Positions 1-64,000 of a stretch of 64,000 bases of DNA are shown in pieces. The stretch comes from Candidatus Caldarchaeum subterraneum (GTDB taxonomy: Archaea > Thermoproteota > Nitrososphaeria_A > Caldarchaeales > Caldarchaeaceae): positions 77,263 through 141,262 of the forward strand of contig CALHAG010000002.1 of the NCBI GenBank assembly GCA_937934305.1. Reading direction: 5' to 3'. The notes below the pieces were generated by a model. It had not been told where the DNA came from. It did no database searches and saw only the letters and a list, made by a program, of their open reading frames with translations. The translations under genes and the position numbers were made by a program. How positions within the stretch are numbered: the first letter of the stretch is position 1; the number at the start of each line of letters is the position of its first letter.

Positions 1-2
1 TA

Positions 3-191
3 GAAGACACCATAACCCTAATCACCGAGCTCGGAATACCGATAGAGATAATACAGCCCACAGACCAATCATACAAGGGCATACAACAGCTCCTCCAAGA
101 AGCACAGCAGAAAGAAAAACAGCTAGAAGCCCACACCCTGAAAGAAGTCAAAAAAACACTCATGCTAAAAAGACTAAAAACAACAAGTTAA
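3..191 (+). CDS. C-terminal fragment of a CDS truncated by the window edge
   Basis: Open frame from position 3 (EDTITLITELGIPIEIIQPTDQSYKGIQQLLQEAQQ...) to TAA at 189-191; convergent with rps19. Confidence 0.5.
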   Translation, partial: EDTITLITELGIPIEIIQPTDQSYKGIQQLLQEAQQKEKQLEAHTLKEVKKTLMLKRLKTTS

Positions 192-224
192 ACAGACAAA
201 ACGCCAAAAAAGGGAGACCGGTCG

Positions 225-644
225 TCACTTTAGCGGGACATACATGCTGCTCCTGGTGGCGCCTATTCCTGCTCTTCCATGGATTACTCTTTTGTTGGTG
301 ATGGCGTATTCGCCGAGTCTGTGCCCAATCATTTCGGGCGTTATTTCGACGGGTGTGAATTCTTTGCCGTTGTGGACGTGTATGGTGAGGCCGACCATTT
401 CGGGGAGTATGAACATGTCGCGGCAATGTGTTTTGATGGGTTTCTCGAGCTTCTGACCAGATTCGAGGAGTTTTTTGGCTTTGCGGATTTTGAGGAGAAG
501 CTTTGACTGCGCTGGTGTGAGGCCTCGTTTGTAGAGGCTGCGCCGCGCCCTGCTTGGTAGAAGCTTGATTACAGCATCCATGCTCATCGTCTTCAGCTGG
601 TCGATAGTGTATCCACGGTAGGTCAGCTCCCTAACCATTTCCAT
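225..644 (-). CDS. rps19: Ribosomal protein S19 (uS19)
   Basis: [21 protein letters not shown]...[15 protein letters not shown]...[25 protein letters not shown]; the track ORF start at 1022 overlaps rpl2, so the start is trimmed. Confidence 0.95.
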
Positions 645-870
645 CCAAAGCCTCGCAACGGTTTCTAATAAAGACACTCCTTCCCATCCACTCACCTGGA
701 CATATACACGCCTACTGAGTGGGGCATGTTGTTTAAGGGTCGTCGGCACTTCTGTGGGCGATGAAAAGGAGAGGCGTCGAGGATATAGTTGGTAATGGGC
801 TGTCTCGTGCTCACTAACTGCTATGAGGTCTCTTTTCTCTAGGCTGGAAGCTGTTTTGGGGTGATGTTTG

Positions 871-1596
871 CTAGGTGGATTTTTTCTTGCGGCCTGTTCT
901 CCGTGCTGCGATGAGACCGACTTTCCTGCCGGGGGGTGCGGTGCGTTTGACGGTTTCGGGACGCCCGATGCGTTTGTGGCTGCCTCCTCCGAATGGGTGG
1001 ACAGCGGGAACCATCGCGACACCTCTTGACTTGGGCCAGTACCTGTGTCGAGCTCTCATTAGGTAGTATTTTGCCCCTGCTTTGAGGAAAGGTTTCTCGA
1101 TTCTGCCGCCGCCTGCCACGACACCCATGACCGCGAAAGCCTTTGCAGAAACTTCTACATCTTTCTTTGACGGTAGCTTGAGAACGGTTCGGTCGCCCAG
1201 TTGGGCTGTGACCACGGCATAGGCTCCGGATGAGCGGACAAGCTTTCCGCCGTCGCCGGGTATTCGTTCAACGGTTGAGACCAAGCCTCCCTCGGGGACT
1301 TTGCCGACGGGAAGTATGTTGCCTGGAGCGGGTTTAGCGTCCTCTCCTATTTCTATGACTTGGCCCACATACATTCCTTCTACGGCTGGAACATAGAACT
1401 CTGCGCCGTCGTGTCTCAGCACCGCGACAGGTGCTCCGCGGCCCGGGTCGTGGACTATGTCGGTTACAACCGCTGTGGTGAGGCTTTTTCCGCTGAAGAG
1501 CTGTGACGGGAACCCCACCATGTATCGCCTATGCTTAGATGCTATGAAGCGTGGCGAGCCTCTGCCAATTCTTTGAGCTCTAATATTTCTACCCAT
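871..1596 (-). CDS. rpl2: Ribosomal protein L2 (uL2)
   Basis: [17 protein letters not shown]...[22 protein letters not shown]. Confidence 0.98.
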
Positions 1597-1607
1597 TATT
1601 TCATCAC

Positions 1608-1868
1608 CTAGAAGATTCCGAGCTTGACCGCCAGCTCTGAGGCCTTGTATTCAGGCTTTAGTTTGACGAATGCTTTTTTCTCTCCGCGGCTTGTTATCAA
1701 CGTGTTCACCTTATCAACTTTGACGTTGTAGAGCTGTTCAACGGCGTTTTTTATCATGTGCTTGTCTGCTTTGAGGTCGACGATGAAGACCAGCTTGTTC
1801 TCGGACTCGATGAGTGATACGGTGTCCTGCGTTATGTAAACCCGTTTCACGACATCCTGGGGGTTCAT
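1608..1868 (-). CDS. rpl23: Ribosomal protein L23 (uL23)
   Basis: Sequence and operon position between L4 and L2. Confidence 0.95.
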
Positions 1869-2683
1869 TTCAGCCTCTCCTCCAGCGCTTTAAGCGCCGA
1901 CTTTGTGAATAGAGTGAGTCTGCCTGGCTTGGCTCCAGGTGCAAGGTGTAGGACGCTGAGGTCTTTGGCGGTGACCACTTCGACGCCCGGGATGTTTGAC
2001 GCGGCTTTTCCTACTCCATGGTCCGCTGCTACAACTATCAAGGGCCCCTTCCTCCGTTTGTATCTTCTACCCCTCATTTTCCCCTTCCCAGCTCTTACTT
2101 TCTTCACACCGCATCTCTTCAACTCATCACCGAGGCCAAGCCTAGTGAGAACGTTTCTGGCCTCAGCGGTTTTTGAAAGAGCCTCGAGGCCATCATCCAC
2201 TATAATCGGGAGAGTGGTCTGCTCAGCTATTCTATGTCCCCGTGCCTTGACGTGTTGAGGTGATGCAGTGAATGCGAGCGCGGCTAGTAAAGCGTTCCGC
2301 AGCTCCTTTTTGTTGATTTGTTTGTGTATCTTTTTCTCGGGTGTGGGTGGATGTGTTGGCCGTCCGCCCACGGCTGATGGAACCATGCCGCCCGCTCCAT
2401 ACTTGGGTGTGCCTCTCCCCTTGATACGTGAGATGCGGGCCATTCCGAAACCTGGTCCCCATGACTCTACCGAGTGCTTGTGTCCCGAGATTTTTGACGC
2501 ACCTTTCGGCTGGAGGCTGTGGGTTGCGAGATGTATGTAGGCCCGTGCGACGAGGTCTTCTCGGAGAGGTGCTGAGAAGAAGCTTGGAAGAGGTATGGTT
2601 TCCACGGCTTCTCCCTCGAGGTTGTAGACCTTGACCGTTGGTTGCTGAGGTTTTTGGAGAAGAAGAGAGGCGGTGAAATTCAT
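1865..2683 (-). CDS. rpl4: Ribosomal protein L4 (uL4)
   Basis: [40 protein letters not shown]; operon position. Confidence 0.97.
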
Positions 2684-2686
2684 TCA

Positions 2687-3649
2687 CTACACCTCCAGTA
2701 AAGTTATTTCAGGAGCCTCCAAATGCTTAGGAGGCTTGGTGGGTGCGCGGAGAACAAGGGGTCTCATAGGTGTTCCCGCAACAGAGCCCTCTAGGACAAG
2801 GTAATCGGTTTTGACGAGGCCGAACCTGTGCCATCCCGACTTCGGGTTAATCGCAGCAGGGTCATCTCCGATTCTGAGGATGCGTTTGTTAAACTCTGTC
2901 CGCCGATGGTAACCCATCTGCCCCGACCTCGGCACAGTGTACATAACGTAGTGCGGGTTCCAAGGCCCTATAGCGCCCACGCCCCGTCTTGTTTTACGGG
3001 ATTTACGCTGCAGAATCGATACACCGTATCTCTTGACAACTCCTTGGAAGCCCTTGCCCTTGGTCACCGCTATGACGTCTACAAACTGTCCCTCCTTGAA
3101 GACATCTGTGACGCGGAGGTCTTTTCCAACCAGCTGCTTCGCCTTCTCAAGAGCTTCTGCAGGTTTTCCACCCATCTTTATCTCAGCTATTCTCGGGGTT
3201 TTGCCCGCTCCCACCAGCCTTGGCTGCGTAGCCACCACAAGCCTCACCTCATCCACACCATCCTTGAGCTGATTGATTTCTTCTATCGATGGCTCGGGCC
3301 TAAACGTGGGGTTCCTCCTCTTAACATCCTCCGGCACCTCCTTGCTCCAGTATTTGCCGATGTTGACGAGTTCTCCGTCCACGTTGCGGTAGAGTGAGAT
3401 GCCTATGACTTTCAGGGGTGGAGCGGCGACTACTGTGCATGCTTTGGCGACCTCACTTCCCTGCGTCGGAGAACCGGGTGTGTTGTCGATGTAGTGCACC
3501 ATGGTCATGCCAACTTTGTAGCCTATGAAGCCGAGAACACCCTCTCCATCGGGCCAGTGCTTGACACGGGGAAGGATACCCGCCGCTCGACCCCTTGGAA
3601 GATAAGCCAGAGAACCATGCCTCGGCCGCGAATACTTCCTTCTGCCCAA
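2687..3649 (-). CDS. rpl3: Ribosomal protein L3 (uL3)
   Basis: GFIGYKVGMTMVHYIDNTPGSPTQGSEV; GQMGYHRRTEFNKRILRIG. Confidence 0.98.
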   Translation of the reverse strand: MGRRKYSRPRHGSLAYLPRGRAAGILPRVKHWPDGEGVLGFIGYKVGMTMVHYIDNTPGSPTQGSEVAKACTVVAAPPLKVIGISLYRNVDGELVNIGKYWSKEVPEDVKRRNPTFRPEPSIEEINQLKDGVDEVRLVVATQPRLVGAGKTPRIAEIKMGGKPAEALEKAKQLVGKDLRVTDVFKEGQFVDVIAVTKGKGFQGVVKRYGVSILQRKSRKTRRGVGAIGPWNPHYVMYTVPRSGQMGYHRRTEFNKRILRIGDDPAAINPKSGWHRFGLVKTDYLVLEGSVAGTPMRPLVLRAPTKPPKHLEAPEITLLEV

Positions 3650-3740
3650 TTTCCACTACCTGCGTTCACCTCATGCATGCATGATAAAAACCTTAACAGG
3701 GGTTACAATCCTTATTTGCCGCCCAAACAGGATGTAAACC

Positions 3741-4214
3741 ATGAGAGATGAAGTGACAGAAGAGATAATCGGTTTAATAACTGCGGAGAATGTCGTGGGG
3801 CTGGCTACGCATCGACACTATCCACGCGAGAGAATAATCTACTCGAGGTTCGGTAGATGCGGTTTCGCGATTGATGTGGTTAAGGAGGTTGACGGGGTGA
3901 GGAAAACCTTCTCGGTTCTCGTCGAAGCTTATGCCGACGCCTCGTCTGACAAGGTTGAGGATTTCTTTAAGCTGCCGGGGAAAATTCTCTACATTTTATC
4001 GTCGCCATCGGATGGTGGAAGAGTTTTGAAGAGACGGGAGGCGGCTTACAGAGATGGTGAAGACCTTTTCAGCAGAGTGGAACAGGTTAGAAGAAGCTTC
4101 TACAGCGTCTACAGCAGGTTGAAGGAGAAGGAGAAAGAGGCTGTGACCAGAATAGGTGAAGAGATTTTCCACGCAGTTGGGTTGACGGCCGACGAGCTTC
4201 ACCTCGGCGTCTAA
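3741..4214 (+). CDS. Conserved hypothetical protein
   Basis: 157-aa ORF with coding-like composition. Confidence 0.7.
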   Translation: MRDEVTEEIIGLITAENVVGLATHRHYPRERIIYSRFGRCGFAIDVVKEVDGVRKTFSVLVEAYADASSDKVEDFFKLPGKILYILSSPSDGGRVLKRREAAYRDGEDLFSRVEQVRRSFYSVYSRLKEKEKEAVTRIGEEIFHAVGLTADELHLGV

Positions 4215-4441
4215 TCCTTGACACCCGGTATCCGATAGGTTTTATTTTCCTCGTCGGTGTGAACAAAGACATCGCCGCATTTTCTACATCGGAAGTATTT
4301 GTTGACACCTTTCTCAGCCTTCTGGTCGCCGATGAACTCGAGGTCATGTTCACAGGACTCTGACATGTATAGTCTGTGTATGCGTTGGCTATATGTTTTC
4401 GAGGCGGGTTTGAGGCCCTGTGATGAAGTTTCTGCTGACAT
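4211..4441 (-). CDS. Small zinc-ribbon-like protein
   Basis: CEHDL...YFRCRKCGDVFVH. Confidence 0.5.
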   Translation of the reverse strand: MSAETSSQGLKPASKTYSQRIHRLYMSESCEHDLEFIGDQKAEKGVNKYFRCRKCGDVFVHTDEENKTYRIPGVKD

Positions 4442-5619
4442 CTGAGGGTGACGAGGGGCCGCGGACTTTCAAGGCCGGCCAAAGCATCCACCTTGGCCAG
4501 ATGAAGCTGTACGTCGAGGGCGAAACCACGGAGTTGAACGGTTTCTTCGAAGGACTGCGTGACGACGAGGCTTTGGTCATCATCCATGCACCCGCCGAGA
4601 AGGCTCCATCTATTCCGCATAGGTTTGAAAGAGCTGTCGAATGGATGAGGATGTTTGAAGGGTTCGCCGGCGGAGTCATAGGCGGAGGCTTTGTGTTCAG
4701 AGATGTTGTCGGGCTTGTGCCAGTCTTCGTCGACGGGGACGGGTTCACAGCGACAAACGTGAAGGCAGAGGCTTTGGCGAGAGGTCTTGAGCCGCTGCCT
4801 CCAGCTACAGCCCTCGACACAACAAACAAGAAAACATTAAGATACCATGCATGGGGAAAAACTGGGGCCGGGCCTCAGCAGCTTCTTGAGGCGCTGCGGT
4901 ATGCTGTTGAAAAATTTTGTCCACGCCACGTATCCGTCTTCTTTTCCGGTGGCTTGGACAGCCTTATTCTCGCGAAGCTCATCCGAGACAGGGGTTATTC
5001 CCCTCTTCTTCTCACTGTGGGAACGGTGGAAAGCCACGACTTCGCAGCAGCCGAGTCCGCTGCATCGTTTCTCGGGCTGGAGGTGGAGAAAGTGGTTGTT
5101 GATGAAAAGAACGTGGCGAAGGCTTTGGAGCTGCTTGAAAATGTGCTGGGGCCTCTGGGTGACATGGACGCGGCCATCGCTGTCGCCATGTATCTTCTCT
5201 CGAAAAAGTCTGTGGAAATGGGGTGTGGGGCGGCGGTGCTGGGACAGGGTGCTGACGAGCTCTTCGGCGGCTACATGAAGTATGAAAGGATTCTTCACGA
5301 AAACGGGTATCAAGTTCTTGAGCAGGTGATGCGGAGGGATTTTGAGATGCTCGCAGCCGAGGGGCTGGTGAGGGATTTTACAGCGGTGAGGCTCGGCGGA
5401 GCCTATCCTCTTCCGCTTTATCTTACGCGGGATGTTGTTTCGATGGTCTTGTCCATACCTGTGGAGCAGAAAGTGCATGTTTATGGGGGGAGAGTTGTGA
5501 GGAAGCATGTTCTGCGGATGGTGGGTCGGATGCTGGGTCTCGGCGACTTGGCTGACAGGGGTAAAAAAGCTCTTCAATACGGGTCGGGGTTGATGAAGAT
5601 GGTGAGAAGGCTTCGTTGA
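4420..5619 (+). CDS. Asparagine synthase-like (AsnB-family) protein
   Basis: VSVFFSGGLDSLILAKLI (PP-loop) and GQGADELFGGYMKYERIL. Confidence 0.85.
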   Translation: MMKFLLTSEGDEGPRTFKAGQSIHLGQMKLYVEGETTELNGFFEGLRDDEALVIIHAPAEKAPSIPHRFERAVEWMRMFEGFAGGVIGGGFVFRDVVGLVPVFVDGDGFTATNVKAEALARGLEPLPPATALDTTNKKTLRYHAWGKTGAGPQQLLEALRYAVEKFCPRHVSVFFSGGLDSLILAKLIRDRGYSPLLLTVGTVESHDFAAAESAASFLGLEVEKVVVDEKNVAKALELLENVLGPLGDMDAAIAVAMYLLSKKSVEMGCGAAVLGQGADELFGGYMKYERILHENGYQVLEQVMRRDFEMLAAEGLVRDFTAVRLGGAYPLPLYLTRDVVSMVLSIPVEQKVHVYGGRVVRKHVLRMVGRMLGLGDLADRGKKALQYGSGLMKMVRRLR

Positions 5620-6083
5620 AGACGCTTGTCTCGGCTCTGCTTCTTCTCAAGAGGCTTCCGCGCACCGGCTGGCTGGAGGAAGGAGTCAAGAACCCCGAGA
5701 GCGTCGCGAGCCACAGCTACTCACTTGCAGTGATGGCTATGGCGGAGGCCGAGGCCCGTGGCCTCGATGTCTGCAAAGCTGTGAAAATGGCTCTGCTACA
5801 TGACCTCGCCGAAAGCTACACAGGAGACCTCACACCCGCCACCAAGAAAAAAATCCCGAAAAACATATTCCACCAAGTCGAGAGAGCCATAATCAGGGAG
5901 CTGGTCTCCAGCCTCCCGCCTCACATCGCCCAGCAATACACCGAACTTTACGAAGAATACCTCGAGAGAAGAACCCCGGAAGCACGGCTTGTCCACAGGC
6001 TCGACCGCAGAGAACTCGTCGAAGAAGCCCTCTGGCTTAACAAAAGACAAAAAATCAGCTTGAATAGATTCGGCATAGCTTAA
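5616..6083 (+). CDS. HD-domain hydrolase (YfbR-like)
   Basis: ESVASHSYSLAVMAM...ALLHDLAESYTGDLTP. Confidence 0.85.
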   Translation: MKTLVSALLLLKRLPRTGWLEEGVKNPESVASHSYSLAVMAMAEAEARGLDVCKAVKMALLHDLAESYTGDLTPATKKKIPKNIFHQVERAIIRELVSSLPPHIAQQYTELYEEYLERRTPEARLVHRLDRRELVEEALWLNKRQKISLNRFGIA

Positions 6084-6111
6084 ATGCGACGCGGCCCGTA
6101 GATGCATAGGC

Positions 6112-7185
6112 TTGTCCGTTGACGACTACGTGGTGAAAGCGCTTCTCTCAGGTTTTCCCTTTCTGAGAGAGGTGAGGGATTACGTTGCTCAGCAGGGTCT
6201 TCGTCTCGAGGATTTTGAGGGCAATAACGAGTATCTTGAAGTGGCTGTGCGGAGGGTTGAGGAGGCTCTCCGCCGATGGCCCGCCCGACGGCTTCAACCC
6301 CTTGAGACAAGCGACTTGGAAATCTTCAGCCACCCACTCGCCATGGCTCTTGTAGCTATGCTTGACAGCCCATTCGCCAAGAGAAGGTTCGCGGCCTACG
6401 AGGCCGAGAGATACGCGACGATGCTGAAAAACATACGGGAGGAGCAGGCGAAGGTGGTGGCCTACGTGATGTCCGAGGTTCTTGGCATGAGGATAAGAGA
6501 GGGCCAGCCGCCGCACGAGTTCTGGATACATTTCGTCGACTATCTCAAGCACGCAACCCCTCTCAACGAGCCACGGTTCAAACTCGTCAACAGAATCCTC
6601 GACAAAGGCTACGTCGCCGTAACACGCAGCGAGGCAATCACCCTTGTCAAAAACGGCCTCGAGAAACTCATACACCAACGGCTCGAGAAAATGGGAAGCC
6701 TAACACCGCCACCCTTCCTCGAGAAACAGGTCGAGAGGCTGAGGAAGCTGCTTGAATCGGTTCACCAGAGAGAAGCAGCGCCGTCTGTTAGGCTAGACCC
6801 CGATAAATGGCCTCCATGTATGCAGGCTCTTCGTAAACGGCTTCTCGCAGGAGAGCCTGTGAGTCATTTCGGCAACTTCGCAGCCGCCGCATTCATGCTA
6901 CGCATAGGCATGACCGTCGACGAGGTTGTCAACATCTACAGCCAACGGGGAGACTTCGACCCCAAGATAGCACGTTACCAAGTCGAGCACATCGCTGGAC
7001 TCAAGGGGAGCCGCACAAAATACAGCGTCCCCCGCTGCGCAACCATGCAAACACATGGCCTCTGCATAGAGGAGGGGAGACTCTGCGGCGGCGTCAAGAC
7101 ACCTCTGCAGTTTTATAAGAGGGTGAGAGCTGGTGTGAGAAATGAGCGGAGCGGGGCAAACGCTTCACCAAGCGGTCAGACGTAA
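6112..7185 (+). CDS. priL: DNA primase large subunit PriL
   Basis: Fe-S region WPPCMQAL...HFGNFAAAAFML...VPRCATMQTHGLCIE...LCGGVKTPLQFY; TTG start. Confidence 0.9.
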   Translation: MSVDDYVVKALLSGFPFLREVRDYVAQQGLRLEDFEGNNEYLEVAVRRVEEALRRWPARRLQPLETSDLEIFSHPLAMALVAMLDSPFAKRRFAAYEAERYATMLKNIREEQAKVVAYVMSEVLGMRIREGQPPHEFWIHFVDYLKHATPLNEPRFKLVNRILDKGYVAVTRSEAITLVKNGLEKLIHQRLEKMGSLTPPPFLEKQVERLRKLLESVHQREAAPSVRLDPDKWPPCMQALRKRLLAGEPVSHFGNFAAAAFMLRIGMTVDEVVNIYSQRGDFDPKIARYQVEHIAGLKGSRTKYSVPRCATMQTHGLCIEEGRLCGGVKTPLQFYKRVRAGVRNERSGANASPSGQT

Positions 7186-8386
7186 CCTCGCATACATAGC
7201 CGCGACCCAGGCTTTCTTGACGATTATCGTCCAGACGTTTGTGGTTCATGTGCCGATAACCATCTCTCTTCTAGGCGGCTCAGCCGCTCTGGCTGGGTTA
7301 GGTTCTGCGTTGATGTGGGGTGGGAGGATTTTAACAACCTATCAAATGGGTAGGCTGATGGACAGAGTTGGACGGATGCCAGTCATCTACTCTGGAATGG
7401 TTATAGCCGGGTTGTCAGCCGCCGCGGCCGCGTTCTTCTACCAGCAACGGTTGATGGAGGCTTTTCTGACGGTGATTGTCTTGTTTGGTGTCGGCCGTGG
7501 GATGGCTGACTACGGCAGGATGGCGGCGGGGGACATGCTGCCCCCGGAGAAACGCGGCCTTGGAACAGGTGTTATCTTGACAGGGAGCATGGTGGGGACG
7601 TTGGCTGTGCCGCCGATAATCGCGGCCGTGAAAATGCTCGCTGGCGGGGAAAACATCGCCGCAACCTATCTAACGCTCATACCATTCGCCGCGGCAGGTT
7701 TTGCTGCTGCATATGCGGTGAAACCCGACCCGCTACAGATAGCGAGAACCCTTAGACACAACAACCCATCCGAAGCACATCAACAAGCCATTAGAAAAAT
7801 TTCTGAAATCTTAAACCGTAGAATGGTGTTTGCCATTGTTTCAGCGGCTGTGTCGACGGGTGTGATGGTTGCCTACATGTCGCTCGGCTCCCTGCTCCTA
7901 CACCTCGAACATGTCGAGACAACGGTTATCTCAGCTGTCGTAACCCTGCACGTCATAGGGATGTACGCGTTCTCGATACCGCTCGGGAAAGCGGCCGACA
8001 TCGTTGGAAGAGTGCCTGTCACACTGGTTGGAGTGATTGTCTGCTCAACAGGCGCATACATCATGTCCGTCAACAAAAGCCTCGACATCGTCACCGTCGG
8101 CATGTTTCTCGTGGGCGTAGGCTGGAGCGCGGCAACAGTCGCCTCAATAGCCCTCATCTCCGACGAAACACACGCAGCCGAGAGAGGAAAAGCCATGGGC
8201 CTCAACGACACAGCCACAGCACTAACATCACTCACCACACCAATACTCCTATCAATAATCTTCCAAAACTACGGCGACACAGCGCTAGGCCTCGCGGGAC
8301 TAGCAGCAGCAACACCAACAATAATACTAGCAACAACCACAAGAAGAAAAAAAGGCTTAGACTCTTCTCGACATAGCACAAGTTGA
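7142..8386 (+). CDS. MFS transporter
   Basis: ~12 TM segments; GRLMDRVGRMPVIYSG loop motif. Confidence 0.85.
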   Translation: MSGAGQTLHQAVRRNLAYIAATQAFLTIIVQTFVVHVPITISLLGGSAALAGLGSALMWGGRILTTYQMGRLMDRVGRMPVIYSGMVIAGLSAAAAAFFYQQRLMEAFLTVIVLFGVGRGMADYGRMAAGDMLPPEKRGLGTGVILTGSMVGTLAVPPIIAAVKMLAGGENIAATYLTLIPFAAAGFAAAYAVKPDPLQIARTLRHNNPSEAHQQAIRKISEILNRRMVFAIVSAAVSTGVMVAYMSLGSLLLHLEHVETTVISAVVTLHVIGMYAFSIPLGKAADIVGRVPVTLVGVIVCSTGAYIMSVNKSLDIVTVGMFLVGVGWSAATVASIALISDETHAAERGKAMGLNDTATALTSLTTPILLSIIFQNYGDTALGLAGLAAATPTIILATTTRRKKGLDSSRHSTS

Positions 8387-8595
8387 TTAAAGGATGTTTT
8401 TTCATACACCTAAAGAGGTTGATTTCAACGGAAACCTATACGTTCAAAACCCTAGAAACCATCCTACAGCCACCAAGAAACATAAGAACAGCAGACACCT
8501 TCAACTCATTAAGCAAAAACTTTGGCCTTGGAGAAGCGGTTGTCGACGTCGTCGCAGTCTATATACATAACCACGCTGATTATAACCTTAAGCTT

Positions 8596-8880
8596 ATGGA
8601 AATACGGCTTTCAGAGAAGGCATGGGGCCATATATCTACTAGGCATCCTGAGGTTTCGTTTTACAAGAGTGAAATAATCGAGGCCGTGAAGGGGCCTGAT
8701 ACAGTGTTGAAAGGTTCTAGGGGCGAGTTCAAAGCTATAAAATATCTAAGTAGAACACATCTAGGCCCGAAGCATCTGGTGGTTGTCTATAAGGTCGTGA
8801 ACGAGGAAAAGCATATTATAACCGCCTACTTTACCTCAGATTTAGGAAGTGTAAGGGGTGAAGTTGTTTGGAAAAAATAG
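8596..8880 (+). CDS. DUF4258-like protein (candidate toxin)
   Basis: MEIRLSEKAWGHISTRHPEV...LVVVYKVVNEEKHIITAYFTSD; internal ATG preferred over the 8383 start. Confidence 0.6.
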   Translation: MEIRLSEKAWGHISTRHPEVSFYKSEIIEAVKGPDTVLKGSRGEFKAIKYLSRTHLGPKHLVVVYKVVNEEKHIITAYFTSDLGSVRGEVVWKK

Positions 8881-9115
8881 CTCTTAGGCCCGAGAGGCTT
8901 AACGTTGACTATGACGAGGAGAATGATGTTCTCTACATCTCGTTCGGAGAGCCTAGGGAGGCAGATGATAGCGTAGAGCCTCAGGAAGGAGTAATACTGA
9001 GAACCAGACAAAGAGAATTAATTGGAATAACAATAATAGGGCTAAAGACACTAAAGAATTCCAGTGCGAAAAGCTCGTCTACATAGAGTCTATTAGAATA
9101 GGCGAACTAGCCTAA
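8868..9115 (+). pseudogene. DUF2283-like protein (candidate antitoxin) with apparent C-terminal frameshift
   Basis: LNVDYDEENDVLYISFGEPREADDSVEPQEGVILR; frame ends at 9086, while another frame reads EFQCEKLVYIESIRIGELA* to 9115. Confidence 0.55.
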
Positions 9116-9255
9116 TCAGGAATTAAGATCTTCCGTCAGATGAAAGCGTTTAGGATGTTAACCCGTCGCAGTATAACTATGCAATGTTACCTGCTAGGAA
9201 TCGGAAGATAGTGGTCCAAAAAACCTGAGCATGATTAAAAAATGTGGGAATTTGG

Positions 9256-9867
9256 TTAACCTTTGGCCTTGGTGAAGCGTTTGTCGACGTCGTCCCAGTT
9301 GACGACTTCCCACCATTTGTCTACGTATGCGCCGCGGTCGTTTTTGTACTGTAGGTAGTAGGCGTGCTCCCATACATCTAGGGTAAGCAGTAGTGGTAGG
9401 TCGGGTGGATGCATGAAGTTTTGCTTCTCCACTTGGTAGATGACAAGTGTCTCGGACTCGGCGTCGTAGGTGAGGATGGCCCAGCCAACGGCTTCGACGT
9501 TTTTGGCTGCGTCGCTGAATTGTTTCTTAAAGTTCTCGAAGCTGCCGAAGTCTTTGTTAATCTGGTCGGCTATGGCTCCTCCCGGTGCCCCTCCTCCTTT
9601 TCCCGGCGGCGCCATGTTTGGCCAGAAGACGGAGTGGAGCTTGTGTCCGCTGAGGTTGAAGCTGAGGTCTCGCAGTATGCCGCGAATGTTCTCAGGGTTC
9701 TCACCCTTCCTCTGTTTCTCCAGCCTCTCGAGAGCCGCGTTGGCACCGTTTACATACGCCTGATGATGCTTGGTGTGATGAAGCGTCATGATCTCGGCGG
9801 ATATCACAGGCTCGAGCGCGTTGTATGCATATGGAAGAGGTGGCAAGCTATATTTTTTCATGGTCAA
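9256..9867 (-). CDS. sod: Fe/Mn superoxide dismutase
   Basis: YSLPPLPYAYNALEPVIS...HHTKHHQAYVNGAN...DVWEHAYYLQYKNDRGAYVDKWW. Confidence 0.97.
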   Translation of the reverse strand: MTMKKYSLPPLPYAYNALEPVISAEIMTLHHTKHHQAYVNGANAALERLEKQRKGENPENIRGILRDLSFNLSGHKLHSVFWPNMAPPGKGGGAPGGAIADQINKDFGSFENFKKQFSDAAKNVEAVGWAILTYDAESETLVIYQVEKQNFMHPPDLPLLLTLDVWEHAYYLQYKNDRGAYVDKWWEVVNWDDVDKRFTKAKG

Positions 9868-9905
9868 CAGTTTCGCAGCCGTTTATAAAAGAATATCGTT
9901 ATTGT

Positions 9906-11051
9906 TCACTGTTTGAGTTGTTTCTTGGTTAGAGTTGGTATGAGGGGTAGGAGGATTAGGTAGAGGGCTGCGGTGAGGTAGAAAGATGATGCAAATCCTT
10001 TGAAGACATCGTGGAGGACGCCGAATAGATACGGCATCATTATGGCTCCTGCAGCCGCTGATGTGTTGAGGTATCCCGCGGCGACGCTGGCTCCACCTGC
10101 GTGATACCTATCTCTGAGGATGGCGAAAGCTGCCGGAGTCGGTAGGTAGATGAGAAAGCCCAGCAACGCGACGTAGAGAGGAAGCAGCCAGACGGGGACG
10201 GATTGAGACACCGCTAATGCAGCCGAGAGAGCGGCAACATTCATCACCAAAACACGTCCCTTGCCAAGCATGTCGGTCACATATCCCCCAACCGTGAGCG
10301 AGACGATTCCGGTCAACTGCAGTATCGATGAGTAGAAAGCCGCCGAGCCTTCCGAGAGCCCGTGCAAGCTCGCCAACGCCGTGGGCATCCATGTCGTCGT
10401 AGCTATAATCACGCCAAGCCGCACAAAATGAAGAATATTCAGAAAATAGAATCCAGAATCTTTTGAAAAGTCTGTAGGTCTTTTTTCCTGCCTTCGCCGC
10501 CGAGCTGTGAAAATCAAGGTTGAGGCGACTGGGATAAGCGCTGCGAAGACTAGGGTTGCTGATATAAGCCCTGTTTGCCATTTTCCCCCCGAGGCTGCGA
10601 AACTGTAGTATGCTCCCAGCCCTGTTCCAGCGTTGAAGCCGCTTGCGACAAACCCTGTGGCGAAAGAACGTCTCTCATCACCAACTTCGAATGCGAGCTG
10701 GAGTGTGGGGATGAATACAGCTCCTCCTAAGAAGCCTTGCAAAAACCTGTAAAACAGTATCTCGTTCCATGTTGATGACGTTGCGAAAACAAAGTGTAAA
10801 ATAGTGTAGACAACTAGGCCTGATGAGACAACTCGCACAACGCCTAAACGTTCAGCAAGCATGGCGAAAGGTACTTGGCTGATAAGATAGCCTGTGAAAA
10901 ACGCTGAGCCAATCAGCCCTCCCTCAGAGAGAGGAGCACCAACATCCTGCAGCATCGAGGGCAGAAGAGTTGAAAAAGAGCCCACGAACGCTCCGAAGAT
11001 AACGTTGGCCAAAAACCCTCCTATAACCGGGAGCCAAACAGTTCTCCTCAA
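9906..11051 (-). CDS. MFS transporter
   Basis: ~12 TM segments. Confidence 0.85.
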   Translation of the reverse strand: MRRTVWLPVIGGFLANVIFGAFVGSFSTLLPSMLQDVGAPLSEGGLIGSAFFTGYLISQVPFAMLAERLGVVRVVSSGLVVYTILHFVFATSSTWNEILFYRFLQGFLGGAVFIPTLQLAFEVGDERRSFATGFVASGFNAGTGLGAYYSFAASGGKWQTGLISATLVFAALIPVASTLIFTARRRRQEKRPTDFSKDSGFYFLNILHFVRLGVIIATTTWMPTALASLHGLSEGSAAFYSSILQLTGIVSLTVGGYVTDMLGKGRVLVMNVAALSAALAVSQSVPVWLLPLYVALLGFLIYLPTPAAFAILRDRYHAGGASVAAGYLNTSAAAGAIMMPYLFGVLHDVFKGFASSFYLTAALYLILLPLIPTLTKKQLKQ

Positions 11052-11158
11052 CCTTTACAGACAGCGAGCCGACCACTATTTAACAGCGGCTTTTCTTCTG
11101 GGCATAGTTGTCGCCGACGCATCCCATGTTCACGTGGTGTTTTCTGGCTGCGCAGTTT

Positions 11159-11499
11159 TCAGTTTCCGCCCGGGGCTCCTAATGGTAGGTCTATCCAAGG
11201 CCAGTCGAATACAGAGTCGTCGTCGAACCAAGCATAATAGCCTGATGGAACTGTCTGTCTGATGCATCGCGTGGCGTCGCAGCTTCCAGAAACTTCTCTG
11301 CCGAATGCATCGGTCCAGAACTGTGAAGACCCGGAGTTGCCCCAACCATAGTCAGGATGCTCCACAGCTCGCATGTTGCAGAGGATGAGAGGGTTCAGAG
11401 CCGGAAAATTATCCGAATACTGTGGTGACGTGGATGTTTGGGATTAGGTGGTGGTTGTGGCTGTGGATGTGAAGGTTCTTGTTCTGCGTCGTGAGACAT
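11159..11499 (-). pseudogene. Possible frameshifted gene for a Trp/Asp-rich protein
   Basis: Start frame MSHDAEQEPSHPQPQPPPNPKHP shifts into STSPQYSDNFPALNPLILCNMRAVEHPDYGWGNSG...DWPWIDLPLGAPGGN*. Confidence 0.35.
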
Positions 11500-11605
11500 A
11501 TTGTTTCTGTCTTAGATGTGAGCTAAATGCTCATTCTATTTTCCCGAATTATGGGCGTGTATGCGGCATGGTTTTATTCCGTTGTTTTACGCCGTTTTGG
11601 TGGAA

Positions 11606-12259
11606 ATGGATAGGGATGCTTTTGCTCAGGTAGTCGAGGTTTTGAAAAAGCGATATGGAAACGAGCCGTTTCCTGTCCACGTTACCGATGCTGATGCTTT
11701 CAAGGTTCTTGTGGGGGCTGTTCTCTCTCATAGGACACGTGACGAGAAAACAGACGAGGCTTACAACAACCTCTTCACATGGTTCAAAGACCCACGTGAC
11801 CTCGCTTCAGCCGATGTGAGAACCGTCGCTCGCCTCATCAAACCAGTGGGATTCTATAGGCAGAAAGCCAAGAGAATCAAAAAGCTGGCTCAGATTGTCT
11901 ACGGCCAGCTGGGCGGACGTGTGCCTGACAACCGCGAGGAGTTGATGAAGCTGCCGGGCGTGGGCCCCAAATCCGCTGACATCGTTTTATCCATCGCTTT
12001 CAACAAGCCCGAGATAGCTGTCGACACTCATGTGGAGACGGTGGCGAAACGGCTGGGCATAGCCGACGAGAAGGCGGGGTATGAAGAGGTGAAGAAAGCC
12101 TTAACCATGCTCAGCAAATCCGACGACATACGTTTAATCAACCATCTATTCGTCAAATTCGGGCGCGAGATATGTCGCAGGCCCAGGCCACGGTGCAGCC
12201 TTTGCCCATTAACAGAATATTGCCAATATTATCGAGAGGTTAGAGGCCGAGTTTCTTGA
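11606..12259 (+). CDS. nth: Endonuclease III
   Basis: LVGAVLSHRTRDEKTDEAYNNLF; LPGVGPKSADIVLS...VDTHVETVAKRLG; CRRPRPRCSLCPLTEYC Fe-S motif. Confidence 0.95.
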   Translation: MDRDAFAQVVEVLKKRYGNEPFPVHVTDADAFKVLVGAVLSHRTRDEKTDEAYNNLFTWFKDPRDLASADVRTVARLIKPVGFYRQKAKRIKKLAQIVYGQLGGRVPDNREELMKLPGVGPKSADIVLSIAFNKPEIAVDTHVETVAKRLGIADEKAGYEEVKKALTMLSKSDDIRLINHLFVKFGREICRRPRPRCSLCPLTEYCQYYREVRGRVS

Positions 12260-12698
12260 TTGTATCGAGGACCTCTTCTGCGTGGCCCTCGGCGACAACT
12301 TTGTGAAACGCCGCCCTGATTACACCGTCTCTGTCGATGATGAATGTTTTCCTTATGCAGCGGCCTTTTTCCTCGCTATAGCTGTTGTAAAGCCGCGCCA
12401 CCTTGCCCTCCGTATCAGATAGAAGCGTGAAGTTCAGACCATATTTTGCGATGAATTTTTGATGTGACTCAGGGGTGTCGACGCTTACGCCCACCACGTT
12501 GACACCGTGTTTACTCAGCTTCTCCATCGAGTCCCTGAAGCCGCAGGCCTCGGTGGTGCATCCCGGGGTGTCGTCCTTTGGATAAAAGTAGAGAACAAGT
12601 GCTCTGCCGTTTTTGAGCAACTGTCTTAGACTAGTTTTTCGCCCCTGATGGTCTGGTAGCTCGAAGTCCGGGGCCCTGTCACCAGCCTCGGGCTTCAT
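12240..12698 (-). CDS. bcp: Thioredoxin-dependent peroxiredoxin (BCP type)
   Basis: VLYFYPKDDTPGCTTEACGFRDS. Confidence 0.95.
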   Translation of the reverse strand: MKPEAGDRAPDFELPDHQGRKTSLRQLLKNGRALVLYFYPKDDTPGCTTEACGFRDSMEKLSKHGVNVVGVSVDTPESHQKFIAKYGLNFTLLSDTEGKVARLYNSYSEEKGRCIRKTFIIDRDGVIRAAFHKVVAEGHAEEVLDTIKKLGL

Positions 12699-13048
12699 TT
12701 CAGGTTAAAGCTCTGTCCACAGCCGCAGCTGGAGACAACGTTGGGGTTGTTGATGGCGAACCCTGACCCCATCACATCCTCTATGTAGTCGATTTCAGAA
12801 CCCTCGAGAAACGGTGCACTAAAGCTGTCTATAACAACTTTCACACCGTGGGCGTCGACGACGACATCATCCTCGTAGATATTCTCGTCCAGCGCCATGC
12901 CGTAGCGGTATCCCGAGCATCCGCCACCGGTTATGTATATCCTGAGAGCCATTTTTTCGCTGCCACCCTCCTGCTCAATCAGCTGGGCAATCTTCCTCGC
13001 AGCACGTTCGGTGACCGTTAGCTTGAAAGCTTCCTTCTGAACCTCCAT
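12695..13048 (-). CDS. Fe-S cluster assembly protein, HesB/IscA family
   Basis: GGCSGYRYGMALDE...SCGCGQSF. Confidence 0.95.
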   Translation of the reverse strand: MEVQKEAFKLTVTERAARKIAQLIEQEGGSEKMALRIYITGGGCSGYRYGMALDENIYEDDVVVDAHGVKVVIDSFSAPFLEGSEIDYIEDVMGSGFAINNPNVVSSCGCGQSFNLK

Positions 13049-13133
13049 GCCCTCTATGGTTGTTGAGCCTTATAAAAGCATTTGCAACTTACACTTTTAA
13101 ATATGCGGTGAAATCATCTGCAGAGGAACGAGG

Positions 13134-13781
13134 TTGAAGATAGTCGCGGAGGATTCCGAATCCATTACGCTTGACGTCTCAGACCTACCTCATCCCCTGG
13201 CGAACGCTTTGAGGAGAGTAATTATCCGCGAGGTTCCCACCATGGCTGTCGAGGAGATACTGGTTATTGAGAATTCGTCCCCTATGACTAATGAGGTTCT
13301 GGCTCACCGGATATCTCTCATCCCGTTCATAACTGACTTGGATAACTTTAACGTGGCTGAGGAGTGTAGCTGCCAGAGCAGGCTTGGCTGCGAAAAATGT
13401 GTGGTCAGGTTTGTGTTGAGGGCGGAGGCCACCGACCAGCCGATCACGGTCTACAGCCGCGACATTAAGCCCGAGAGACATGACACAAAGGTCGCACCCT
13501 TCGACGGAAACATCCCGTTAGTAGCGCTTGCTCCTCGGCAGAAAATCGAGCTGGAGCTCTATGTCAGGCTCGGTAGAGGACGGAAGCATGCAAAATGGCA
13601 GTCGGGCATAGCTACTCTGTATGAGGAGAATTCCCGCTGGCTGCTTTACGTCGAGAGCTACGGGTTTCTGCCGCCGCGGCGGATGGTTCTAGAGGCTGCC
13701 AGAATAGTTAAAACGAGGATTGAAGAAATCGGCGCAGGTCTTAAGGAGTTGATGGCCCGTGAACCGCAGAGTGCAGGCTGA
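13134..13781 (+). CDS. rpoD: RNA polymerase subunit D
   Basis: LPHPLANALRRVIIREVPTMAVEEILVIENSSPMTNEVLAHRISLIPF; TTG start. Confidence 0.95.
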   Translation: MKIVAEDSESITLDVSDLPHPLANALRRVIIREVPTMAVEEILVIENSSPMTNEVLAHRISLIPFITDLDNFNVAEECSCQSRLGCEKCVVRFVLRAEATDQPITVYSRDIKPERHDTKVAPFDGNIPLVALAPRQKIELELYVRLGRGRKHAKWQSGIATLYEENSRWLLYVESYGFLPPRRMVLEAARIVKTRIEEIGAGLKELMAREPQSAG

Positions 13782-14094
13782 GATAGCCATCAGGAAACTG
13801 GGCGGCAAAACCCGGTTCGCCAAACGGTTGCTGAAGGAGCTGAGGAGAAGCAGAAGGTCCACCAGAGAGGTTAACATCAGCCGCCTCGAGCGAAACACCA
13901 TGGACAACGAGGTCGTGTTTGTGCCGGGCAAGGTTCTCGGACAAGGTTCGCTGACAAAGAAACTGACAGTCGGAGCCTTCAGCTTCTCACAATCAGCCAT
14001 ACAGAAAATACAGAAAGCCGGTGGAAGAGCTCTTTTGTTGGAAGAGTTTTTGAGGGAGTTTGGGAAAGGTTCGGGGGTTAGGATAATTGGCTGA
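13759..14094 (+). CDS. rpl18e: Ribosomal protein L18e
   Basis: Sequence plus context between RpoD and L13. Confidence 0.9.
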   Translation: MNRRVQAEIAIRKLGGKTRFAKRLLKELRRSRRSTREVNISRLERNTMDNEVVFVPGKVLGQGSLTKKLTVGAFSFSQSAIQKIQKAGGRALLLEEFLREFGKGSGVRIIG

Positions 14095-14542
14095 GAAAAC
14101 ATATGTGGTGGACGCGGAGGGCTATCGGCTCGGCAGACTCGCCTCCTACGTAGCCAAGCTTCTTCTCAAAGGCCACCGTGTCACAATCATCAACGCCGAG
14201 AAAACGGTCATAACTGGGAACAAGTCAGCCATCCTCGAACACTATCTCATGCTGAGAAACAGGAAACAGTTCTCATCGCATAAGAAAATAACAGTCTGGT
14301 ACCCCACAAAGCCAGACGCGATTCTCAGACTGGCTATTACGAGGATGCTGCCGCGGAAGAAGCCGCGTGGACGTGAGGCGGCGAAGAGGTTGGTTGTGTT
14401 GAAGGGCCCAGCCAACGTTGAGGGTGAGAAGATAGAGTTCGAGGACGCGAAGCTCACCAAGCTATATAACCGCTCCGCGAAAATAATCAGATACATCACG
14501 CTTGAGGAGCTGTCTAAAATGCTTAGAGGTGGTAGAGAATGA
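14087..14542 (+). CDS. rpl13: Ribosomal protein L13 (uL13)
   Basis: YVVDAEGYRLGRLASYVAKLLLKGHRVTIINAE; MLPRKKPRG. Confidence 0.96.
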   Translation: MAEKTYVVDAEGYRLGRLASYVAKLLLKGHRVTIINAEKTVITGNKSAILEHYLMLRNRKQFSSHKKITVWYPTKPDAILRLAITRMLPRKKPRGREAAKRLVVLKGPANVEGEKIEFEDAKLTKLYNRSAKIIRYITLEELSKMLRGGRE

Positions 14543-14934
14543 GGAAAACTGAGCAGATTTTTGTGGGGAAACGGAAAACATCTGTGGCTAAGGTTTTTCT
14601 CAGGCCTGGGAAAGGAAACGTTTTCGTCAACAAGACACCTCTCGAGCTTTTCAACGAGTTTTTCCGAAGCAAGGTCCTTACACCCTTGACGCTTCTACCT
14701 GAGTTCTGGAAGAAACATGACTTCCATGTAACCGTGAAAGGCGGCGGCGTCATGTCCTCGGCCGAGGCCATAGCCATAGCGGTGTCGAAGGCGGCTGCGG
14801 CAGAGTCAGAGGAATACAAGCAAATGCTTGAAAGCTATGACCGAAGCTTGCTGGTCGATGACCCGCGGAGAGCGGAGCCCAAGAAACCCAACAGAAGAGG
14901 CGCCAGACGGAAACCACAGAAGAGCTACAGGTGA
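14539..14934 (+). CDS. rps9: Ribosomal protein S9 (uS9)
   Basis: GKRKTSVAKVFLRPGKG...DPRRAEPKKPNRRGARRKPQKSYR. Confidence 0.96.
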   Translation: MRKTEQIFVGKRKTSVAKVFLRPGKGNVFVNKTPLELFNEFFRSKVLTPLTLLPEFWKKHDFHVTVKGGGVMSSAEAIAIAVSKAAAAESEEYKQMLESYDRSLLVDDPRRAEPKKPNRRGARRKPQKSYR

Positions 14935-14943
14935 GACCCGGAA

Positions 14944-15162
14944 TTGATGTTTCCAATCCGATGTTTCAGCTGCGGCCGCGTTATTGCCCATAAATGGGAC
15001 GAGTATCAGAGAAGAGTGTCGGAGGGGGAGCATCCGAGAGATGTCCTCGATAGCCTCGGCTTCAAAAGATACTGCTGCAGAAGAATGTTTATCTCAGCTG
15101 TCAACGTGATGGATGAGCTCATAGAGTTTCATCAAAAATACTCTGAGGCCCCTAGTGCATAG
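14944..15162 (+). CDS. rpoN: RNA polymerase subunit N
   Basis: MMFPIRCFSCGRVIAHKW...LGFKRYCCRRMF. Confidence 0.96.
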   Translation: MMFPIRCFSCGRVIAHKWDEYQRRVSEGEHPRDVLDSLGFKRYCCRRMFISAVNVMDELIEFHQKYSEAPSA

Positions 15163-15164
15163 CT

Positions 15165-16415
15165 ATGGCCCGTGAATCTTTCACGATAACCGATGGGGAG
15201 GCGTGGGTTGTCCTCGACAGCAGGGGAAGCGAAACCATCGAGGTAACTCTATACTCGGGCAAGGTGTCCGCCACCGCGTCGGCGCCCTCGGGAAAAAGCA
15301 GGGGCAGTAGAGAAGCTGTCCCATTCCCCGAAGGTGGTGCCAAACAGTCCGTGAAAATTTTCACCGACTCTTTACGGGGCAGACTGGTTGGACGTGACCC
15401 AGCCGACCAAACAGGTATTGACACGTTGCTGAAGGAGGTTGATGGCTCGGAAAACTTCTCCAAAATAGGGGGGAACCTGGCCTACGCCGTTTCGGCCTGC
15501 TCCGTTAAGCTCGCGGCCATGCTCATGCAGAAACCCATATGGCGGCATATGGCTGATTTATCTGGACTGGCTCCTGTCTACCCTATTCCTCTGGGCAACG
15601 TTTTGGGAGGAGGAGCGCATGCGGGCGAAGGAGCTCCAGACATTCAGGAGTTTCTCGTTTTTCCCAGGAGAGTGAGAAGCGTCGAGGAGGCGGTTAAGGT
15701 GAATGTGGAGGTGCATAGAAGGCTTGGCAAGGTTTTGGCGAAAAAAGTCGGCGGATACGGGGGTGGAAAAGGTGACGAGGGCGCCTATGCACCGCCTGTC
15801 GACGATGAGAAGGCCCTGCAAGCTGTTAAAGAGGCTTCTGAGAGGTTGGATGTGGGGTTTGGGCTGGACGTCGCCGCCTCAAGCCTCTACGACGCATATC
15901 AGAAAAAGTATCATTACAGGAACCGTGGAAAACATCTGACCCGGGAGCAGCATATGCAGCATATTTCGGAGCTTGTCGAAAGATATGGGATAAGCTATGT
16001 CGAGGACCCGTTCGAGGAAACGGATGTGGAAGGGTTTGCGGAGCTGTGCAGAGCTTTTCCAAAGCTTCTTGTATGCGGAGACGACCTTGTTGTAACCCGT
16101 GCGGAGCTGATTAGATGGGCCTCTGAAAAGAGAGCCGTAAGAGCGGTCATCCTTAAGCCCAACCAGGTCGGCACCATAACAGACACGGTGGAGGCTGCGA
16201 AAGAAGCTGAGAAAAGGGGGATTGTCCGTGTGGTGTCTCATCGGTCGGGCGAGACATGCGACAGCTTCTTGACGCATCTGGCCATCGGGCTCGGGGGCAA
16301 GTTTATTAAGGCAGGTGTAGCGGGGGGTGAAAGGGTGGCTAAGGCAAATGAGCTTCTCCGGATATGGTATAAGGCCGGCGGCTCAATTAGCTTGCAGGAG
16401 GCTGATGTGATATGA
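15165..16415 (+). CDS. eno: Enolase
   Basis: VLDSRGSETIEVTLYSG; VILKPNQVGTITDT; VVSHRSGETCDSFLTHLAIGLGGKFIKAG. Confidence 0.97.
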   Translation: MARESFTITDGEAWVVLDSRGSETIEVTLYSGKVSATASAPSGKSRGSREAVPFPEGGAKQSVKIFTDSLRGRLVGRDPADQTGIDTLLKEVDGSENFSKIGGNLAYAVSACSVKLAAMLMQKPIWRHMADLSGLAPVYPIPLGNVLGGGAHAGEGAPDIQEFLVFPRRVRSVEEAVKVNVEVHRRLGKVLAKKVGGYGGGKGDEGAYAPPVDDEKALQAVKEASERLDVGFGLDVAASSLYDAYQKKYHYRNRGKHLTREQHMQHISELVERYGISYVEDPFEETDVEGFAELCRAFPKLLVCGDDLVVTRAELIRWASEKRAVRAVILKPNQVGTITDTVEAAKEAEKRGIVRVVSHRSGETCDSFLTHLAIGLGGKFIKAGVAGGERVAKANELLRIWYKAGGSISLQEADVI

Positions 16416-17038
16416 CGATGTCGGCTGAACAAGAAGCGGAGATACTGGAGCAGCTTGTCAAATACAACGTTCACGTCGGTTCACGTATCAAGGTAAAGCA
16501 CATGGAGCCCTACATCTTCAGGATGAGATACGACGGCGTCTACCTTTTCGAGGTCAAGAAGATTCTTACGCGGCTTAACCTCGCCGCTAAGCTGATATCA
16601 TACTATGAGCCTGGCGAGGTGCTGGCTGTCTCGACACACGTCTTCGGGATGAAGGCTGTTCAGAAGTTTGCGGAGTTGACTGGCGGCTTGGCTATAGCGG
16701 GCAAGATGATGGCGGGCATGCTCACAAACAGAACATTGAAAAACTACACCGAGCCCTCTATCGTGATTATCTCCGACCCGCGCTATGATGCACAGGCCCT
16801 CGAAGAGGCAGCAATAGCACGCATCCCTGTGATAGCCATGTGCAGCACAGACAACACATGCTCAAACGTCGACCTCGTGATACCGATGAACAACCGTAGC
16901 AGAACATCCCTTCCCTATGCTTTCTGGTATTTGGCGAGACGTGTGCTGGAGGAGAGGGGGCAGCTCACGCCCGATTTCGACGCCTTGGTGAAGCCCGAGG
17001 ACTTTATGGCGCTTCCCAGCTCCGCTGAAGCAGAGTAG
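16412..17038 (+). CDS. rps2: Ribosomal protein S2 (uS2)
   Basis: AGKMMAGMLTNRTLKNYTEPSIVIISDPRYDAQALEEAAIARIPVIAMCSTDNTCSNVDLVIP. Confidence 0.97.
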   Translation: MTMSAEQEAEILEQLVKYNVHVGSRIKVKHMEPYIFRMRYDGVYLFEVKKILTRLNLAAKLISYYEPGEVLAVSTHVFGMKAVQKFAELTGGLAIAGKMMAGMLTNRTLKNYTEPSIVIISDPRYDAQALEEAAIARIPVIAMCSTDNTCSNVDLVIPMNNRSRTSLPYAFWYLARRVLEERGQLTPDFDALVKPEDFMALPSSAEAE

Positions 17039-19160
17039 AGAAAGGCGAGACAACCGTCTCATAACCGCGCCGCAGAAATTCTACATAATATTCCTCGTCA
17101 TAATCTCTGCTGCGGAGAAGCTGCAGTGGAACCCCTGCACCGTGTTTAACCACGTAGCTGACCGATTGGCCCGGTGAAACAGAGGCCCCCGCCCGCTTCA
17201 GCATCTTGGCCGCCTCCACATGCTTAACACTCCTGCCATAGCTCTCTAAGGGCCCTGACACGCTCCTCGTCACAGCCAGTTCCTCGACACCCGCTTCGCC
17301 GAGGTAAACCATGCGCAGATACCTCTTGAAAATTTCATGACATTCCTCGAGCTTCTGCGACACATCCCGCGGCGAACAAATCTCAGCCAGCTTGGTGAGA
17401 AGCTCTTGCTGCATCCTACGCACCAGCGGCGGAGTATCTCTTCTCCGCGCCTCAACTCCTCTGCACTTGATTCTGCCGTCGACGTATGCGCCGAAGTATC
17501 TGTTGTTGACGGGTCTTCCGGGGCTGGTGCGGGAGTCGAGGAAAGCTATCCACTTGAACGTGCCCTCATACCCAACCGGCAGCCCCAGCCTCTTCTCCAG
17601 CACCTCACCAAACGCTCTGTAATCCTCCTCCGACGCATCTCTCCGCCAAATCCATAGACAATCGACTATGCCGTGCAGAACCTTGAACCCGTGTTCCTCG
17701 GCGAGCTTGACGCTTCTAAGCAGGGTGTCGCGGGCGAGGGCGCAGACAGCCATGTGCGCCTCCCTGCTTCCGAACTTCGCTTTCTTGTAGCCGAGATAGC
17801 CGAACGATGTGACAAGTATCCACTTCAACGCATCGGCCCGCGCCTTGTAGACCTTGTCACCCCCCTCTTGGTAAAGCCTCTTGTACTCGAGCCTCCGCCG
17901 CAGAGGCTCCTCGATGGCCCGCGGCACTATGCCTCGCCATTTTCCGCAGACGTGGTAGCCGAGCTCCGGTATGTCTTCGCCGCCGCAGCATCGACAGTTC
18001 ACGGTCTCGCCGCTGATGTTGTGCTTCAGCATTAGCATGGGGTAGAGGCTGTGGAAATCCAGCTCCCCGACATTCCAGTAAACACCGGGCTGATGGTCAA
18101 GTATCCACCCTCCTCTATCAGCTCTTAGAAGCTCCTTCCCGGTCATGCATGTGGGCCTGCCGCATTCAACAGGTATCAACACATCGTTGAGAAAAGCTTG
18201 ATGATACTGGAGCGAGGTCATGCAGCGGCCGATGGTGTAACGTGCCGCATCCTGCACCGGTAGCCTAGCGACACGCGCCACCTCCACAACCCCGTGAAGC
18301 CCCGTCTCCCTGTAAAGCATCGAGTTATCCACATCTATGTGAAGCCTTCCACAGAGCCTGTAGCCTGAGTAGCTGTGGTAAACTCTTCCATAGCTCATGT
18401 AGGAGAAGCCTCTGCTCCTGCCACGCGGTTCCTCTTCACGGCCCAGCCTAAGCTCCACGTTGTTGACACGGGCCCTGTAGCGGAGATAGGGCAGAAGAAA
18501 AGAGTCGCCGCCACATGTGACGACAACATCCACGTCAAGGTCGTCGAGAAGCCGCGTCAAACCCGTGAGAACATTTTCCTCACCACCGTCGAGAACAATC
18601 TCCTCACCGCCGCAGACAACTTTCACGTTCTTGATGGGATGGGTGAAACGTGGGAAAGGCGTCGCCGAGTCCACCGTGGCCTCGAGAAAAGCAACGCGGA
18701 GAAAAGAGATGTCGTAGAAAAGTTTGCCCAAATCCTCGGCCGCATAAAGCATGCCGTCTTTTTCCTCAACCGCGGCGGTTGGAGCAAGCCCGTGGCTGTA
18801 GAGGAACTCCTGCGCAGGAGGGAGGTCAACGTTGTAGACACGTATCCCGCGGCATCCCCATCTCTCCTCGACAAAGTCGGCGAGAAAACGCTTTTCCGAA
18901 GGAGGCGTCTCCACCTCCAAGGCATCAACCAAACCCGTCCCCAGAACCTTTTTCACAACCCGTCTAACCACGTAACGCTCTCCAAGAACCCTCTCAACCT
19001 CGGCGAGAACCTCAAGAGGCCCCGCAAAGTAGAGCCGCGGCCACCACCCAACAACCACCCGCACAGCATCAGACCCCCGCCTAACCCAAGCCACCACACC
19101 ATCGTCACGACACCAAACATCGAGAAGAAACCCATCCACACAAACAAGCAAACAAGCCAA
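17004..19160 (-). CDS. Divergent family B DNA polymerase (PolB2-like?)
   Basis: Motif A ELDFHSLYPMLML, motif B ALKWILVTSFGYLGYKKAKFG, altered motif C LHGIVDCLWIW. Confidence 0.85.
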   Translation of the reverse strand: MACLLVCVDGFLLDVWCRDDGVVAWVRRGSDAVRVVVGWWPRLYFAGPLEVLAEVERVLGERYVVRRVVKKVLGTGLVDALEVETPPSEKRFLADFVEERWGCRGIRVYNVDLPPAQEFLYSHGLAPTAAVEEKDGMLYAAEDLGKLFYDISFLRVAFLEATVDSATPFPRFTHPIKNVKVVCGGEEIVLDGGEENVLTGLTRLLDDLDVDVVVTCGGDSFLLPYLRYRARVNNVELRLGREEEPRGRSRGFSYMSYGRVYHSYSGYRLCGRLHIDVDNSMLYRETGLHGVVEVARVARLPVQDAARYTIGRCMTSLQYHQAFLNDVLIPVECGRPTCMTGKELLRADRGGWILDHQPGVYWNVGELDFHSLYPMLMLKHNISGETVNCRCCGGEDIPELGYHVCGKWRGIVPRAIEEPLRRRLEYKRLYQEGGDKVYKARADALKWILVTSFGYLGYKKAKFGSREAHMAVCALARDTLLRSVKLAEEHGFKVLHGIVDCLWIWRRDASEEDYRAFGEVLEKRLGLPVGYEGTFKWIAFLDSRTSPGRPVNNRYFGAYVDGRIKCRGVEARRRDTPPLVRRMQQELLTKLAEICSPRDVSQKLEECHEIFKRYLRMVYLGEAGVEELAVTRSVSGPLESYGRSVKHVEAAKMLKRAGASVSPGQSVSYVVKHGAGVPLQLLRSRDYDEEYYVEFLRRGYETVVSPFSTLLQRSWEAP

Positions 19161-19374
19161 GATAAATCATGAGAGAGCATCGCGAAAATGCGGCACCAAC
19201 CTTTATCATAGATTCCCTGTATGTCTTGAAGTTAAGCATAATCAGGGGGTAACGGATGTTCACGATGTCTCTTCATCAGGTTTGTTTTAAAGGATGCAGA
19301 GAATATTTGAGCGTTGTCTGGCCGAGAAAACCATCCGCCTAAAGCCATAACACACGGTTAAGTAGGCTGGGGAG

Positions 19375-19451
19375 AACCTTCTAAGCTGGGGGTCGTGAGT
19401 CAGACCTTTACAGTAGGCGGCCGGTAGGTTTCAAGTCCCACCCGGGCCCAA
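19375..19451 (+). tRNA. tRNA-Arg(UCU) 3'-half-like sequence with putative T-arm intron (remnant, att copy or split-tRNA half)
   Basis: CTTCTAA anticodon loop, GCTGG, GGGTC variable region, GTG, AGTCAG...GGCCGGTA insert, GGTTTCAAGTCCCAC, CCGGGCC; no matching 5' half adjacent. Confidence 0.5.
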
Positions 19452-19479
19452 TAGCCTACAACATCATATTGGTCGTTGT

Positions 19480-20259
19480 TTATTCTATTCTTGGTGCTTG
19501 GTATATTGTTAATAAGATATCCTTTATCTTAGCTCTAATAGCCATAGGAGCTGGCTTATTACTACCATGGGTATAGAAGCTTAGAGTAACCCCCATACAA
19601 CCAAACCTGTCAAGACCTTTAACACTCTCATAGATATACCCGAATGTGAAACATTGCCTATCCAAATAACCCCATCCAGGAGCTTTGACCACCTTCTCCA
19701 TATTATCGTCCCAAACCTTTAAAACCCCATCATGATAACTAAACCTGACATAGTCATAGTTGTTTGTGAAGATAGCTAATATGGATAGAAGCTCTTTTGT
19801 TGGGATTTTGACCTCTGCGCATCTATTATGCTCAATATCCCATACAAGCTCCTCAACCTTCAAACCAGCATCATTCTCCCTATAAACAACCATATCACCA
19901 TACCTAATCACCCCAATCTGAGAAAAATCATAGACAAGAGGTGTGTCTGATTTGATGCTTCTAAGGGCTTTAAGAGCGTTCTCAAGGTTTAAAAGACCTA
20001 ACGGAGGCTCAACAACAGGGTTCTCAAAAACCCCGTCAACGGTTAAACGGACACAGGTAACATGGGTAGGGCTTAAAACGGCGCTGTTTAAAACACCATT
20101 CCTCACATAAACCCCGAAATTATCGAAATAATGCGAGCGTAGCATCTTGAAAAACGCCTTAAGCCTTGAGGCTGGCATAGCTATACGCAACGGCTTAACC
20201 TCAACCCTCTCAACAGCATCCATCTCAACCCTCTCAAGAAACATATCCAAGCTTGTCAT
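19480..20259 (-). CDS. Divergent PCNA (sliding clamp)-like protein
   Basis: 259 aa; C-terminus LSFYTHGSNKPAPMAIRAKIKDILLTIYQAPRIE resembles PCNA ...YYLAPRxE; N-terminal IAMPASRLKAFFKML. Confidence 0.6.
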   Translation of the reverse strand: MTSLDMFLERVEMDAVERVEVKPLRIAMPASRLKAFFKMLRSHYFDNFGVYVRNGVLNSAVLSPTHVTCVRLTVDGVFENPVVEPPLGLLNLENALKALRSIKSDTPLVYDFSQIGVIRYGDMVVYRENDAGLKVEELVWDIEHNRCAEVKIPTKELLSILAIFTNNYDYVRFSYHDGVLKVWDDNMEKVVKAPGWGYLDRQCFTFGYIYESVKGLDRFGCMGVTLSFYTHGSNKPAPMAIRAKIKDILLTIYQAPRIE

Positions 20260-20281
20260 GGCTAAACCATCTTATCCAAAG

Positions 20282-20300
20282 TATTTAACCGACTTAGGCC
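20282..20300 (-). promoter_or_regulatory. GGCC-N8-TTAAATA promoter
   Basis: GGCCTAAGTCGGTTAAATA, ~25 nt from the PCNA-like start. Confidence 0.7.
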
Positions 20301-20361
20301 AACAAGGGAATGTAACTATCTCCTCATAAGAACGCTGGTCTTCATACAACCTTCAAAAACC

Positions 20362-21000
20362 TTATCCCTGACCATTATTGTTCGGCTCTTCCTCATTTTC
20401 GTCAAAATCGAAATCATACCGCTTAACATCCCCTCTTCTCTTTCTCGGCTTCTCTCTTAGTTTAAGACCACACATAGGGCAGTAAGGCTTCTCAAGCTTG
20501 AGCTGAAAAGCGGTAAGACAATGGGAGCAAAAACCATGACCTTTTCTATAGAAAGGCTGTCTCGACGCTGGATAGAAAAAGGCAAGCTTCTCGTCAGGCT
20601 TATAAGACATACACAGCATATTATCCTCAACCCATAAATCAACCCTGATACGGTTGCCGTCCCAGCCGTTGAACAGGCCAGCATATTGGCTCGGTATCCT
20701 AAGCCTCAGCCCCGCTGTCGTGTCGTAACGGCCCGTAAACCTCTCCCCCCTCACAACCGCTATATAATCGCCCTTCGGAGGTAACTCAAATTCCTTAAAA
20801 ACACGGATAGGTAGCTTAAGCCTCAAAGTGCCAGACGCTTCATGTATAATCCTCGCCTCCATGCCTTCAAGAACCTTCTTAGGCGAAAAATCATCAATAC
20901 GGCTATTCATAGCATTCTCTTTTCCATGAAACGATAAAGGCTTTGCCTGAACATCTTCATCAGGTTTGGGTGGCTGAAAATCCTCTTCACGACCGTTCAT
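20362..21000 (-). CDS. Zinc-ribbon protein with basic tail
   Basis: GFCSHCLTAFQLKLEKPYCPMCGLKLREKPRKRRGD. Confidence 0.7.
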   Translation of the reverse strand: MNGREEDFQPPKPDEDVQAKPLSFHGKENAMNSRIDDFSPKKVLEGMEARIIHEASGTLRLKLPIRVFKEFELPPKGDYIAVVRGERFTGRYDTTAGLRLRIPSQYAGLFNGWDGNRIRVDLWVEDNMLCMSYKPDEKLAFFYPASRQPFYRKGHGFCSHCLTAFQLKLEKPYCPMCGLKLREKPRKRRGDVKRYDFDFDENEEEPNNNGQG

Positions 21001-21198
21001 AGCTTATTCTACTTGATGAAATTATAAAAGCGTTAAACAATCTCTGAAAACCAGAAATTCTGGCTCTCCACGGCTTAGAAAGCCAAAATACCTCAAAAAA
21101 CCATGTCATAAACACTTTGGCCACAAAAATGCAAAATTTCGCCACTACCTGGCGTAAATCGTCGAAATAAAAACAAGGAGTTTAGCGAAAGCCATACT

Positions 21199-21669
21199 TC
21201 ATACCTCACTCTCCGTCGTCTTCGCCTTCTCCTCGATAAGGTCTGCGATACGTTTCAGGAAATCAGCATCGCTCTCATCCAAGGTCATCCAGCTCTCCAT
21301 CGGAGGAATGAAACGTAGCTCGTAATAATGTAGAAAAGGCATCATACCACCCTTGAAAAACACCCTCAGCTTGAACCCTCTCTTCTCTCCAGCCAACCTA
21401 AGCCACCTCGTTATCCTGCGGTCTGGACAAACAAATTTCCGAGCCAGCCCTTGTCTCTCAACCTCGTCCAGCCTCTCCATGGCCGCGTCTCTCAAATCAG
21501 GGCTTCTGAGGAAAACCAGCAGACAACGGCACCCATCCGTGGCAAACATAAACCATAGATGCGGATGGTTATCAGTCGTGGCGGTAACAACCTCCAAAAA
21601 CGGCGTATCATTAGAAATTCCTGTTCTCACATCCCTTATAGCGTTCACATCACAGAGCAAGGAAACCAC
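21199..21669 (-). CDS. Hypothetical protein
   Basis: 156-aa ORF in a minus-strand run. Confidence 0.6.
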   Translation of the reverse strand: MVSLLCDVNAIRDVRTGISNDTPFLEVVTATTDNHPHLWFMFATDGCRCLLVFLRSPDLRDAAMERLDEVERQGLARKFVCPDRRITRWLRLAGEKRGFKLRVFFKGGMMPFLHYYELRFIPPMESWMTLDESDADFLKRIADLIEEKAKTTESEV

Positions 21670-21887
21670 CTCTCTACCTCACTATTATAGGGCAGAAAAT
21701 CCTCAACATCCTTACCCGCCATCATAGCCCAAAGCCTGAAATACAACACGAAATTCAGAAGCCTTCCATAGCTGGGCCGCTCCCTCAACCCGTCCAACTT
21801 CAGCAACAATTGAACAGGCATGTCGTTGCTAAATCTTCTCCACACTTCTTCACACCAATCCTGAACCGAACGCTGATGAACGCTCAT
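21645..21887 (-). CDS. Hypothetical protein
   Basis: 80-aa ORF downstream of a GGCC-N8-TTTTTAT promoter. Confidence 0.55.
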   Translation of the reverse strand: MSVHQRSVQDWCEEVWRRFSNDMPVQLLLKLDGLRERPSYGRLLNFVLYFRLWAMMAGKDVEDFLPYNSEVERWFPCSVM

Positions 21888-21964
21888 GTCTGAAACATCT
21901 CAACCTAAGAATAAAAACAGAAAAGGCCTGCCCAGTATTTGTCGGCCTTCACCAATTCAGACAT

Positions 21965-21983
21965 GGCCTTAAATAATTAAATC
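21965..21983 (+). promoter_or_regulatory. GGCC-N8-TTAAATC promoter
   Basis: GGCCTTAAATAATTAAATC, ~25-30 nt before the 22006 start. Confidence 0.65.
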
Positions 21984-22005
21984 CATCCAAGGCATAGCGT
22001 ATTGT

Positions 22006-22449
22006 ATGTTGTCATACGTGGCCGCAATGCTATACGCACACGTCCTCAGAGACCATGCACCGCCCTCTCCCCCAATAACGATATCAATTGATGCTTTCAA
22101 GGCTTATGTCAAGGAACTTGGCGTAATTGACATGATAGGTGAGGAGGAGGTTGAGCCGTATCTGAGCATGCTCGCTAAACTCGGATTTATTGAAAAATAT
22201 GAAAACAACAAGATAACGATACATGAGGAGGGCTGGGAGCTACTCAACTCTCATTGGTTTGAACTTAGAAAGTCATGGCTGAGGAAAATAAGTATCGTTA
22301 ATGAATTGTTGTCTAAGATTGAGGACAGCCTTACAGTAAGTCGGGGCTCACCGAATAGGGCGGGAGAAAACACCGTAAAATTAGTTCTGACCGCGCCACC
22401 CACAGCATCTATGACGATTGTATTCATGTTCGACACCTCAGGCCGCTAA
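22006..22449 (+). CDS. Hypothetical protein, possibly winged-helix
   Basis: ORF ~29 nt downstream of GGCC-N8-TTAAATC. Confidence 0.6.
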   Translation: MLSYVAAMLYAHVLRDHAPPSPPITISIDAFKAYVKELGVIDMIGEEEVEPYLSMLAKLGFIEKYENNKITIHEEGWELLNSHWFELRKSWLRKISIVNELLSKIEDSLTVSRGSPNRAGENTVKLVLTAPPTASMTIVFMFDTSGR

Positions 22450-22800
22450 ACTCCTTGAATACATGAGAAGAGCGTTTTCAAAAAACCGTCTCTGCTCATT
22501 TGTAAGAGCTATCTCTGTGATGATGTGGTTATCAAGGTTATCATTTGAGAAAACGGCGACGTAAAAAACACCAGAAGACGCCACCGCCATCAACCACTCC
22601 TCTACATCTTCGAAAACCCCTAAATATTCTTCGCTGGAATGAAGCAGAACCCTGACGAGGAGCCTTCCATCAAACATGAAATTGCAACAATGAGGGGTTT
22701 CAACCTTTTCCACAAAAACTACTATACACGGGCGCCCACGTATTACTGCGAGTTTAATATCACTCTTGGGGAACGACGACAAGCTCCACCACCTCTCCAT
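22438..22800 (-). CDS. Hypothetical protein
   Basis: 120-aa ORF. Confidence 0.55.
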   Translation of the reverse strand: MERWWSLSSFPKSDIKLAVIRGRPCIVVFVEKVETPHCCNFMFDGRLLVRVLLHSSEEYLGVFEDVEEWLMAVASSGVFYVAVFSNDNLDNHIITEIALTNEQRRFFENALLMYSRSLAA

Positions 22801-22858
22801 CCCTCATAAATTTCTTCAAAGCTTCAGGCTTTGAAGAAACACGGTAAACTGTTTTCAT
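22760..22858 (-). CDS. Very small protein (32 aa)
   Basis: MKTVYRVSSKPEALKKFMRDGEVVELVVVPQE*; ATG ~24-30 nt downstream of GGCC-N8-TTAAATG. Confidence 0.45.
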   Translation of the reverse strand: MKTVYRVSSKPEALKKFMRDGEVVELVVVPQE

Positions 22859-22899
22859 ACCTGCTTCTAAACCCGCTAAACATTTAAACAGCTCAGGCC

Positions 22900-23259
22900 T
22901 CATTCTTCAACCAAACCCGTCCGAGGACGCATTTGGAGTGCTTCGCTGATATGCATGTATGTATAACTGTTGAAGCTGAGGCTCTGCCCCCGATTTATCA
23001 TATGTGATTTATTCAATTCAGAGGCTTTCTTCTCCGCTTCGTCCTGGGTGTAAGCGGTGTCCACAACCGTAAACTCACGCATGTAACCGTTGTCAAACTC
23101 CTGAAGGACGAGGTAAAAGCTATGGCTGTCGCATACGACAGCACCCATATCGCTTAAATAAATTGCTTGTTTACCGACAAGCGGTTTAGAACATAGAAGG
23201 CATGAGCCATAGCGGGCTGTGATGCTGTAAACTCTCGGAGGCTTCAAATAATACCTCAT
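22900..23259 (-). CDS. Hypothetical protein with CxxC
   Basis: 119-aa ORF, overlaps neighbour stop/start. Confidence 0.6.
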   Translation of the reverse strand: MRYYLKPPRVYSITARYGSCLLCSKPLVGKQAIYLSDMGAVVCDSHSFYLVLQEFDNGYMREFTVVDTAYTQDEAEKKASELNKSHMINRGQSLSFNSYTYMHISEALQMRPRTGLVEE

Positions 23260-23483
23260 TCAGCCTCATCCTCGTCTACACAGTGTTCCACTACTTTTGA
23301 GCCTGCTCTGCTCATCTGCTCGTAAAGCCAATCCTCAACAGCCTCGTATTGCGCCCGATACTTCTCAAATACATGGTCAGCCCTCGGGTCTGATACACAG
23401 TCTCCACATACATAGAAAATCAGCTCAATCTCGAAATCAAATTTCTCTTTCTTACCGCAAACCTCACATTTATACACACTCAT
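23256..23483 (-). CDS. Small zinc-finger protein
   Basis: YKCEVCGKKEKFDFEIELIFYVCGDC. Confidence 0.6.
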   Translation of the reverse strand: MSVYKCEVCGKKEKFDFEIELIFYVCGDCVSDPRADHVFEKYRAQYEAVEDWLYEQMSRAGSKVVEHCVDEDEAE

Positions 23484-23505
23484 GCCAACAAATTGTCAAG
23501 CCATG

Positions 23506-23524
23506 TATTTAATCGGATGAGGCC
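23506..23524 (-). promoter_or_regulatory. GGCC-N8-TTAAATA promoter
   Basis: GGCCTCATCCGATTAAATA upstream of the 23483 start. Confidence 0.7.
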
Positions 23525-23736
23525 CCCGCATGTTTTCTATCCATAAAATCACGAATTAAAAGCTCTCTATGACCGCATTTAGGACATTCATAGTCAATAG
23601 GTTCACAATCTACATCCTCAACATAGCTTGGCTGAATATTCGGCGATGGAAAGACCTTGAAAATTTTGACCACGGAGAGATGCTCTAACAAATATGTAAG
23701 CTTCTCTCCACAGCCTGGACACTTAAACCTCGCCAC
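23509..23736 (-). CDS. Small zinc-ribbon protein
   Basis: FKCPGCGEKL...YECPKCGHREL. Confidence 0.65.
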   Translation of the reverse strand: MARFKCPGCGEKLTYLLEHLSVVKIFKVFPSPNIQPSYVEDVDCEPIDYECPKCGHRELLIRDFMDRKHAGASSD

Positions 23737-24706
23737 CTACTCCCCCCTCTTTCTGTCTCAAATAAGACAGGAGCGCGTCATCTACAAACACGTCATAGAA
23801 CCCTTTAATCTCGCTACTGCGCTTAACCACATGAGGCACCCCGCGGAAATCAAGGAAATGCGACAACTCCTTGGCATGAAGCCGCGACAACGTATATTTC
23901 CTTCCCTCGCCTCTCTCCAGAGCTTCCATGCGTTTTTTAAGGATGCTGAAAAGCCTAAGCCATAGAAGCGCCATTCCTTTGACATATCTGTAATCGTCTC
24001 CATAGTATAGCCCTTGTTTGTAGCATTCCTCGATAACCTTCAACTTTCTCTTCATGTGTCTGATTGCTTTATGAACCGTCCCGTGGTCAATAAGGGCGAC
24101 AACATATGCCTGCATCAACGGCATCCTCGGCCACGGCGCAGTAGAGTGGACATACGGTATCTTCCCCGCTAAAGCCTTCTCGATAAGGGGCACAACCTCT
24201 TTTCTATGCCTCTCTGCACCTATTCCACGGTAATCATGTAAAATGTCTCCTATAATCGCCTTGACATCAACGTCTCGTATAACCAACTTCTCGTATATGT
24301 CGGACTCAAGGACGACCTCGTAGTGATAAGCATCTATTATCTTCGCGATAACCCCCCAACGATTATGGTGCTGAGAAAGCTCAGGGTCAAAACATCCATT
24401 AATTTTGATTACTGTTCCGACACGGTATCCGAGCCTTCCCCTTTCCTTAGCAACCGTGTAGGCTTCGGGGCCTCCGAGTATCTCTTGTAAAAAGCCTCCT
24501 TCGGGGAGCTTTCCTGTAAGCTGTGAGGGGCTAAGCTTCAGACCATCTTTGGTCTTGACTTTGCCAGCGAGAACGTCTTCGAGAAAGGCCTCGATAGGCT
24601 TCTCTTTATCAGAGTAGAACTGCTGGACGTATTCGAGCCGCTCAACGGGTAGCCGAACATTTAGGCTTGCAGATGGTTTAGCTGGGACAAAAACCTCCGC
24701 ATCCAT
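23723..24706 (-). CDS. Hypothetical protein
   Basis: 327-aa ORF. Confidence 0.65.
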   Translation of the reverse strand: MDAEVFVPAKPSASLNVRLPVERLEYVQQFYSDKEKPIEAFLEDVLAGKVKTKDGLKLSPSQLTGKLPEGGFLQEILGGPEAYTVAKERGRLGYRVGTVIKINGCFDPELSQHHNRWGVIAKIIDAYHYEVVLESDIYEKLVIRDVDVKAIIGDILHDYRGIGAERHRKEVVPLIEKALAGKIPYVHSTAPWPRMPLMQAYVVALIDHGTVHKAIRHMKRKLKVIEECYKQGLYYGDDYRYVKGMALLWLRLFSILKKRMEALERGEGRKYTLSRLHAKELSHFLDFRGVPHVVKRSSEIKGFYDVFVDDALLSYLRQKEGGVGGEV

Positions 24707-24745
24707 AAGTTATCCAACCCTAGCCAAACTACCTTCCTGTTTTAT

Positions 24746-24979
24746 TCAATCAGCAACGACAATCTCCAGCACTTCTCCAGTGAGAAGCTTCTTCAAACTC
24801 TCCAACTCCCTTTGTGCCTTTGGAGAAAGCGACTGAAAAACCTCTTCGTCGAGGTAAACGGGTATTGTGCTACTGCTTGTCTCTAACTCGAGAAGCTCCT
24901 GAGCAACGTCATCACTCACCTCGCATACTTTCTTCCATTCAATCAAATAAACCGCCCTCGTCTTTACCATATCGTTCAC
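24746..24979 (-). CDS. Hypothetical protein
   Basis: 77-aa ORF, GTG start, GGCC-N8-TTAAATG promoter upstream. Confidence 0.55.
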   Translation of the reverse strand: MNDMVKTRAVYLIEWKKVCEVSDDVAQELLELETSSSTIPVYLDEEVFQSLSPKAQRELESLKKLLTGEVLEIVVAD

Positions 24980-25035
24980 CTACCCTTTCATCACAGGTAT
25001 AGACCTCTCTCATACATTTAATCCCATGAGGCCAG

Positions 25036-26076
25036 TTATGGAGCAAGGAGGATAACCCTCTTATGTGTAATGATGGGTTTAGCGAGTGGGGGTTTCGGCA
25101 ACTCTTTAACAGGCTTCGGTTTGATGTAGAAATCTTCGGTTCTTATCAACTCCTTCGGAGCATCGGCAGGAGGCTCATGAAAGCGGCTGTTAATGCGCCT
25201 ATGAAGGCGCACATCTATACCTCTATCCCTCAAAATTTTGCAGGCAATCAGGGTTGATAGGTTAGCGGACATGCCGAGCTGAGCTTGGTAATAGTAATAA
25301 CCCTTAATTATGTAAACTTTCTCGGCGACGTCGCTGATTTTCTCAACAAGAGCGGATGGAAGGCTTTGGATATCAACTTCATAGAAGCCTGGGGCAATCT
25401 CCCGTAGTTTTCTCACCTCTTCGATAGACCGCCTATATTCCATCAATAAGCGTTCTCTCTGTTCTATCCTTCTCTTCTCTTTATCTGTTAGCGTTCTGTA
25501 TATATGAGCCGTGGTGAAGAGGTCTTTCGGAATCCAAATCAAATCAATAAGGTCATAATTCCAACGCCTTGTGAAAACTACTTCAAAGTCCTCGTCTGGT
25601 ATCTCGGGATAGGAAACGTCCATGTATCTACTCAGCCTCCTCATATACCGTTTACATTCGTTAAACATTTTCAAGAACTCCTGTTTGCTGACCGTAATAG
25701 GCTCGTTGGGTTTGGTCGGGAAAAAGGGCGGTAAAGCTTCGCCCAATTCAAGATATATGGTTTTGTTATGCATGGATGTTCCTGTGTTTAGAAAAACACG
25801 TCCATCATACCCTACAAGCTCCGACTGAATTCGGTAAGTTTTGTTTAAACCAAATATTTCAAGCCTGCCATGATAAGGCAGGTAGGCACGCTCTAATTCC
25901 CCTCCAAATAAATAGGGCTTATAGCCAAGGGATAGAGCTTTTTTCAAATAACGCAGTCTCCTTAAATGAGGAGCGATGGAATGAACGAAATCTGGATATA
26001 TTCTCGCCTTTTCGAGCCGCTCTCTAAATCTTCTCTCGAAGACCTGCAAAACCTCCTTAGGGTTAACCTCTTCCAT
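25036..26076 (-). CDS. Hypothetical protein, paralog of 33038..34075
   Basis: 346 aa; collinear similarity by eye to the second copy. Confidence 0.65.
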   Translation of the reverse strand: MEEVNPKEVLQVFERRFRERLEKARIYPDFVHSIAPHLRRLRYLKKALSLGYKPYLFGGELERAYLPYHGRLEIFGLNKTYRIQSELVGYDGRVFLNTGTSMHNKTIYLELGEALPPFFPTKPNEPITVSKQEFLKMFNECKRYMRRLSRYMDVSYPEIPDEDFEVVFTRRWNYDLIDLIWIPKDLFTTAHIYRTLTDKEKRRIEQRERLLMEYRRSIEEVRKLREIAPGFYEVDIQSLPSALVEKISDVAEKVYIIKGYYYYQAQLGMSANLSTLIACKILRDRGIDVRLHRRINSRFHEPPADAPKELIRTEDFYIKPKPVKELPKPPLAKPIITHKRVILLAP

Positions 26077-26158
26077 ACCCTAAAGAAAATAGTTGATTTT
26101 TATTACCGCTAAAGGCCATATTCATAAAAAAAGGTGAAGGGTTTTAGGGGCTGGGTGT

Positions 26159-26380
26159 TTAGATATCCACCCATGCCCCCACAGTCTTGTCTCTGACATG
26201 GACGATGGGGTCTCCAGCCGCTGGCTCGACTATTGCTATATCCTCGGGCTTCTCGGCAATCTTCAGAACCTTTTCCCTGATTGGTTTAGGCATGTTTCTG
26301 ACCTTCTCTTTGACGCTTTTTGCTCCGCCCTTCTTTCGTCCCGACTTTCTCGCCTTCGTCTTTGTCTTTTTCTTAGTCAT
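26159..26380 (-). CDS. Small protein with Lys-rich N-terminus and GAWVDI C-terminus
   Basis: MTKKKTKTKARKSGRKKGG...DKTVGAWVDI*; start placed by promoter spacing. Confidence 0.6.
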   Translation of the reverse strand: MTKKKTKTKARKSGRKKGGAKSVKEKVRNMPKPIREKVLKIAEKPEDIAIVEPAAGDPIVHVRDKTVGAWVDI

Positions 26381-26458
26381 GGCAGGCGATAATATCTCTC
26401 TCAAGTAAATAACTCTCAGAGGCCCGCTGTTGTCAACAAGTTGACAGCATTTAGGGCC

Positions 26459-27676
26459 TTAGTAGAGCTTTATGAAACCCTTTAGAATGCATTTTATCTT
26501 GTGTATGAGCTTGGTCTCTACAGTGCCGTTTGCGTATATCACATAGAGCCTTGCCTGCTTGCCTTCACGCGGCCTCATAATCCTTCCTTTTCTCTGCACA
26601 AGTTGTCTAACGCTCTGTCCGCTTGCTATGATAGCGGCTATAGCCACCTCTGGCACGTCCACACCCTCGTCCAAGGCTCTAACAGCTAACAAGACGTTGA
26701 AGCTCTTCCCCCACTCGGAGAATATTCTGCCCCTCTCGCTCATGGATTTATCGCTGTGATACGTTTCTGCCGCGACCCCTTTCTCGGAAAGATACGTCTT
26801 CAGCTCCTCAATGCTGTGTATCGACTCGCTGAACACTATTATCTTCTCATGGGGATGTTGGGTTACGACATTGTATAGGGCATCTTTCTTGGAGGCTATC
26901 CTGCTTAGGAAAATCCGCCTCTCATTGATGAGAACCTTGAGCCTCCGCTCCAGCTCCTCGGCATCTCTTTGAAACGCTTTGGAGTTCTTTAAAAATGAGA
27001 GCATGCTTCTAACTTTCCATATTTCGGCTTGTATCTCCATATACCTTTTCCTCTCTTCCCTGTTCATTTCGGCTGGGATGGGGACGAGCGTTATTGGTGC
27101 CACGTATCCGTTCTCAACAGCATTCTTCAAGTCCAACGTGTAAACAACCGGCAACTTTGATAGGATGTTGTAGTGTTTACCATCTTCTCTTTTAAGCGTG
27201 GCTGTCAGGCCGAGAACCTTTTTCCCATCAATCTTCGGCAGAATAGTGGAGAACACATCGGCTCCAACATGGTGTATCTCATCAAGAATTATCAGCTCGA
27301 AATGGTTCAGTATCTCGGGATGGCGGCACACGCTGTTATAAATAGCGACCGTGTATCTGCTCAGCCTTTTCTCACCACCATAGAACCTCGTAAACAAAAC
27401 ATCAGCCTCTCTACCCTTCTTAACCCACTCCACCATCACCCTTTCGTATGGTGTGATTACAAGCGTCGGTAACCCAATCCTCTTAATGGCGTGAAGCCCA
27501 ATAATCGTCTTCCCCGTCCCCGTCGGCGCTATAACTACTCCCCTACATCCCCGACCAGCCCATTTCTCGAAAGCCTCGACCTGATATGGTCGGAGAACCC
27601 TTCCACCGACTGCTTCGTTTTGTGCCTGACTCGGAGAATTTTCCTGCAGAAGAAACTGCTCTAATCGGGACAGCAT
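26459..27676 (-). CDS. SF2 helicase, XPB/Rad25-like
   Basis: RPYQVEAFEKW, APTGTGKTIIGL, LDEIHHVG, QLVQRKGRIMRPREG. Confidence 0.88.
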   Translation of the reverse strand: MLSRLEQFLLQENSPSQAQNEAVGGRVLRPYQVEAFEKWAGRGCRGVVIAPTGTGKTIIGLHAIKRIGLPTLVITPYERVMVEWVKKGREADVLFTRFYGGEKRLSRYTVAIYNSVCRHPEILNHFELIILDEIHHVGADVFSTILPKIDGKKVLGLTATLKREDGKHYNILSKLPVVYTLDLKNAVENGYVAPITLVPIPAEMNREERKRYMEIQAEIWKVRSMLSFLKNSKAFQRDAEELERRLKVLINERRIFLSRIASKKDALYNVVTQHPHEKIIVFSESIHSIEELKTYLSEKGVAAETYHSDKSMSERGRIFSEWGKSFNVLLAVRALDEGVDVPEVAIAAIIASGQSVRQLVQRKGRIMRPREGKQARLYVIYANGTVETKLIHKIKCILKGFIKLY

Positions 27677-27730
27677 CGTGGCTAAACTTGCAAAAATAGC
27701 AATAAAACCGGCTAAGGCCAGAGGCCCTGC

Positions 27731-28078
27731 TCACATAACAGCCCTGTAAAAAACGGTTACCCCGAAGGGATAGTCATCATCCTCATAACCTACATATACA
27801 TATCCATCCCATCCTGTTTCGATGATTTCTCCAGCTTTCTCGAAAATAGCCTCATAAACCAGCTCATCCTCATCCAAGCCTGTTGGAAGCTTTTCAGCGA
27901 CGCATTCAATAGACCAGCCCTCAGCCCATACCTCATACAAATCCCCATCCTCTACCTGAACCAAAACAGGCTGGAAAAGAGGCAAAGCAGAGCTGGCTAT
28001 GGCGTTCTCCAGCTCCTCTTCAGACAAACTCTGTAGCCTGATTATCGTTTTAGTTTCTTCGAATTCACGGACAACCAT
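27731..28078 (-). CDS. Hypothetical protein
   Basis: 115-aa ORF overlapping the next zinc-ribbon gene. Confidence 0.55.
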   Translation of the reverse strand: MVVREFEETKTIIRLQSLSEEELENAIASSALPLFQPVLVQVEDGDLYEVWAEGWSIECVAEKLPTGLDEDELVYEAIFEKAGEIIETGWDGYVYVGYEDDDYPFGVTVFYRAVM

Positions 28079-28250
28079 GTTCTATGAAATCCTCAGCATC
28101 CGGGTCATAAGTGCCTACATACATAAACTTGTGTTCGAATTCCTTGCCACAGCTACACTTCACTTTGACGACGCCGATTTTCTCCCACCAGTCAACTTGG
28201 AATTCACCGGTTAGAGGCAGCCCCTCTCCGCAGTATGGGCATTCGACCAT
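28065..28250 (-). CDS. Small zinc-ribbon protein
   Basis: ECPYCGEGLPLTGEF...VKVKCSCGKEFEH. Confidence 0.6.
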   Translation of the reverse strand: MVECPYCGEGLPLTGEFQVDWWEKIGVVKVKCSCGKEFEHKFMYVGTYDPDAEDFIEHGCP

Positions 28251-28438
28251 GAAATATCACCCCAACCACAGCCTGAGCTCATCTGTTGTCGGCAGCATCT
28301 CCCCAAGCTGTATGCCTGCGCTTCTGGCCCATATATGTAGGTCAAGGAGAAACTGAACAAGCATAGTTGTATTAGCTGTCAAGTTCTCGAGCTTCAGTTG
28401 CAAAAATTTTGGCGCATTTAGCTGGGTAAGACGATTTG

Positions 28439-28990
28439 TCAGGTCAGTTTTCCATGTTTCAAAAACTTCTCATGTGATACACCACTTTCACCTCTCTTAT
28501 AACATTTAGAGGCCATGTAGGAATTGAATGCTTCTTCAAAGTCCTCGAAATCGGGCAGTTTTCCAGTCTTCAGCCATTTCTGAAAGATGTGGCTGGCGAG
28601 CTGCTCCAATCTGGCGTCTGAGACCGAGTAGTGTTTGTTTCCTGTGTTGCTTGAAACCAAGGTGATGTGTTGGATGTCGTGTTGAGAAGGGTGAATGTAG
28701 AATTTTTCCCCATGTGTGCCGGCTTTTGAGGACCTGCTGTAGTCTGGTCTTAGGGGACGATAACATGTGAAACATACGACATAAACCGAAGTAATTCCTC
28801 CCATCCTTGTATGCCGCCAATCAAATATCAGAACGTTTTCAGGTTCGACTGGTTTTTCAATCATTTCCCACACCACCTCATACGCATTTCGTGTTTGGGG
28901 AGAAATATAACCAGATGAGGCCATCATAGTTTCTGAAATAGCGAACTCATGTTTAAAATCTGGAGGCTTTGACGAAGTTACATAAGGCAT
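28439..28990 (-). CDS. Hypothetical protein
   Basis: 183-aa ORF. Confidence 0.6.
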   Translation of the reverse strand: MPYVTSSKPPDFKHEFAISETMMASSGYISPQTRNAYEVVWEMIEKPVEPENVLIFDWRHTRMGGITSVYVVCFTCYRPLRPDYSRSSKAGTHGEKFYIHPSQHDIQHITLVSSNTGNKHYSVSDARLEQLASHIFQKWLKTGKLPDFEDFEEAFNSYMASKCYKRGESGVSHEKFLKHGKLT

Positions 28991-29094
28991 GAGGACCAGC
29001 CGCAGTCAAGACAGGTCACGCATCTACCTTGGTTTATGATACGCTCTGACTCGCACTCTGGGCATTTTCGCGGGAAATTCATCCGACCATCCAT
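28978..29094 (-). CDS. Stand-alone zinc ribbon resembling the class II RNR C-terminal domain
   Basis: MDGRMNFPRKCPECESERIINQGRCVTCLDCGWSSCLM*; promoter GGCC-N8-CTTTATT upstream; absent from the ORF track. Confidence 0.55.
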   Translation of the reverse strand: MDGRMNFPRKCPECESERIINQGRCVTCLDCGWSSCLM

Positions 29095-29177
29095 AAACTG
29101 TCAACATGTTGACGGAAATAAAGAGGTTTAAGGCCCTACTATAACGGGATAAATCAAGGCGCTTCATCTGAAAAGTC

Positions 29178-29582
29178 ATGGTAGAAAATCACGGGATTTC
29201 CCGGGAGCTGCTGGTTCGCGGCGACCGTAGAGCCATGTCGATGTTCAGGGCCCGGCTCCGAAAATTGGCGAGTAAAGGGCTTTGGGAGGAGTGGGACAGG
29301 TTTCTCGACAGCCTTGAGCCGGTGGCGAGGTATTGGCTGGCGAGCGAAACATGTGGCGAGTATACGGAGCTGCTTCACTTGGGTGAGGTGATTTTCTTTA
29401 TCGAGGTTGGTGTAGATGGGGCGGTGAGTGTAACTGGTCTCAGGTGGGATACACGTCTTTCCAGAATTGGGGTGCAGTTGAAGCACTATCTATTAGAGCA
29501 CTGCTTCAAGGAGATTAAGCGCCAAGCTACCTCCCAAACCAGTAACGTCCGTTTAAACCATGCTGCATCAGCAGGGCCGTGA
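29178..29582 (+). CDS. Hypothetical protein
   Basis: 134-aa ORF; overlaps end of 29527..30381. Confidence 0.5.
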   Translation: MVENHGISRELLVRGDRRAMSMFRARLRKLASKGLWEEWDRFLDSLEPVARYWLASETCGEYTELLHLGEVIFFIEVGVDGAVSVTGLRWDTRLSRIGVQLKHYLLEHCFKEIKRQATSQTSNVRLNHAASAGP

Positions 29583-30381
29583 AAAGCTTTCCAACACGCT
29601 GGTCGAATGAATAGTCCACGCTCAGCTCCTCTCCCAGAGCATTTGCGAGATAAGTCATGTTCATTCCCCTGATGTGTAGGGTTTCTCCATAGACCATGTC
29701 AGGCCTGACCCTTCCCAAAGCATCAAAAATCTGCATCAAGTCACCTTCCACGTCAGGTCTTAGCCTGCACGGCGGTAGAATAGGAGCGATGATTACACCT
29801 GTCCTGAGCCCCGCCTCTCGCGCCTGTCTGATTATGTCAAGCCTTCTCTGCGGCGTAGTAACTCGCGGCTCAATAGCCCTCGCCAGCTCCGTGCTGAACG
29901 TTGCCACGGAGACCTGAACCCTTACCTGCTCCCTGTATTTCTCGAGTAAGTCAAGGTCTTCGAGGACGAGCGGCGACCTTGTCTGGATGCAGAACCTCAC
30001 CCCGCATCGCAAGCCGTGCTCAAGGATTTTCCTCGTCCATCCAGCAAGCTGAGGTAGATAGGGGTCATGTGTTGAACTGAGGAGAACCTCCTCGCCGCGC
30101 CACCTGCTCCATGGTGTTTGCTCGATAACCTCGTCTAAGTTGGTTGGTGTAGCAAAATAATATCCCCAGTCCTTATCGACCAGCCGCCCCGCTCTCGGAG
30201 AGGAGTATAGCTTATGTATCGAGTCCACGTAGCAGAACCTACATCCAAAAGTGCACCCAATCGCATAGTTAGCGACCCAGCCGTCGGAAAGCCCCTTACC
30301 CACGCCCCCCTTCTCCTCAACCGTCAGCTTCGAGGGCTTGACCAGAGGCGGCTTAATCCTATACCTTCCAAACTCTATCAA
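29527..30381 (-). CDS. Radical SAM protein, spore photolyase-like family
   Basis: IGCTFGCRFCYVDS (CX3CX2C) and SSTHDPYLPQLAGWTRKILE. Confidence 0.85.
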   Translation of the reverse strand: MIEFGRYRIKPPLVKPSKLTVEEKGGVGKGLSDGWVANYAIGCTFGCRFCYVDSIHKLYSSPRAGRLVDKDWGYYFATPTNLDEVIEQTPWSRWRGEEVLLSSTHDPYLPQLAGWTRKILEHGLRCGVRFCIQTRSPLVLEDLDLLEKYREQVRVQVSVATFSTELARAIEPRVTTPQRRLDIIRQAREAGLRTGVIIAPILPPCRLRPDVEGDLMQIFDALGRVRPDMVYGETLHIRGMNMTYLANALGEELSVDYSFDQRVGKLFTALLMQHGLNGRYWFGR

Positions 30382-30406
30382 CTCAACCTATATTGTTTTG
30401 GTGGGG

Positions 30407-30424
30407 ATTTAAACGGATAAGGCC
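30407..30424 (-). promoter_or_regulatory. GGCC-N8-TTAAAT promoter
   Basis: GGCCTTATCCGTTTAAAT upstream of the radical SAM gene. Confidence 0.7.
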
Positions 30425-30503
30425 AAGATAAAAAATGGTCAAAGGCTCCTGAAGACCATCCAAATAAACCACGGCATATGGGCCGGGGGTTTTGAAACCC
30501 CGA

Positions 30504-30609
30504 TGGACCGAACGGGACTTGAACCTTATCGGCCAGCTCAATTTCTTGGAGCTGACTCGCGACCTCCCGCAAGCCAAGCGGGCGCTCTTCCATGTTGAGC
30601 TACCGGCCC
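30504..30609 (-). tRNA. tRNA-Ala(GGC) with ~32-nt intron in the T-stem
   Basis: Acceptor GGGCCGG/TCGGTCC with G3:U70; D-arm GCTC-AACATGGAA-GAGC; anticodon arm CCCGC-TTGGCTT-GCGGG; T-arm GCG^AGTCAG...GATAA^GG-TTCAAGT-CCCGT. Confidence 0.7.
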
Positions 30610-30669
30610 ATGCTGTCGCTTCGGCTTGCTGGCTAAAGAACCTTCATGGCCAAGCACTGCTTGGCTTAT

Positions 30670-31377
30670 CTACTGGCTGGCTATTGACCATAGGCGGTCA
30701 AACTCCTCCACGAATTGCTTAGCTACGTCTTCGGATAGTATCGCGACGAGGTTTTCGTCATTAGCCTCCTCAGCCGCTCCCGACCAGTTGTAGCTACCGG
30801 TTGCCACGATTCTTTCGTCGATAACCATGAACTTGTGATGCATAAGCGCAGAGTTGCCGTCGAGCCTGATGTCTAAGCCCGCCTCCTTTAGGCGCTGGTA
30901 TTCGGAGCCTCGTATCTCGGCTGACTCGGCTTCGAGCACCACCTTCACATCCACGCCCCTATTGTGAGCGGCTATCAAAGCGTTGGCGAGCCTATCGTTT
31001 GTGAATACGTATACTGCTACGAGAATACGTCTCTGCGCCGCGTTGATGAGGGTTTCCAACATTGATTCGCAGACCATGGGCCTTGAGAAGCAGACCGCTA
31101 CGCCTGAGTGGTTGTATAGCTGAGGTATTTCGGGGATGATTGAAGTGGTAACCGTGACTGTTCTCGTAGAAGTTAGTGTGGTGGGCTGTGTTGCTGTTGT
31201 CGTAGATGTTACGGTGTAACTGGCTGTCGCGGTTAGCACGCGTGTGGAGACCGCGGTTGCCGTGGTTGTGAACGTGGTGGCAACCCTTTCCCTCGGGCTT
31301 AGGGTTAAGCCAGCGGCAAGTCCCGCGAATAACCCAATCAATAGAAGGACAACAGGGACCACAACGCTTCTATTCAT
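30670..31377 (-). CDS. Phospholipase D-like (HKD) protein, N-terminal TM plus Thr-rich stalk
   Basis: ALMHHKFMVIDERIVATGSYNWSGAAEEANDEN. Confidence 0.85.
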   Translation of the reverse strand: MNRSVVVPVVLLLIGLFAGLAAGLTLSPRERVATTFTTTATAVSTRVLTATASYTVTSTTTATQPTTLTSTRTVTVTTSIIPEIPQLYNHSGVAVCFSRPMVCESMLETLINAAQRRILVAVYVFTNDRLANALIAAHNRGVDVKVVLEAESAEIRGSEYQRLKEAGLDIRLDGNSALMHHKFMVIDERIVATGSYNWSGAAEEANDENLVAILSEDVAKQFVEEFDRLWSIASQ

Positions 31378-31380
31378 GTC

Positions 31381-32178
31381 TCAGACCCCCATGACGCATT
31401 CCATAACTATCTTGAGAGGGTCTATCTGCTCGTAAGGTATCGGGACCACTACCGCGAAGCCGCTGTTATGAACGAATGTTTTCGGGTATGATGTCGCCTT
31501 TGGTATAAACTTCCCCTCATTAGCCTGTATCAACATGGTGCCTCCATCCCTTGAAGGCATCACAGCTCCTATGATGTGTTTGTCTGCGTGAGCCTCACGG
31601 ATATAGGTGAGGTTGAGGGGTTTGGGTGAGAACACTACGTAGCCGAGGGGTGTTGGAAAGAGCTTGACGCCGTTTTTGGCGAATAGGAAGTCGTCAAGCA
31701 AGGCAAGAACGGATTCTCCGACACATCTCATGATATAATGGAGTGGATGCTCTGGAGAAAGCAACGTGATTGTCGAGAAGTACTTCAGCATCGCCCTCTC
31801 CACAAGACCACGGTCTTCATCCATATTCAGAACCTTCTTAGCCACGTAGGCCCCAAACCTATCCCGCAGGTCAATATACCTAAAGTCCGTCGGTAGATTC
31901 TCGCTATCTATTCCGAAGAAGTCTCTTAGCACGAGGATGAAGCTGCTTGGCAGGTCTTCGTCTTGGTGATGGTCGAAGAAAATTCTGCCGTCGTATCTCT
32001 TGCCTACATCGACGACTATCTCACCTTCCTCAGGCTCGCCGGTGAAGTCGGGGACTCTAATAACAACGGCGTCAGGATACTTGTGTAGCAGAAGGCTTAC
32101 CGCCAAGAACTCGTCTGAGTGAGCCGGCCCAGAATGCGTGATAATCTTTTTGACGGCTAAAGGCTCCAGACTTTGCAA
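31381..32178 (-). CDS. MYG1/UPF0160-like putative metal-dependent hydrolase
   Basis: IITHSGPAHSDEFLAVSLL...IVVDVGKRYDGRIFFDHHQDE. Confidence 0.7.
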   Translation of the reverse strand: MQSLEPLAVKKIITHSGPAHSDEFLAVSLLLHKYPDAVVIRVPDFTGEPEEGEIVVDVGKRYDGRIFFDHHQDEDLPSSFILVLRDFFGIDSENLPTDFRYIDLRDRFGAYVAKKVLNMDEDRGLVERAMLKYFSTITLLSPEHPLHYIMRCVGESVLALLDDFLFAKNGVKLFPTPLGYVVFSPKPLNLTYIREAHADKHIIGAVMPSRDGGTMLIQANEGKFIPKATSYPKTFVHNSGFAVVVPIPYEQIDPLKIVMECVMGV

Positions 32179-32204
32179 CGGTAACTCAGCCTCATCTCAA
32201 GCCA

Positions 32205-32375
32205 TCAGAGGTCAAGCCAGCCTCCGACAACTTTACCATTCACTATCAGTAGAGGGTCTAGCCCGACTCGCCTAATCTCATAGCTTTCAATATGCACAGG
32301 CTCGAGGGCTTTCTGCAGAGCTTTTGGCACCTCTTCTGGTAGTTTTTTCTCCTGTTTGACAACTACTTGGCTCAT
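32205..32375 (-). CDS. Small protein with GGWLDL C-terminus, related to 26159..26380
   Basis: MSQVVVKQEKKLPEEVPKALQKAL...VNGKVVGGWLDL*; start placed by promoter spacing. Confidence 0.6.
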   Translation of the reverse strand: MSQVVVKQEKKLPEEVPKALQKALEPVHIESYEIRRVGLDPLLIVNGKVVGGWLDL

Positions 32376-32398
32376 GGCTATACCTTCATGCATCATAG

Positions 32399-32416
32399 AT
32401 TTAACCGGATAAGGCC
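32399..32416 (-). promoter_or_regulatory. GGCC-N8-TTAAAT promoter inside palindrome GGATAAGGCCTTATCC
   Basis: GGCCTTATCCGGTTAAAT, ~25 nt before ATG 32375. Confidence 0.7.
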
Positions 32417-33075
32417 TTATCCAAAGCCTCTAACAGGTTCTCCAATTCTCCATGCATCTCCGCTCCATATTTCTCCATTTTGTGGCTAAGCTTGGCTGAA
32501 AGAGGCGTCAGGTGGACCGGCCTGCCGAGCCTAATCGCGGACCATGCGGTTGATTCTGAGTCGCCCCCCTCATCCGCCTCCACGACCACGACGATGTCAG
32601 AAATCAGGGCTATCGTCATGTTTCTGAGGATAAAGTCTCTGGGCTGCGTCCTGTGTCCATCAGGGAATTGGCTGACCGCGAGGTGCTCGCTCATGATGAG
32701 GCTTTGTAGGCCTTTGTTTTCTGGTGGATAGACACGGCTTAATGGTGTGCCGAGAACGGCGGCCGTCTCCCCGCCGCTGCGGACGGCTTCTAAATGAGCC
32801 GCGGTGTCAATCCCTTTCGCGAGGCCGCTGACAATAATCACCCGTTGTCTGCAGAGCCATTTGACTAGCTCCCGTGCATAGTTCAGACCTTCTTCGCTTG
32901 CGTTCCTTGTTCCCACGACGGCTACACGGGGGGTCTGAAGAGGGATACGCATTTTTCCGCAGACGTAAAGCCTGTTTGGGGCGAGTCTCCTCTCGACGCG
33001 GTTTAGCGGTCTTCCGAGGAGCTGCTCCACCGTGATGCTACGTGCCTGTCTGTAGGCTCTGGATTGCGTCGTCAT
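32401..33075 (-). CDS. DprA/Smf-like Rossmann protein
   Basis: VAVVGTRNASEEGLNYARELVKWL...IVSGLAKGIDTAAHLEAVRSGGETAAVLGTPL. Confidence 0.85.
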   Translation of the reverse strand: MTTQSRAYRQARSITVEQLLGRPLNRVERRLAPNRLYVCGKMRIPLQTPRVAVVGTRNASEEGLNYARELVKWLCRQRVIIVSGLAKGIDTAAHLEAVRSGGETAAVLGTPLSRVYPPENKGLQSLIMSEHLAVSQFPDGHRTQPRDFILRNMTIALISDIVVVVEADEGGDSESTAWSAIRLGRPVHLTPLSAKLSHKMEKYGAEMHGELENLLEALDKALSG

Positions 33076-34075
33076 CCACTAGAACCACTCTCGAGCCCTC
33101 GGATACAATCCTTGCGGGCCTTATTTCGAGATGCAGAAACTTCCGTGGAAACAGTACGAGATACCTGCTGTTCAGCGGGTATCTTGTCCTAAGATGAATC
33201 ACTAGGCCATACTTGTTCAATGGCTGGATGAAGTTATAGTGGAAAACCACGCCGCGCAGGGATAGGAGCCTGGCAGCCGCCAGCACGTCTATCGGTGAGC
33301 GGGTGGAGAGCTGTATAAGGTTGCCGACCGCGTCTCTATCCACCACAGCTATTCTTCCTAAACTACCTATCCAAAGGTTTTCAGGCCATAAAATCTCCTG
33401 AAGCAGCTTTTCTGAGAGGAAGGTTACTTGCTGGCTGTTTAGGCCCAGCTTGTCGCGTACATAGAAGCTGTGGTGGCCGAAGAGCGAGAGCAGGACCGGG
33501 TTGTATATCTGTACGAGGTCGGGGTGGCTGAACGCGGCCGCTTTCGTCAAGTAGATTTCTTCGAAAACCATCAACTCCTCGATTGAGGGGAGATACTGCG
33601 TGAGCTGGTAAGCGGAGAAGCTTCTCCTCATGTATTCGAGCGGCTCTTTAAGGGAGTCAATGGTGTAGACCCGCAGCTCATATGAGTTGATTTTTTCCAG
33701 CCTCGTGGGCCTCAGCTCGAACGGCTCCTGCTCTTCTCCTTCAATTTTTGCAAAAATTCCTCCAATGATGGGGATGTAGTAGGAGCTGTTTATCTGGTAG
33801 ACGTTTGTTAGTGAGCCTAATATGGAGAAAGCTTGCCAGACCTTTGGAGGGTATGGATGTGAAGCAGGCTTGAAAGGCATCTTGGATGCAAGAATGACAT
33901 GGAACCCCGCGTCCCTAAGCCTCCGAACCAAGGAAAGGAGACGAGCAATCGGCTCAAGCTCTTGCAGGAGGCTCGGCATATAAGCCGCTTTTCTAAGCTT
34001 TTTCACAAATGTTTCCTGTATTTCTGCAAGCAGGTGTTCGACGTCTCCCTCCATGGTCATGGGGATGCTGGACAT
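33038..34075 (-). CDS. Hypothetical protein, paralog of 25036..26076
   Basis: 345 aa; same layout as the other copy. Confidence 0.65.
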   Translation of the reverse strand: MSSIPMTMEGDVEHLLAEIQETFVKKLRKAAYMPSLLQELEPIARLLSLVRRLRDAGFHVILASKMPFKPASHPYPPKVWQAFSILGSLTNVYQINSSYYIPIIGGIFAKIEGEEQEPFELRPTRLEKINSYELRVYTIDSLKEPLEYMRRSFSAYQLTQYLPSIEELMVFEEIYLTKAAAFSHPDLVQIYNPVLLSLFGHHSFYVRDKLGLNSQQVTFLSEKLLQEILWPENLWIGSLGRIAVVDRDAVGNLIQLSTRSPIDVLAAARLLSLRGVVFHYNFIQPLNKYGLVIHLRTRYPLNSRYLVLFPRKFLHLEIRPARIVSEGSRVVLVDDDAIQSLQTGT

Positions 34076-34078
34076 GGA

Positions 34079-34624
34079 TTAGGGTCTTTGAGGCCTTGTT
34101 AGCGGGAGTCTATGTCTTGTGAGGAAACCGAACCATTTATCAAGCTCAGCGGCCCTCTCGCGCTCGAAAGGCAGCACAGCCGCAGTAGCGCCTAACTCCC
34201 TCAGTTTATTGGCCGCAATCTCAGCCCCCTTCAAATCCGAGAACACTAGGACATCATCGTTGAAGAATTTCGCTATGCCTGTGCATAGGCCGGCTGAGGC
34301 TGTGTATAGTGTCGCGGCGGTGTGGATGAGCCCAGCCCGGCATTCGTTTAGGGCTGTTGCTGTGTAGACTCTTACATCGTCTGGATGATAGACGATTACA
34401 CATGAGCCGGCGTGGAGCCTTCCCCATCGCCTGCATTCGCATCTTTCCTTAACCATGTCGAGAAGCATGTTGTTGACAGACTCGAAGCCGATGAACCCGT
34501 TCGCCTCAACCCCGTCAACCTTCTGGTCTTCCACGAGTCTATACTCGTCTATCAGGCCTTCAAACATGGATAGGTAGCTGGCGAAGCTTTCTAAATACAT
34601 GGGGTTTACTCTGAACTTTATCAT
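34079..34624 (-). CDS. Hypothetical protein
   Basis: 181-aa ORF. Confidence 0.6.
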   Translation of the reverse strand: MIKFRVNPMYLESFASYLSMFEGLIDEYRLVEDQKVDGVEANGFIGFESVNNMLLDMVKERCECRRWGRLHAGSCVIVYHPDDVRVYTATALNECRAGLIHTAATLYTASAGLCTGIAKFFNDDVLVFSDLKGAEIAANKLRELGATAAVLPFERERAAELDKWFGFLTRHRLPLTRPQRP

Positions 34625-34627
34625 GTT

Positions 34628-34948
34628 TCACGCCCCCGTGGTCTGCTGGCTTGCTTGTAGATGTCTGCGTCTTAGGAAGCGTTTTCCCCCGCTTTCGGTA
34701 ACCTCGTAAACATACTCCCCAATCTTTACCCCGCCCTTGGCCGAGGCCTTTTCGACAAGGTCTGGAGGAGCTTGGTCTGCGAAGACCCATTCGCCGCGGC
34801 CGTCACGGTATTGTCTCCACGGCAGGTTGTCGAAGCCTGTCTCCCCCTCCTCTCTAAGAAGGTCCCTGAGCTGTTTCAATATATCCAGCTCTTTCTCGAG
34901 CTGTTTTATTCTCTCGTCGAGGAAGGCGCGTAGTTTATCGCTGCTCAT
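34628..34948 (-). CDS. Hypothetical coiled-coil protein
   Basis: MSSDKLRAFLDERIKQLEKELDILKQLRDLLREE. Confidence 0.6.
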   Translation of the reverse strand: MSSDKLRAFLDERIKQLEKELDILKQLRDLLREEGETGFDNLPWRQYRDGRGEWVFADQAPPDLVEKASAKGGVKIGEYVYEVTESGGKRFLRRRHLQASQQTTGA

Positions 34949-37190
34949 GAGCCAGCACCTGCTCCTTCCCGAGGCCGAGGACCTCCAATGTCCTGTTTCT
35001 CACCTGTCTCCTCACCTTGACTGAGGGGGCGTGTAGGACTTGAACGCCTTTGGATGTGTCTCTGAACACGGTTATCCCTTTGACTCCTATTTTTTCAGCC
35101 GCGACGTATGCGTTTAGGACGTCCTCAACCGTTGCCTCTGCCGGCATGTTGATTGTCTTGCTCACAGAGCTGTCAACCCACTTCTGTATCTCATACTGGG
35201 CCCTGAGATGGTCCCACCAAGCAATTTCCCTAGCTGTGACGAAGACGTCCCGCATATCCTCAGGTATCTCGTCTATCCCTTGTACGGAGCCGCCGTTTTC
35301 GGAGACTTTTTTGAGCAGCTCCATGGAGTAAAGCCCACGCTCCTTCAACTGCCTCTCAAACTCTATGTCGACATAGTAGAACCGCCCCACTGTGACATGT
35401 TTTTCATAGACAAGCGCGAACTGTGGCTCTAGCCCGGCCGATACATCGAATATCATGGATATGCTGCCTGTGGGGGCTACCGTGGTGACGTGGCTGTTTC
35501 TAAGCCCCACCCGCTTCACGCGTTCCGACACTTCTCTCCAGTCCATTGTCCACATCTCGGGGTGATAGAAGCCCTCTACGGCAAGCAGCCCCTGTGTGTA
35601 GAAGCTGGCGTCATACAATGGGAATCTGCCCTTCTCCTCCGCAAGGCTTGACGATGCCATGTAGGCGTGGTAGGAGATGAACTCCATCACCCTGCTCATG
35701 GTGCTGAAGCCTTCTTCGCTGTCATAGGGTATGCCGAGGGCGTAGAGCATGTCCGCTAACCCCATTATGCCTAGCCCAATCCTCCGGTGTCGCCGGTTCT
35801 CCTCTGTTAGGCGCGGGAACGGATGTCTGTTGACGTCTATCGCGTTGTCTAGGAATCTTACAGAGGTTTCAACGGATTCTCTCAGCTTTTCCCAGTCGAT
35901 TTTTCTGGCTTCCCTGTCCACGTGCTCGTAAAGGTTGATGCTGCCTAGGTTACAGGACTCATATGGATAGAGCGGCTGCTCCCCGCATGGGTTGGTGCAT
36001 ACTATATCGCCCAAAGCTTGTCGGAGAGGGTTTCTCCTGTTTATATGATGCTTGAACAATAGCCCCGGGTCGCCTGTCATCCACGCCTGTCTAGCTATCT
36101 CCTGTAAGAGTGTTCTGGCGTTCACCTCCCCCACCTTCATCCCTGTCCTTGGGTTTATCAGAGGATAGCTGGAGTTGGAGTGGTAGCTTCGCCAGAACTC
36201 CTCATCAGTCATGACGGATATGTTGAAGTTCTCGAACCCGCCGTTTTCCTTGCATGTTATGAACTTCATGACATCTGGGTGCCATGCCTCGAGTATGCCC
36301 ATGTTGGCTGCTCTTCTTCTACCGCCTTGCTTGATAACATCGGCTACCTTATCTATCAGGCTCATGAATGAGACCGGTCCGGATGCGACACCACCGCTTG
36401 AAGATACAACGTCACCTTCCGGTCTCAGCTTTGAATAGTTTATTCCAACTCCTCCGCCTGTCTTGAAAATCAACGCAGCCCCCTCAGCAGCCCTCATAAT
36501 CGAGGAAATATCATCCTCGACGTCGAGCACAAAGCATGCGCTGAGCTGGCCGAGCCTAGCTCCTGCGTTGAAGAGCGTCGGGCTGTTGGGTAGAAAGCGT
36601 TTCTCGAACAAAAGGTTGGCGAACCTGTGGAAAGACTCCACCGCCTTTTCGGGAAGCGGCTTGCCCCTTATGTGGATGTATTGGTTTGTCACGAAGTTTT
36701 CTGGAATATTGTATGTTAGGGCTCCGCCCTTGTCTGCGACGGCTATGGCTGAAGCAACGCGGTACACCATTCCCTCGGGGGTTTCGATAATCCTGCCCTC
36801 CTCATTCCGTAGAAGATACCTCGAAGCAAGCAGCCTAACCGCGTTGACGGATAGCGCTTTCTTGGTCCATCTCTGAGGCTCCACCCCAAGTATGGATTTC
36901 TTCTCAGCTCTCTCCTGCTCCCTTCTGTGCCTGTAGGTTATGTAGGCTTTGGCAACGTCGTAGAGGCCATGCCTCATTAATGAAAGCTCGACAATATCTT
37001 GTATCCGCTCGACGTGAGGCTTTTCATCACCCTGTGTCTCCAATATCGAGACCACTTCAGCGGTCACTTTCTTGGCGGACACGGTGTCAACACGCCCAAC
37101 CTCTCTCATTGCCCCGAGTATGGCTTTCTCTATACGTGAAGGGTCGAAATCCTCAAGCCTTCCATCCCTCTTCACAACAGCCTTCAACAT
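34935..37190 (-). CDS. Ribonucleoside-diphosphate reductase, class II-like, without C-terminal zinc ribbon
   Basis: N-terminal ATP-cone-like; NSPTLFNAGARLGQLSACFVLDVEDD; CTNPCGEQPLYPYESCNLGSINL; APTGSISMIFDVSAGLEP. Confidence 0.92.
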   Translation of the reverse strand: MLKAVVKRDGRLEDFDPSRIEKAILGAMREVGRVDTVSAKKVTAEVVSILETQGDEKPHVERIQDIVELSLMRHGLYDVAKAYITYRHRREQERAEKKSILGVEPQRWTKKALSVNAVRLLASRYLLRNEEGRIIETPEGMVYRVASAIAVADKGGALTYNIPENFVTNQYIHIRGKPLPEKAVESFHRFANLLFEKRFLPNSPTLFNAGARLGQLSACFVLDVEDDISSIMRAAEGAALIFKTGGGVGINYSKLRPEGDVVSSSGGVASGPVSFMSLIDKVADVIKQGGRRRAANMGILEAWHPDVMKFITCKENGGFENFNISVMTDEEFWRSYHSNSSYPLINPRTGMKVGEVNARTLLQEIARQAWMTGDPGLLFKHHINRRNPLRQALGDIVCTNPCGEQPLYPYESCNLGSINLYEHVDREARKIDWEKLRESVETSVRFLDNAIDVNRHPFPRLTEENRRHRRIGLGIMGLADMLYALGIPYDSEEGFSTMSRVMEFISYHAYMASSSLAEEKGRFPLYDASFYTQGLLAVEGFYHPEMWTMDWREVSERVKRVGLRNSHVTTVAPTGSISMIFDVSAGLEPQFALVYEKHVTVGRFYYVDIEFERQLKERGLYSMELLKKVSENGGSVQGIDEIPEDMRDVFVTAREIAWWDHLRAQYEIQKWVDSSVSKTINMPAEATVEDVLNAYVAAEKIGVKGITVFRDTSKGVQVLHAPSVKVRRQVRNRTLEVLGLGKEQVLAHEQR

Positions 37191-37192
37191 GC

Positions 37193-37387
37193 CTAACCTG
37201 CCTCCGCCTTGGATATAACTGGATGAGGCCTTGTGCTGGTTTCGAGCCGGTTCCTCTTCCTTCTCGGCTTCTTTCTCAACAGCGTGCCGCAGTCAGGGCA
37301 TCTAATGGCCCTTGTCTTGAAGTATGTCCTGCATCTCGAGCAGAAGCGGTATCCAAGGGCATAGCAGCCGTATCCGCTTCTAATCAC
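37193..37387 (-). CDS. Zinc-ribbon/basic-tail small protein
   Basis: YALGYRFCSRCRTYFKTRAIRCPDCGTLLRKKPRRKRN. Confidence 0.7.
   Translation of the reverse strand: MIRSGYGCYALGYRFCSRCRTYFKTRAIRCPDCGTLLRKKPRRKRNRLETSTRPHPVISKAEAG
37211..37230 (-). promoter_or_regulatory. GGCC-N8-TTATATCC promoter of RNR gene
   Basis: GGCCTCATCCAGTTATATCC. Confidence 0.65.
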
Positions 37388-37776
37388 TGCGCCTCACCCA
37401 CCTTGGGGATGAACAGCATTAGTTTCTGTTCTATTGAGCCTTTGACTGTTATCTCGAAAACCTCGCCGTATATGGGCGGGCATAGCACCCGGATAAATGT
37501 GCCCCTCTGTGGAGGTACGAAAACCGCGTGGACCTGTTCATGTTCTCCTGTGATATTTTTGCAGATGGCCTCCCGCACCTCTACGAACCTGTCTGAGTAG
37601 AGCCACAGCCATAGGTAGGAGCCCATAAGTCTAATATCTGCGAGACTAGCCTCTAAGCGGGGCGGCGCCGATTCTTCTGGGAACATGTCCAAAACAGGTC
37701 CCCTAGAGCTTGTAACCGCTAAAACCGCCGCCCCTATGCCGAGTATAACCATGAGTAAAACGGCGCGCCTCATCAA
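37384..37776 (-). CDS. Small membrane-anchored protein
   Basis: N-terminal hydrophobic segment; promoter upstream. Confidence 0.55.
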   Translation of the reverse strand: MMRRAVLLMVILGIGAAVLAVTSSRGPVLDMFPEESAPPRLEASLADIRLMGSYLWLWLYSDRFVEVREAICKNITGEHEQVHAVFVPPQRGTFIRVLCPPIYGEVFEITVKGSIEQKLMLFIPKVGEAQ

Positions 37777-37884
37777 AATCTTCTCGGAGGCGCATACATT
37801 TATTCCGATGAGGCCATTTAGCTAATGGACCATCCAGCCACAACCGCTACCCACGACCTCATGAAAACCATGAGCTAATCGAAG

Positions 37885-37919
37885 AATTTAATTGATAAAG
37901 GCCCTATCCGCTTAAATTA
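37885..37919. promoter_or_regulatory. Bidirectional GGCC-centred promoter
   Basis: AATTTAATTGATAAAGGCCCTATCCGCTTAAATTA: 8-nt spacing to an A/T box on both sides. Confidence 0.65.
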
Positions 37920-37941
37920 TTAAACGGCCTCTGCCAATAAC

Positions 37942-38151
37942 ATGGAAGTGAGGAAAACAGCTAGGAACAGCTATGCAATGGGTTACAAGTTTTGTAGAAG
38001 ATGCCACCTATATGTGAAAACGGAGTCAAGGATTTGCCCAATCTGCCACAATCATGTGCGAAGCGGCCCGAGGAGCAGAAGGTTGAAGCAAAAAATTCGT
38101 CTAGATAAAATGGAGAATGTAGGCTCAACATCCCTCAATCCATCAGCGTAA
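37942..38151 (+). CDS. Zinc-ribbon/basic-tail small protein
   Basis: SYAMGYKFCRRCHLYVKTESRICPICHNHVRSGPRSRRLKQK. Confidence 0.7.
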   Translation: MEVRKTARNSYAMGYKFCRRCHLYVKTESRICPICHNHVRSGPRSRRLKQKIRLDKMENVGSTSLNPSA

Positions 38152-38363
38152 TACCTTCCACCTATTTTCGGTCACAGGATAATCCGCTCTAATTCGCCAA
38201 AATTTCGGCTTTCTACAGGGAGGGCTTGACCATATATGGTCAAAGCAGCCCTCACGTATCTTGAAGCGTAATACTTCTTGGGTAATTTCGGTCGCCAGAT
38301 AATTGGGCCTAATTCCCGGAAATTTCGCCTCTCCACGGATACTCGTTGACCATATATTGTCAA
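38150..38363. repeat. Two-unit array of the promoter-like/palindrome repeat (+ orientation)
   Basis: Palindromes at 38226-38243 and 38346-38363, each ~20 nt after AAATTT; CCTAATTCCC/CTAATTCGC upstream. Confidence 0.85.
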
Positions 38364-38427
38364 AAAATAGCAAATTTTTTCCGACTTGCCCTCATTTTCT
38401 TATATCCACCTAGTCTAATCTAAACAA

Positions 38428-38793
38428 TTGGTTATGAATCCGGTGTTCTTTGAAGACATTTCCGTGGTCAAGTATTGCTCCAACTGTGGAGTGCACATGT
38501 ATTTCGCGGGTGATGAATGTCCGGGTTGCTCTGAACTTCTCATCGTCGAGTTTCATACTCGTAGGAAAAACCGCCTCCCAGTGTATCTGGTGAGGAAAGG
38601 GGGAAGGTATAGACATGGTTTCAAGTATTGCTGCTCCTGCAGGCTCCACATATGGCTGGAAGGAGGTTTACAAAGGTGCCCGTTCTGTAAAAGACTTGTT
38701 CGTAACGGTCCACGGGGCAAACACAATGGAGATGGGAAACCGAGAGTAGATATATCCACTTTGGAAGAGGAAGAATACGGCTCTATGTTTTAA
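38428..38793 (+). CDS. Double zinc-ribbon protein
   Basis: VKYCSNCGVHMYFAGDECPGCSEL and HGFKYCCSCRLHIWLEGGLQRCPFCKRLVRNGPRGK. Confidence 0.65.
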   Translation: MVMNPVFFEDISVVKYCSNCGVHMYFAGDECPGCSELLIVEFHTRRKNRLPVYLVRKGGRYRHGFKYCCSCRLHIWLEGGLQRCPFCKRLVRNGPRGKHNGDGKPRVDISTLEEEEYGSMF

Positions 38794-39208
38794 CCTCTAT
38801 GAGATTATCCTCTACATGAAGGCCTTCATCAATTAGTTTTTCGCTCAGTTCTTTGGCTCTCCGCGCTATTCTAATCATCCTCTCCCTAGGAGATTCAAGA
38901 GCTATGAGCCTGAAGCTAGCCGGCTGCTTAGCCACCTCATCGATGCTCTCGATAGCTGCTGCCAAGAGCGCGGCCTTGGTAAGCGGCATGGTTATAGGCA
39001 GCTTGAGGAGCCAATTGTCGCCGCTTCTCTCCAGTAGACATCTGCCTGCTTCACCTGTTGCTTGGAGGCGGCTCAGGGATATGTTCTCTAGGATGTCTGT
39101 GTTCCCGTAGAGGGCTCCGAATATCTGCTTATCAGAGACTTCTCCGTCGACCTTGATGGAGAAAACCAACGTGGACTCATGTTTGTAGCTGTTCTGAATG
39201 CTCTGCAT
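38783..39208 (-). CDS. Hypothetical protein
   Basis: 141-aa ORF. Confidence 0.55.
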   Translation of the reverse strand: MQSIQNSYKHESTLVFSIKVDGEVSDKQIFGALYGNTDILENISLSRLQATGEAGRCLLERSGDNWLLKLPITMPLTKAALLAAAIESIDEVAKQPASFRLIALESPRERMIRIARRAKELSEKLIDEGLHVEDNLIEVKT

Positions 39209-39209
39209 G

Positions 39210-39377
39210 TCACCACCTCCTAACTACCTGTTTTCCACCGTTTCTTTTATCACGGTTGTTTCCGTTGAATGGTCTAAACAGCCTCATGAAAAAGAGGCCC
39301 AACGCAAACCTTGCTTTTCGGCTAATCATGAGGAAGAGGACGACGGCCATGGCGATGACGAGTAATGGTAGACTCAT
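39210..39377 (-). CDS. Small membrane protein (55 aa)
   Basis: MSLPLLVIAMAVVLFLMISRKARFALGLFFMRLFRPF...; promoter GGCC-TCATCCCC-TTAAATCC upstream; adjacent to ATG of next gene. Confidence 0.55.
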   Translation of the reverse strand: MSLPLLVIAMAVVLFLMISRKARFALGLFFMRLFRPFNGNNRDKRNGGKQVVRRW

Positions 39378-39398
39378 GGTTTTAGGGATTATAATGAT

Positions 39399-39418
39399 GG
39401 ATTTAAGGGGATGAGGCC
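39399..39418 (-). promoter_or_regulatory. GGCC-N8-TTAAATCC promoter
   Basis: GGCCTCATCCCCTTAAATCC, ~25 nt before ATG 39377. Confidence 0.65.
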
Positions 39419-41745
39419 TCTGTCGCTACAACATCATGTATGTTTACTGTCATCGCTCCATCTATTCTTATGAAGGATGCTATGGCCTTGAATGTCTTCC
39501 CTTTCTTGAGAAGGTCCCGTGGCCCTTGATAGGTTGCTGGCTCCAGCCTAGCCCTGAAGCTATCATCGACAACCACTACCGCGAAACCGGGGTAAACCTT
39601 CTCAACCCTGATGGTGTGAACCTTGGATGGAGCTTTGGCTGCTTTCACCGCAGCTTTCGCCACATACCTGTCACCAGCCTTCACCACCAGCCCCTCGCCG
39701 ACAAGCCTGTTGATGGACATTCTCACGATATCCGGGTCGTATTCGACAGCTTGCAGGGCATCGGCAAAGGATAATCCTTTTTCCCCAGAGTTAAGTATCA
39801 GCTCGTAGAGCCTCTTCCTGCATGCAAATAGCTCGCCGTGGGATATCTTACGCGCGGTTACATAAACAGGTTCGCCGTCCTCGGCCTGAACATATTCTGT
39901 CGGCTTGGTCTGCCTAAGCCATGGCCATGGCTTACCCGGCTCAGGCTCCGGCCCCTTCCTACCCAGCTTGAACCCCTCTAGTTTCTTAGCTACTTTCTCC
40001 AACAGCTTCGCCATCTTCTTCGCCCTCCGGTAGCCCTCGGCGAAGTAGTATTCGTCAACCGTGTCTTCGGCGAGGAGGATGGTCACCTTGCCCGGCAGCC
40101 TTCGGCCGGTTCTGCCCCTTCTCTGGATGTAGCGTATCCCCGATATCGCCGGCTCGTAGAAAATCACGTATCCGCACTCCGGTATGTCTAGCCCCTCCTC
40201 TCCAATGGATGTGGCGACGAGTATGTTGAACTCTCCTTCCCTGAACCCTTTCAGCACCCTCATCTGCTCCTCTTGGCTCATCTTGGGCCCTTCCTTGCCC
40301 TCGCCCTTGCCGACGAACATCTTAGCCCTGTAGCCGAGCTGGCTGAGCCTCCACGTAACCACCTCAGCCGTGTTCCTGATGTTAGCGAAGACCATGACCC
40401 TGTCGCCGGGTTTCTCGCTGAAGTGCTGCGACAGCCTGTTGAGCAAAGCCTCTACCTTTGGATGGTCTAGGCTGCATTTCTCCGCCAGCTCAGCTATTCT
40501 ATGGAAGTCCCCGCTTGACGCGAGCATTCTATGGCTCCTCAGCTCCGAGGACTTTACGTCGTTGAGGTATTGCCTCAGGCTGTATACATGCTGGCTCTCT
40601 ATCAGCTCTAGCGCATGGTATAGGCTGAGGACCTCGGATATCATGGCCATGTAATGCATGTTCCGCCCCTTTATTCCAGAGCTTATCTCGGCCCTCAGCC
40701 TATTCATCGCCTGCACGAGGGCGGCTCTGGTGACGTTTTTCAGAGGCATCCTCACTACGCCGAAGCCCTGTAGCTGTCTTACCCTGTTCTCTATCGCTGC
40801 CTTGATTGCTGACCTTATCTCCTCATACTCCTTTGGTAGCTTGACCCTGACCCAGTCAACCTTCACCCCGGGTATGTAGCTCGATACTTCTTCATGCTCC
40901 TCGCTCCTCCACGATATCTTTTCTATCCATAGGTTCTTCACAACCTCCATCACCCTGTCCTCGTCGCTTCCGGGGCTGGCTGTGAGAGCAAGGATGCGGG
41001 GCCATGGGCAGCTTCTGACGTATTCTGAAGCCAGCCTAGTGTATGCGTACCGGCTTCTGCTTCTATGGCACTCGTCAAAGACTAGAAGCGCGAACTCCTC
41101 AAGCCTTACCCAGCCGCGCCTATAGTCGTTGTAAGCCGTCTGGGGTGTGGAGAACACTATCCTGACGGATGGGCTGCCCCAAGCCATTTTCCTGACGCTT
41201 TCACCGGTTTCCCCAGTTACTGCGACAGCCTCGTCCTCCGAAATGTTTAGGTGTTTGAGGAAGCTCTGCCTGTGCTGGAGGACTAGAGGTTTTGTAGGTG
41301 CCATAACAAGTATCCTGCAGCCGGGGTGCCTGTGAAGTAGTTCGGCTGCAGCTAGCTCAGCTATCACAGTTTTCCCCAATGCCGTTGGCAGAACCACCAA
41401 TGTATTGTTTTTGAGAGCTTCCTCAACCATGTTCCTCTGGTATTCTCGGTCCTCTATTGTGTCCGGCTTAACCATCGGATGGCTGACAAACACATGCCTA
41501 TCAAGAGGCTGCTCAACAACTTTCCTATCCTTTTTCTTCTCCGCCTCTGTCTTCTTCGGGGGCGGTGGAGTTGTTAACAGGCCTTCAGCAACCTTAACCG
41601 CGTAAATATGCTTACAGTCTCTTACCAACTTTTTTGCTCTGAAGACATAGTCTGGGCATGTGCATGAGAATTTTTCACCATCAAAAGTCACCCTATAGAT
41701 TTTTGTGGGGTCTTCTTGGCTGGGTATGTCCCAGTGGACCGGCAT
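39403..41745 (-). CDS. Hef/FANCM-like SF2 helicase with N-terminal SWIM zinc finger
   Basis: FSCTCPDYVFRAKKLVRDCKHIYAVKV (CxC...CxH); LPTALGKTVIAELAAAELL; DECHRSRSRYAY; RRGRTGRRLPG. Confidence 0.88.
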   Translation of the reverse strand: MPVHWDIPSQEDPTKIYRVTFDGEKFSCTCPDYVFRAKKLVRDCKHIYAVKVAEGLLTTPPPPKKTEAEKKKDRKVVEQPLDRHVFVSHPMVKPDTIEDREYQRNMVEEALKNNTLVVLPTALGKTVIAELAAAELLHRHPGCRILVMAPTKPLVLQHRQSFLKHLNISEDEAVAVTGETGESVRKMAWGSPSVRIVFSTPQTAYNDYRRGWVRLEEFALLVFDECHRSRSRYAYTRLASEYVRSCPWPRILALTASPGSDEDRVMEVVKNLWIEKISWRSEEHEEVSSYIPGVKVDWVRVKLPKEYEEIRSAIKAAIENRVRQLQGFGVVRMPLKNVTRAALVQAMNRLRAEISSGIKGRNMHYMAMISEVLSLYHALELIESQHVYSLRQYLNDVKSSELRSHRMLASSGDFHRIAELAEKCSLDHPKVEALLNRLSQHFSEKPGDRVMVFANIRNTAEVVTWRLSQLGYRAKMFVGKGEGKEGPKMSQEEQMRVLKGFREGEFNILVATSIGEEGLDIPECGYVIFYEPAISGIRYIQRRGRTGRRLPGKVTILLAEDTVDEYYFAEGYRRAKKMAKLLEKVAKKLEGFKLGRKGPEPEPGKPWPWLRQTKPTEYVQAEDGEPVYVTARKISHGELFACRKRLYELILNSGEKGLSFADALQAVEYDPDIVRMSINRLVGEGLVVKAGDRYVAKAAVKAAKAPSKVHTIRVEKVYPGFAVVVVDDSFRARLEPATYQGPRDLLKKGKTFKAIASFIRIDGAMTVNIHDVVATEASSP

Positions 41746-41758
41746 CTGAGTGGAAGAA

Positions 41759-41778
41759 GGCCCTAGACTCTTAAATAT
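41759..41778 (+). promoter_or_regulatory. GGCC-N8-TTAAATAT promoter of hjc
   Basis: GGCCCTAGACTCTTAAATAT, ~28 nt before ATG 41802. Confidence 0.7.
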
Positions 41779-41801
41779 TTTGAGTGACCTAGTGACTTCG
41801 G

Positions 41802-42089
41802 ATGAGTTATAGAAAAGGCCGGAGATTCGAGTATGAGGTTAGGGATTATTTTGAGAGGAGAGGATGGCTTGTTATCAGGGCTGCTAGAAGCAGGCCCGTT
41901 GACTTGGTGTGTATAAAGGATGGGAAAGTTATGCTGGTTGAATGCAAGTACGCTGGAGGCAGGGTTCAAAAAGATGAGCGGAAAGCTCTTGAGAAAATGG
42001 GTGAAAAACATGGAGTGGATGTGGCTGTTGTGCGGAGAAAGAGGAGAGGCGTGATAGAGATTGAGCCGCTCTATTCCGGAGGCGTGTAG
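41802..42089 (+). CDS. hjc: Holliday junction resolvase Hjc-like
   Basis: YRKGRRFEYEVRDYFERRGWLVIRAARSRPVDLVCIKDGKVMLVECKY. Confidence 0.88.
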   Translation: MSYRKGRRFEYEVRDYFERRGWLVIRAARSRPVDLVCIKDGKVMLVECKYAGGRVQKDERKALEKMGEKHGVDVAVVRRKRRGVIEIEPLYSGGV

Positions 42090-42463
42090 GGCTCTATCCT
42101 TGTTTCGCATCCACAGCGTGGACAGGGCGGCCTAGTCTTGCCAACTATCTCAGGCCACCTGTGTCCACATTGTTGGTCTGTGCAGACTGCTGTGACGACT
42201 TGAAGCTCCCCCTGCTCTCTCATCTTATGAATCTCCCAGTCTTCATACATCTGGGCCGGTGACATTGTTGTGAAGCTTTCACTAGAGGGGTATTCAGCGT
42301 AGCATTTAGGGCATCTATAGGATGAGCTGACAAGTTTCCAATATTTACTCCCATGGTGGTCGATGCTCAGCAGATACTCCTGTGTAACAACGAGCGTGTG
42401 TAGGGTGGAGTTGCAGTTCGGGCATTTGAGAACCTTCTCAAACCTCGGAGGGCCTATCATCAT
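42071..42463 (-). CDS. Multi zinc-ribbon protein
   Basis: LKCPNCNSTL...YRCPKCYAEYP...QQCGHRW...CPRCGCETRIE. Confidence 0.65.
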   Translation of the reverse strand: MMIGPPRFEKVLKCPNCNSTLHTLVVTQEYLLSIDHHGSKYWKLVSSSYRCPKCYAEYPSSESFTTMSPAQMYEDWEIHKMREQGELQVVTAVCTDQQCGHRWPEIVGKTRPPCPRCGCETRIEPYTPPE

Positions 42464-42505
42464 GGATATGCTTAGCTGTCCCTGCTTTGGTTAAAAACCT
42501 GTCGG

Positions 42506-42823
42506 TTATATTTCCAGCGCCTCTCCGCCTTCTTCGGAAGCCGGGTTGAGTCTCTCTATTGCGTCTAGAACCTCTTCAAGCCTTTTATCTTCTAGTAGCC
42601 TTCTGAACCTCTCCAGCTCATCACGTCTCCTCAGCATGAGGCCTCGTCTCTTAGTAGGCGCCCCGTCTTCTCCGACAGGGTTGACCTCGACCAGTAGTGA
42701 AGCAGACCTGCCACGCGAGGCCGGAGCCTTCACCACGAATATTCCCGGAGAGCCTTTGACTGGGACACGCTGCCAGTCCTTACCTGTCTCAAGAAACCTC
42801 TCAAGCGCGTCCGTCATAGCCAT
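42506..42823 (-). CDS. Hypothetical protein
   Basis: 105-aa ORF. Confidence 0.55.
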   Translation of the reverse strand: MAMTDALERFLETGKDWQRVPVKGSPGIFVVKAPASRGRSASLLVEVNPVGEDGAPTKRRGLMLRRRDELERFRRLLEDKRLEEVLDAIERLNPASEEGGEALEI

Positions 42824-42855
42824 GGCTTCAATGCTTCAAAGCAGGAGATAACCTT

Positions 42856-43476
42856 TCAAGGCCACCTGTTTTCGGCACGTATAGTTTGGAAGGCTACCGC
42901 GAGTATGATGTATCCTGCGATTGAGATATACACGCCCACGAATACTAGGGCCAGCACCGCTCCCAAAAACAGTAACAGCCCGCTCGTCTTGAACGTTTTA
43001 ATACCCAGTCTGTCGCCCACTATGTCGAGCGATTTCTTGAGGAGGAAAGCTGATGCAATGGTGAATATTGCGGATATCCCAATCACGGCTATGGCTCCGA
43101 ATAGATAATACGAAGGAAACGTGAACGCGTACGTGTAGGGGTCGGGGGAGCCCAGCACCGAGGCGTAGGCTGGAGGCCACGCCAGCATCAGCAGAACCAC
43201 AGCAACCATTCCAGCAACCGTAGCCGCGGCGCTGTATAGCGCAAACCTGTATATTTCGGGTTGTTTAACAGCCTCTGATATACGCTTCAACGCTATTACG
43301 ACAGCTATAATCCCAGCAGTTGTCAGCGGCCCTCCGATAGCAATCGTGACAATCGGTATGTAGGCCAGCAGCATGGAAAACAGCAGGCCGACTGTGGATA
43401 TGATTGCTCCGGTTGAGCCAATCTTCCGAGCGTTAGCCAACATTGCCGCCTCCATACCACAGCAAATCATGCTCAC
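42856..43476 (-). CDS. Polytopic membrane protein (DUF996-like?)
   Basis: Multiple TM segments; LANARKIGSTGAIISTVGLLFSML. Confidence 0.65.
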   Translation of the reverse strand: MSMICCGMEAAMLANARKIGSTGAIISTVGLLFSMLLAYIPIVTIAIGGPLTTAGIIAVVIALKRISEAVKQPEIYRFALYSAAATVAGMVAVVLLMLAWPPAYASVLGSPDPYTYAFTFPSYYLFGAIAVIGISAIFTIASAFLLKKSLDIVGDRLGIKTFKTSGLLLFLGAVLALVFVGVYISIAGYIILAVAFQTIRAENRWP

Positions 43477-43531
43477 GGATAAAATCGTTTAACGCGTTTA
43501 TCAGCTTATTTGCGCGCGTCGCGTAGAACAG

Positions 43532-46333
43532 TTGATGGGCAGGGCGCTGAGGCGTGGTCTCTATATCTCCTCAATCGTGTTGGCAGCTCTCTGGGCAGCG
43601 GCCACCGTGTACCCGGTGCAGCTCTCCATAGCCGAGGAATGGTACGAGGAGTGGGATAGGGGTATGGTCTATCTAACCGCTAACAGGCAACCGGTGTACG
43701 TCATGGCTGTGTACTCCGTCGACTTCACCGGCAACGGGACCTTAGCCTTCAACTGGACGGTAATCGACCCACGGCTCTATGCGGACGTTGTTACCCATAT
43801 GTCGGGCATCATACGGTTCATGGAGCCATACGAGCGTGTGCCAATGGTTGCGGACGAGGTTGTCCTCTTCCAGAGAAGGGGTGAAGTAGCACTATGGCTG
43901 CCGGGCGTGGTTGAGCCGTTTGACACAGGTCTTCTTCTCGGCCGGCCGGCGGTAGCAAACTCTACTCATCTATACTTCGCGGGCCCCACCAAGCTGTGCG
44001 AGGGCCTGTTCTCAGGTGAGCGGGTTCCGGTGTATTGTCGCCCGTATAGGGGCGGGAGGCTTTTCCACCTAGCCGTCAACGGCAGCGTACTCGGGCTCTC
44101 CATTGTAAACGGCTCCGCTTGGCTCGTCAAGATGGTTAAACGGGGTGAGACATGGCATACCATACCTGTTTACAGGCTCGGCGCCGGCATGGTTCCGACC
44201 TCGCTGTCCGCGGGCCATGGAGTGGTCGTCGCCTCAGCCTCCGCCGTAGAGTCTGGCAAAATATGGTCAACTATCCTGGTTGAGGCTGGTGGAAACGTTT
44301 CGGTGGTTAAGCGGCCTCTGGACATCAGGGATGCTAAGGTGATGCCCGAGGGATACGTGGCGTTGGCTTACACCAACGCTAGCGGCGGCTATGTCGAGGT
44401 GTTCGGCACCGCCAGAGGATATAGGGCGGTTAAGCAGTTGGATATGAGGCCGTATTTTATCAAGCCGCTGGTGGGCGACCGCCTGCTGGTAGGCGGCTCA
44501 TCCAGCAACGGCGCAGCTCTTCAGATACTTAGGCTGGAGAAGCCTGTTAAGGTCTTCGAGGTTCTCCGCGACTACTACATTATTCTCACGGGGGCCGTGG
44601 TTGTGTTTGCCGTGGTTTCGTTGTCTCTTGTTTTGAGGTCGCGTTCAGAGCTTGCCGCCGTGGCTCTTATACCCGCTCTAATAAACATCGCTCCACCTGT
44701 GCAGCCTCAGAGCCAGTTCTCTATCGTGGAGGATTTGGACAGGGAGCTGAGGGGGCTGGAGGCTGTGCTCTCCGCCGCCGACTCCTTCATGGTGTCCACG
44801 TATCTGCTGAGAGCTCTGGACAGGTTGGGTGACGAGCCCCTCAAACTATACCTTAAGCTGCTGAGCTCGAGGGCCCGGGATGCGATTCTCGCGGGTAACG
44901 TGCTTGAGGCCGAGTACACTCTCTACACGGTCTCCAAGATGCTGGAATTATCCGGCGCGGACCGTAGGCTGTTGCTGGACAGCGTCAGGCGAGGGGCCTA
45001 TGCTCTGGCGCTCATGCCGTATGTCACCGACGCCGAATTCGCCGAATACATGAACGAGGTTGAGAGAAGGTCGGCCGAGGTGGGCCGCATAGTCGAGGAG
45101 ATGAGAGCCAGAGGCTTCGAGGTCCGGTTTGAGGTAAGGGTTGTCGGCGGCTCGCCGATTGTATTCCTGCTGGTGGTGAACATTGTCTACGCCGGGCTGG
45201 TTGCCTACGGCGTTTACAGCTTTATCGCCGACGCCTTCATCGACAGGATAATCCAGTACGGGTATGCCCTTGCTGGGATAAGGCTGTCTCATGCCGAGTA
45301 TGTTGGGATGCTGGCGGCCGATACAGCGGTCGAGACCATGGAGGCATTAAGCGATGTGAAGGGTGTGACTTCCATGGTGCGCCGGCTCAACGACGAGAAG
45401 ATTATGCAGACATGGTACAGGGTCATGGACGGCAGCCCTCTCAGAGAGCTGGAGAGGTTTGAGCAGATAGGGAGCCCGGTGGCTAGGAGGGAGCTGGCTG
45501 ATAGGCTTAGGGAGTTCTGCGAAACACTGAGTCCTGAGATTAGGGGCAGTATCTGTGGCTTGTCGGGTTTTGCGTCTGACATGGAGCACTTCGTGGCAGA
45601 GGTTCTGGAGGAGGTTATGCATATCGATAAAAGGCGTCAGCGAGCGGTGTATGATGAATTCCGTGAAAAGGTTGTACAAGAGTTACTTGAATTTGCGAAA
45701 AACCTTGCCGCGGATGTTGTATTGAAGAGAACAGGCCTCGCCCGGATGCATGCTCTCATGCATAACCCCGTTCTAAGCGAGATGGGTTACCTTGTCGAGG
45801 AGCTTGGGTCGCCGTTGGATTTCTTCAGACAGAAGCTGTACCTGATGCTGTTCCTCAGAAACTTCATGGCGTATCTCAGGGGAGAGGTGGAGCAGCAGCC
45901 GCTTATACCTGTGGTTTTCACTGTCACGGCTCTTGAGAACAAGCATGGCTGCAGGTTTGGCGATATGATGACGTATCTGCTTCCCCCGGTCTATGTTAGC
46001 GGCACGGAGGAGGTTGAGGTGGATGCCGGCGTCAGGGTGAGGTATGTATCGCTTCACGGCACCTATGTCGTCAGGGTAGAGGACACGATGAAGTGCTCTA
46101 GCGGGCATGAGGACGAGCCTGACTACGACGACCTGATACTGCACATTGTCCCCCAAGGGGTCAACAGGTATGAGGTGGCGACGGCGTATGCGGAGCGTGT
46201 GTGGGAGATGACCGCCGCCATAGGGCCGTTTGGGCGCAACATAACCCTCACCAACAATGACCTTTTGCTCAAGATACATGAGCCTGCTAAGGTGTTTACC
46301 TATCCAAAGCTCTACGGGGAGGTGGTGAGGTGA
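43532..46333 (+). CDS. Large membrane/extracellular protein
   Basis: 933 aa; N-terminal TM and internal TM segments. Confidence 0.75.
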   Translation: MMGRALRRGLYISSIVLAALWAAATVYPVQLSIAEEWYEEWDRGMVYLTANRQPVYVMAVYSVDFTGNGTLAFNWTVIDPRLYADVVTHMSGIIRFMEPYERVPMVADEVVLFQRRGEVALWLPGVVEPFDTGLLLGRPAVANSTHLYFAGPTKLCEGLFSGERVPVYCRPYRGGRLFHLAVNGSVLGLSIVNGSAWLVKMVKRGETWHTIPVYRLGAGMVPTSLSAGHGVVVASASAVESGKIWSTILVEAGGNVSVVKRPLDIRDAKVMPEGYVALAYTNASGGYVEVFGTARGYRAVKQLDMRPYFIKPLVGDRLLVGGSSSNGAALQILRLEKPVKVFEVLRDYYIILTGAVVVFAVVSLSLVLRSRSELAAVALIPALINIAPPVQPQSQFSIVEDLDRELRGLEAVLSAADSFMVSTYLLRALDRLGDEPLKLYLKLLSSRARDAILAGNVLEAEYTLYTVSKMLELSGADRRLLLDSVRRGAYALALMPYVTDAEFAEYMNEVERRSAEVGRIVEEMRARGFEVRFEVRVVGGSPIVFLLVVNIVYAGLVAYGVYSFIADAFIDRIIQYGYALAGIRLSHAEYVGMLAADTAVETMEALSDVKGVTSMVRRLNDEKIMQTWYRVMDGSPLRELERFEQIGSPVARRELADRLREFCETLSPEIRGSICGLSGFASDMEHFVAEVLEEVMHIDKRRQRAVYDEFREKVVQELLEFAKNLAADVVLKRTGLARMHALMHNPVLSEMGYLVEELGSPLDFFRQKLYLMLFLRNFMAYLRGEVEQQPLIPVVFTVTALENKHGCRFGDMMTYLLPPVYVSGTEEVEVDAGVRVRYVSLHGTYVVRVEDTMKCSSGHEDEPDYDDLILHIVPQGVNRYEVATAYAERVWEMTAAIGPFGRNITLTNNDLLLKIHEPAKVFTYPKLYGEVVR

Positions 46334-46334
46334 T

Positions 46335-47375
46335 ATGGAGCCCGGCTCTAGGAGCCTTCTCGGGCTTAAGCTCAAGATGTATCTGGTGTTCTCCCTGATT
46401 ATGGCTTACATGGCATTCGGACTTGGTGTACATTATGCGGTTGTATGGTTTATCTCAAGCATTGAGGGGCTTGAGCTCTTGGTGACTATATATGGTATTC
46501 TCATCATGGTCATGGTGGCTGCATTCTTTATGCCTTGGCTGTTCTCTGAAGGGCTGTTCACCAAGGTGCTGTACGCTGACATTGGTCAGGTTTACAACGC
46601 TAAGCTTATCCTTGCGGTTATGAAGGTGTCGAATTTATTCGGCATGGATACGCCGAAGGTGGCTTATTCGCGGAAGCTTATCCCCAACGCGTTCGCCTTC
46701 CATGGATTGGGAGGGCCTGTTGTAGGGGCTACTGACGCCCTCGTGAGAACGCTTCCAGATGATGAGCTGGAGGCTGTGATGGCCCATGAGCTGGCGCATA
46801 TCAAGAACCGTGACGCGTTATTTGTGACATCGATAGGTTTGGGTCTGGCCGCTGTTTACACGATTAGCTACCGTGTTATACCTGCTCTGGGAGGCAGGCG
46901 GGCCAAGTCGCTGGCGCTGCTCCTTATGCCGAGCTGGTTCATAGGCCTTGTCGGGATTCCCGTTAGGATGCTTTTCTTCTACTTTAGCAGGCTCAGGGAA
47001 GAATACGCGGATGCGGTGGCTGCTCTGACCCTGCCCGATGGGGCTGACAAGCTTCAGCGGGCGCTCTCCCGCATATACCTGCTCAACCAGAGGCTGGAAA
47101 ATGCTCCACTTGTTTCAGACCGTTCTTTCCTGAACGAGTTTTACAAGGAGCTTACGGTCTTTTTGACGCTGGAGAGCTCTGTACCACTCTCTGACGACCC
47201 AATGAGAATCATTTTCCACATACCTGATGAGGAGGTTCAGCGTGCGGTGGAAAATCTGAAGATGTATAAGCCAAGCATCTGGGAGAGGATTAAGCCGAAG
47301 CGCACCCATCCACATATATCGGATAGGATAAGGAAGCTGGAAAAACTCAAGCTTCGGCAAGCCCCTCTCCCATGA
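46335..47375 (+). CDS. htpX: M48-family metalloprotease (HtpX-like)
   Basis: VMAHELAHIKNRDALF zinc motif; TM segments. Confidence 0.88.
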   Translation: MEPGSRSLLGLKLKMYLVFSLIMAYMAFGLGVHYAVVWFISSIEGLELLVTIYGILIMVMVAAFFMPWLFSEGLFTKVLYADIGQVYNAKLILAVMKVSNLFGMDTPKVAYSRKLIPNAFAFHGLGGPVVGATDALVRTLPDDELEAVMAHELAHIKNRDALFVTSIGLGLAAVYTISYRVIPALGGRRAKSLALLLMPSWFIGLVGIPVRMLFFYFSRLREEYADAVAALTLPDGADKLQRALSRIYLLNQRLENAPLVSDRSFLNEFYKELTVFLTLESSVPLSDDPMRIIFHIPDEEVQRAVENLKMYKPSIWERIKPKRTHPHISDRIRKLEKLKLRQAPLP

Positions 47376-47589
47376 GAACATCGCATTCTCAATACTGGCT
47401 ATTGTGGAGTGTAAGGACCTCGCTCACATTACCGTGAATTAATGACATGGATTAAAGAGTATGAGGCCATCCTCCGACCTCTGCTAAACATGTCTCTGAG
47501 TTGCAGCGTAACAGTCATTCCAAACATTCTCTCATGCAGAAGTGGTAAACGTTTTACTACAACCTTCTACACATAGTATGTGAAGAGCT

Positions 47590-47736
47590 GTGGCGGGCAA
47601 GAAAGCTGCTAAGAAGAAGGGGTCGAAGCCGGCGAAGAAGGCGAAGGCTAAGAGGCCGAAGGCTAAACCTAAACCCGCTCCGCCAGCCCCCTCCGAGAAG
47701 CCGGCGGAGCCTGCTGCTGAAGCGCCGGCGATGTAG
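47590..47736 (+). CDS. 48-aa Lys/Ala/Pro-rich basic protein (histone H1-tail-like)
   Basis: GTG start, VAGKKAAKKKGSKPAKKAKAKRPKAKPKPAPPAPSEKPAEPAAEAPAM*. Confidence 0.55.
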   Translation: MAGKKAAKKKGSKPAKKAKAKRPKAKPKPAPPAPSEKPAEPAAEAPAM

Positions 47737-47797
47737 CCCCAACCCTCTCATTATTTTTTCTAGGTTTATTTTGTTGAAGCGAATACCAATCACTTGA

Positions 47798-49321
47798 CTA
47801 TCTGTGGTCGGCTACAACTATCTCCATAGGCTGGTATAATGGCTCACCGCAGATGAGGCAGTACTTATGAAGTCTGCTGTTTTGTGCTCCGCAGTTGTGG
47901 CAGAAAATCGTTTCAGATGCCTGTTCCCCGGATTTTTTGTTATCTGGTTTTGGGGTCTTTTTTGGTTTAGAGAAATAGTATGCTGTGGAGAATGCTGTGG
48001 CGACGGAGCCTATGATGGCTATCGAGAGGAGGTCTGGCTCAACCCTGTATACGGCCTCAATGTACTTGGGTGAATCCATTCTCACTACTAAGGGGGAGCT
48101 GGTTGTACATTTTTCTCCGCAGTCTCCTGTGTAGTGTGAGAGGACTCTCTTGAAGAAAAGCGCTGCCTGAACCTCGTTGGGGGCGTTTATGACCGCTGTC
48201 GAGTTGGGCTTGTACCATCCAGAGCCCACGGCTCCTGCTGGGGACTTCACCTCAAGCCTGTATTCCATCCTGTAGACCGCCTCTGCTTCGATGGGTTTTT
48301 TGACGACTGTCTTTACCGTCGGCGTAGATGATGTTATGTCTCCTCTCCAGCCCTCGAAGACGAGTCTAACCCTCCCCGGGTCCACGTCTATTACTGCTGG
48401 CAGGGACAGTTGCAGAGCGTCGCCCTCCCTATACCAGTCCTCAACTACCACGCCCTCCGGCCCCTTCACCTTCACCATGTAGAACCTGTCGTACTCCGCT
48501 CTTACTGCGGATGGCCTCTTAACCTCAAGGGTCGTTACATGGCTCGACGGGTTGTAGATGACCTGCGGGTTAGCCCCTACGGAGACCCATTCCCTGAAGA
48601 CCAGCTTCTCATAGGGTGAGAGCAGCACTTCTCTCGGGGCGGCGACTACCGCTGTCTCCCCCACGCTATACCACCCGCTCCCGTTCACCTTAACCCCAAA
48701 CGCTGATAAAGCCTCAAGCCTCACTTCCTGCTTAAAAACAGCTTCAATCACAGCAGGGTCAGTGATAACTAATGTGTTCGACGTGTTGAACGGCTGCTCA
48801 CCCCTGCTCCACCTCTGGAAAACGTATCTGTAGCCATCTTTGATGTATTCCTTCTCCGCGTTGAGGGATATTCTTTCTCCCTTGATGGCCCATATGCTGG
48901 TCCTCAGCTCCTCCACTATAGAGTCAACCACCACCAGCACCTCCTCTCTATAGATTGCCTGAACAGGCTCCTCAGCTCTAATACATGGATACTTTTCTCC
49001 GCTGCTCCATCCTGTGAAGACGAGTCTCCTCTCAGCCGTGAGGTAGTATACTTGATACGCTACGCAGATTGTCGAGCTTTTGGGGACTTTAGCGGGGTTG
49101 TCCACCATTCTCCCCTCGACTATGAATGGTAGGCCGTATCTATTGCTCACGTCCACCTGCCCACCCTCTTCCCCGAGGGTTGGAGCAAAAATCAGCATGG
49201 TTGACAACAGCATACATAGGGCTAGGATGTTTTTCATAATGGGGTCAGCCTCCTTAACCCGGATGGGGAGATGGATAATAGGGAGACGAGGAAAACACAT
49301 GTATAGGCAATCTCTATCCAT
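47798..49321 (-). CDS. Secreted beta-repeat protein with TM and C-terminal zinc ribbon
   Basis: MKNILALCMLLSTMLIFAP signal; repeated FxGW...AVYRxEY units; FCHNCGAQNSRLHKYCLICGEPL. Confidence 0.75.
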   Translation of the reverse strand: MDRDCLYMCFPRLPIIHLPIRVKEADPIMKNILALCMLLSTMLIFAPTLGEEGGQVDVSNRYGLPFIVEGRMVDNPAKVPKSSTICVAYQVYYLTAERRLVFTGWSSGEKYPCIRAEEPVQAIYREEVLVVVDSIVEELRTSIWAIKGERISLNAEKEYIKDGYRYVFQRWSRGEQPFNTSNTLVITDPAVIEAVFKQEVRLEALSAFGVKVNGSGWYSVGETAVVAAPREVLLSPYEKLVFREWVSVGANPQVIYNPSSHVTTLEVKRPSAVRAEYDRFYMVKVKGPEGVVVEDWYREGDALQLSLPAVIDVDPGRVRLVFEGWRGDITSSTPTVKTVVKKPIEAEAVYRMEYRLEVKSPAGAVGSGWYKPNSTAVINAPNEVQAALFFKRVLSHYTGDCGEKCTTSSPLVVRMDSPKYIEAVYRVEPDLLSIAIIGSVATAFSTAYYFSKPKKTPKPDNKKSGEQASETIFCHNCGAQNSRLHKYCLICGEPLYQPMEIVVADHR

Positions 49322-49881
49322 TTCTTGTCCTCCGGCACTCTTACCTCGGCTATTCTTGAAGCGATTGTCAGGCCTGCGAGAAAACCAACTGCAAATGGTT
49401 TACCTAGTATGGCTAGTCCGCTGTCTCCTAGGATGGCCATGGCCGTGACGGAGGCTGCCGATGTCCAGAAGCCCACACCCGAGCCCCTTCCAAAAACACT
49501 TAACACCACTATTAAGCTGGTCAAGGCCAGTACTGGCATCATGTTGACGTATCCCAGCAGAGGGATGGCTAGTATCATTCTGCCCACAACTCTGTCAAGC
49601 TCCACATACTCCACATAATTGGAGGAGGCGTCGGCCATGACTTTTATAGCGGTCGGTAACACCTCCACCACCCTATGGAGTAGCGTTGCCTCCCCCAGCC
49701 TATACACCATGACGTCTCCAGAAGACACGGATTTGTCTGGAACAGCTACAACGAGGGAGCCTATCGGTATGCTTGGCTCCATACTACCCGTTACAACGTG
49801 GTAGAGCATGACTTGGCCTGTGAAGAGGACATAGCCGATAATAAAAGCGGTAAAGACGACGATGGAGCCTAGAAGCTTCAT
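49234..49881 (-). CDS. Signal peptidase I (archaeal/ER type)
   Basis: YHVVTGSMEPSIPIGSLVV...GDVMVYR...TLLHRVVEV. Confidence 0.82.
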   Translation of the reverse strand: MKLLGSIVVFTAFIIGYVLFTGQVMLYHVVTGSMEPSIPIGSLVVAVPDKSVSSGDVMVYRLGEATLLHRVVEVLPTAIKVMADASSNYVEYVELDRVVGRMILAIPLLGYVNMMPVLALTSLIVVLSVFGRGSGVGFWTSAASVTAMAILGDSGLAILGKPFAVGFLAGLTIASRIAEVRVPEDKKWIEIAYTCVFLVSLLSISPSGLRRLTPL

Positions 49882-50297
49882 GGCTGTGTCACCCTGACCC
49901 TTACCGTGGCCTGGGAGCTGTAGCCACAGTCGGGGCTAACGTCTATTGTCAATGTGGTGGCTGTGGGGCCTAGAGATGCGGTGGTTGAGCCTGAGGCGCT
50001 GCAGGCCCCCACGTTGACGAAGACCTGTATCAGATAGTTTCCAGAGATGGATGATGTGAGCGATACGGTGACTACATCTATTGTGGTGACCGCGAAGCTA
50101 GCGCTTCCCAGCTTGACGGATAAAACACGTATATCGGTTTTAGAGACATTGACAACCCCTGTTCCACCCACTTGATTTATCTGAGAGGCGGAGATGGTTG
50201 CGGAGTAGGATACCATGGCTAGGCTTGCCACGATTATTATGAAGAGCAAAATCCTCTCTGTCTTCATGGCTTTAGAGACATGATGGAGGTCCGACAC
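49878..50297 (-). CDS. Small secreted beta-rich protein, candidate filament subunit
   Basis: Hydrophobic N-terminus, then YSATISASQINQVGGTGVVNVS. Confidence 0.6.
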   Translation of the reverse strand: MSDLHHVSKAMKTERILLFIIIVASLAMVSYSATISASQINQVGGTGVVNVSKTDIRVLSVKLGSASFAVTTIDVVTVSLTSSISGNYLIQVFVNVGACSASGSTTASLGPTATTLTIDVSPDCGYSSQATVRVRVTQP

Positions 50298-50694
50298 ATG
50301 AAGTGACCCTGATGATACATGCCTTGACGGTGGCTACGTCATCAACTGATATGTCTGGGACCGTATTTATGGTTCTTGTCCTGCTGCCTGATTCTTGTCT
50401 GCAATCACTTCCTATGGCTATGAGGTTTCCAGAAGAGTCGTAGAGACCAACTTGTTTTTGATATCTTGCGTTGGTAGGCATCCAGTATGTTATGGTAACT
50501 GTTGCCACATTGTTTCCCACGAGGTTTAGCTGTATCCTCTCTATCTGGGCCCCTGAGAGGCTGTCTCTTCCGAAGATGTATGTTGTGTCAGGCCTGTTGG
50601 GTAGTATGCTTACTTGGTTGACTGTTATGAGTATGGAAAAAATAATGGTGGGGGTTAGCGCCGCCGCCACCGCCAGCAGAAAGTTACTGCTCAA
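50272..50694 (-). CDS. Small secreted beta-rich protein, candidate filament subunit
   Basis: N-terminal hydrophobic segment, Cys pairs. Confidence 0.55.
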   Translation of the reverse strand: MSSNFLLAVAAALTPTIIFSILITVNQVSILPNRPDTTYIFGRDSLSGAQIERIQLNLVGNNVATVTITYWMPTNARYQKQVGLYDSSGNLIAIGSDCRQESGSRTRTINTVPDISVDDVATVKACIIRVTSCVGPPSCL

Positions 50695-51097
50695 CTATCA
50701 CTACCTCTACCCTGTAGACGTCTTTCGGGTTCACGTTCGGCGCCACGTCAACAATTGTTGTAACCGAGCCTGAGCTGGCCGCCTGTGTCTGGCACCCGCT
50801 GGTCAGGTGTGTTGAGGCGCTGTCGTAGAGGTTTACGCAGACGTTGTACGTCGCCCCAGAGGATTTGGCGGTCGTCCACTGGACGTTCACCCTGTCCACC
50901 TGGTAGGGCGGGGCGGATGTCAGGGTCCAGCTAACCTTTGTCACTTGGCATGGGTTGGCGGGGCAGTTCACGTCTACGAGGCCTGTCCCACCCAGTTGGT
51001 TGATGTCTGCGCTGTTTAGGTTTATCAGCACAGCATAGGCCGACGTAGCCAGTAGCAGCAACGGCAGCACGGCTATGGCTAGGACAGCTTTTCTCAA
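50684..51097 (-). CDS. Small secreted beta-rich protein, candidate filament subunit
   Basis: Signal peptide, then AVLINLNSADINQLGGTGLVDVNCP as in 49878..50297. Confidence 0.6.
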   Translation of the reverse strand: MRKAVLAIAVLPLLLLATSAYAVLINLNSADINQLGGTGLVDVNCPANPCQVTKVSWTLTSAPPYQVDRVNVQWTTAKSSGATYNVCVNLYDSASTHLTSGCQTQAASSGSVTTIVDVAPNVNPKDVYRVEVVIVEQ

Positions 51098-51120
51098 CCC
51101 CCTTTCACCACCTGCGGAGA

Positions 51121-51181
51121 TGATGCCAATAAGGATGGATATATGGGGATAATGAGGGGGTGATGGTGGTTATTGGCATCA
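51121..51181. promoter_or_regulatory. 12-bp inverted repeat TGATGCCAATAA/TTATTGGCATCA around the divergent promoter
   Basis: 51121-51132 and 51170-51181 are perfect reverse complements. Confidence 0.75.
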
Positions 51182-51243
51182 AAGCAGATGATTCGGTTTA
51201 AACCCCCTGCTTTAAACCATTTTTAGCATGTGGGAAAACATTT

Positions 51244-51915
51244 TTGACTAGGATGGTTAAGCCATACGCTAAGCTTTACATTCCTGCTTGGATGGCTGTC
51301 TATGATAGGCTTAGACATGCTAGGGGTAGGCCTTTTAAGACGACTTTGCTGTCGGAGGAGCTGGGGATACCTAGGACGTCGGTGAATCAGGCGCTTCTAG
51401 CGCTCCGTGTCAAAGGGCTTGTCCGCAAGACATCCAATGGCTATGTTTATGATGTCTTCCAAACCAAGCCCGTGAGCAACGGGGAGGTGCCATGTTATTC
51501 ATGTGGCTCTAAGAGCTATAAAACTGTCTCCGTCGCCGTGGCAGGCTCTGAGAAGCTCCTTTGTCTTAGATGTCTCTCCCATATCGTTGAACTAGCCCTG
51601 AGAATCACCGACCGGCTCAAAAACCTCGAAGGCGGAAACATCCAGAGGCATACAAAGCGGGAAAAGGCCGCAATATATGGCAGGTTTGTAGGGCGTCTCA
51701 TATCCTTGGTTGGGCGTCGGGGCAGGGTTTGCGCAACATCCCTTGGTCTTCGTCATGGGCTGTCGAAGAGGGAGGTTAGGAGGGTCTTGGTTAAGATGGC
51801 TCCAAAAATGGGCTGGATTATTGAGAGAAGGTCTGGCCATCTGTATGTGAGGCACGGGGGATCTCTTAGGGAGCCGGAGCAGGTCATCGCACCGACTATA
51901 GATGGTCAGGGATAG
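51244..51915 (+). CDS. HTH transcriptional regulator with internal zinc ribbon
   Basis: KTTLLSEELGIPRTSVNQALLALRVKGLVRKTSNGYVYD; CYSCGSKSYK...LLCLRC. Confidence 0.7.
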   Translation: MTRMVKPYAKLYIPAWMAVYDRLRHARGRPFKTTLLSEELGIPRTSVNQALLALRVKGLVRKTSNGYVYDVFQTKPVSNGEVPCYSCGSKSYKTVSVAVAGSEKLLCLRCLSHIVELALRITDRLKNLEGGNIQRHTKREKAAIYGRFVGRLISLVGRRGRVCATSLGLRHGLSKREVRRVLVKMAPKMGWIIERRSGHLYVRHGGSLREPEQVIAPTIDGQG

Positions 51916-53390
51916 CTCCCCCATCTTGTCAAAAGGTCTTTGCCGACGCTTGCTACATCAGCTTCTTTATCCACTACGCAGATGACTGGTCTCTGTATCT
52001 TGAGCGCGTGTCCCTTGTATATGCAGTATCCTCTGGGTAGTAGCCTTGCGGAGTAGGCTATGTCGCTTCCCATTATGCTCCTAAGCCTCTCAAGGTCCAC
52101 GTCCTCCACCCTGAAGGCGAATATGTTCTGGCCCATCTGGGTTGATATGAATTTGTCAACTTCCGAGAGTCTCTGCGTGGCTATGAAGAGTGGCATACCG
52201 TTTCTGGGGCCTGTTGTCGCTATCAGCTTCATGACCGGTATCATCATGTCGTATGCTTCTCTGCTTGCCGCGCCTTCATGTGGTGATTGTGGGGCGAAGT
52301 TGTGCACCTCGTCTATGAAGACGGCGACGCCGAATGTTGGGTCTGTTCTTGCCTTGGCGTAGCAGGCGTCCAGCATCTCTCTGCTCTTGTTGATTATCTC
52401 GTCCCAGTTCGAGGCGTCTGAAAAATCCGCGTGAACCAACGCGTTGGACCTTACCGCTTCGACGATATCTAATCCATTCTCCTCCGGAGCGTGTCGGAAG
52501 ATGTTTCTCCCCAGGTCTTCGAGGCGTTTCTTCACATCCTCTGATTCAACCATGGGCAGTATGGTGTCGAGGCCTTGCTGGGACCATTCTATCGAGCTGA
52601 CCCCCATCTCCTCCAGCTTTTTGGCTATGGCGTATAGCGTTCTCGCCTCTCTCGCGTTTCCCGAAAGACCTGCTAGGGCTCTGAAGTTGTTGTACCAGTT
52701 TACCGGGCTCATGCTTTTCTCCTTCCGCGCAAGTTTAGTGGAGGCGGCTATCCTCATGTATCCTCCATATTCTTGCGCTGTCTTCTCTAAGACATCGCTT
52801 CTAAACTCCCCATCCCAGTCTATCAAGAGTATGTGGGGGTTTCTAACGTTTTTCAGTATTTTCAGCATCATTGACATGAGGAGCGTGCTTTTCCCTGTTC
52901 CAACCCCTCCAACGACCAGAGCCCCCTGCCTAAACAGTGTTTTGAGGCTGAGGTTTAGCCTGACATCGGTTGGGTAAATTGTCCCCAGCGATATGCTGGG
53001 GCCTTCTGGGCTGATGAATGATGCTAGAGCCTCTGGGCTAGGTCTATAGACTGGTGTGAGAGGCGGTATCGGTGTGAGCAGGGACTTGACGACACCGTTC
53101 TCCTCGTATCCGACCTGCCAGCAGACAGCTTTTCCCACCATCTTTTCGGGGTCTTGCACAGCGTCTCCGTCTCTCAGCATCTTCTCATCGTAGCTGGAGC
53201 TAGGCCTCTTCATGAAGGCTGCTTCGACCTGTATGAAGACTGGCTTGTCCTCGGTCGGATGCTTTATGCAGAGGTACTCTCCTCTATGTACTGATTTGTT
53301 AGCCAATAGTGTTATCTCTGCTCTGTCTGAGCCGTAGCTACCCTCCGTCGAGTGGACGTAGCCGACTATTTCTCTGAAGATGTTCACCAT
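51906..53390 (-). CDS. herA: HerA-family ATPase
   Basis: LVVGGVGTGKSTLLMSMMLKI, ILLIDWDGEFRSD, FIDEVHNFAP, FIATQRLSEVDKFISTQMGQNIFAFRVED. Confidence 0.88.
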   Translation of the reverse strand: MVNIFREIVGYVHSTEGSYGSDRAEITLLANKSVHRGEYLCIKHPTEDKPVFIQVEAAFMKRPSSSYDEKMLRDGDAVQDPEKMVGKAVCWQVGYEENGVVKSLLTPIPPLTPVYRPSPEALASFISPEGPSISLGTIYPTDVRLNLSLKTLFRQGALVVGGVGTGKSTLLMSMMLKILKNVRNPHILLIDWDGEFRSDVLEKTAQEYGGYMRIAASTKLARKEKSMSPVNWYNNFRALAGLSGNAREARTLYAIAKKLEEMGVSSIEWSQQGLDTILPMVESEDVKKRLEDLGRNIFRHAPEENGLDIVEAVRSNALVHADFSDASNWDEIINKSREMLDACYAKARTDPTFGVAVFIDEVHNFAPQSPHEGAASREAYDMMIPVMKLIATTGPRNGMPLFIATQRLSEVDKFISTQMGQNIFAFRVEDVDLERLRSIMGSDIAYSARLLPRGYCIYKGHALKIQRPVICVVDKEADVASVGKDLLTRWGSYP

Positions 53391-54325
53391 ATCTTCTCAC
53401 CCCATCTCGGGACAAGCGGGGCCCATAGCTTACGTGGAACATTCGACAAAACTCTATGGATGCATGACTTGTACAGGTCTGTGACCAGTCTTCTGCTTAT
53501 CTTGACCTCTTCATCGGCCTTCATGATTAGGGCGGGTGGCCCATACACGGGGTCCGAACTGTATGTGATGTATTCCAGTATCTCTAGGGCTCGGCTATCA
53601 TCGATGTATGGCGGTGTATCTATTCGGAAGACCCCGGCCTCAGGCTCGTTCAATAACTTGATGTAGGTGTATTTCACGTCTGTTTTCTCGGTCGGCGGTG
53701 TGGTGGGAGGCCATGGACAGGCTTCATTCTTCTCGAGGGTGGCTGAGAGAAGCGACCTATCTGTCCCAAGCGTCGAGAGATACCTGCTCTGCGGCCTCTT
53801 CACAAACCCAGCCACCATGACATCTCTCTCTTTACAGAGCTCTATGAGTGACTTGAGCTGGTAAACATATTCTCCGACATATTTTGGTCGGGGAATCAAC
53901 GGTCCATCAACGATAAGCAAATCTAGCTCATTCTCCTCCACAACTTTTTGCGCCAGCATCAACAGCATAGTCTCTCTTTCTATGTCAAGCCTGTCGCTAA
54001 ACTCGCCATCGTCTTCTCCATATTCCTGGATGAGGAGCCTAGGCTCCATTATTTTGCGCCTGTATTCATCATCATGTATGACTGCAAGCGCTGCCGCGAA
54101 GCCAACGTTGACGTCTGCGAATGGGAGGATGCCGCTGCCCCCGTCCACGGCCGCCACCCTCCAGTTCTTACGGGATGGGGAGATGATTATTTTAGGCGGT
54201 GGGGTAAACATGCTGACGGCGCTGGCGAACTTTTCAGCCTCTGTATCCATGAAATGTGTAAGCCTGTCCTCAAGCCTCCTAACAAGCCTGCTGTAGGTTT
54301 TTACCTCCTCCTCTTCCTGAGCCAA
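53384..54325 (-). CDS. nurA: NurA-domain nuclease
   Basis: WRVAAVDGGSGILPFADVNVGFAAALAV...LLIVDGPLIPRP; next to HerA. Confidence 0.82.
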   Translation of the reverse strand: MAQEEEEVKTYSRLVRRLEDRLTHFMDTEAEKFASAVSMFTPPPKIIISPSRKNWRVAAVDGGSGILPFADVNVGFAAALAVIHDDEYRRKIMEPRLLIQEYGEDDGEFSDRLDIERETMLLMLAQKVVEENELDLLIVDGPLIPRPKYVGEYVYQLKSLIELCKERDVMVAGFVKRPQSRYLSTLGTDRSLLSATLEKNEACPWPPTTPPTEKTDVKYTYIKLLNEPEAGVFRIDTPPYIDDSRALEILEYITYSSDPVYGPPALIMKADEEVKISRRLVTDLYKSCIHRVLSNVPRKLWAPLVPRWGEKIW

Positions 54326-54368
54326 ACCAATTTAGTAATCTTAGTTGAGGGCTTTAAACTCTCAAGGC

Positions 54369-54917
54369 CTAGAAAACCCTCTTGACGACAACTTCCCACT
54401 CACAGTTGGAGCTGATTTGCAGGAAATAGTTTCCCGGTTTTACGCCTATTATGTGGTTGTCAAAAGTGCCTTCACTACCACTTACTTCTCTCGACCATTT
54501 GGAGAAAGGGTCCCCCATTAATAGTAGCAGTATGCGGAACTTGAGCTCCGAAACCGGCCCAGCCGCTTTCACTGTGAAAATTATGCGTAGGTCTGTGGTG
54601 TTGGTGACTGTGAAGGGTCTTGTATTCTTTGCTCCTATATCACGTTCGGTCAGTAATATTTCAGGCGTCTCGGCTGGGTAGACAGTTTTTGTCACGATTT
54701 TGGTGGTTGTGTCTCTGAAGGTTGTATATGTGGTTATGGAGGTAATTGTCCTGATGGTTGTTAATGTCTTCAGAGAGGTCGTGGTCACGGCTTCTGTAAG
54801 TGTTGTGTGCTTTGTTGTGGTGAAGGTGATTGGTGGATGGCCGAGGAAGACGCCTAGCGCCAAGCCTATCAACAGCCCTACCGCCACGGCGGCTGCAGCC
54901 TTAGCCAAGCCCCCCAC
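54369..54917 (-). CDS. TM-anchored Thr-rich stalk protein
   Basis: TM, then [34 protein letters not shown]. Confidence 0.6.
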
Positions 54918-55905
54918 CTCTGAGTATCATGTATGTGAAGTAGAGGTTGATTATTAGCGATAGGATGATGTGGACCATGAAACTCCGCTTGTGTATTTTG
55001 TGTCTAAACGCCACCGCTCCCAGCATTATCCCCAGCCCTGCCCCCAGCAGGGCGAACCTCTTCAGCATAGATTCGCGAACCCTCCACTGACGGGCTTGGG
55101 CCTGTCTTTTGTCCCACGCCATGGCTAGAAAGGCCACTATGTTGAGGGTTGATAGGGCGATGATGATGACCTCGATGTTGTTAGACAAGCTTGTGACCAG
55201 CACGTCATGTATAAACCTGAAAGGCGCCATCACAGTAGCCATCAAAACCTGTTCCATAGACGGGTTAAGCCCTGCGAGTCGCATCTGCAAAGCTGTCATG
55301 GCAGCGCCTACCAGTATGTAAAGGAATATGATTGGCGAGGTTATGTAGAATGCGTAACCGACTCCGGCGGGGCCGATGTAGGAGCTTGCCAGCATCAGTA
55401 GGGCGATTGCGGATATGATGGGTGCTATGTATGTGCCTATGAACCCCTCCCACCAAACAGGCCCCGACGTGGGAGCCGTGATTAGACCTGCTAGGACGAA
55501 CAGTATGACGAACACAGTATAGGTTGTTGGTACATAGCCGAACATGTTTGCGACATCCATCCCCTCATACCGTACATGCTCCTGTTGTCGCCAGAAAACC
55601 TCTGTATCGGCGGTTTGCCTGTCTGGCGTAGGCGGGGTTGCTGACGCCATTCTAATCGATTGTGCCTCTATGGTTTGCAGGCGCTGGTCGTATAGCTTCC
55701 GTTTTATCGGGTCGCCTAGAACCCTGTAGGCTTCGTTGACAACTTTCATTATCTCCTCCGCATGTGGATGAGAGCTGATGTCTGGATGATATTTCTTAAC
55801 AAGGCTCCTATAGGCCCTCTTTATCTCCTCCTGAGATGCATTTCTTCCAACGCCGAGTATTGAATAGTAATCATGTATTCGTTGTCTCCCACTCATCTGA
55901 ACCAC
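54901..55905 (-). CDS. J-domain protein with polytopic membrane C-terminus (DUF1294-like end)
   Basis: [32 protein letters not shown]...; [21 protein letters not shown]. Confidence 0.82.
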
Positions 55906-56254
55906 CCGCTGAACCAGGAGGCTGGTTTGGAGATTGCAAGCCTTCTTGGCTCATGGAGAGGTATATGGGTGGCTGTGTTGGTGGAAGAACATGTTTGGCT
56001 GGTTTACGGCCCTTTGATACTATTTCGAACATTTGTCGTATTTCTTCTGACATGTTTTCCTCTATAACCTTTTTTCTACACATTCTTTTCCTCAAAATGT
56101 ATTGATGTGCGAATGCGCGGGTGATGCTCCTAACCCCCTCATAGTCTATGACAATTTCTTCATCATGGGTTTTTTCTATTGTGTCGAATAATGTGTCGGC
56201 TGTGTCTCGTAGAAGAAGGTTTTCCGAATAAGCCTCTACAAGCTTCAGTCTCAT
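55871..56254 (-). CDS. STAS-like (DUF4325-like) protein
   Basis: [26 protein letters not shown]. Confidence 0.6.
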
Positions 56255-56392
56255 GCCATCTCCTCATTTAACACAGGCTGAAAGAGGATATTTGCCTTCT
56301 CCTCGGGATGCGTCTGTTGGGGTTGTTATTCTCAGAATAGTCAACGGTTTTCCCCTTCTCTGTCAGGTACTTTACCCTTACGTAGAGCTTCA

Positions 56393-56569
56393 CTACTCTG
56401 CCACGCTCCTCACCGGCTCAATCTCCATCCATACAGTGTCCTCATGCTTTCTTCTCCTCGGTTTGCTCCTCATCATTGTACCGCATTCGGGGCACCTGTC
56501 GTACACCGTCTTCCTATACTCCATGCATCTGCTGCAGTATCTGTAGCCGTCTGAGTATCTCCGGGCCAT
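56393..56569 (-). CDS. Zinc-ribbon/basic-tail small protein
   Basis: MARRYSDGYRYCSRCMEYRKTVYDRCPECGTMMRSKPRRRKHED; start within the longer track ORF. Confidence 0.65.
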   Translation of the reverse strand: MARRYSDGYRYCSRCMEYRKTVYDRCPECGTMMRSKPRRRKHEDTVWMEIEPVRSVAE

Positions 56570-56610
56570 GGGGATATGCTGTGTTCTGATGCATTTAGCG
56601 GGATATGTGG

Positions 56611-57192
56611 TCAAGAGGCCTCCGCCATAGCTGTGTCCTCGTTGCCGAGAAATGAGCTGATTTTTCTGAAGTCTTTCTCCAGAAGCCTTAGTTTGCGCCT
56701 TGTCCCGTCTACTAGGTTCAGGGATGCATCTACTACGTTGACGTAGTTCAGCACGCTGCTGCCTATGATTAGGCCGGGCTCTGTCCTCAGGTCCTCCACC
56801 TGTAGCCCCGATATCCTGTCTCTTGTTATCAGCTCTCCCCCTATTGAGACGTGCCCTCCTCTGTAGACCGTGATAGGTACCCGGCTCCATCTTTCCCTGA
56901 GCTTCATCAGGCCGTATGCGATAACTGCTCCGAAAAGAATGGGGGGCAGAGCGGATAGAGGCGACCTTATGGCGAGCAGGCCTATGAATATGGAGAAAAA
57001 CGCCACGAGCCCGATTATCCACTCTACTATGAGCTGGGGTATTGTTCTGAAGCGTCTAACTTTGACTAGGGGCTGGAGCTCATTGAGGCTCATAGTCTCA
57101 CCTTCAGCAGCTTCGCGGCCTCTTCCGGGCTTAGCCCAAGCTTCTTGAAGCTGTTCTGGTATCCGCATGCTGGGCAGATGACGTATATCCAA
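56611..57192 (-). CDS. Membrane protein
   Basis: Two TM segments; likely start at internal MSLNELQPLVKV. Confidence 0.6.
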   Translation of the reverse strand: MDIRHLPSMRIPEQLQEAWAKPGRGREAAEGETMSLNELQPLVKVRRFRTIPQLIVEWIIGLVAFFSIFIGLLAIRSPLSALPPILFGAVIAYGLMKLRERWSRVPITVYRGGHVSIGGELITRDRISGLQVEDLRTEPGLIIGSSVLNYVNVVDASLNLVDGTRRKLRLLEKDFRKISSFLGNEDTAMAEAS

Positions 57193-57293
57193 TACTTTAC
57201 GCCGTTGACCTCAACCCCTCCGCTATGCGGATAGCTCTCCACGCGGCCGCCTTCGAGGCCGTCTCCACAGCTTACGCATCTAAGAGTTTTCAT
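57090..57293 (-). CDS. Small zinc-ribbon protein
   Basis: LRCVSCGDGLEGG...YVICPACGYQN; promoter GGCC-TAATCCGG-ATAAATCC. Confidence 0.65.
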   Translation of the reverse strand: MKTLRCVSCGDGLEGGRVESYPHSGGVEVNGVKYWIYVICPACGYQNSFKKLGLSPEEAAKLLKVRL

Positions 57294-57314
57294 GCTCCTA
57301 CTGTGTTCTGGGAT

Positions 57315-57350
57315 GGATTTATCCGGATTAGGCCTTATCCAGATATATCC
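57315..57350. promoter_or_regulatory. Bidirectional GGCC-centred promoter
   Basis: GGATTTATCCGGATTAGGCCTTATCCAGATATATCC. Confidence 0.65.
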
Positions 57351-57797
57351 ATGGCCAATCTATTGGCCGGTGGAGTGTCTACTCTGGACGACTATGGCGA
57401 GCCTTCTGTCGATACTGGGATTACGGCCGAGTATGTGATGAGGCTTATCGAAAGTGGCCAAGGTAGACCGGTTAAGATAATGGGTAAAACGGTGGGATAC
57501 CTTTACCCTACCCGTTTCGGGAAACTCTATGTAACGAAGAGAGCTGATTCGGAGCTTTTTCTAAAGTATGACAGCTTCGGTATAAGCGACTCGGTGCTCC
57601 GCATGGTGGCTGCAAACGGCGCTGAGAAGGTGGCAATCATCCATGCCGGCGTCGATGTATATTTGAGCGATGTCCAGCAATGGTTCACCGACGCTATACG
57701 GCACTGGTGGGCTGAGGGCCACGAGCTTCAGCTACATCTTCCTAGGAGGCTGATGAAAAAGCTTCCACGGGAGCGCCAGCTCCAAGAAACATCTTAA
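57351..57797 (+). CDS. Hypothetical protein
   Basis: ATGGCCAATCTATTGGCC start, or leaderless GTG at 57375; promoter GGCC-TTATCCAG-ATATATCC. Confidence 0.55.
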   Translation: MANLLAGGVSTLDDYGEPSVDTGITAEYVMRLIESGQGRPVKIMGKTVGYLYPTRFGKLYVTKRADSELFLKYDSFGISDSVLRMVAANGAEKVAIIHAGVDVYLSDVQQWFTDAIRHWWAEGHELQLHLPRRLMKKLPRERQLQETS

Positions 57798-58053
57798 TCC
57801 TGTTTATCATCTCGTCGAGGACCCTTAGCCCCTCTCTCCTCATAGAGACTTCATCTCGTGTTTTCGATTGGCTCAAGCTTTTCACGAACATGTTTCTGAG
57901 TAAGGCCTTTTCATTCTCAAGTATCTGTAGAAGTTTCTGTAACTCTGACGGGTCTCCACCGTTTCTTAGAATCGAGAGCGCGGCGTTGTAGGCTTCCGCA
58001 GCCCTCTCGGTGAAGATGAACAACACACCCCCCGCTTTCACAGGATATACCAT
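57742..58053 (-). CDS. Hypothetical helical protein
   Basis: 103-aa ORF facing the 58-kb array. Confidence 0.5.
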   Translation of the reverse strand: MVYPVKAGGVLFIFTERAAEAYNAALSILRNGGDPSELQKLLQILENEKALLRNMFVKSLSQSKTRDEVSMRREGLRVLDEMINRIKMFLGAGAPVEAFSSAS

Positions 58054-58091
58054 AATTCCTGATGGATAAAAGATGATGAAAATCGTTCCTG

Positions 58092-58412
58092 TTGACTATA
58101 TATGGTCAAGTCCCCTCTCTAGAAAGCCGAAATTTTCAGGGATTAGGCCAGATTATCCTCTGACCGAAATTAGTCAGAGAGTATTACTCCTCTAGATACG
58201 TGAGGGCTGCTTTGACAATATATGGTCAACCCCCTGCCCATAGAAGTGCAAAATTTTGGCGATTTAGGCCGGATTATCTGGTGACCGAAAATACCCGAAA
58301 AGTATTACCGCTTTTTGACCATATATGGTCAACCTGCCTCTCTAGAAACCAAAAATTTCCGGGAATTAGGCCGGATTATCTGCTGACCGAAATTAGTCAA
58401 AAAAGCATACCT
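58092..58412. repeat. Three-unit array of the promoter-like/palindrome repeat (- orientation)
   Basis: Palindromes at 58092-58109, 58212-58229 and 58315-58332; GGCC-TAATTCCC/TAAATCGC/TAATCCCT then AAATTT on the minus strand. Confidence 0.88.
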
Positions 58413-58421
58413 GTTATTGCT

Positions 58422-58913
58422 TTAGGGGTTCCGAGCCATATTCTCTGGCGTTAGCAAAAGGCCTCTCATTTCCGCCATGTATTTCAGCTCGGGGCCTACC
58501 GTGAGCGGTATGTAGCATGCGTGTAAAACGTCTGATACCTTATACGACTTTGCAACGGTCGCGATGCATGTAGAATCTCTGTGGCTAACTATTGTTACTG
58601 GCTTGCTTTGGAAGTAGATGGTGTAGCCATCTTTAAGGAAGGGTGGGCGGATGTGTATATGCACGACTGTGTAGTGGTCGCTGTCGCCTATCTCATAGAA
58701 TTTGGAGTGAAAGTTTTTCATGATATAGGTTTGGGACTTGATGGTGACATCGTATATGTATATACTGGTGGGCATGTACATCTCAATGGCTGTGGCTTTT
58801 TTCTTCGGAACGTATCTAACCGCGTTAAACATCTGCTTCACCCTGTCCCAGACCAGCTCGCATCTCCTCTGCGGACTCAGTTTCCAGAAGCTCATGCTGA
58901 GCCCGTTATTCAT
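58422..58913 (-). CDS. Hypothetical protein, FtsZ-like operon
   Basis: 163-aa ORF next to the array. Confidence 0.6.
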   Translation of the reverse strand: MNNGLSMSFWKLSPQRRCELVWDRVKQMFNAVRYVPKKKATAIEMYMPTSIYIYDVTIKSQTYIMKNFHSKFYEIGDSDHYTVVHIHIRPPFLKDGYTIYFQSKPVTIVSHRDSTCIATVAKSYKVSDVLHACYIPLTVGPELKYMAEMRGLLLTPENMARNP

Positions 58914-59152
58914 CCATCTTCACCTATTAGCCTCCTTATTCTATGGCCTATGTGCGGAGCTTGTTTATCTACTCTCTTGGCCAGCCTCTTCATTATTTTT
59001 CTCGTATGCGATTTCCCGATTATGGAGACCATGCTTCTGTAGAGGCTCACCATGTAGTCGAACTGGATGCTTGTTTGTATAAGTGCTATAGTGTCTTGGT
59101 CAAGCATCGACGCCAGCTCTTTCTCCACAAGGTTCTGTAGCCGGTTATGCAT
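58910..59152 (-). CDS. Small basic protein, FtsZ-like operon
   Basis: 80-aa ORF with overlapping start/stop. Confidence 0.55.
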   Translation of the reverse strand: MHNRLQNLVEKELASMLDQDTIALIQTSIQFDYMVSLYRSMVSIIGKSHTRKIMKRLAKRVDKQAPHIGHRIRRLIGEDG

Positions 59153-60155
59153 AGAGCTTCACGCCTCCAATTAGGAGGGTGACGTAGGTTTTTTCAGACT
59201 CGGGCCGTGTGGTTAGAAGCGTCTTGATTTCCGAGATTCTGGCTTGTAGAATATGGCTGAGCTGCTCCGGCAGAGCCTCTGCCGCCGCGGGCGTCAGCCC
59301 CCGCCCACCTGCCTCGATTATCGCCAAGCTGGATACTTTGCCGAACCCTTTCTGAATAGGCGCCAACGTGCTAGAGTTATGCGCCGATAGGTTGGCTATC
59401 TCGGATGGGGAGGGCAGGCTCCAGTGCATCGCGAGCACGGGCCCCGGCTTTAAAACGCGTCTGAGGTCGCTGCTGTCTATCACTGTTATCGCCCTGGCGC
59501 TGGTGAAGGCCCTCAGGGTCGCTGTAAGAGGCTTCAATATCCTCTCGTTAACAAGGTTCAGCGCTTTTATGAAATCCATGTCCAGCGAGTCCCCTATGAG
59601 GTATGAGTTGCTTGCTGGAATGGTTGGCGCATGTTTGCATGCGCGCTCCAGCGCCTTGAAGGCTCTTTTACTGGTCTCCGGCCCCTCCCATGAGAAGGGC
59701 AGCGTGCATATGCCTAGGACAGCGGCGTTTGGATAGTTTTTCGCTAGGTCGGAGAGGAGCTCGGGGCCGGCGCCTGAGCCGCACCCATACCCTGCGGTGA
59801 ATATCACAGGTATCAGGTCTATTCTCTCCATTCCCTTCTCCTCCGCCACTTTCCTAGGCATTTCGATTATCTCTCTACGTGCCGGGTGCTCTAGGTAGTC
59901 TCTTCTCCCCTTTTCAGGGTCCATGCCGCTTCCTGTTCCGTCGCCTATTAGGAAGAGGTGCCTGTCCACGTGTTTGCTCAACGCCTCTATGTCGGCTTTG
60001 CTGCTGCTGATGCATACAGGCTCGATGTTTTCAAGCCTCTGGAGGATTCTTCTCCCACCCGGCCCGACGCCTGTGACAGCCGTGGCGGCTATCCTGCTTC
60101 CACCGCTTCCCACCCCGTAGAGGACTGGAACCGCTATAACGGGCCTCGACATCAT
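59145..60155 (-). CDS. Divergent FtsZ/tubulin-superfamily GTPase
   Basis: T1 GVGSGGS; T3 IGDGTGSGMDPEKGRRDYLEH; T4 FTAGYGCGSGAGPELLSDLAKN; T7-like ITVIDSSDLRRVL. Confidence 0.85.
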   Translation of the reverse strand: MMSRPVIAVPVLYGVGSGGSRIAATAVTGVGPGGRRILQRLENIEPVCISSSKADIEALSKHVDRHLFLIGDGTGSGMDPEKGRRDYLEHPARREIIEMPRKVAEEKGMERIDLIPVIFTAGYGCGSGAGPELLSDLAKNYPNAAVLGICTLPFSWEGPETSKRAFKALERACKHAPTIPASNSYLIGDSLDMDFIKALNLVNERILKPLTATLRAFTSARAITVIDSSDLRRVLKPGPVLAMHWSLPSPSEIANLSAHNSSTLAPIQKGFGKVSSLAIIEAGGRGLTPAAAEALPEQLSHILQARISEIKTLLTTRPESEKTYVTLLIGGVKLYA

Positions 60156-60355
60156 GCCTTGTCCACCTCAAGGATAGACAAGAGCTCATCCGCTAGCTGA
60201 GCGTAGCCGTCAGCCGCCAGCCTGTCGGCAGCTTTCTTCAAAATATATGAGATGAAGATGTCGGCGACCTGTTCCGCTGCCCCTCTAGCCTCTAGGAAGA
60301 GGGTTATTTTTTCGAGCGCTTGCTCGAATGTGTCTTCATGTTTTAGGCGAAGCAT
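60152..60355 (-). CDS. Small helical protein, FtsZ-like operon
   Basis: 67-aa ORF overlapping the GTPase start; may extend upstream. Confidence 0.55.
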   Translation of the reverse strand: MLRLKHEDTFEQALEKITLFLEARGAAEQVADIFISYILKKAADRLAADGYAQLADELLSILEVDKA

Positions 60356-60419
60356 CTCGGGTAGCGGCTGATAGATTTCTCTGCAGGCGTCGATGACGTA
60401 TCTTGTCAGCTCAGGTGGG

Positions 60420-61004
60420 CTAAACGGCTTCGACCGCTTCCATCACCGCCGCAAACAGGAGAAGTAGAGCGGCTATCGGAGCGTTTTTCGACAACATCTC
60501 GTAATACTTTGTCCTGAATTCTCCGCTCTCTAGTTGCGAGGCCTTGTACAGGGTGTGGGCGGCGATGAAGACGTACATGAACTCGAATGGTATGAATAAT
60601 GCGAAGCCTCTCAGGGCTATGGCCGGGGCCAGAGGCAGCGCCAGCATGGCCATGTAGAAAGAGGATATGAACCGGAGACCTGTTCTGAACAGTTTCCAGC
60701 CCCCGTTTCCGCCGAGCATTCTCCACCGGCCTGTCATTTTATGGCTGGCATGAATGAGAACAGGTGATGCGAAAACCATCATCAGCCCGGTGGCGTTGTT
60801 GAACACGATGGCTGCGTAGGCTGACAATAATTGGTTGCCGGTGGCGGGGTAAACCACTTGGTAAACCATGATTAGCCGGCCAAGCAGCACAAGCCCCTGG
60901 GGAGAATTGTAGATTATCTTGATGAGCTCCGCCGGCCCGATGGCTGTCGCCAAAACCATCGATACCAGAGAAACAGCCGCGAAAGAGATGAGCGGGAGCC
61001 TCAT
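60420..61004 (-). CDS. Polytopic membrane protein
   Basis: Multiple TM segments. Confidence 0.65.
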   Translation of the reverse strand: MRLPLISFAAVSLVSMVLATAIGPAELIKIIYNSPQGLVLLGRLIMVYQVVYPATGNQLLSAYAAIVFNNATGLMMVFASPVLIHASHKMTGRWRMLGGNGGWKLFRTGLRFISSFYMAMLALPLAPAIALRGFALFIPFEFMYVFIAAHTLYKASQLESGEFRTKYYEMLSKNAPIAALLLLFAAVMEAVEAV

Positions 61005-63745
61005 TCCACCACCCCCAGCGATAGGGCGAGCGCGCGGGGCACCTCCTCCGATATGGGTCTGCCGTAGAGCCTGGACATGATGACTTCTGCGACGAGCTGG
61101 GCATCGTCTTCAGACATTACTTCCAGCAGGTACTTTTTCAGAGCGTCCTCGCCTTCTGCTAGGCTCTGCGCCAGCTCCGGCAGCAGGGCCTGAGCAACCT
61201 CCAGCCCCTCCGCTTCGGCTTGAATATGCTGTCTAAGCTTTTGACGGGCTTTTTCGAGGTCGAGGGTGACTTTGACTGTTTTTAGCCTGTTTATGACCTG
61301 TTCTGGGAGGCTTTCATATATGGCGGGATGGGTTAGCAGTATTAGTTTGCTTGGCTCAACCCTGTTTACGACTCCTTTGAGGAGCCGGAGCGGCTTGTAC
61401 CCCTCCTCCACATCTAGGGTCCTCATTCTCCGCCGAGGATACCTGCCTCTCGTGAGGATTAGGAGGCATGGTCCGCCTTGGATGTATCTCGCCAAAACAT
61501 CCTCTGAAACTGTTCTCGCCGCTTTCTCGAGGTCGTAGACACGTCCTTTTCCTCTGAAGCGTGAAGCGATTATGGAGGTTGGGAGGCCGGGTGCGAGGAT
61601 GTATGAGCCGTCAAGCAGGTAGGCGGTGCCGAATATGCTCCATTTCTCGGGCAGCTCGTCCAGAGGTATAGTATCTTCTATAGATGTGGAAGCGGGTTGT
61701 TGAACCCGCTCAACCACTCTAGATTCTTTCTCCTGTTTCTCGGTTTCCGGCAGAGTGTGTATTTCCTCAGGTTGCTCAGGTTCTTGTTGTTTCTCCTCCT
61801 CCTTTGTTAGAGGTTTATTCTCTGTGGTCTGCTCGGTTACAGGGATTGTCGCCGCTGTTCTATCCATGTTTTCGACGATGCTTGACCTGTACTCTTGCAC
61901 GGCGTAGGGCAGCAGTGTTGCTAGGCTTGTTGCCAGCGCGGCCACCTCGTCACTATCTATTAGCCCTTTGTCCCTCGCTATGGTGAACGCGGCTTTGTAC
62001 GCTGCTTTCTCGACGTCTTCGCTGCCAGCTATTTGTTCTGCTGCGGCCTTGAATTCTTCAGGGTCCACGTCTAGTCCGGCCAGCTCATCCACCAGCCACT
62101 TGGGCAGCTCCCATGTGGTCTGGGAGCCTGACGAGGCTCTGACAAGTACGGGGGGCTTCTCTATACGGGGCTGTTGAGCTGGCTTAGGCTCCTCGACCAC
62201 TACACGTGGTTGAGTTTTCGCCGTCTCTATGGATACTGGTTTAGGCTTCTGCGGAGGCTTCGGCTTCTCTTCGGGTTCTTTATGTTCTTGGGTTATCTTT
62301 GGCCTGGTTTCCACATGGGTTTCCGCAGGCTCCTCCTCTCTTGTTTCCTCCTGTAGTTTGGCGCCGCATGAGACACAGTGTTTGAAGCTTTCAAAGGCCT
62401 TGGCGCCGCATTTGGGGCATTTTATCAGCTTGACCACCTGCTCCGGCTCGGCATGTTTCTCCTCTCCCTCCAGCTTGAAGCCTAGGTCGAAAATCGATAT
62501 GCCGCGTGCTTCATACACCACTGTGTCGAGTCCTATGAGGTGTCTGGGGATGGTGAATGGGTCTCCTCCACGCCGTGTAATCTCTGCTCTGGCCTTTTCT
62601 ATAGCGGGGTCCTCCAGCGCCAATTGGACGGATAATCGTATAAGGGCATCGGCTGCGGAGGAGAGGGATGCTTGTGAATGGTAGCCGGCTATGCTTGACC
62701 CTGTTGCGGCGTTGTATTCGTTGACTGTTTCATGGTACAGCCTCTCCCTCATCTTGGGGGAAATGGGGATGACTGATGCAAGCATTAGATATGCTGTGGT
62801 TAGACGGTCTATGTCTCTGCCGTGTAGGACCTCCTCAACCGGGTCCACTTCCAGCCATAGCCAGCCTCTCTTGATTATCATGCTTTTGCTGGCTTGGCTG
62901 AACGCTGCTTTGGCGACGCCCAGCCTCCTCTGGAACTCTTCCTCTCTCCTCCTCTTTTCTCTGGCTGCTGCGGCGGCTTTGTATGAGGCGTAGGCTCCTG
63001 CGGAGGCTGCGACAGCCCCTATCATAAACGGAAGGTATTGCATCAGGGAGTTGAGCATGTTTCCTAGCGGCTGTTCTCCGCCTGGTTTCTCTGTCGAGGT
63101 TTCGGGTGGTGGAGATGTCTGCGGAAGCGTGAGCACCAGTGTTAGCGAGATGTTGGACATTGGCTGCAGCGTTATGTCTGGCCGGGGTGACGCCGCTGCA
63201 TATGGGTCGCCGACCCATTCCTTGAAGCTGCAGCCCTGTCTAATCGTCGGCCTTATTCCAACCGCTTCTCCGTACCTGATGGGCCCTATGATGTATGTGT
63301 CGCCTTCTTTCTTAACCGGTTTTGTCGACTGTATGGAGTATAGGCATTCGGCTGGGCTGGCTGTTATGGAGACGTAGCTGGGAGGTGTCCGCTTTGCTTT
63401 GATGGTGAAGGATGCGGGATAGTTCAGCACCAGCGAGTATCTTGTGCCGTACACCTTCTCCAATGTGACGTCGTTGACCAGCACAGGGTCTCTGCAATCC
63501 TCGCTTATCTCGTAGGAGATTGTCACCACCTCGCCTCTCGGTATCGGCTCAGTCACCCATCTGGAGCCTGTGGATGTTAGCTTGACAGGCTGCGCCCTCG
63601 TCTCGCTGAATACGGCCACCCTTGCTACGCATTCAAACGGGTCGGCGTTCACTTCAACGGTCACGTTCTCCTCGGCCCTGGTCGCTGAAACCAAGGCCGT
63701 TGCCAGCAGCAAAACCACGAGGAAGAGGCTACTCTTCTTCAACAA
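61001..63745 (-). CDS. Large secreted/TM protein with cytoplasmic zinc ribbon
   Basis: Signal peptide MLKKSSLFLVVLLLATALVSA; TM; IKCPKCGAKAFESFKHCVSCGAKL. Confidence 0.75.
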   Translation of the reverse strand: MLKKSSLFLVVLLLATALVSATRAEENVTVEVNADPFECVARVAVFSETRAQPVKLTSTGSRWVTEPIPRGEVVTISYEISEDCRDPVLVNDVTLEKVYGTRYSLVLNYPASFTIKAKRTPPSYVSITASPAECLYSIQSTKPVKKEGDTYIIGPIRYGEAVGIRPTIRQGCSFKEWVGDPYAAASPRPDITLQPMSNISLTLVLTLPQTSPPPETSTEKPGGEQPLGNMLNSLMQYLPFMIGAVAASAGAYASYKAAAAAREKRRREEEFQRRLGVAKAAFSQASKSMIIKRGWLWLEVDPVEEVLHGRDIDRLTTAYLMLASVIPISPKMRERLYHETVNEYNAATGSSIAGYHSQASLSSAADALIRLSVQLALEDPAIEKARAEITRRGGDPFTIPRHLIGLDTVVYEARGISIFDLGFKLEGEEKHAEPEQVVKLIKCPKCGAKAFESFKHCVSCGAKLQEETREEEPAETHVETRPKITQEHKEPEEKPKPPQKPKPVSIETAKTQPRVVVEEPKPAQQPRIEKPPVLVRASSGSQTTWELPKWLVDELAGLDVDPEEFKAAAEQIAGSEDVEKAAYKAAFTIARDKGLIDSDEVAALATSLATLLPYAVQEYRSSIVENMDRTAATIPVTEQTTENKPLTKEEEKQQEPEQPEEIHTLPETEKQEKESRVVERVQQPASTSIEDTIPLDELPEKWSIFGTAYLLDGSYILAPGLPTSIIASRFRGKGRVYDLEKAARTVSEDVLARYIQGGPCLLILTRGRYPRRRMRTLDVEEGYKPLRLLKGVVNRVEPSKLILLTHPAIYESLPEQVINRLKTVKVTLDLEKARQKLRQHIQAEAEGLEVAQALLPELAQSLAEGEDALKKYLLEVMSEDDAQLVAEVIMSRLYGRPISEEVPRALALSLGVVE

Positions 63746-64000
63746 CCATCCCCAGCCTCTTCAATCTGTTGTAGAGGCGGCTCCAGTTCTTCACCGGGTC
63801 CTCGCCCGGGTTGACCTGCCTCATCAGGGCTATGTAAGCTGTCTTGAGCTGCTCGATGGACTGTATCTGCGTGATAAGCTCCATCTCGGCTGACGTGAAC
63901 GTGTTTTGAACCTCTATGATGAAGAGCTGTCTCAGGGCCTTCGCCGCGTCGTCCAGCTCCTCTTTCTCTGCGAGGCTTCTCAGGTATGCGGTGGCTTTTA
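63729..64000 (-). CDS. CDS truncated by the window end
   Basis: Minus frame ...YIALMRQVNPGEDPVKNWSRLYNRLKRLGMVVEEE*. Confidence 0.5.
   Translation of the reverse strand, partial: KATAYLRSLAEKEELDDAAKALRQLFIIEVQNTFTSAEMELITQIQSIEQLKTAYIALMRQVNPGEDPVKNWSRLYNRLKRLGMVVEEE

Follow-up and report, generated by a model that had tools for sequence, protein, structure and literature searches.

The palindromes of baculovirus hrs bind IE-1 and have origin and enhancer activity (PMC6669502). Dispersed parS sites, likewise palindromic, are found on bacterial chromosomes (PMC5016525), and in TubZRC (type III) partition systems, the tubC iterons are direct repeats grouped in one block that precedes tubRZ (PMC5016525). 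Here, we describe a repeat unit of an archaeal element that shares features with each. As in the baculovirus hrs, palindrome-bearing repeat arrays occupy several intergenic loci of a large element and are candidates for transcription or replication control; here, however, the element is archaeal and two palindromes lie 67-68 bp apart around a promoter-like core. As in ParB/parS systems (chromosomal parS, phage/plasmid N15), a 16-18-bp palindrome recurs over many kb of an element that encodes a ParB-type protein, but a large conserved core lies outside the palindrome, no ParA was recognised, and units occur in relatives in which no intact ParB was found. The resemblance to TubZRC lies in the FtsZ/tubulin-like GTPase gene in the operon that ends at one array (A2). 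The type III layout, with iterons upstream of tubR-tubZ at one locus, was nevertheless rejected, as A2 lies downstream of the FtsZ-like gene, the other five of the six arrays are elsewhere, no TubR was seen, and units in relatives do not depend on the FtsZ paralogue. Finally, GGCC and an A/T box at the local promoter spacing, with a palindrome over the predicted start, recall an archaeal BRE/TATA promoter with a dimeric operator; the unit differs in its A/T box (GGAAAT/CAAAAT versus TTAAAT in the region's genes), its second palindrome 68 bp upstream, its repetition, and the lack of a gene directly at the start.

The window, the whole 64,000-nt stretch analysed, corresponds to C2:77263-141262, where C2 is a 270-kb contig of the 1.56-Mb source genome (G000). 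From ~94 to 211 kb, C2 encodes PolB, PriL, XPD-, Hel308- and MCM-like proteins, together with ribonucleotide reductase, DprA, HerA/NurA, ParB, CedB/VirB4- and coupling-type ATPases and T2SSE/T2SSF, as well as pilin-like, FtsZ-like, GmrSD and DNA methylase genes. Given its conjugation-, pilus-, ParB-, FtsZ-, PolB- and primase-like genes, the array-bearing stretch is most likely a large, plasmid-like mobile element of a hot-spring archaeon of the genus Caldiarchaeum (Caldarchaeales), which we infer to be integrated. C2:111-133.5 is syntenic with a complete same-genus genome (G002; 1,680,938 bp), mostly at 69-87% protein identity with non-shared genes interspersed. Two long minus-strand operons, pilus/FtsZ and transfer/ParB, begin after the arrays at 156.9 and 198.8 kb, respectively. 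The FtsZ-like paralogue (window 59145-60155) lies at the end of the pilus-type operon, and its matches in relatives are mainly to one FtsZ, at about 24-31% identity. The ParB/Spo0J-type protein is encoded at C2:181.2-182.3 kb (PDB match 2e-13); among the Pfam matches of the scanned genes, no ParA-type motor was recognised adjoining parB, the neighbours being KaiC/RecA-like and AAA ATPases. A TrmB-like protein is encoded at window 51244-51915, and proteins of 80, 163 and 103 aa are encoded beside A2. ParB, FtsZ-like and VirB4-like queries found no relatives among viral contigs.

Array A2 had been described in an initial annotation as three tandem units, with palindromes starting at 58092, 58212 and 58315 (spacing 120 and 103) and a minus-strand order of GGCC, AAATTT and palindrome. 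Both the positions and the order are exact. Allowing up to 3 mismatches, we find 6 copies of TTGACCATATATGGTCAA in the window versus 0.01 expected from its dinucleotide shuffles. The placement of GTAATAC and a CTCTGAC...GTCAGAG hairpin at the unit's tail has to be corrected, since both occur upstream of GGCC in the copies that consist of one unit (C2:178.9 and 198.8 kb), where nothing past the palindrome is conserved. These elements are thus the 5' part of the next unit (its box B), and the hairpin arms pair fully in some units only. In the corrected phase, the ~100-bp unit comprises box B, which is a full or a half palindrome, then a core of ~40 bp and, last, box F (the 18-bp palindrome). It starts with GTAATAC, followed by box B as TA.TTTCGGTCA (in some units TGACTAATTTCGGTCA); the core reads GATAATC.GGCCTAATTC.C..AAATTTCG..TTTCTA (short form GGCCTAATTC..nAAATTT..TTTCTA), and a G-rich run leads into box F, TTGACCATATATGGTCAA. 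The distance between the boxes is nearly fixed, and because a single indel is found over ~83 bp among 11 units despite variable positions between the boxes, the spacing is probably under selection. The features at A2 are as follows (window coordinates):

59145..60155, minus strand: FtsZ/tubulin-like GTPase gene, 336 aa, upstream of A2 on the same strand
58314..58411, minus strand: A2 unit 1 (first in unit orientation), with box B TGACTAATTTCGGTCA, core GGCCTAATTCCCGGAAATTT and palindrome TTGACCATATATGGTCAA
58211..58309, minus strand: A2 unit 2, palindrome TTGACCATATATTGTCAA at 58212-58229
58091..58188, minus strand: A2 unit 3, palindrome TTGACCATATATAGTCAA at 58092-58109
58066..58071, minus strand: TATA-like box TTTTAT, 20 nt past the last A2 palindrome and followed by the start of the 103-aa gene
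57742..58053, minus strand: predicted gene, 103 aa, next downstream of A2 and co-oriented

A profile search of the genome with this unit recovers 11 full copies plus a degenerate one, grouped into six arrays with 1-3 units each. Every array is intergenic and lies within 84 kb (C2:115-199 kb), at loci 7-21 kb apart, with none elsewhere in the genome:

C2:115.4-115.6 kb, plus strand: array A1, 2 units
C2:135.35-135.67 kb, minus strand: array A2, the reported array, 3 units
C2:156.84-157.04 kb, minus strand: array of 2 units
C2:164.46-164.77 kb, minus strand: array of 2 units and a degenerate one
C2:178.8-178.9 kb, plus strand: array of 1 unit
C2:198.83-198.93 kb, minus strand: array of 1 unit

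Six sites spread over 84 kb do not look like a single cluster of copy-control iterons. Array A1 (window 38147-38364, plus strand, two units) had gone unnoticed in the initial annotation. Its features are:

37942..38151, plus strand: gene for a small Zn-ribbon protein of 69 aa, whose end meets the start of A1
38147..38244, plus strand: A1 unit 1, palindrome TTGACCATATATGGTCAA at 38226-38243
38267..38364, plus strand: A1 unit 2, palindrome at 38346-38363
38400..38405, plus strand: TATA-like box TTATAT, 36 nt past the last A1 palindrome
38428..38793, plus strand: gene for a small double Zn-ribbon protein of 121 aa, immediately downstream of A1

When relatives are searched with the unit profile, matches are obtained in G005, from another genus (two at 74-76 bits; two loci and a degenerate unit), in G002 (one at 36 bits) and in G018, from another family (two at 19-25 bits, weak at E 1.7e-5 and 1.7e-3). 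As a query, the G018 unit retrieves exactly two copies, both in G018, and the unit on contig C22 of that genome sits between homologues of two genes from the C2 region. A further single palindrome in G018 was discarded, as the palindrome alone matches and there is no unit. Box B and box F are separated by 68 bp in the source genome and G005 and by 67 bp in G018. Both boxes carry the half-site GTCA in the source genome and G005, and GCCA in G002 and G018, box B of G002 being a half-site only. This joint shift, seen across four genomes, suggests that one dimeric protein may bind both boxes.

No close homologue of the FtsZ paralogue was found in G002, G005 or G018, all of which bear units, and a search for an intact ParB relative gave no match in G018 and only a fragment with stop codons in G002 (in draft genomes, such absence is not proof). 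Neither gene thus appears to explain the units, and centromere readings based on FtsZ or ParB are weakened. A dedicated link to the FtsZ-like operon, as first proposed, is also unsupported within the element, whose five remaining arrays have other gene neighbours at distances of 20-63 kb; adjacency to the FtsZ-like gene was a natural first guess and a misleading one.

The initial description as a promoter plus palindrome with the layout of local promoters is supported by the GGCC box, which is common to the promoters of the region's genes, and by matching spacing: GGCC lies mostly 39-46 nt from the start codon in these genes and 40 nt from the palindrome in the unit. The promoter pattern GGCCTnAnCnnnTTAAAT has 13 matches in the genome (up to 1 mismatch), 13/13 of them in C2:97-135 kb, and its exact form GGCCTnATCCnnTTAAAT has no match in 397 other Thermoproteota genomes. 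Examples in the window are:

30407..30424, minus strand: promoter GGCCTTATCCGTTTAAAT of the region-specific class
23507-23524, 32399-32416, 39401-39418 and 57317-57334, all minus strand: further promoter examples

As a class, promoters of the form GGCCTnATCCGnTTAAAT (window 20283-57334, C2:97-135 kb) are confined to that region of the genome, which suggests a region-specific initiation factor.

Downstream of 4/6 arrays, we observe a co-oriented TATA box and gene start, at 18-36 nt past the last palindrome in three and at 113 nt in one. The 198.8-kb array is followed by TATA boxes at 123 nt and beyond, and in G005 and G002, a TATA box also appears by eye just after the array. Since TATA boxes of their own appear to be present at the downstream genes, the unit core need not act as a promoter. 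A single family of Zn-ribbon genes is represented next to arrays A1 and A5 and a G005 unit, making the small Zn-ribbon proteins beside arrays weak candidates for the binder. This small basic family (motif GY.YC..C....CP.C...R..PR), of which several members adjoin arrays, includes genes at window positions 37193-37387, 37942-38151 and 38428-38793, at C2:133.7 and 178.6 kb, and at L099:8207-8410.

In G005 (twice), G002 and contig C13 of G018, an array lies upstream of a region that is GC-rich, strongly structured and apparently non-coding, with structure z values of -7 to -8 in G005 and G002, -4.4 in C2 and -1.6 in G018. A three-way junction is common to the structured RNAs, within a GC-rich structured region of ~1 kb, and no Rfam family was matched. 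The copy in C2, at ~200.7 kb, lies 1.8 kb from the 198.8-kb array in the opposite orientation. The loci are:

G005:C13/C16 (L140:9.95 kb; L099:7.2 kb, minus strand): structured RNA
G002:C1:693.1 kb (L139:10.1 kb): structured RNA
G018:C13:4.1 kb (L142): structured RNA
C2:200.67-200.80 kb (L015:650-800): structured RNA

A gene for a protein that by eye is HTH plus LAGLIDADG-like lies directly downstream of the structured RNA in G005:C13 (L140:10772-11755) and G002 (L139:10741-11640).

We propose, with a probability of roughly 0.5, that the unit is a module controlling transcription in cis on a large, plasmid-like integrated element, and that the arrays are dispersed operator- or enhancer-type promoter modules. 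The module is kept across genera and families while the palindrome half-site changes in both boxes together. The distribution of the bare site also supports the proposal: nine exact matches to TGACC-N6-GGTCA occur in the genome, every one of them within C2:107-179 kb and four of them outside units, and TGACC/GGTCA pairs are enriched in C2 at spacer 6 only. A dimeric DNA-binding protein would occupy boxes B and F, with cooperativity between the units of an array. Given a GGCC box spaced as in promoters of the region's genes, the core is likely to attract either the archaeal TBP/TFB machinery or a factor of the element's own, and box F would cover the predicted start site. The arrays would then regulate, as operators or enhancers, the TATA promoter usually found downstream of them, and their targets may be Zn-ribbon genes and the long pilus or transfer operons here and the structured RNA in relatives. 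The array at C2:178.9 kb counts against this proposal, as it has no downstream promoter and points into the end of an opposing operon, and so do the TATA boxes that the downstream genes of other arrays seem to possess.

A bolder version, which we hold to be doubtful, is that a lineage of large integrated Caldarchaeales elements has its own transcription system, in which an element-specific GGCC promoter class and a dispersed two-palindrome module read by a dimeric protein, with specificity changed between elements (GTCA to GCCA), act as a global switch for transfer/pilus operons and the non-Rfam structured RNA. Gene control in large conjugation-capable elements of uncultured archaea appears little described in a brief literature search. 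The module proposed here is concrete: its two palindromes co-vary, its promoter class is region-specific, and a structured RNA is linked to it. Because these features are visible in several genomes, biochemical tests can be aimed directly at the protein that binds it.

Unlikely, though the best of the alternatives, is a dispersed, parS-like centromere, on which a centromere-binding protein would load at many palindromes and couple the element to a ParB- or FtsZ-like segregation motor. The 16-18-bp palindromes at six loci 7-21 kb apart are consistent with this role, as are the ParB/Spo0J-type protein and FtsZ-like GTPase that the element encodes. So too are the four isolated copies of TGACC-N6-GGTCA, which lie within genes, a placement easier to reconcile with a centromere or nucleoid function than with an operator:

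30685..30700 of the window, no strand: isolated TGACC-N6-GGTCA at the 3' end of a gene, one of four isolated sites in the element
C2:142477, 148432 and 149068: the other isolated sites, with none elsewhere in the genome

However, conservation is also strong in the promoter-like ~80 bp outside the palindrome, no ParA-type motor was recognised next to parB in the scanned genes, and units occur in G018 and G002 where neither an intact ParB relative nor a close homologue of the FtsZ paralogue was found.

Distinctly unlikely is a set of replication origins, enhancers or both, with an initiator or transactivator on the palindromes as in baculovirus hrs. The anatomy is hr-like (several intergenic loci with 1-3 imperfect-palindrome units each) and the element carries PolB, PriL and MCM-like genes, but no initiator (Orc1/Cdc6, Rep) was recognised beside the arrays among the genes scanned. 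Less likely still is that the array has spread piecemeal as a mobile or recombination cassette, either MITE-like or an att-type site. Inter-unit spacers are common to the arrays, which resemble truncated copies of one ancestral three-unit array, and the ends are sharp at GTAATAC and at the last palindrome; yet no target duplication is seen by eye in the flanks, box sequence and spacing are conserved while spacers diverge, and the other ~1.4 Mb of the genome holds no copy. This confinement to 84 kb of one contig also rules against an ordinary dispersed repeat, the alternative raised at the outset. Tandem small-RNA genes, one transcribed per unit, fit the promoter-like core and the predicted start at the palindrome but are very improbable, as the supposed transcript is the next unit's 5' boxes, nothing downstream is conserved (including, as first stated, any ORF past the palindrome), Rfam has no match at the A2 locus, and the units have no conserved RNA fold on either strand, RNAalifold giving weak, scattered pairs only.

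Across 84,980 GTDB genomes, the exact palindrome has 7 single matches, all bacterial and near chance by count. Viral contigs contain one palindrome match, in AT-rich, apparently coding sequence with no unit, and no match to the core pattern; plasmid and phage collections contain no match. The unit was not recovered from the plasmid, phage, viral and genome collections searched, and by analogy may resemble hr-type or operator arrays in function.

Several further features of the element were observed. A ~282-aa protein encoded near several unit loci was considered as part of the module and set aside. It belongs to a multicopy, transposase-like family (C2:210972-211820 and loci in G002, G005 and G018, with many broken copies in G018), is loosely IS110-like by eye, and gave nothing convincing in Pfam and PDB searches; given its multiple and broken copies, we treat it as a transposase-like insertion outside the module. 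Around the 198.8-kb array, C2:198.4-199.2 kb (L014:18400-19150) contains three promoters in which 3-4 tandem 11-bp iterons (CGTTCAAnTC) precede TTTGCCACCAAAAATTTATA; the stretch resembles a control region for the transfer operon. Finally, G002:C1:924.71-924.91 kb contains four copies, at intervals of about 60 bp, of another palindrome, GTCAACATGTTGAC, which is also found once upstream of a gene at C2:106360 (window 29098).
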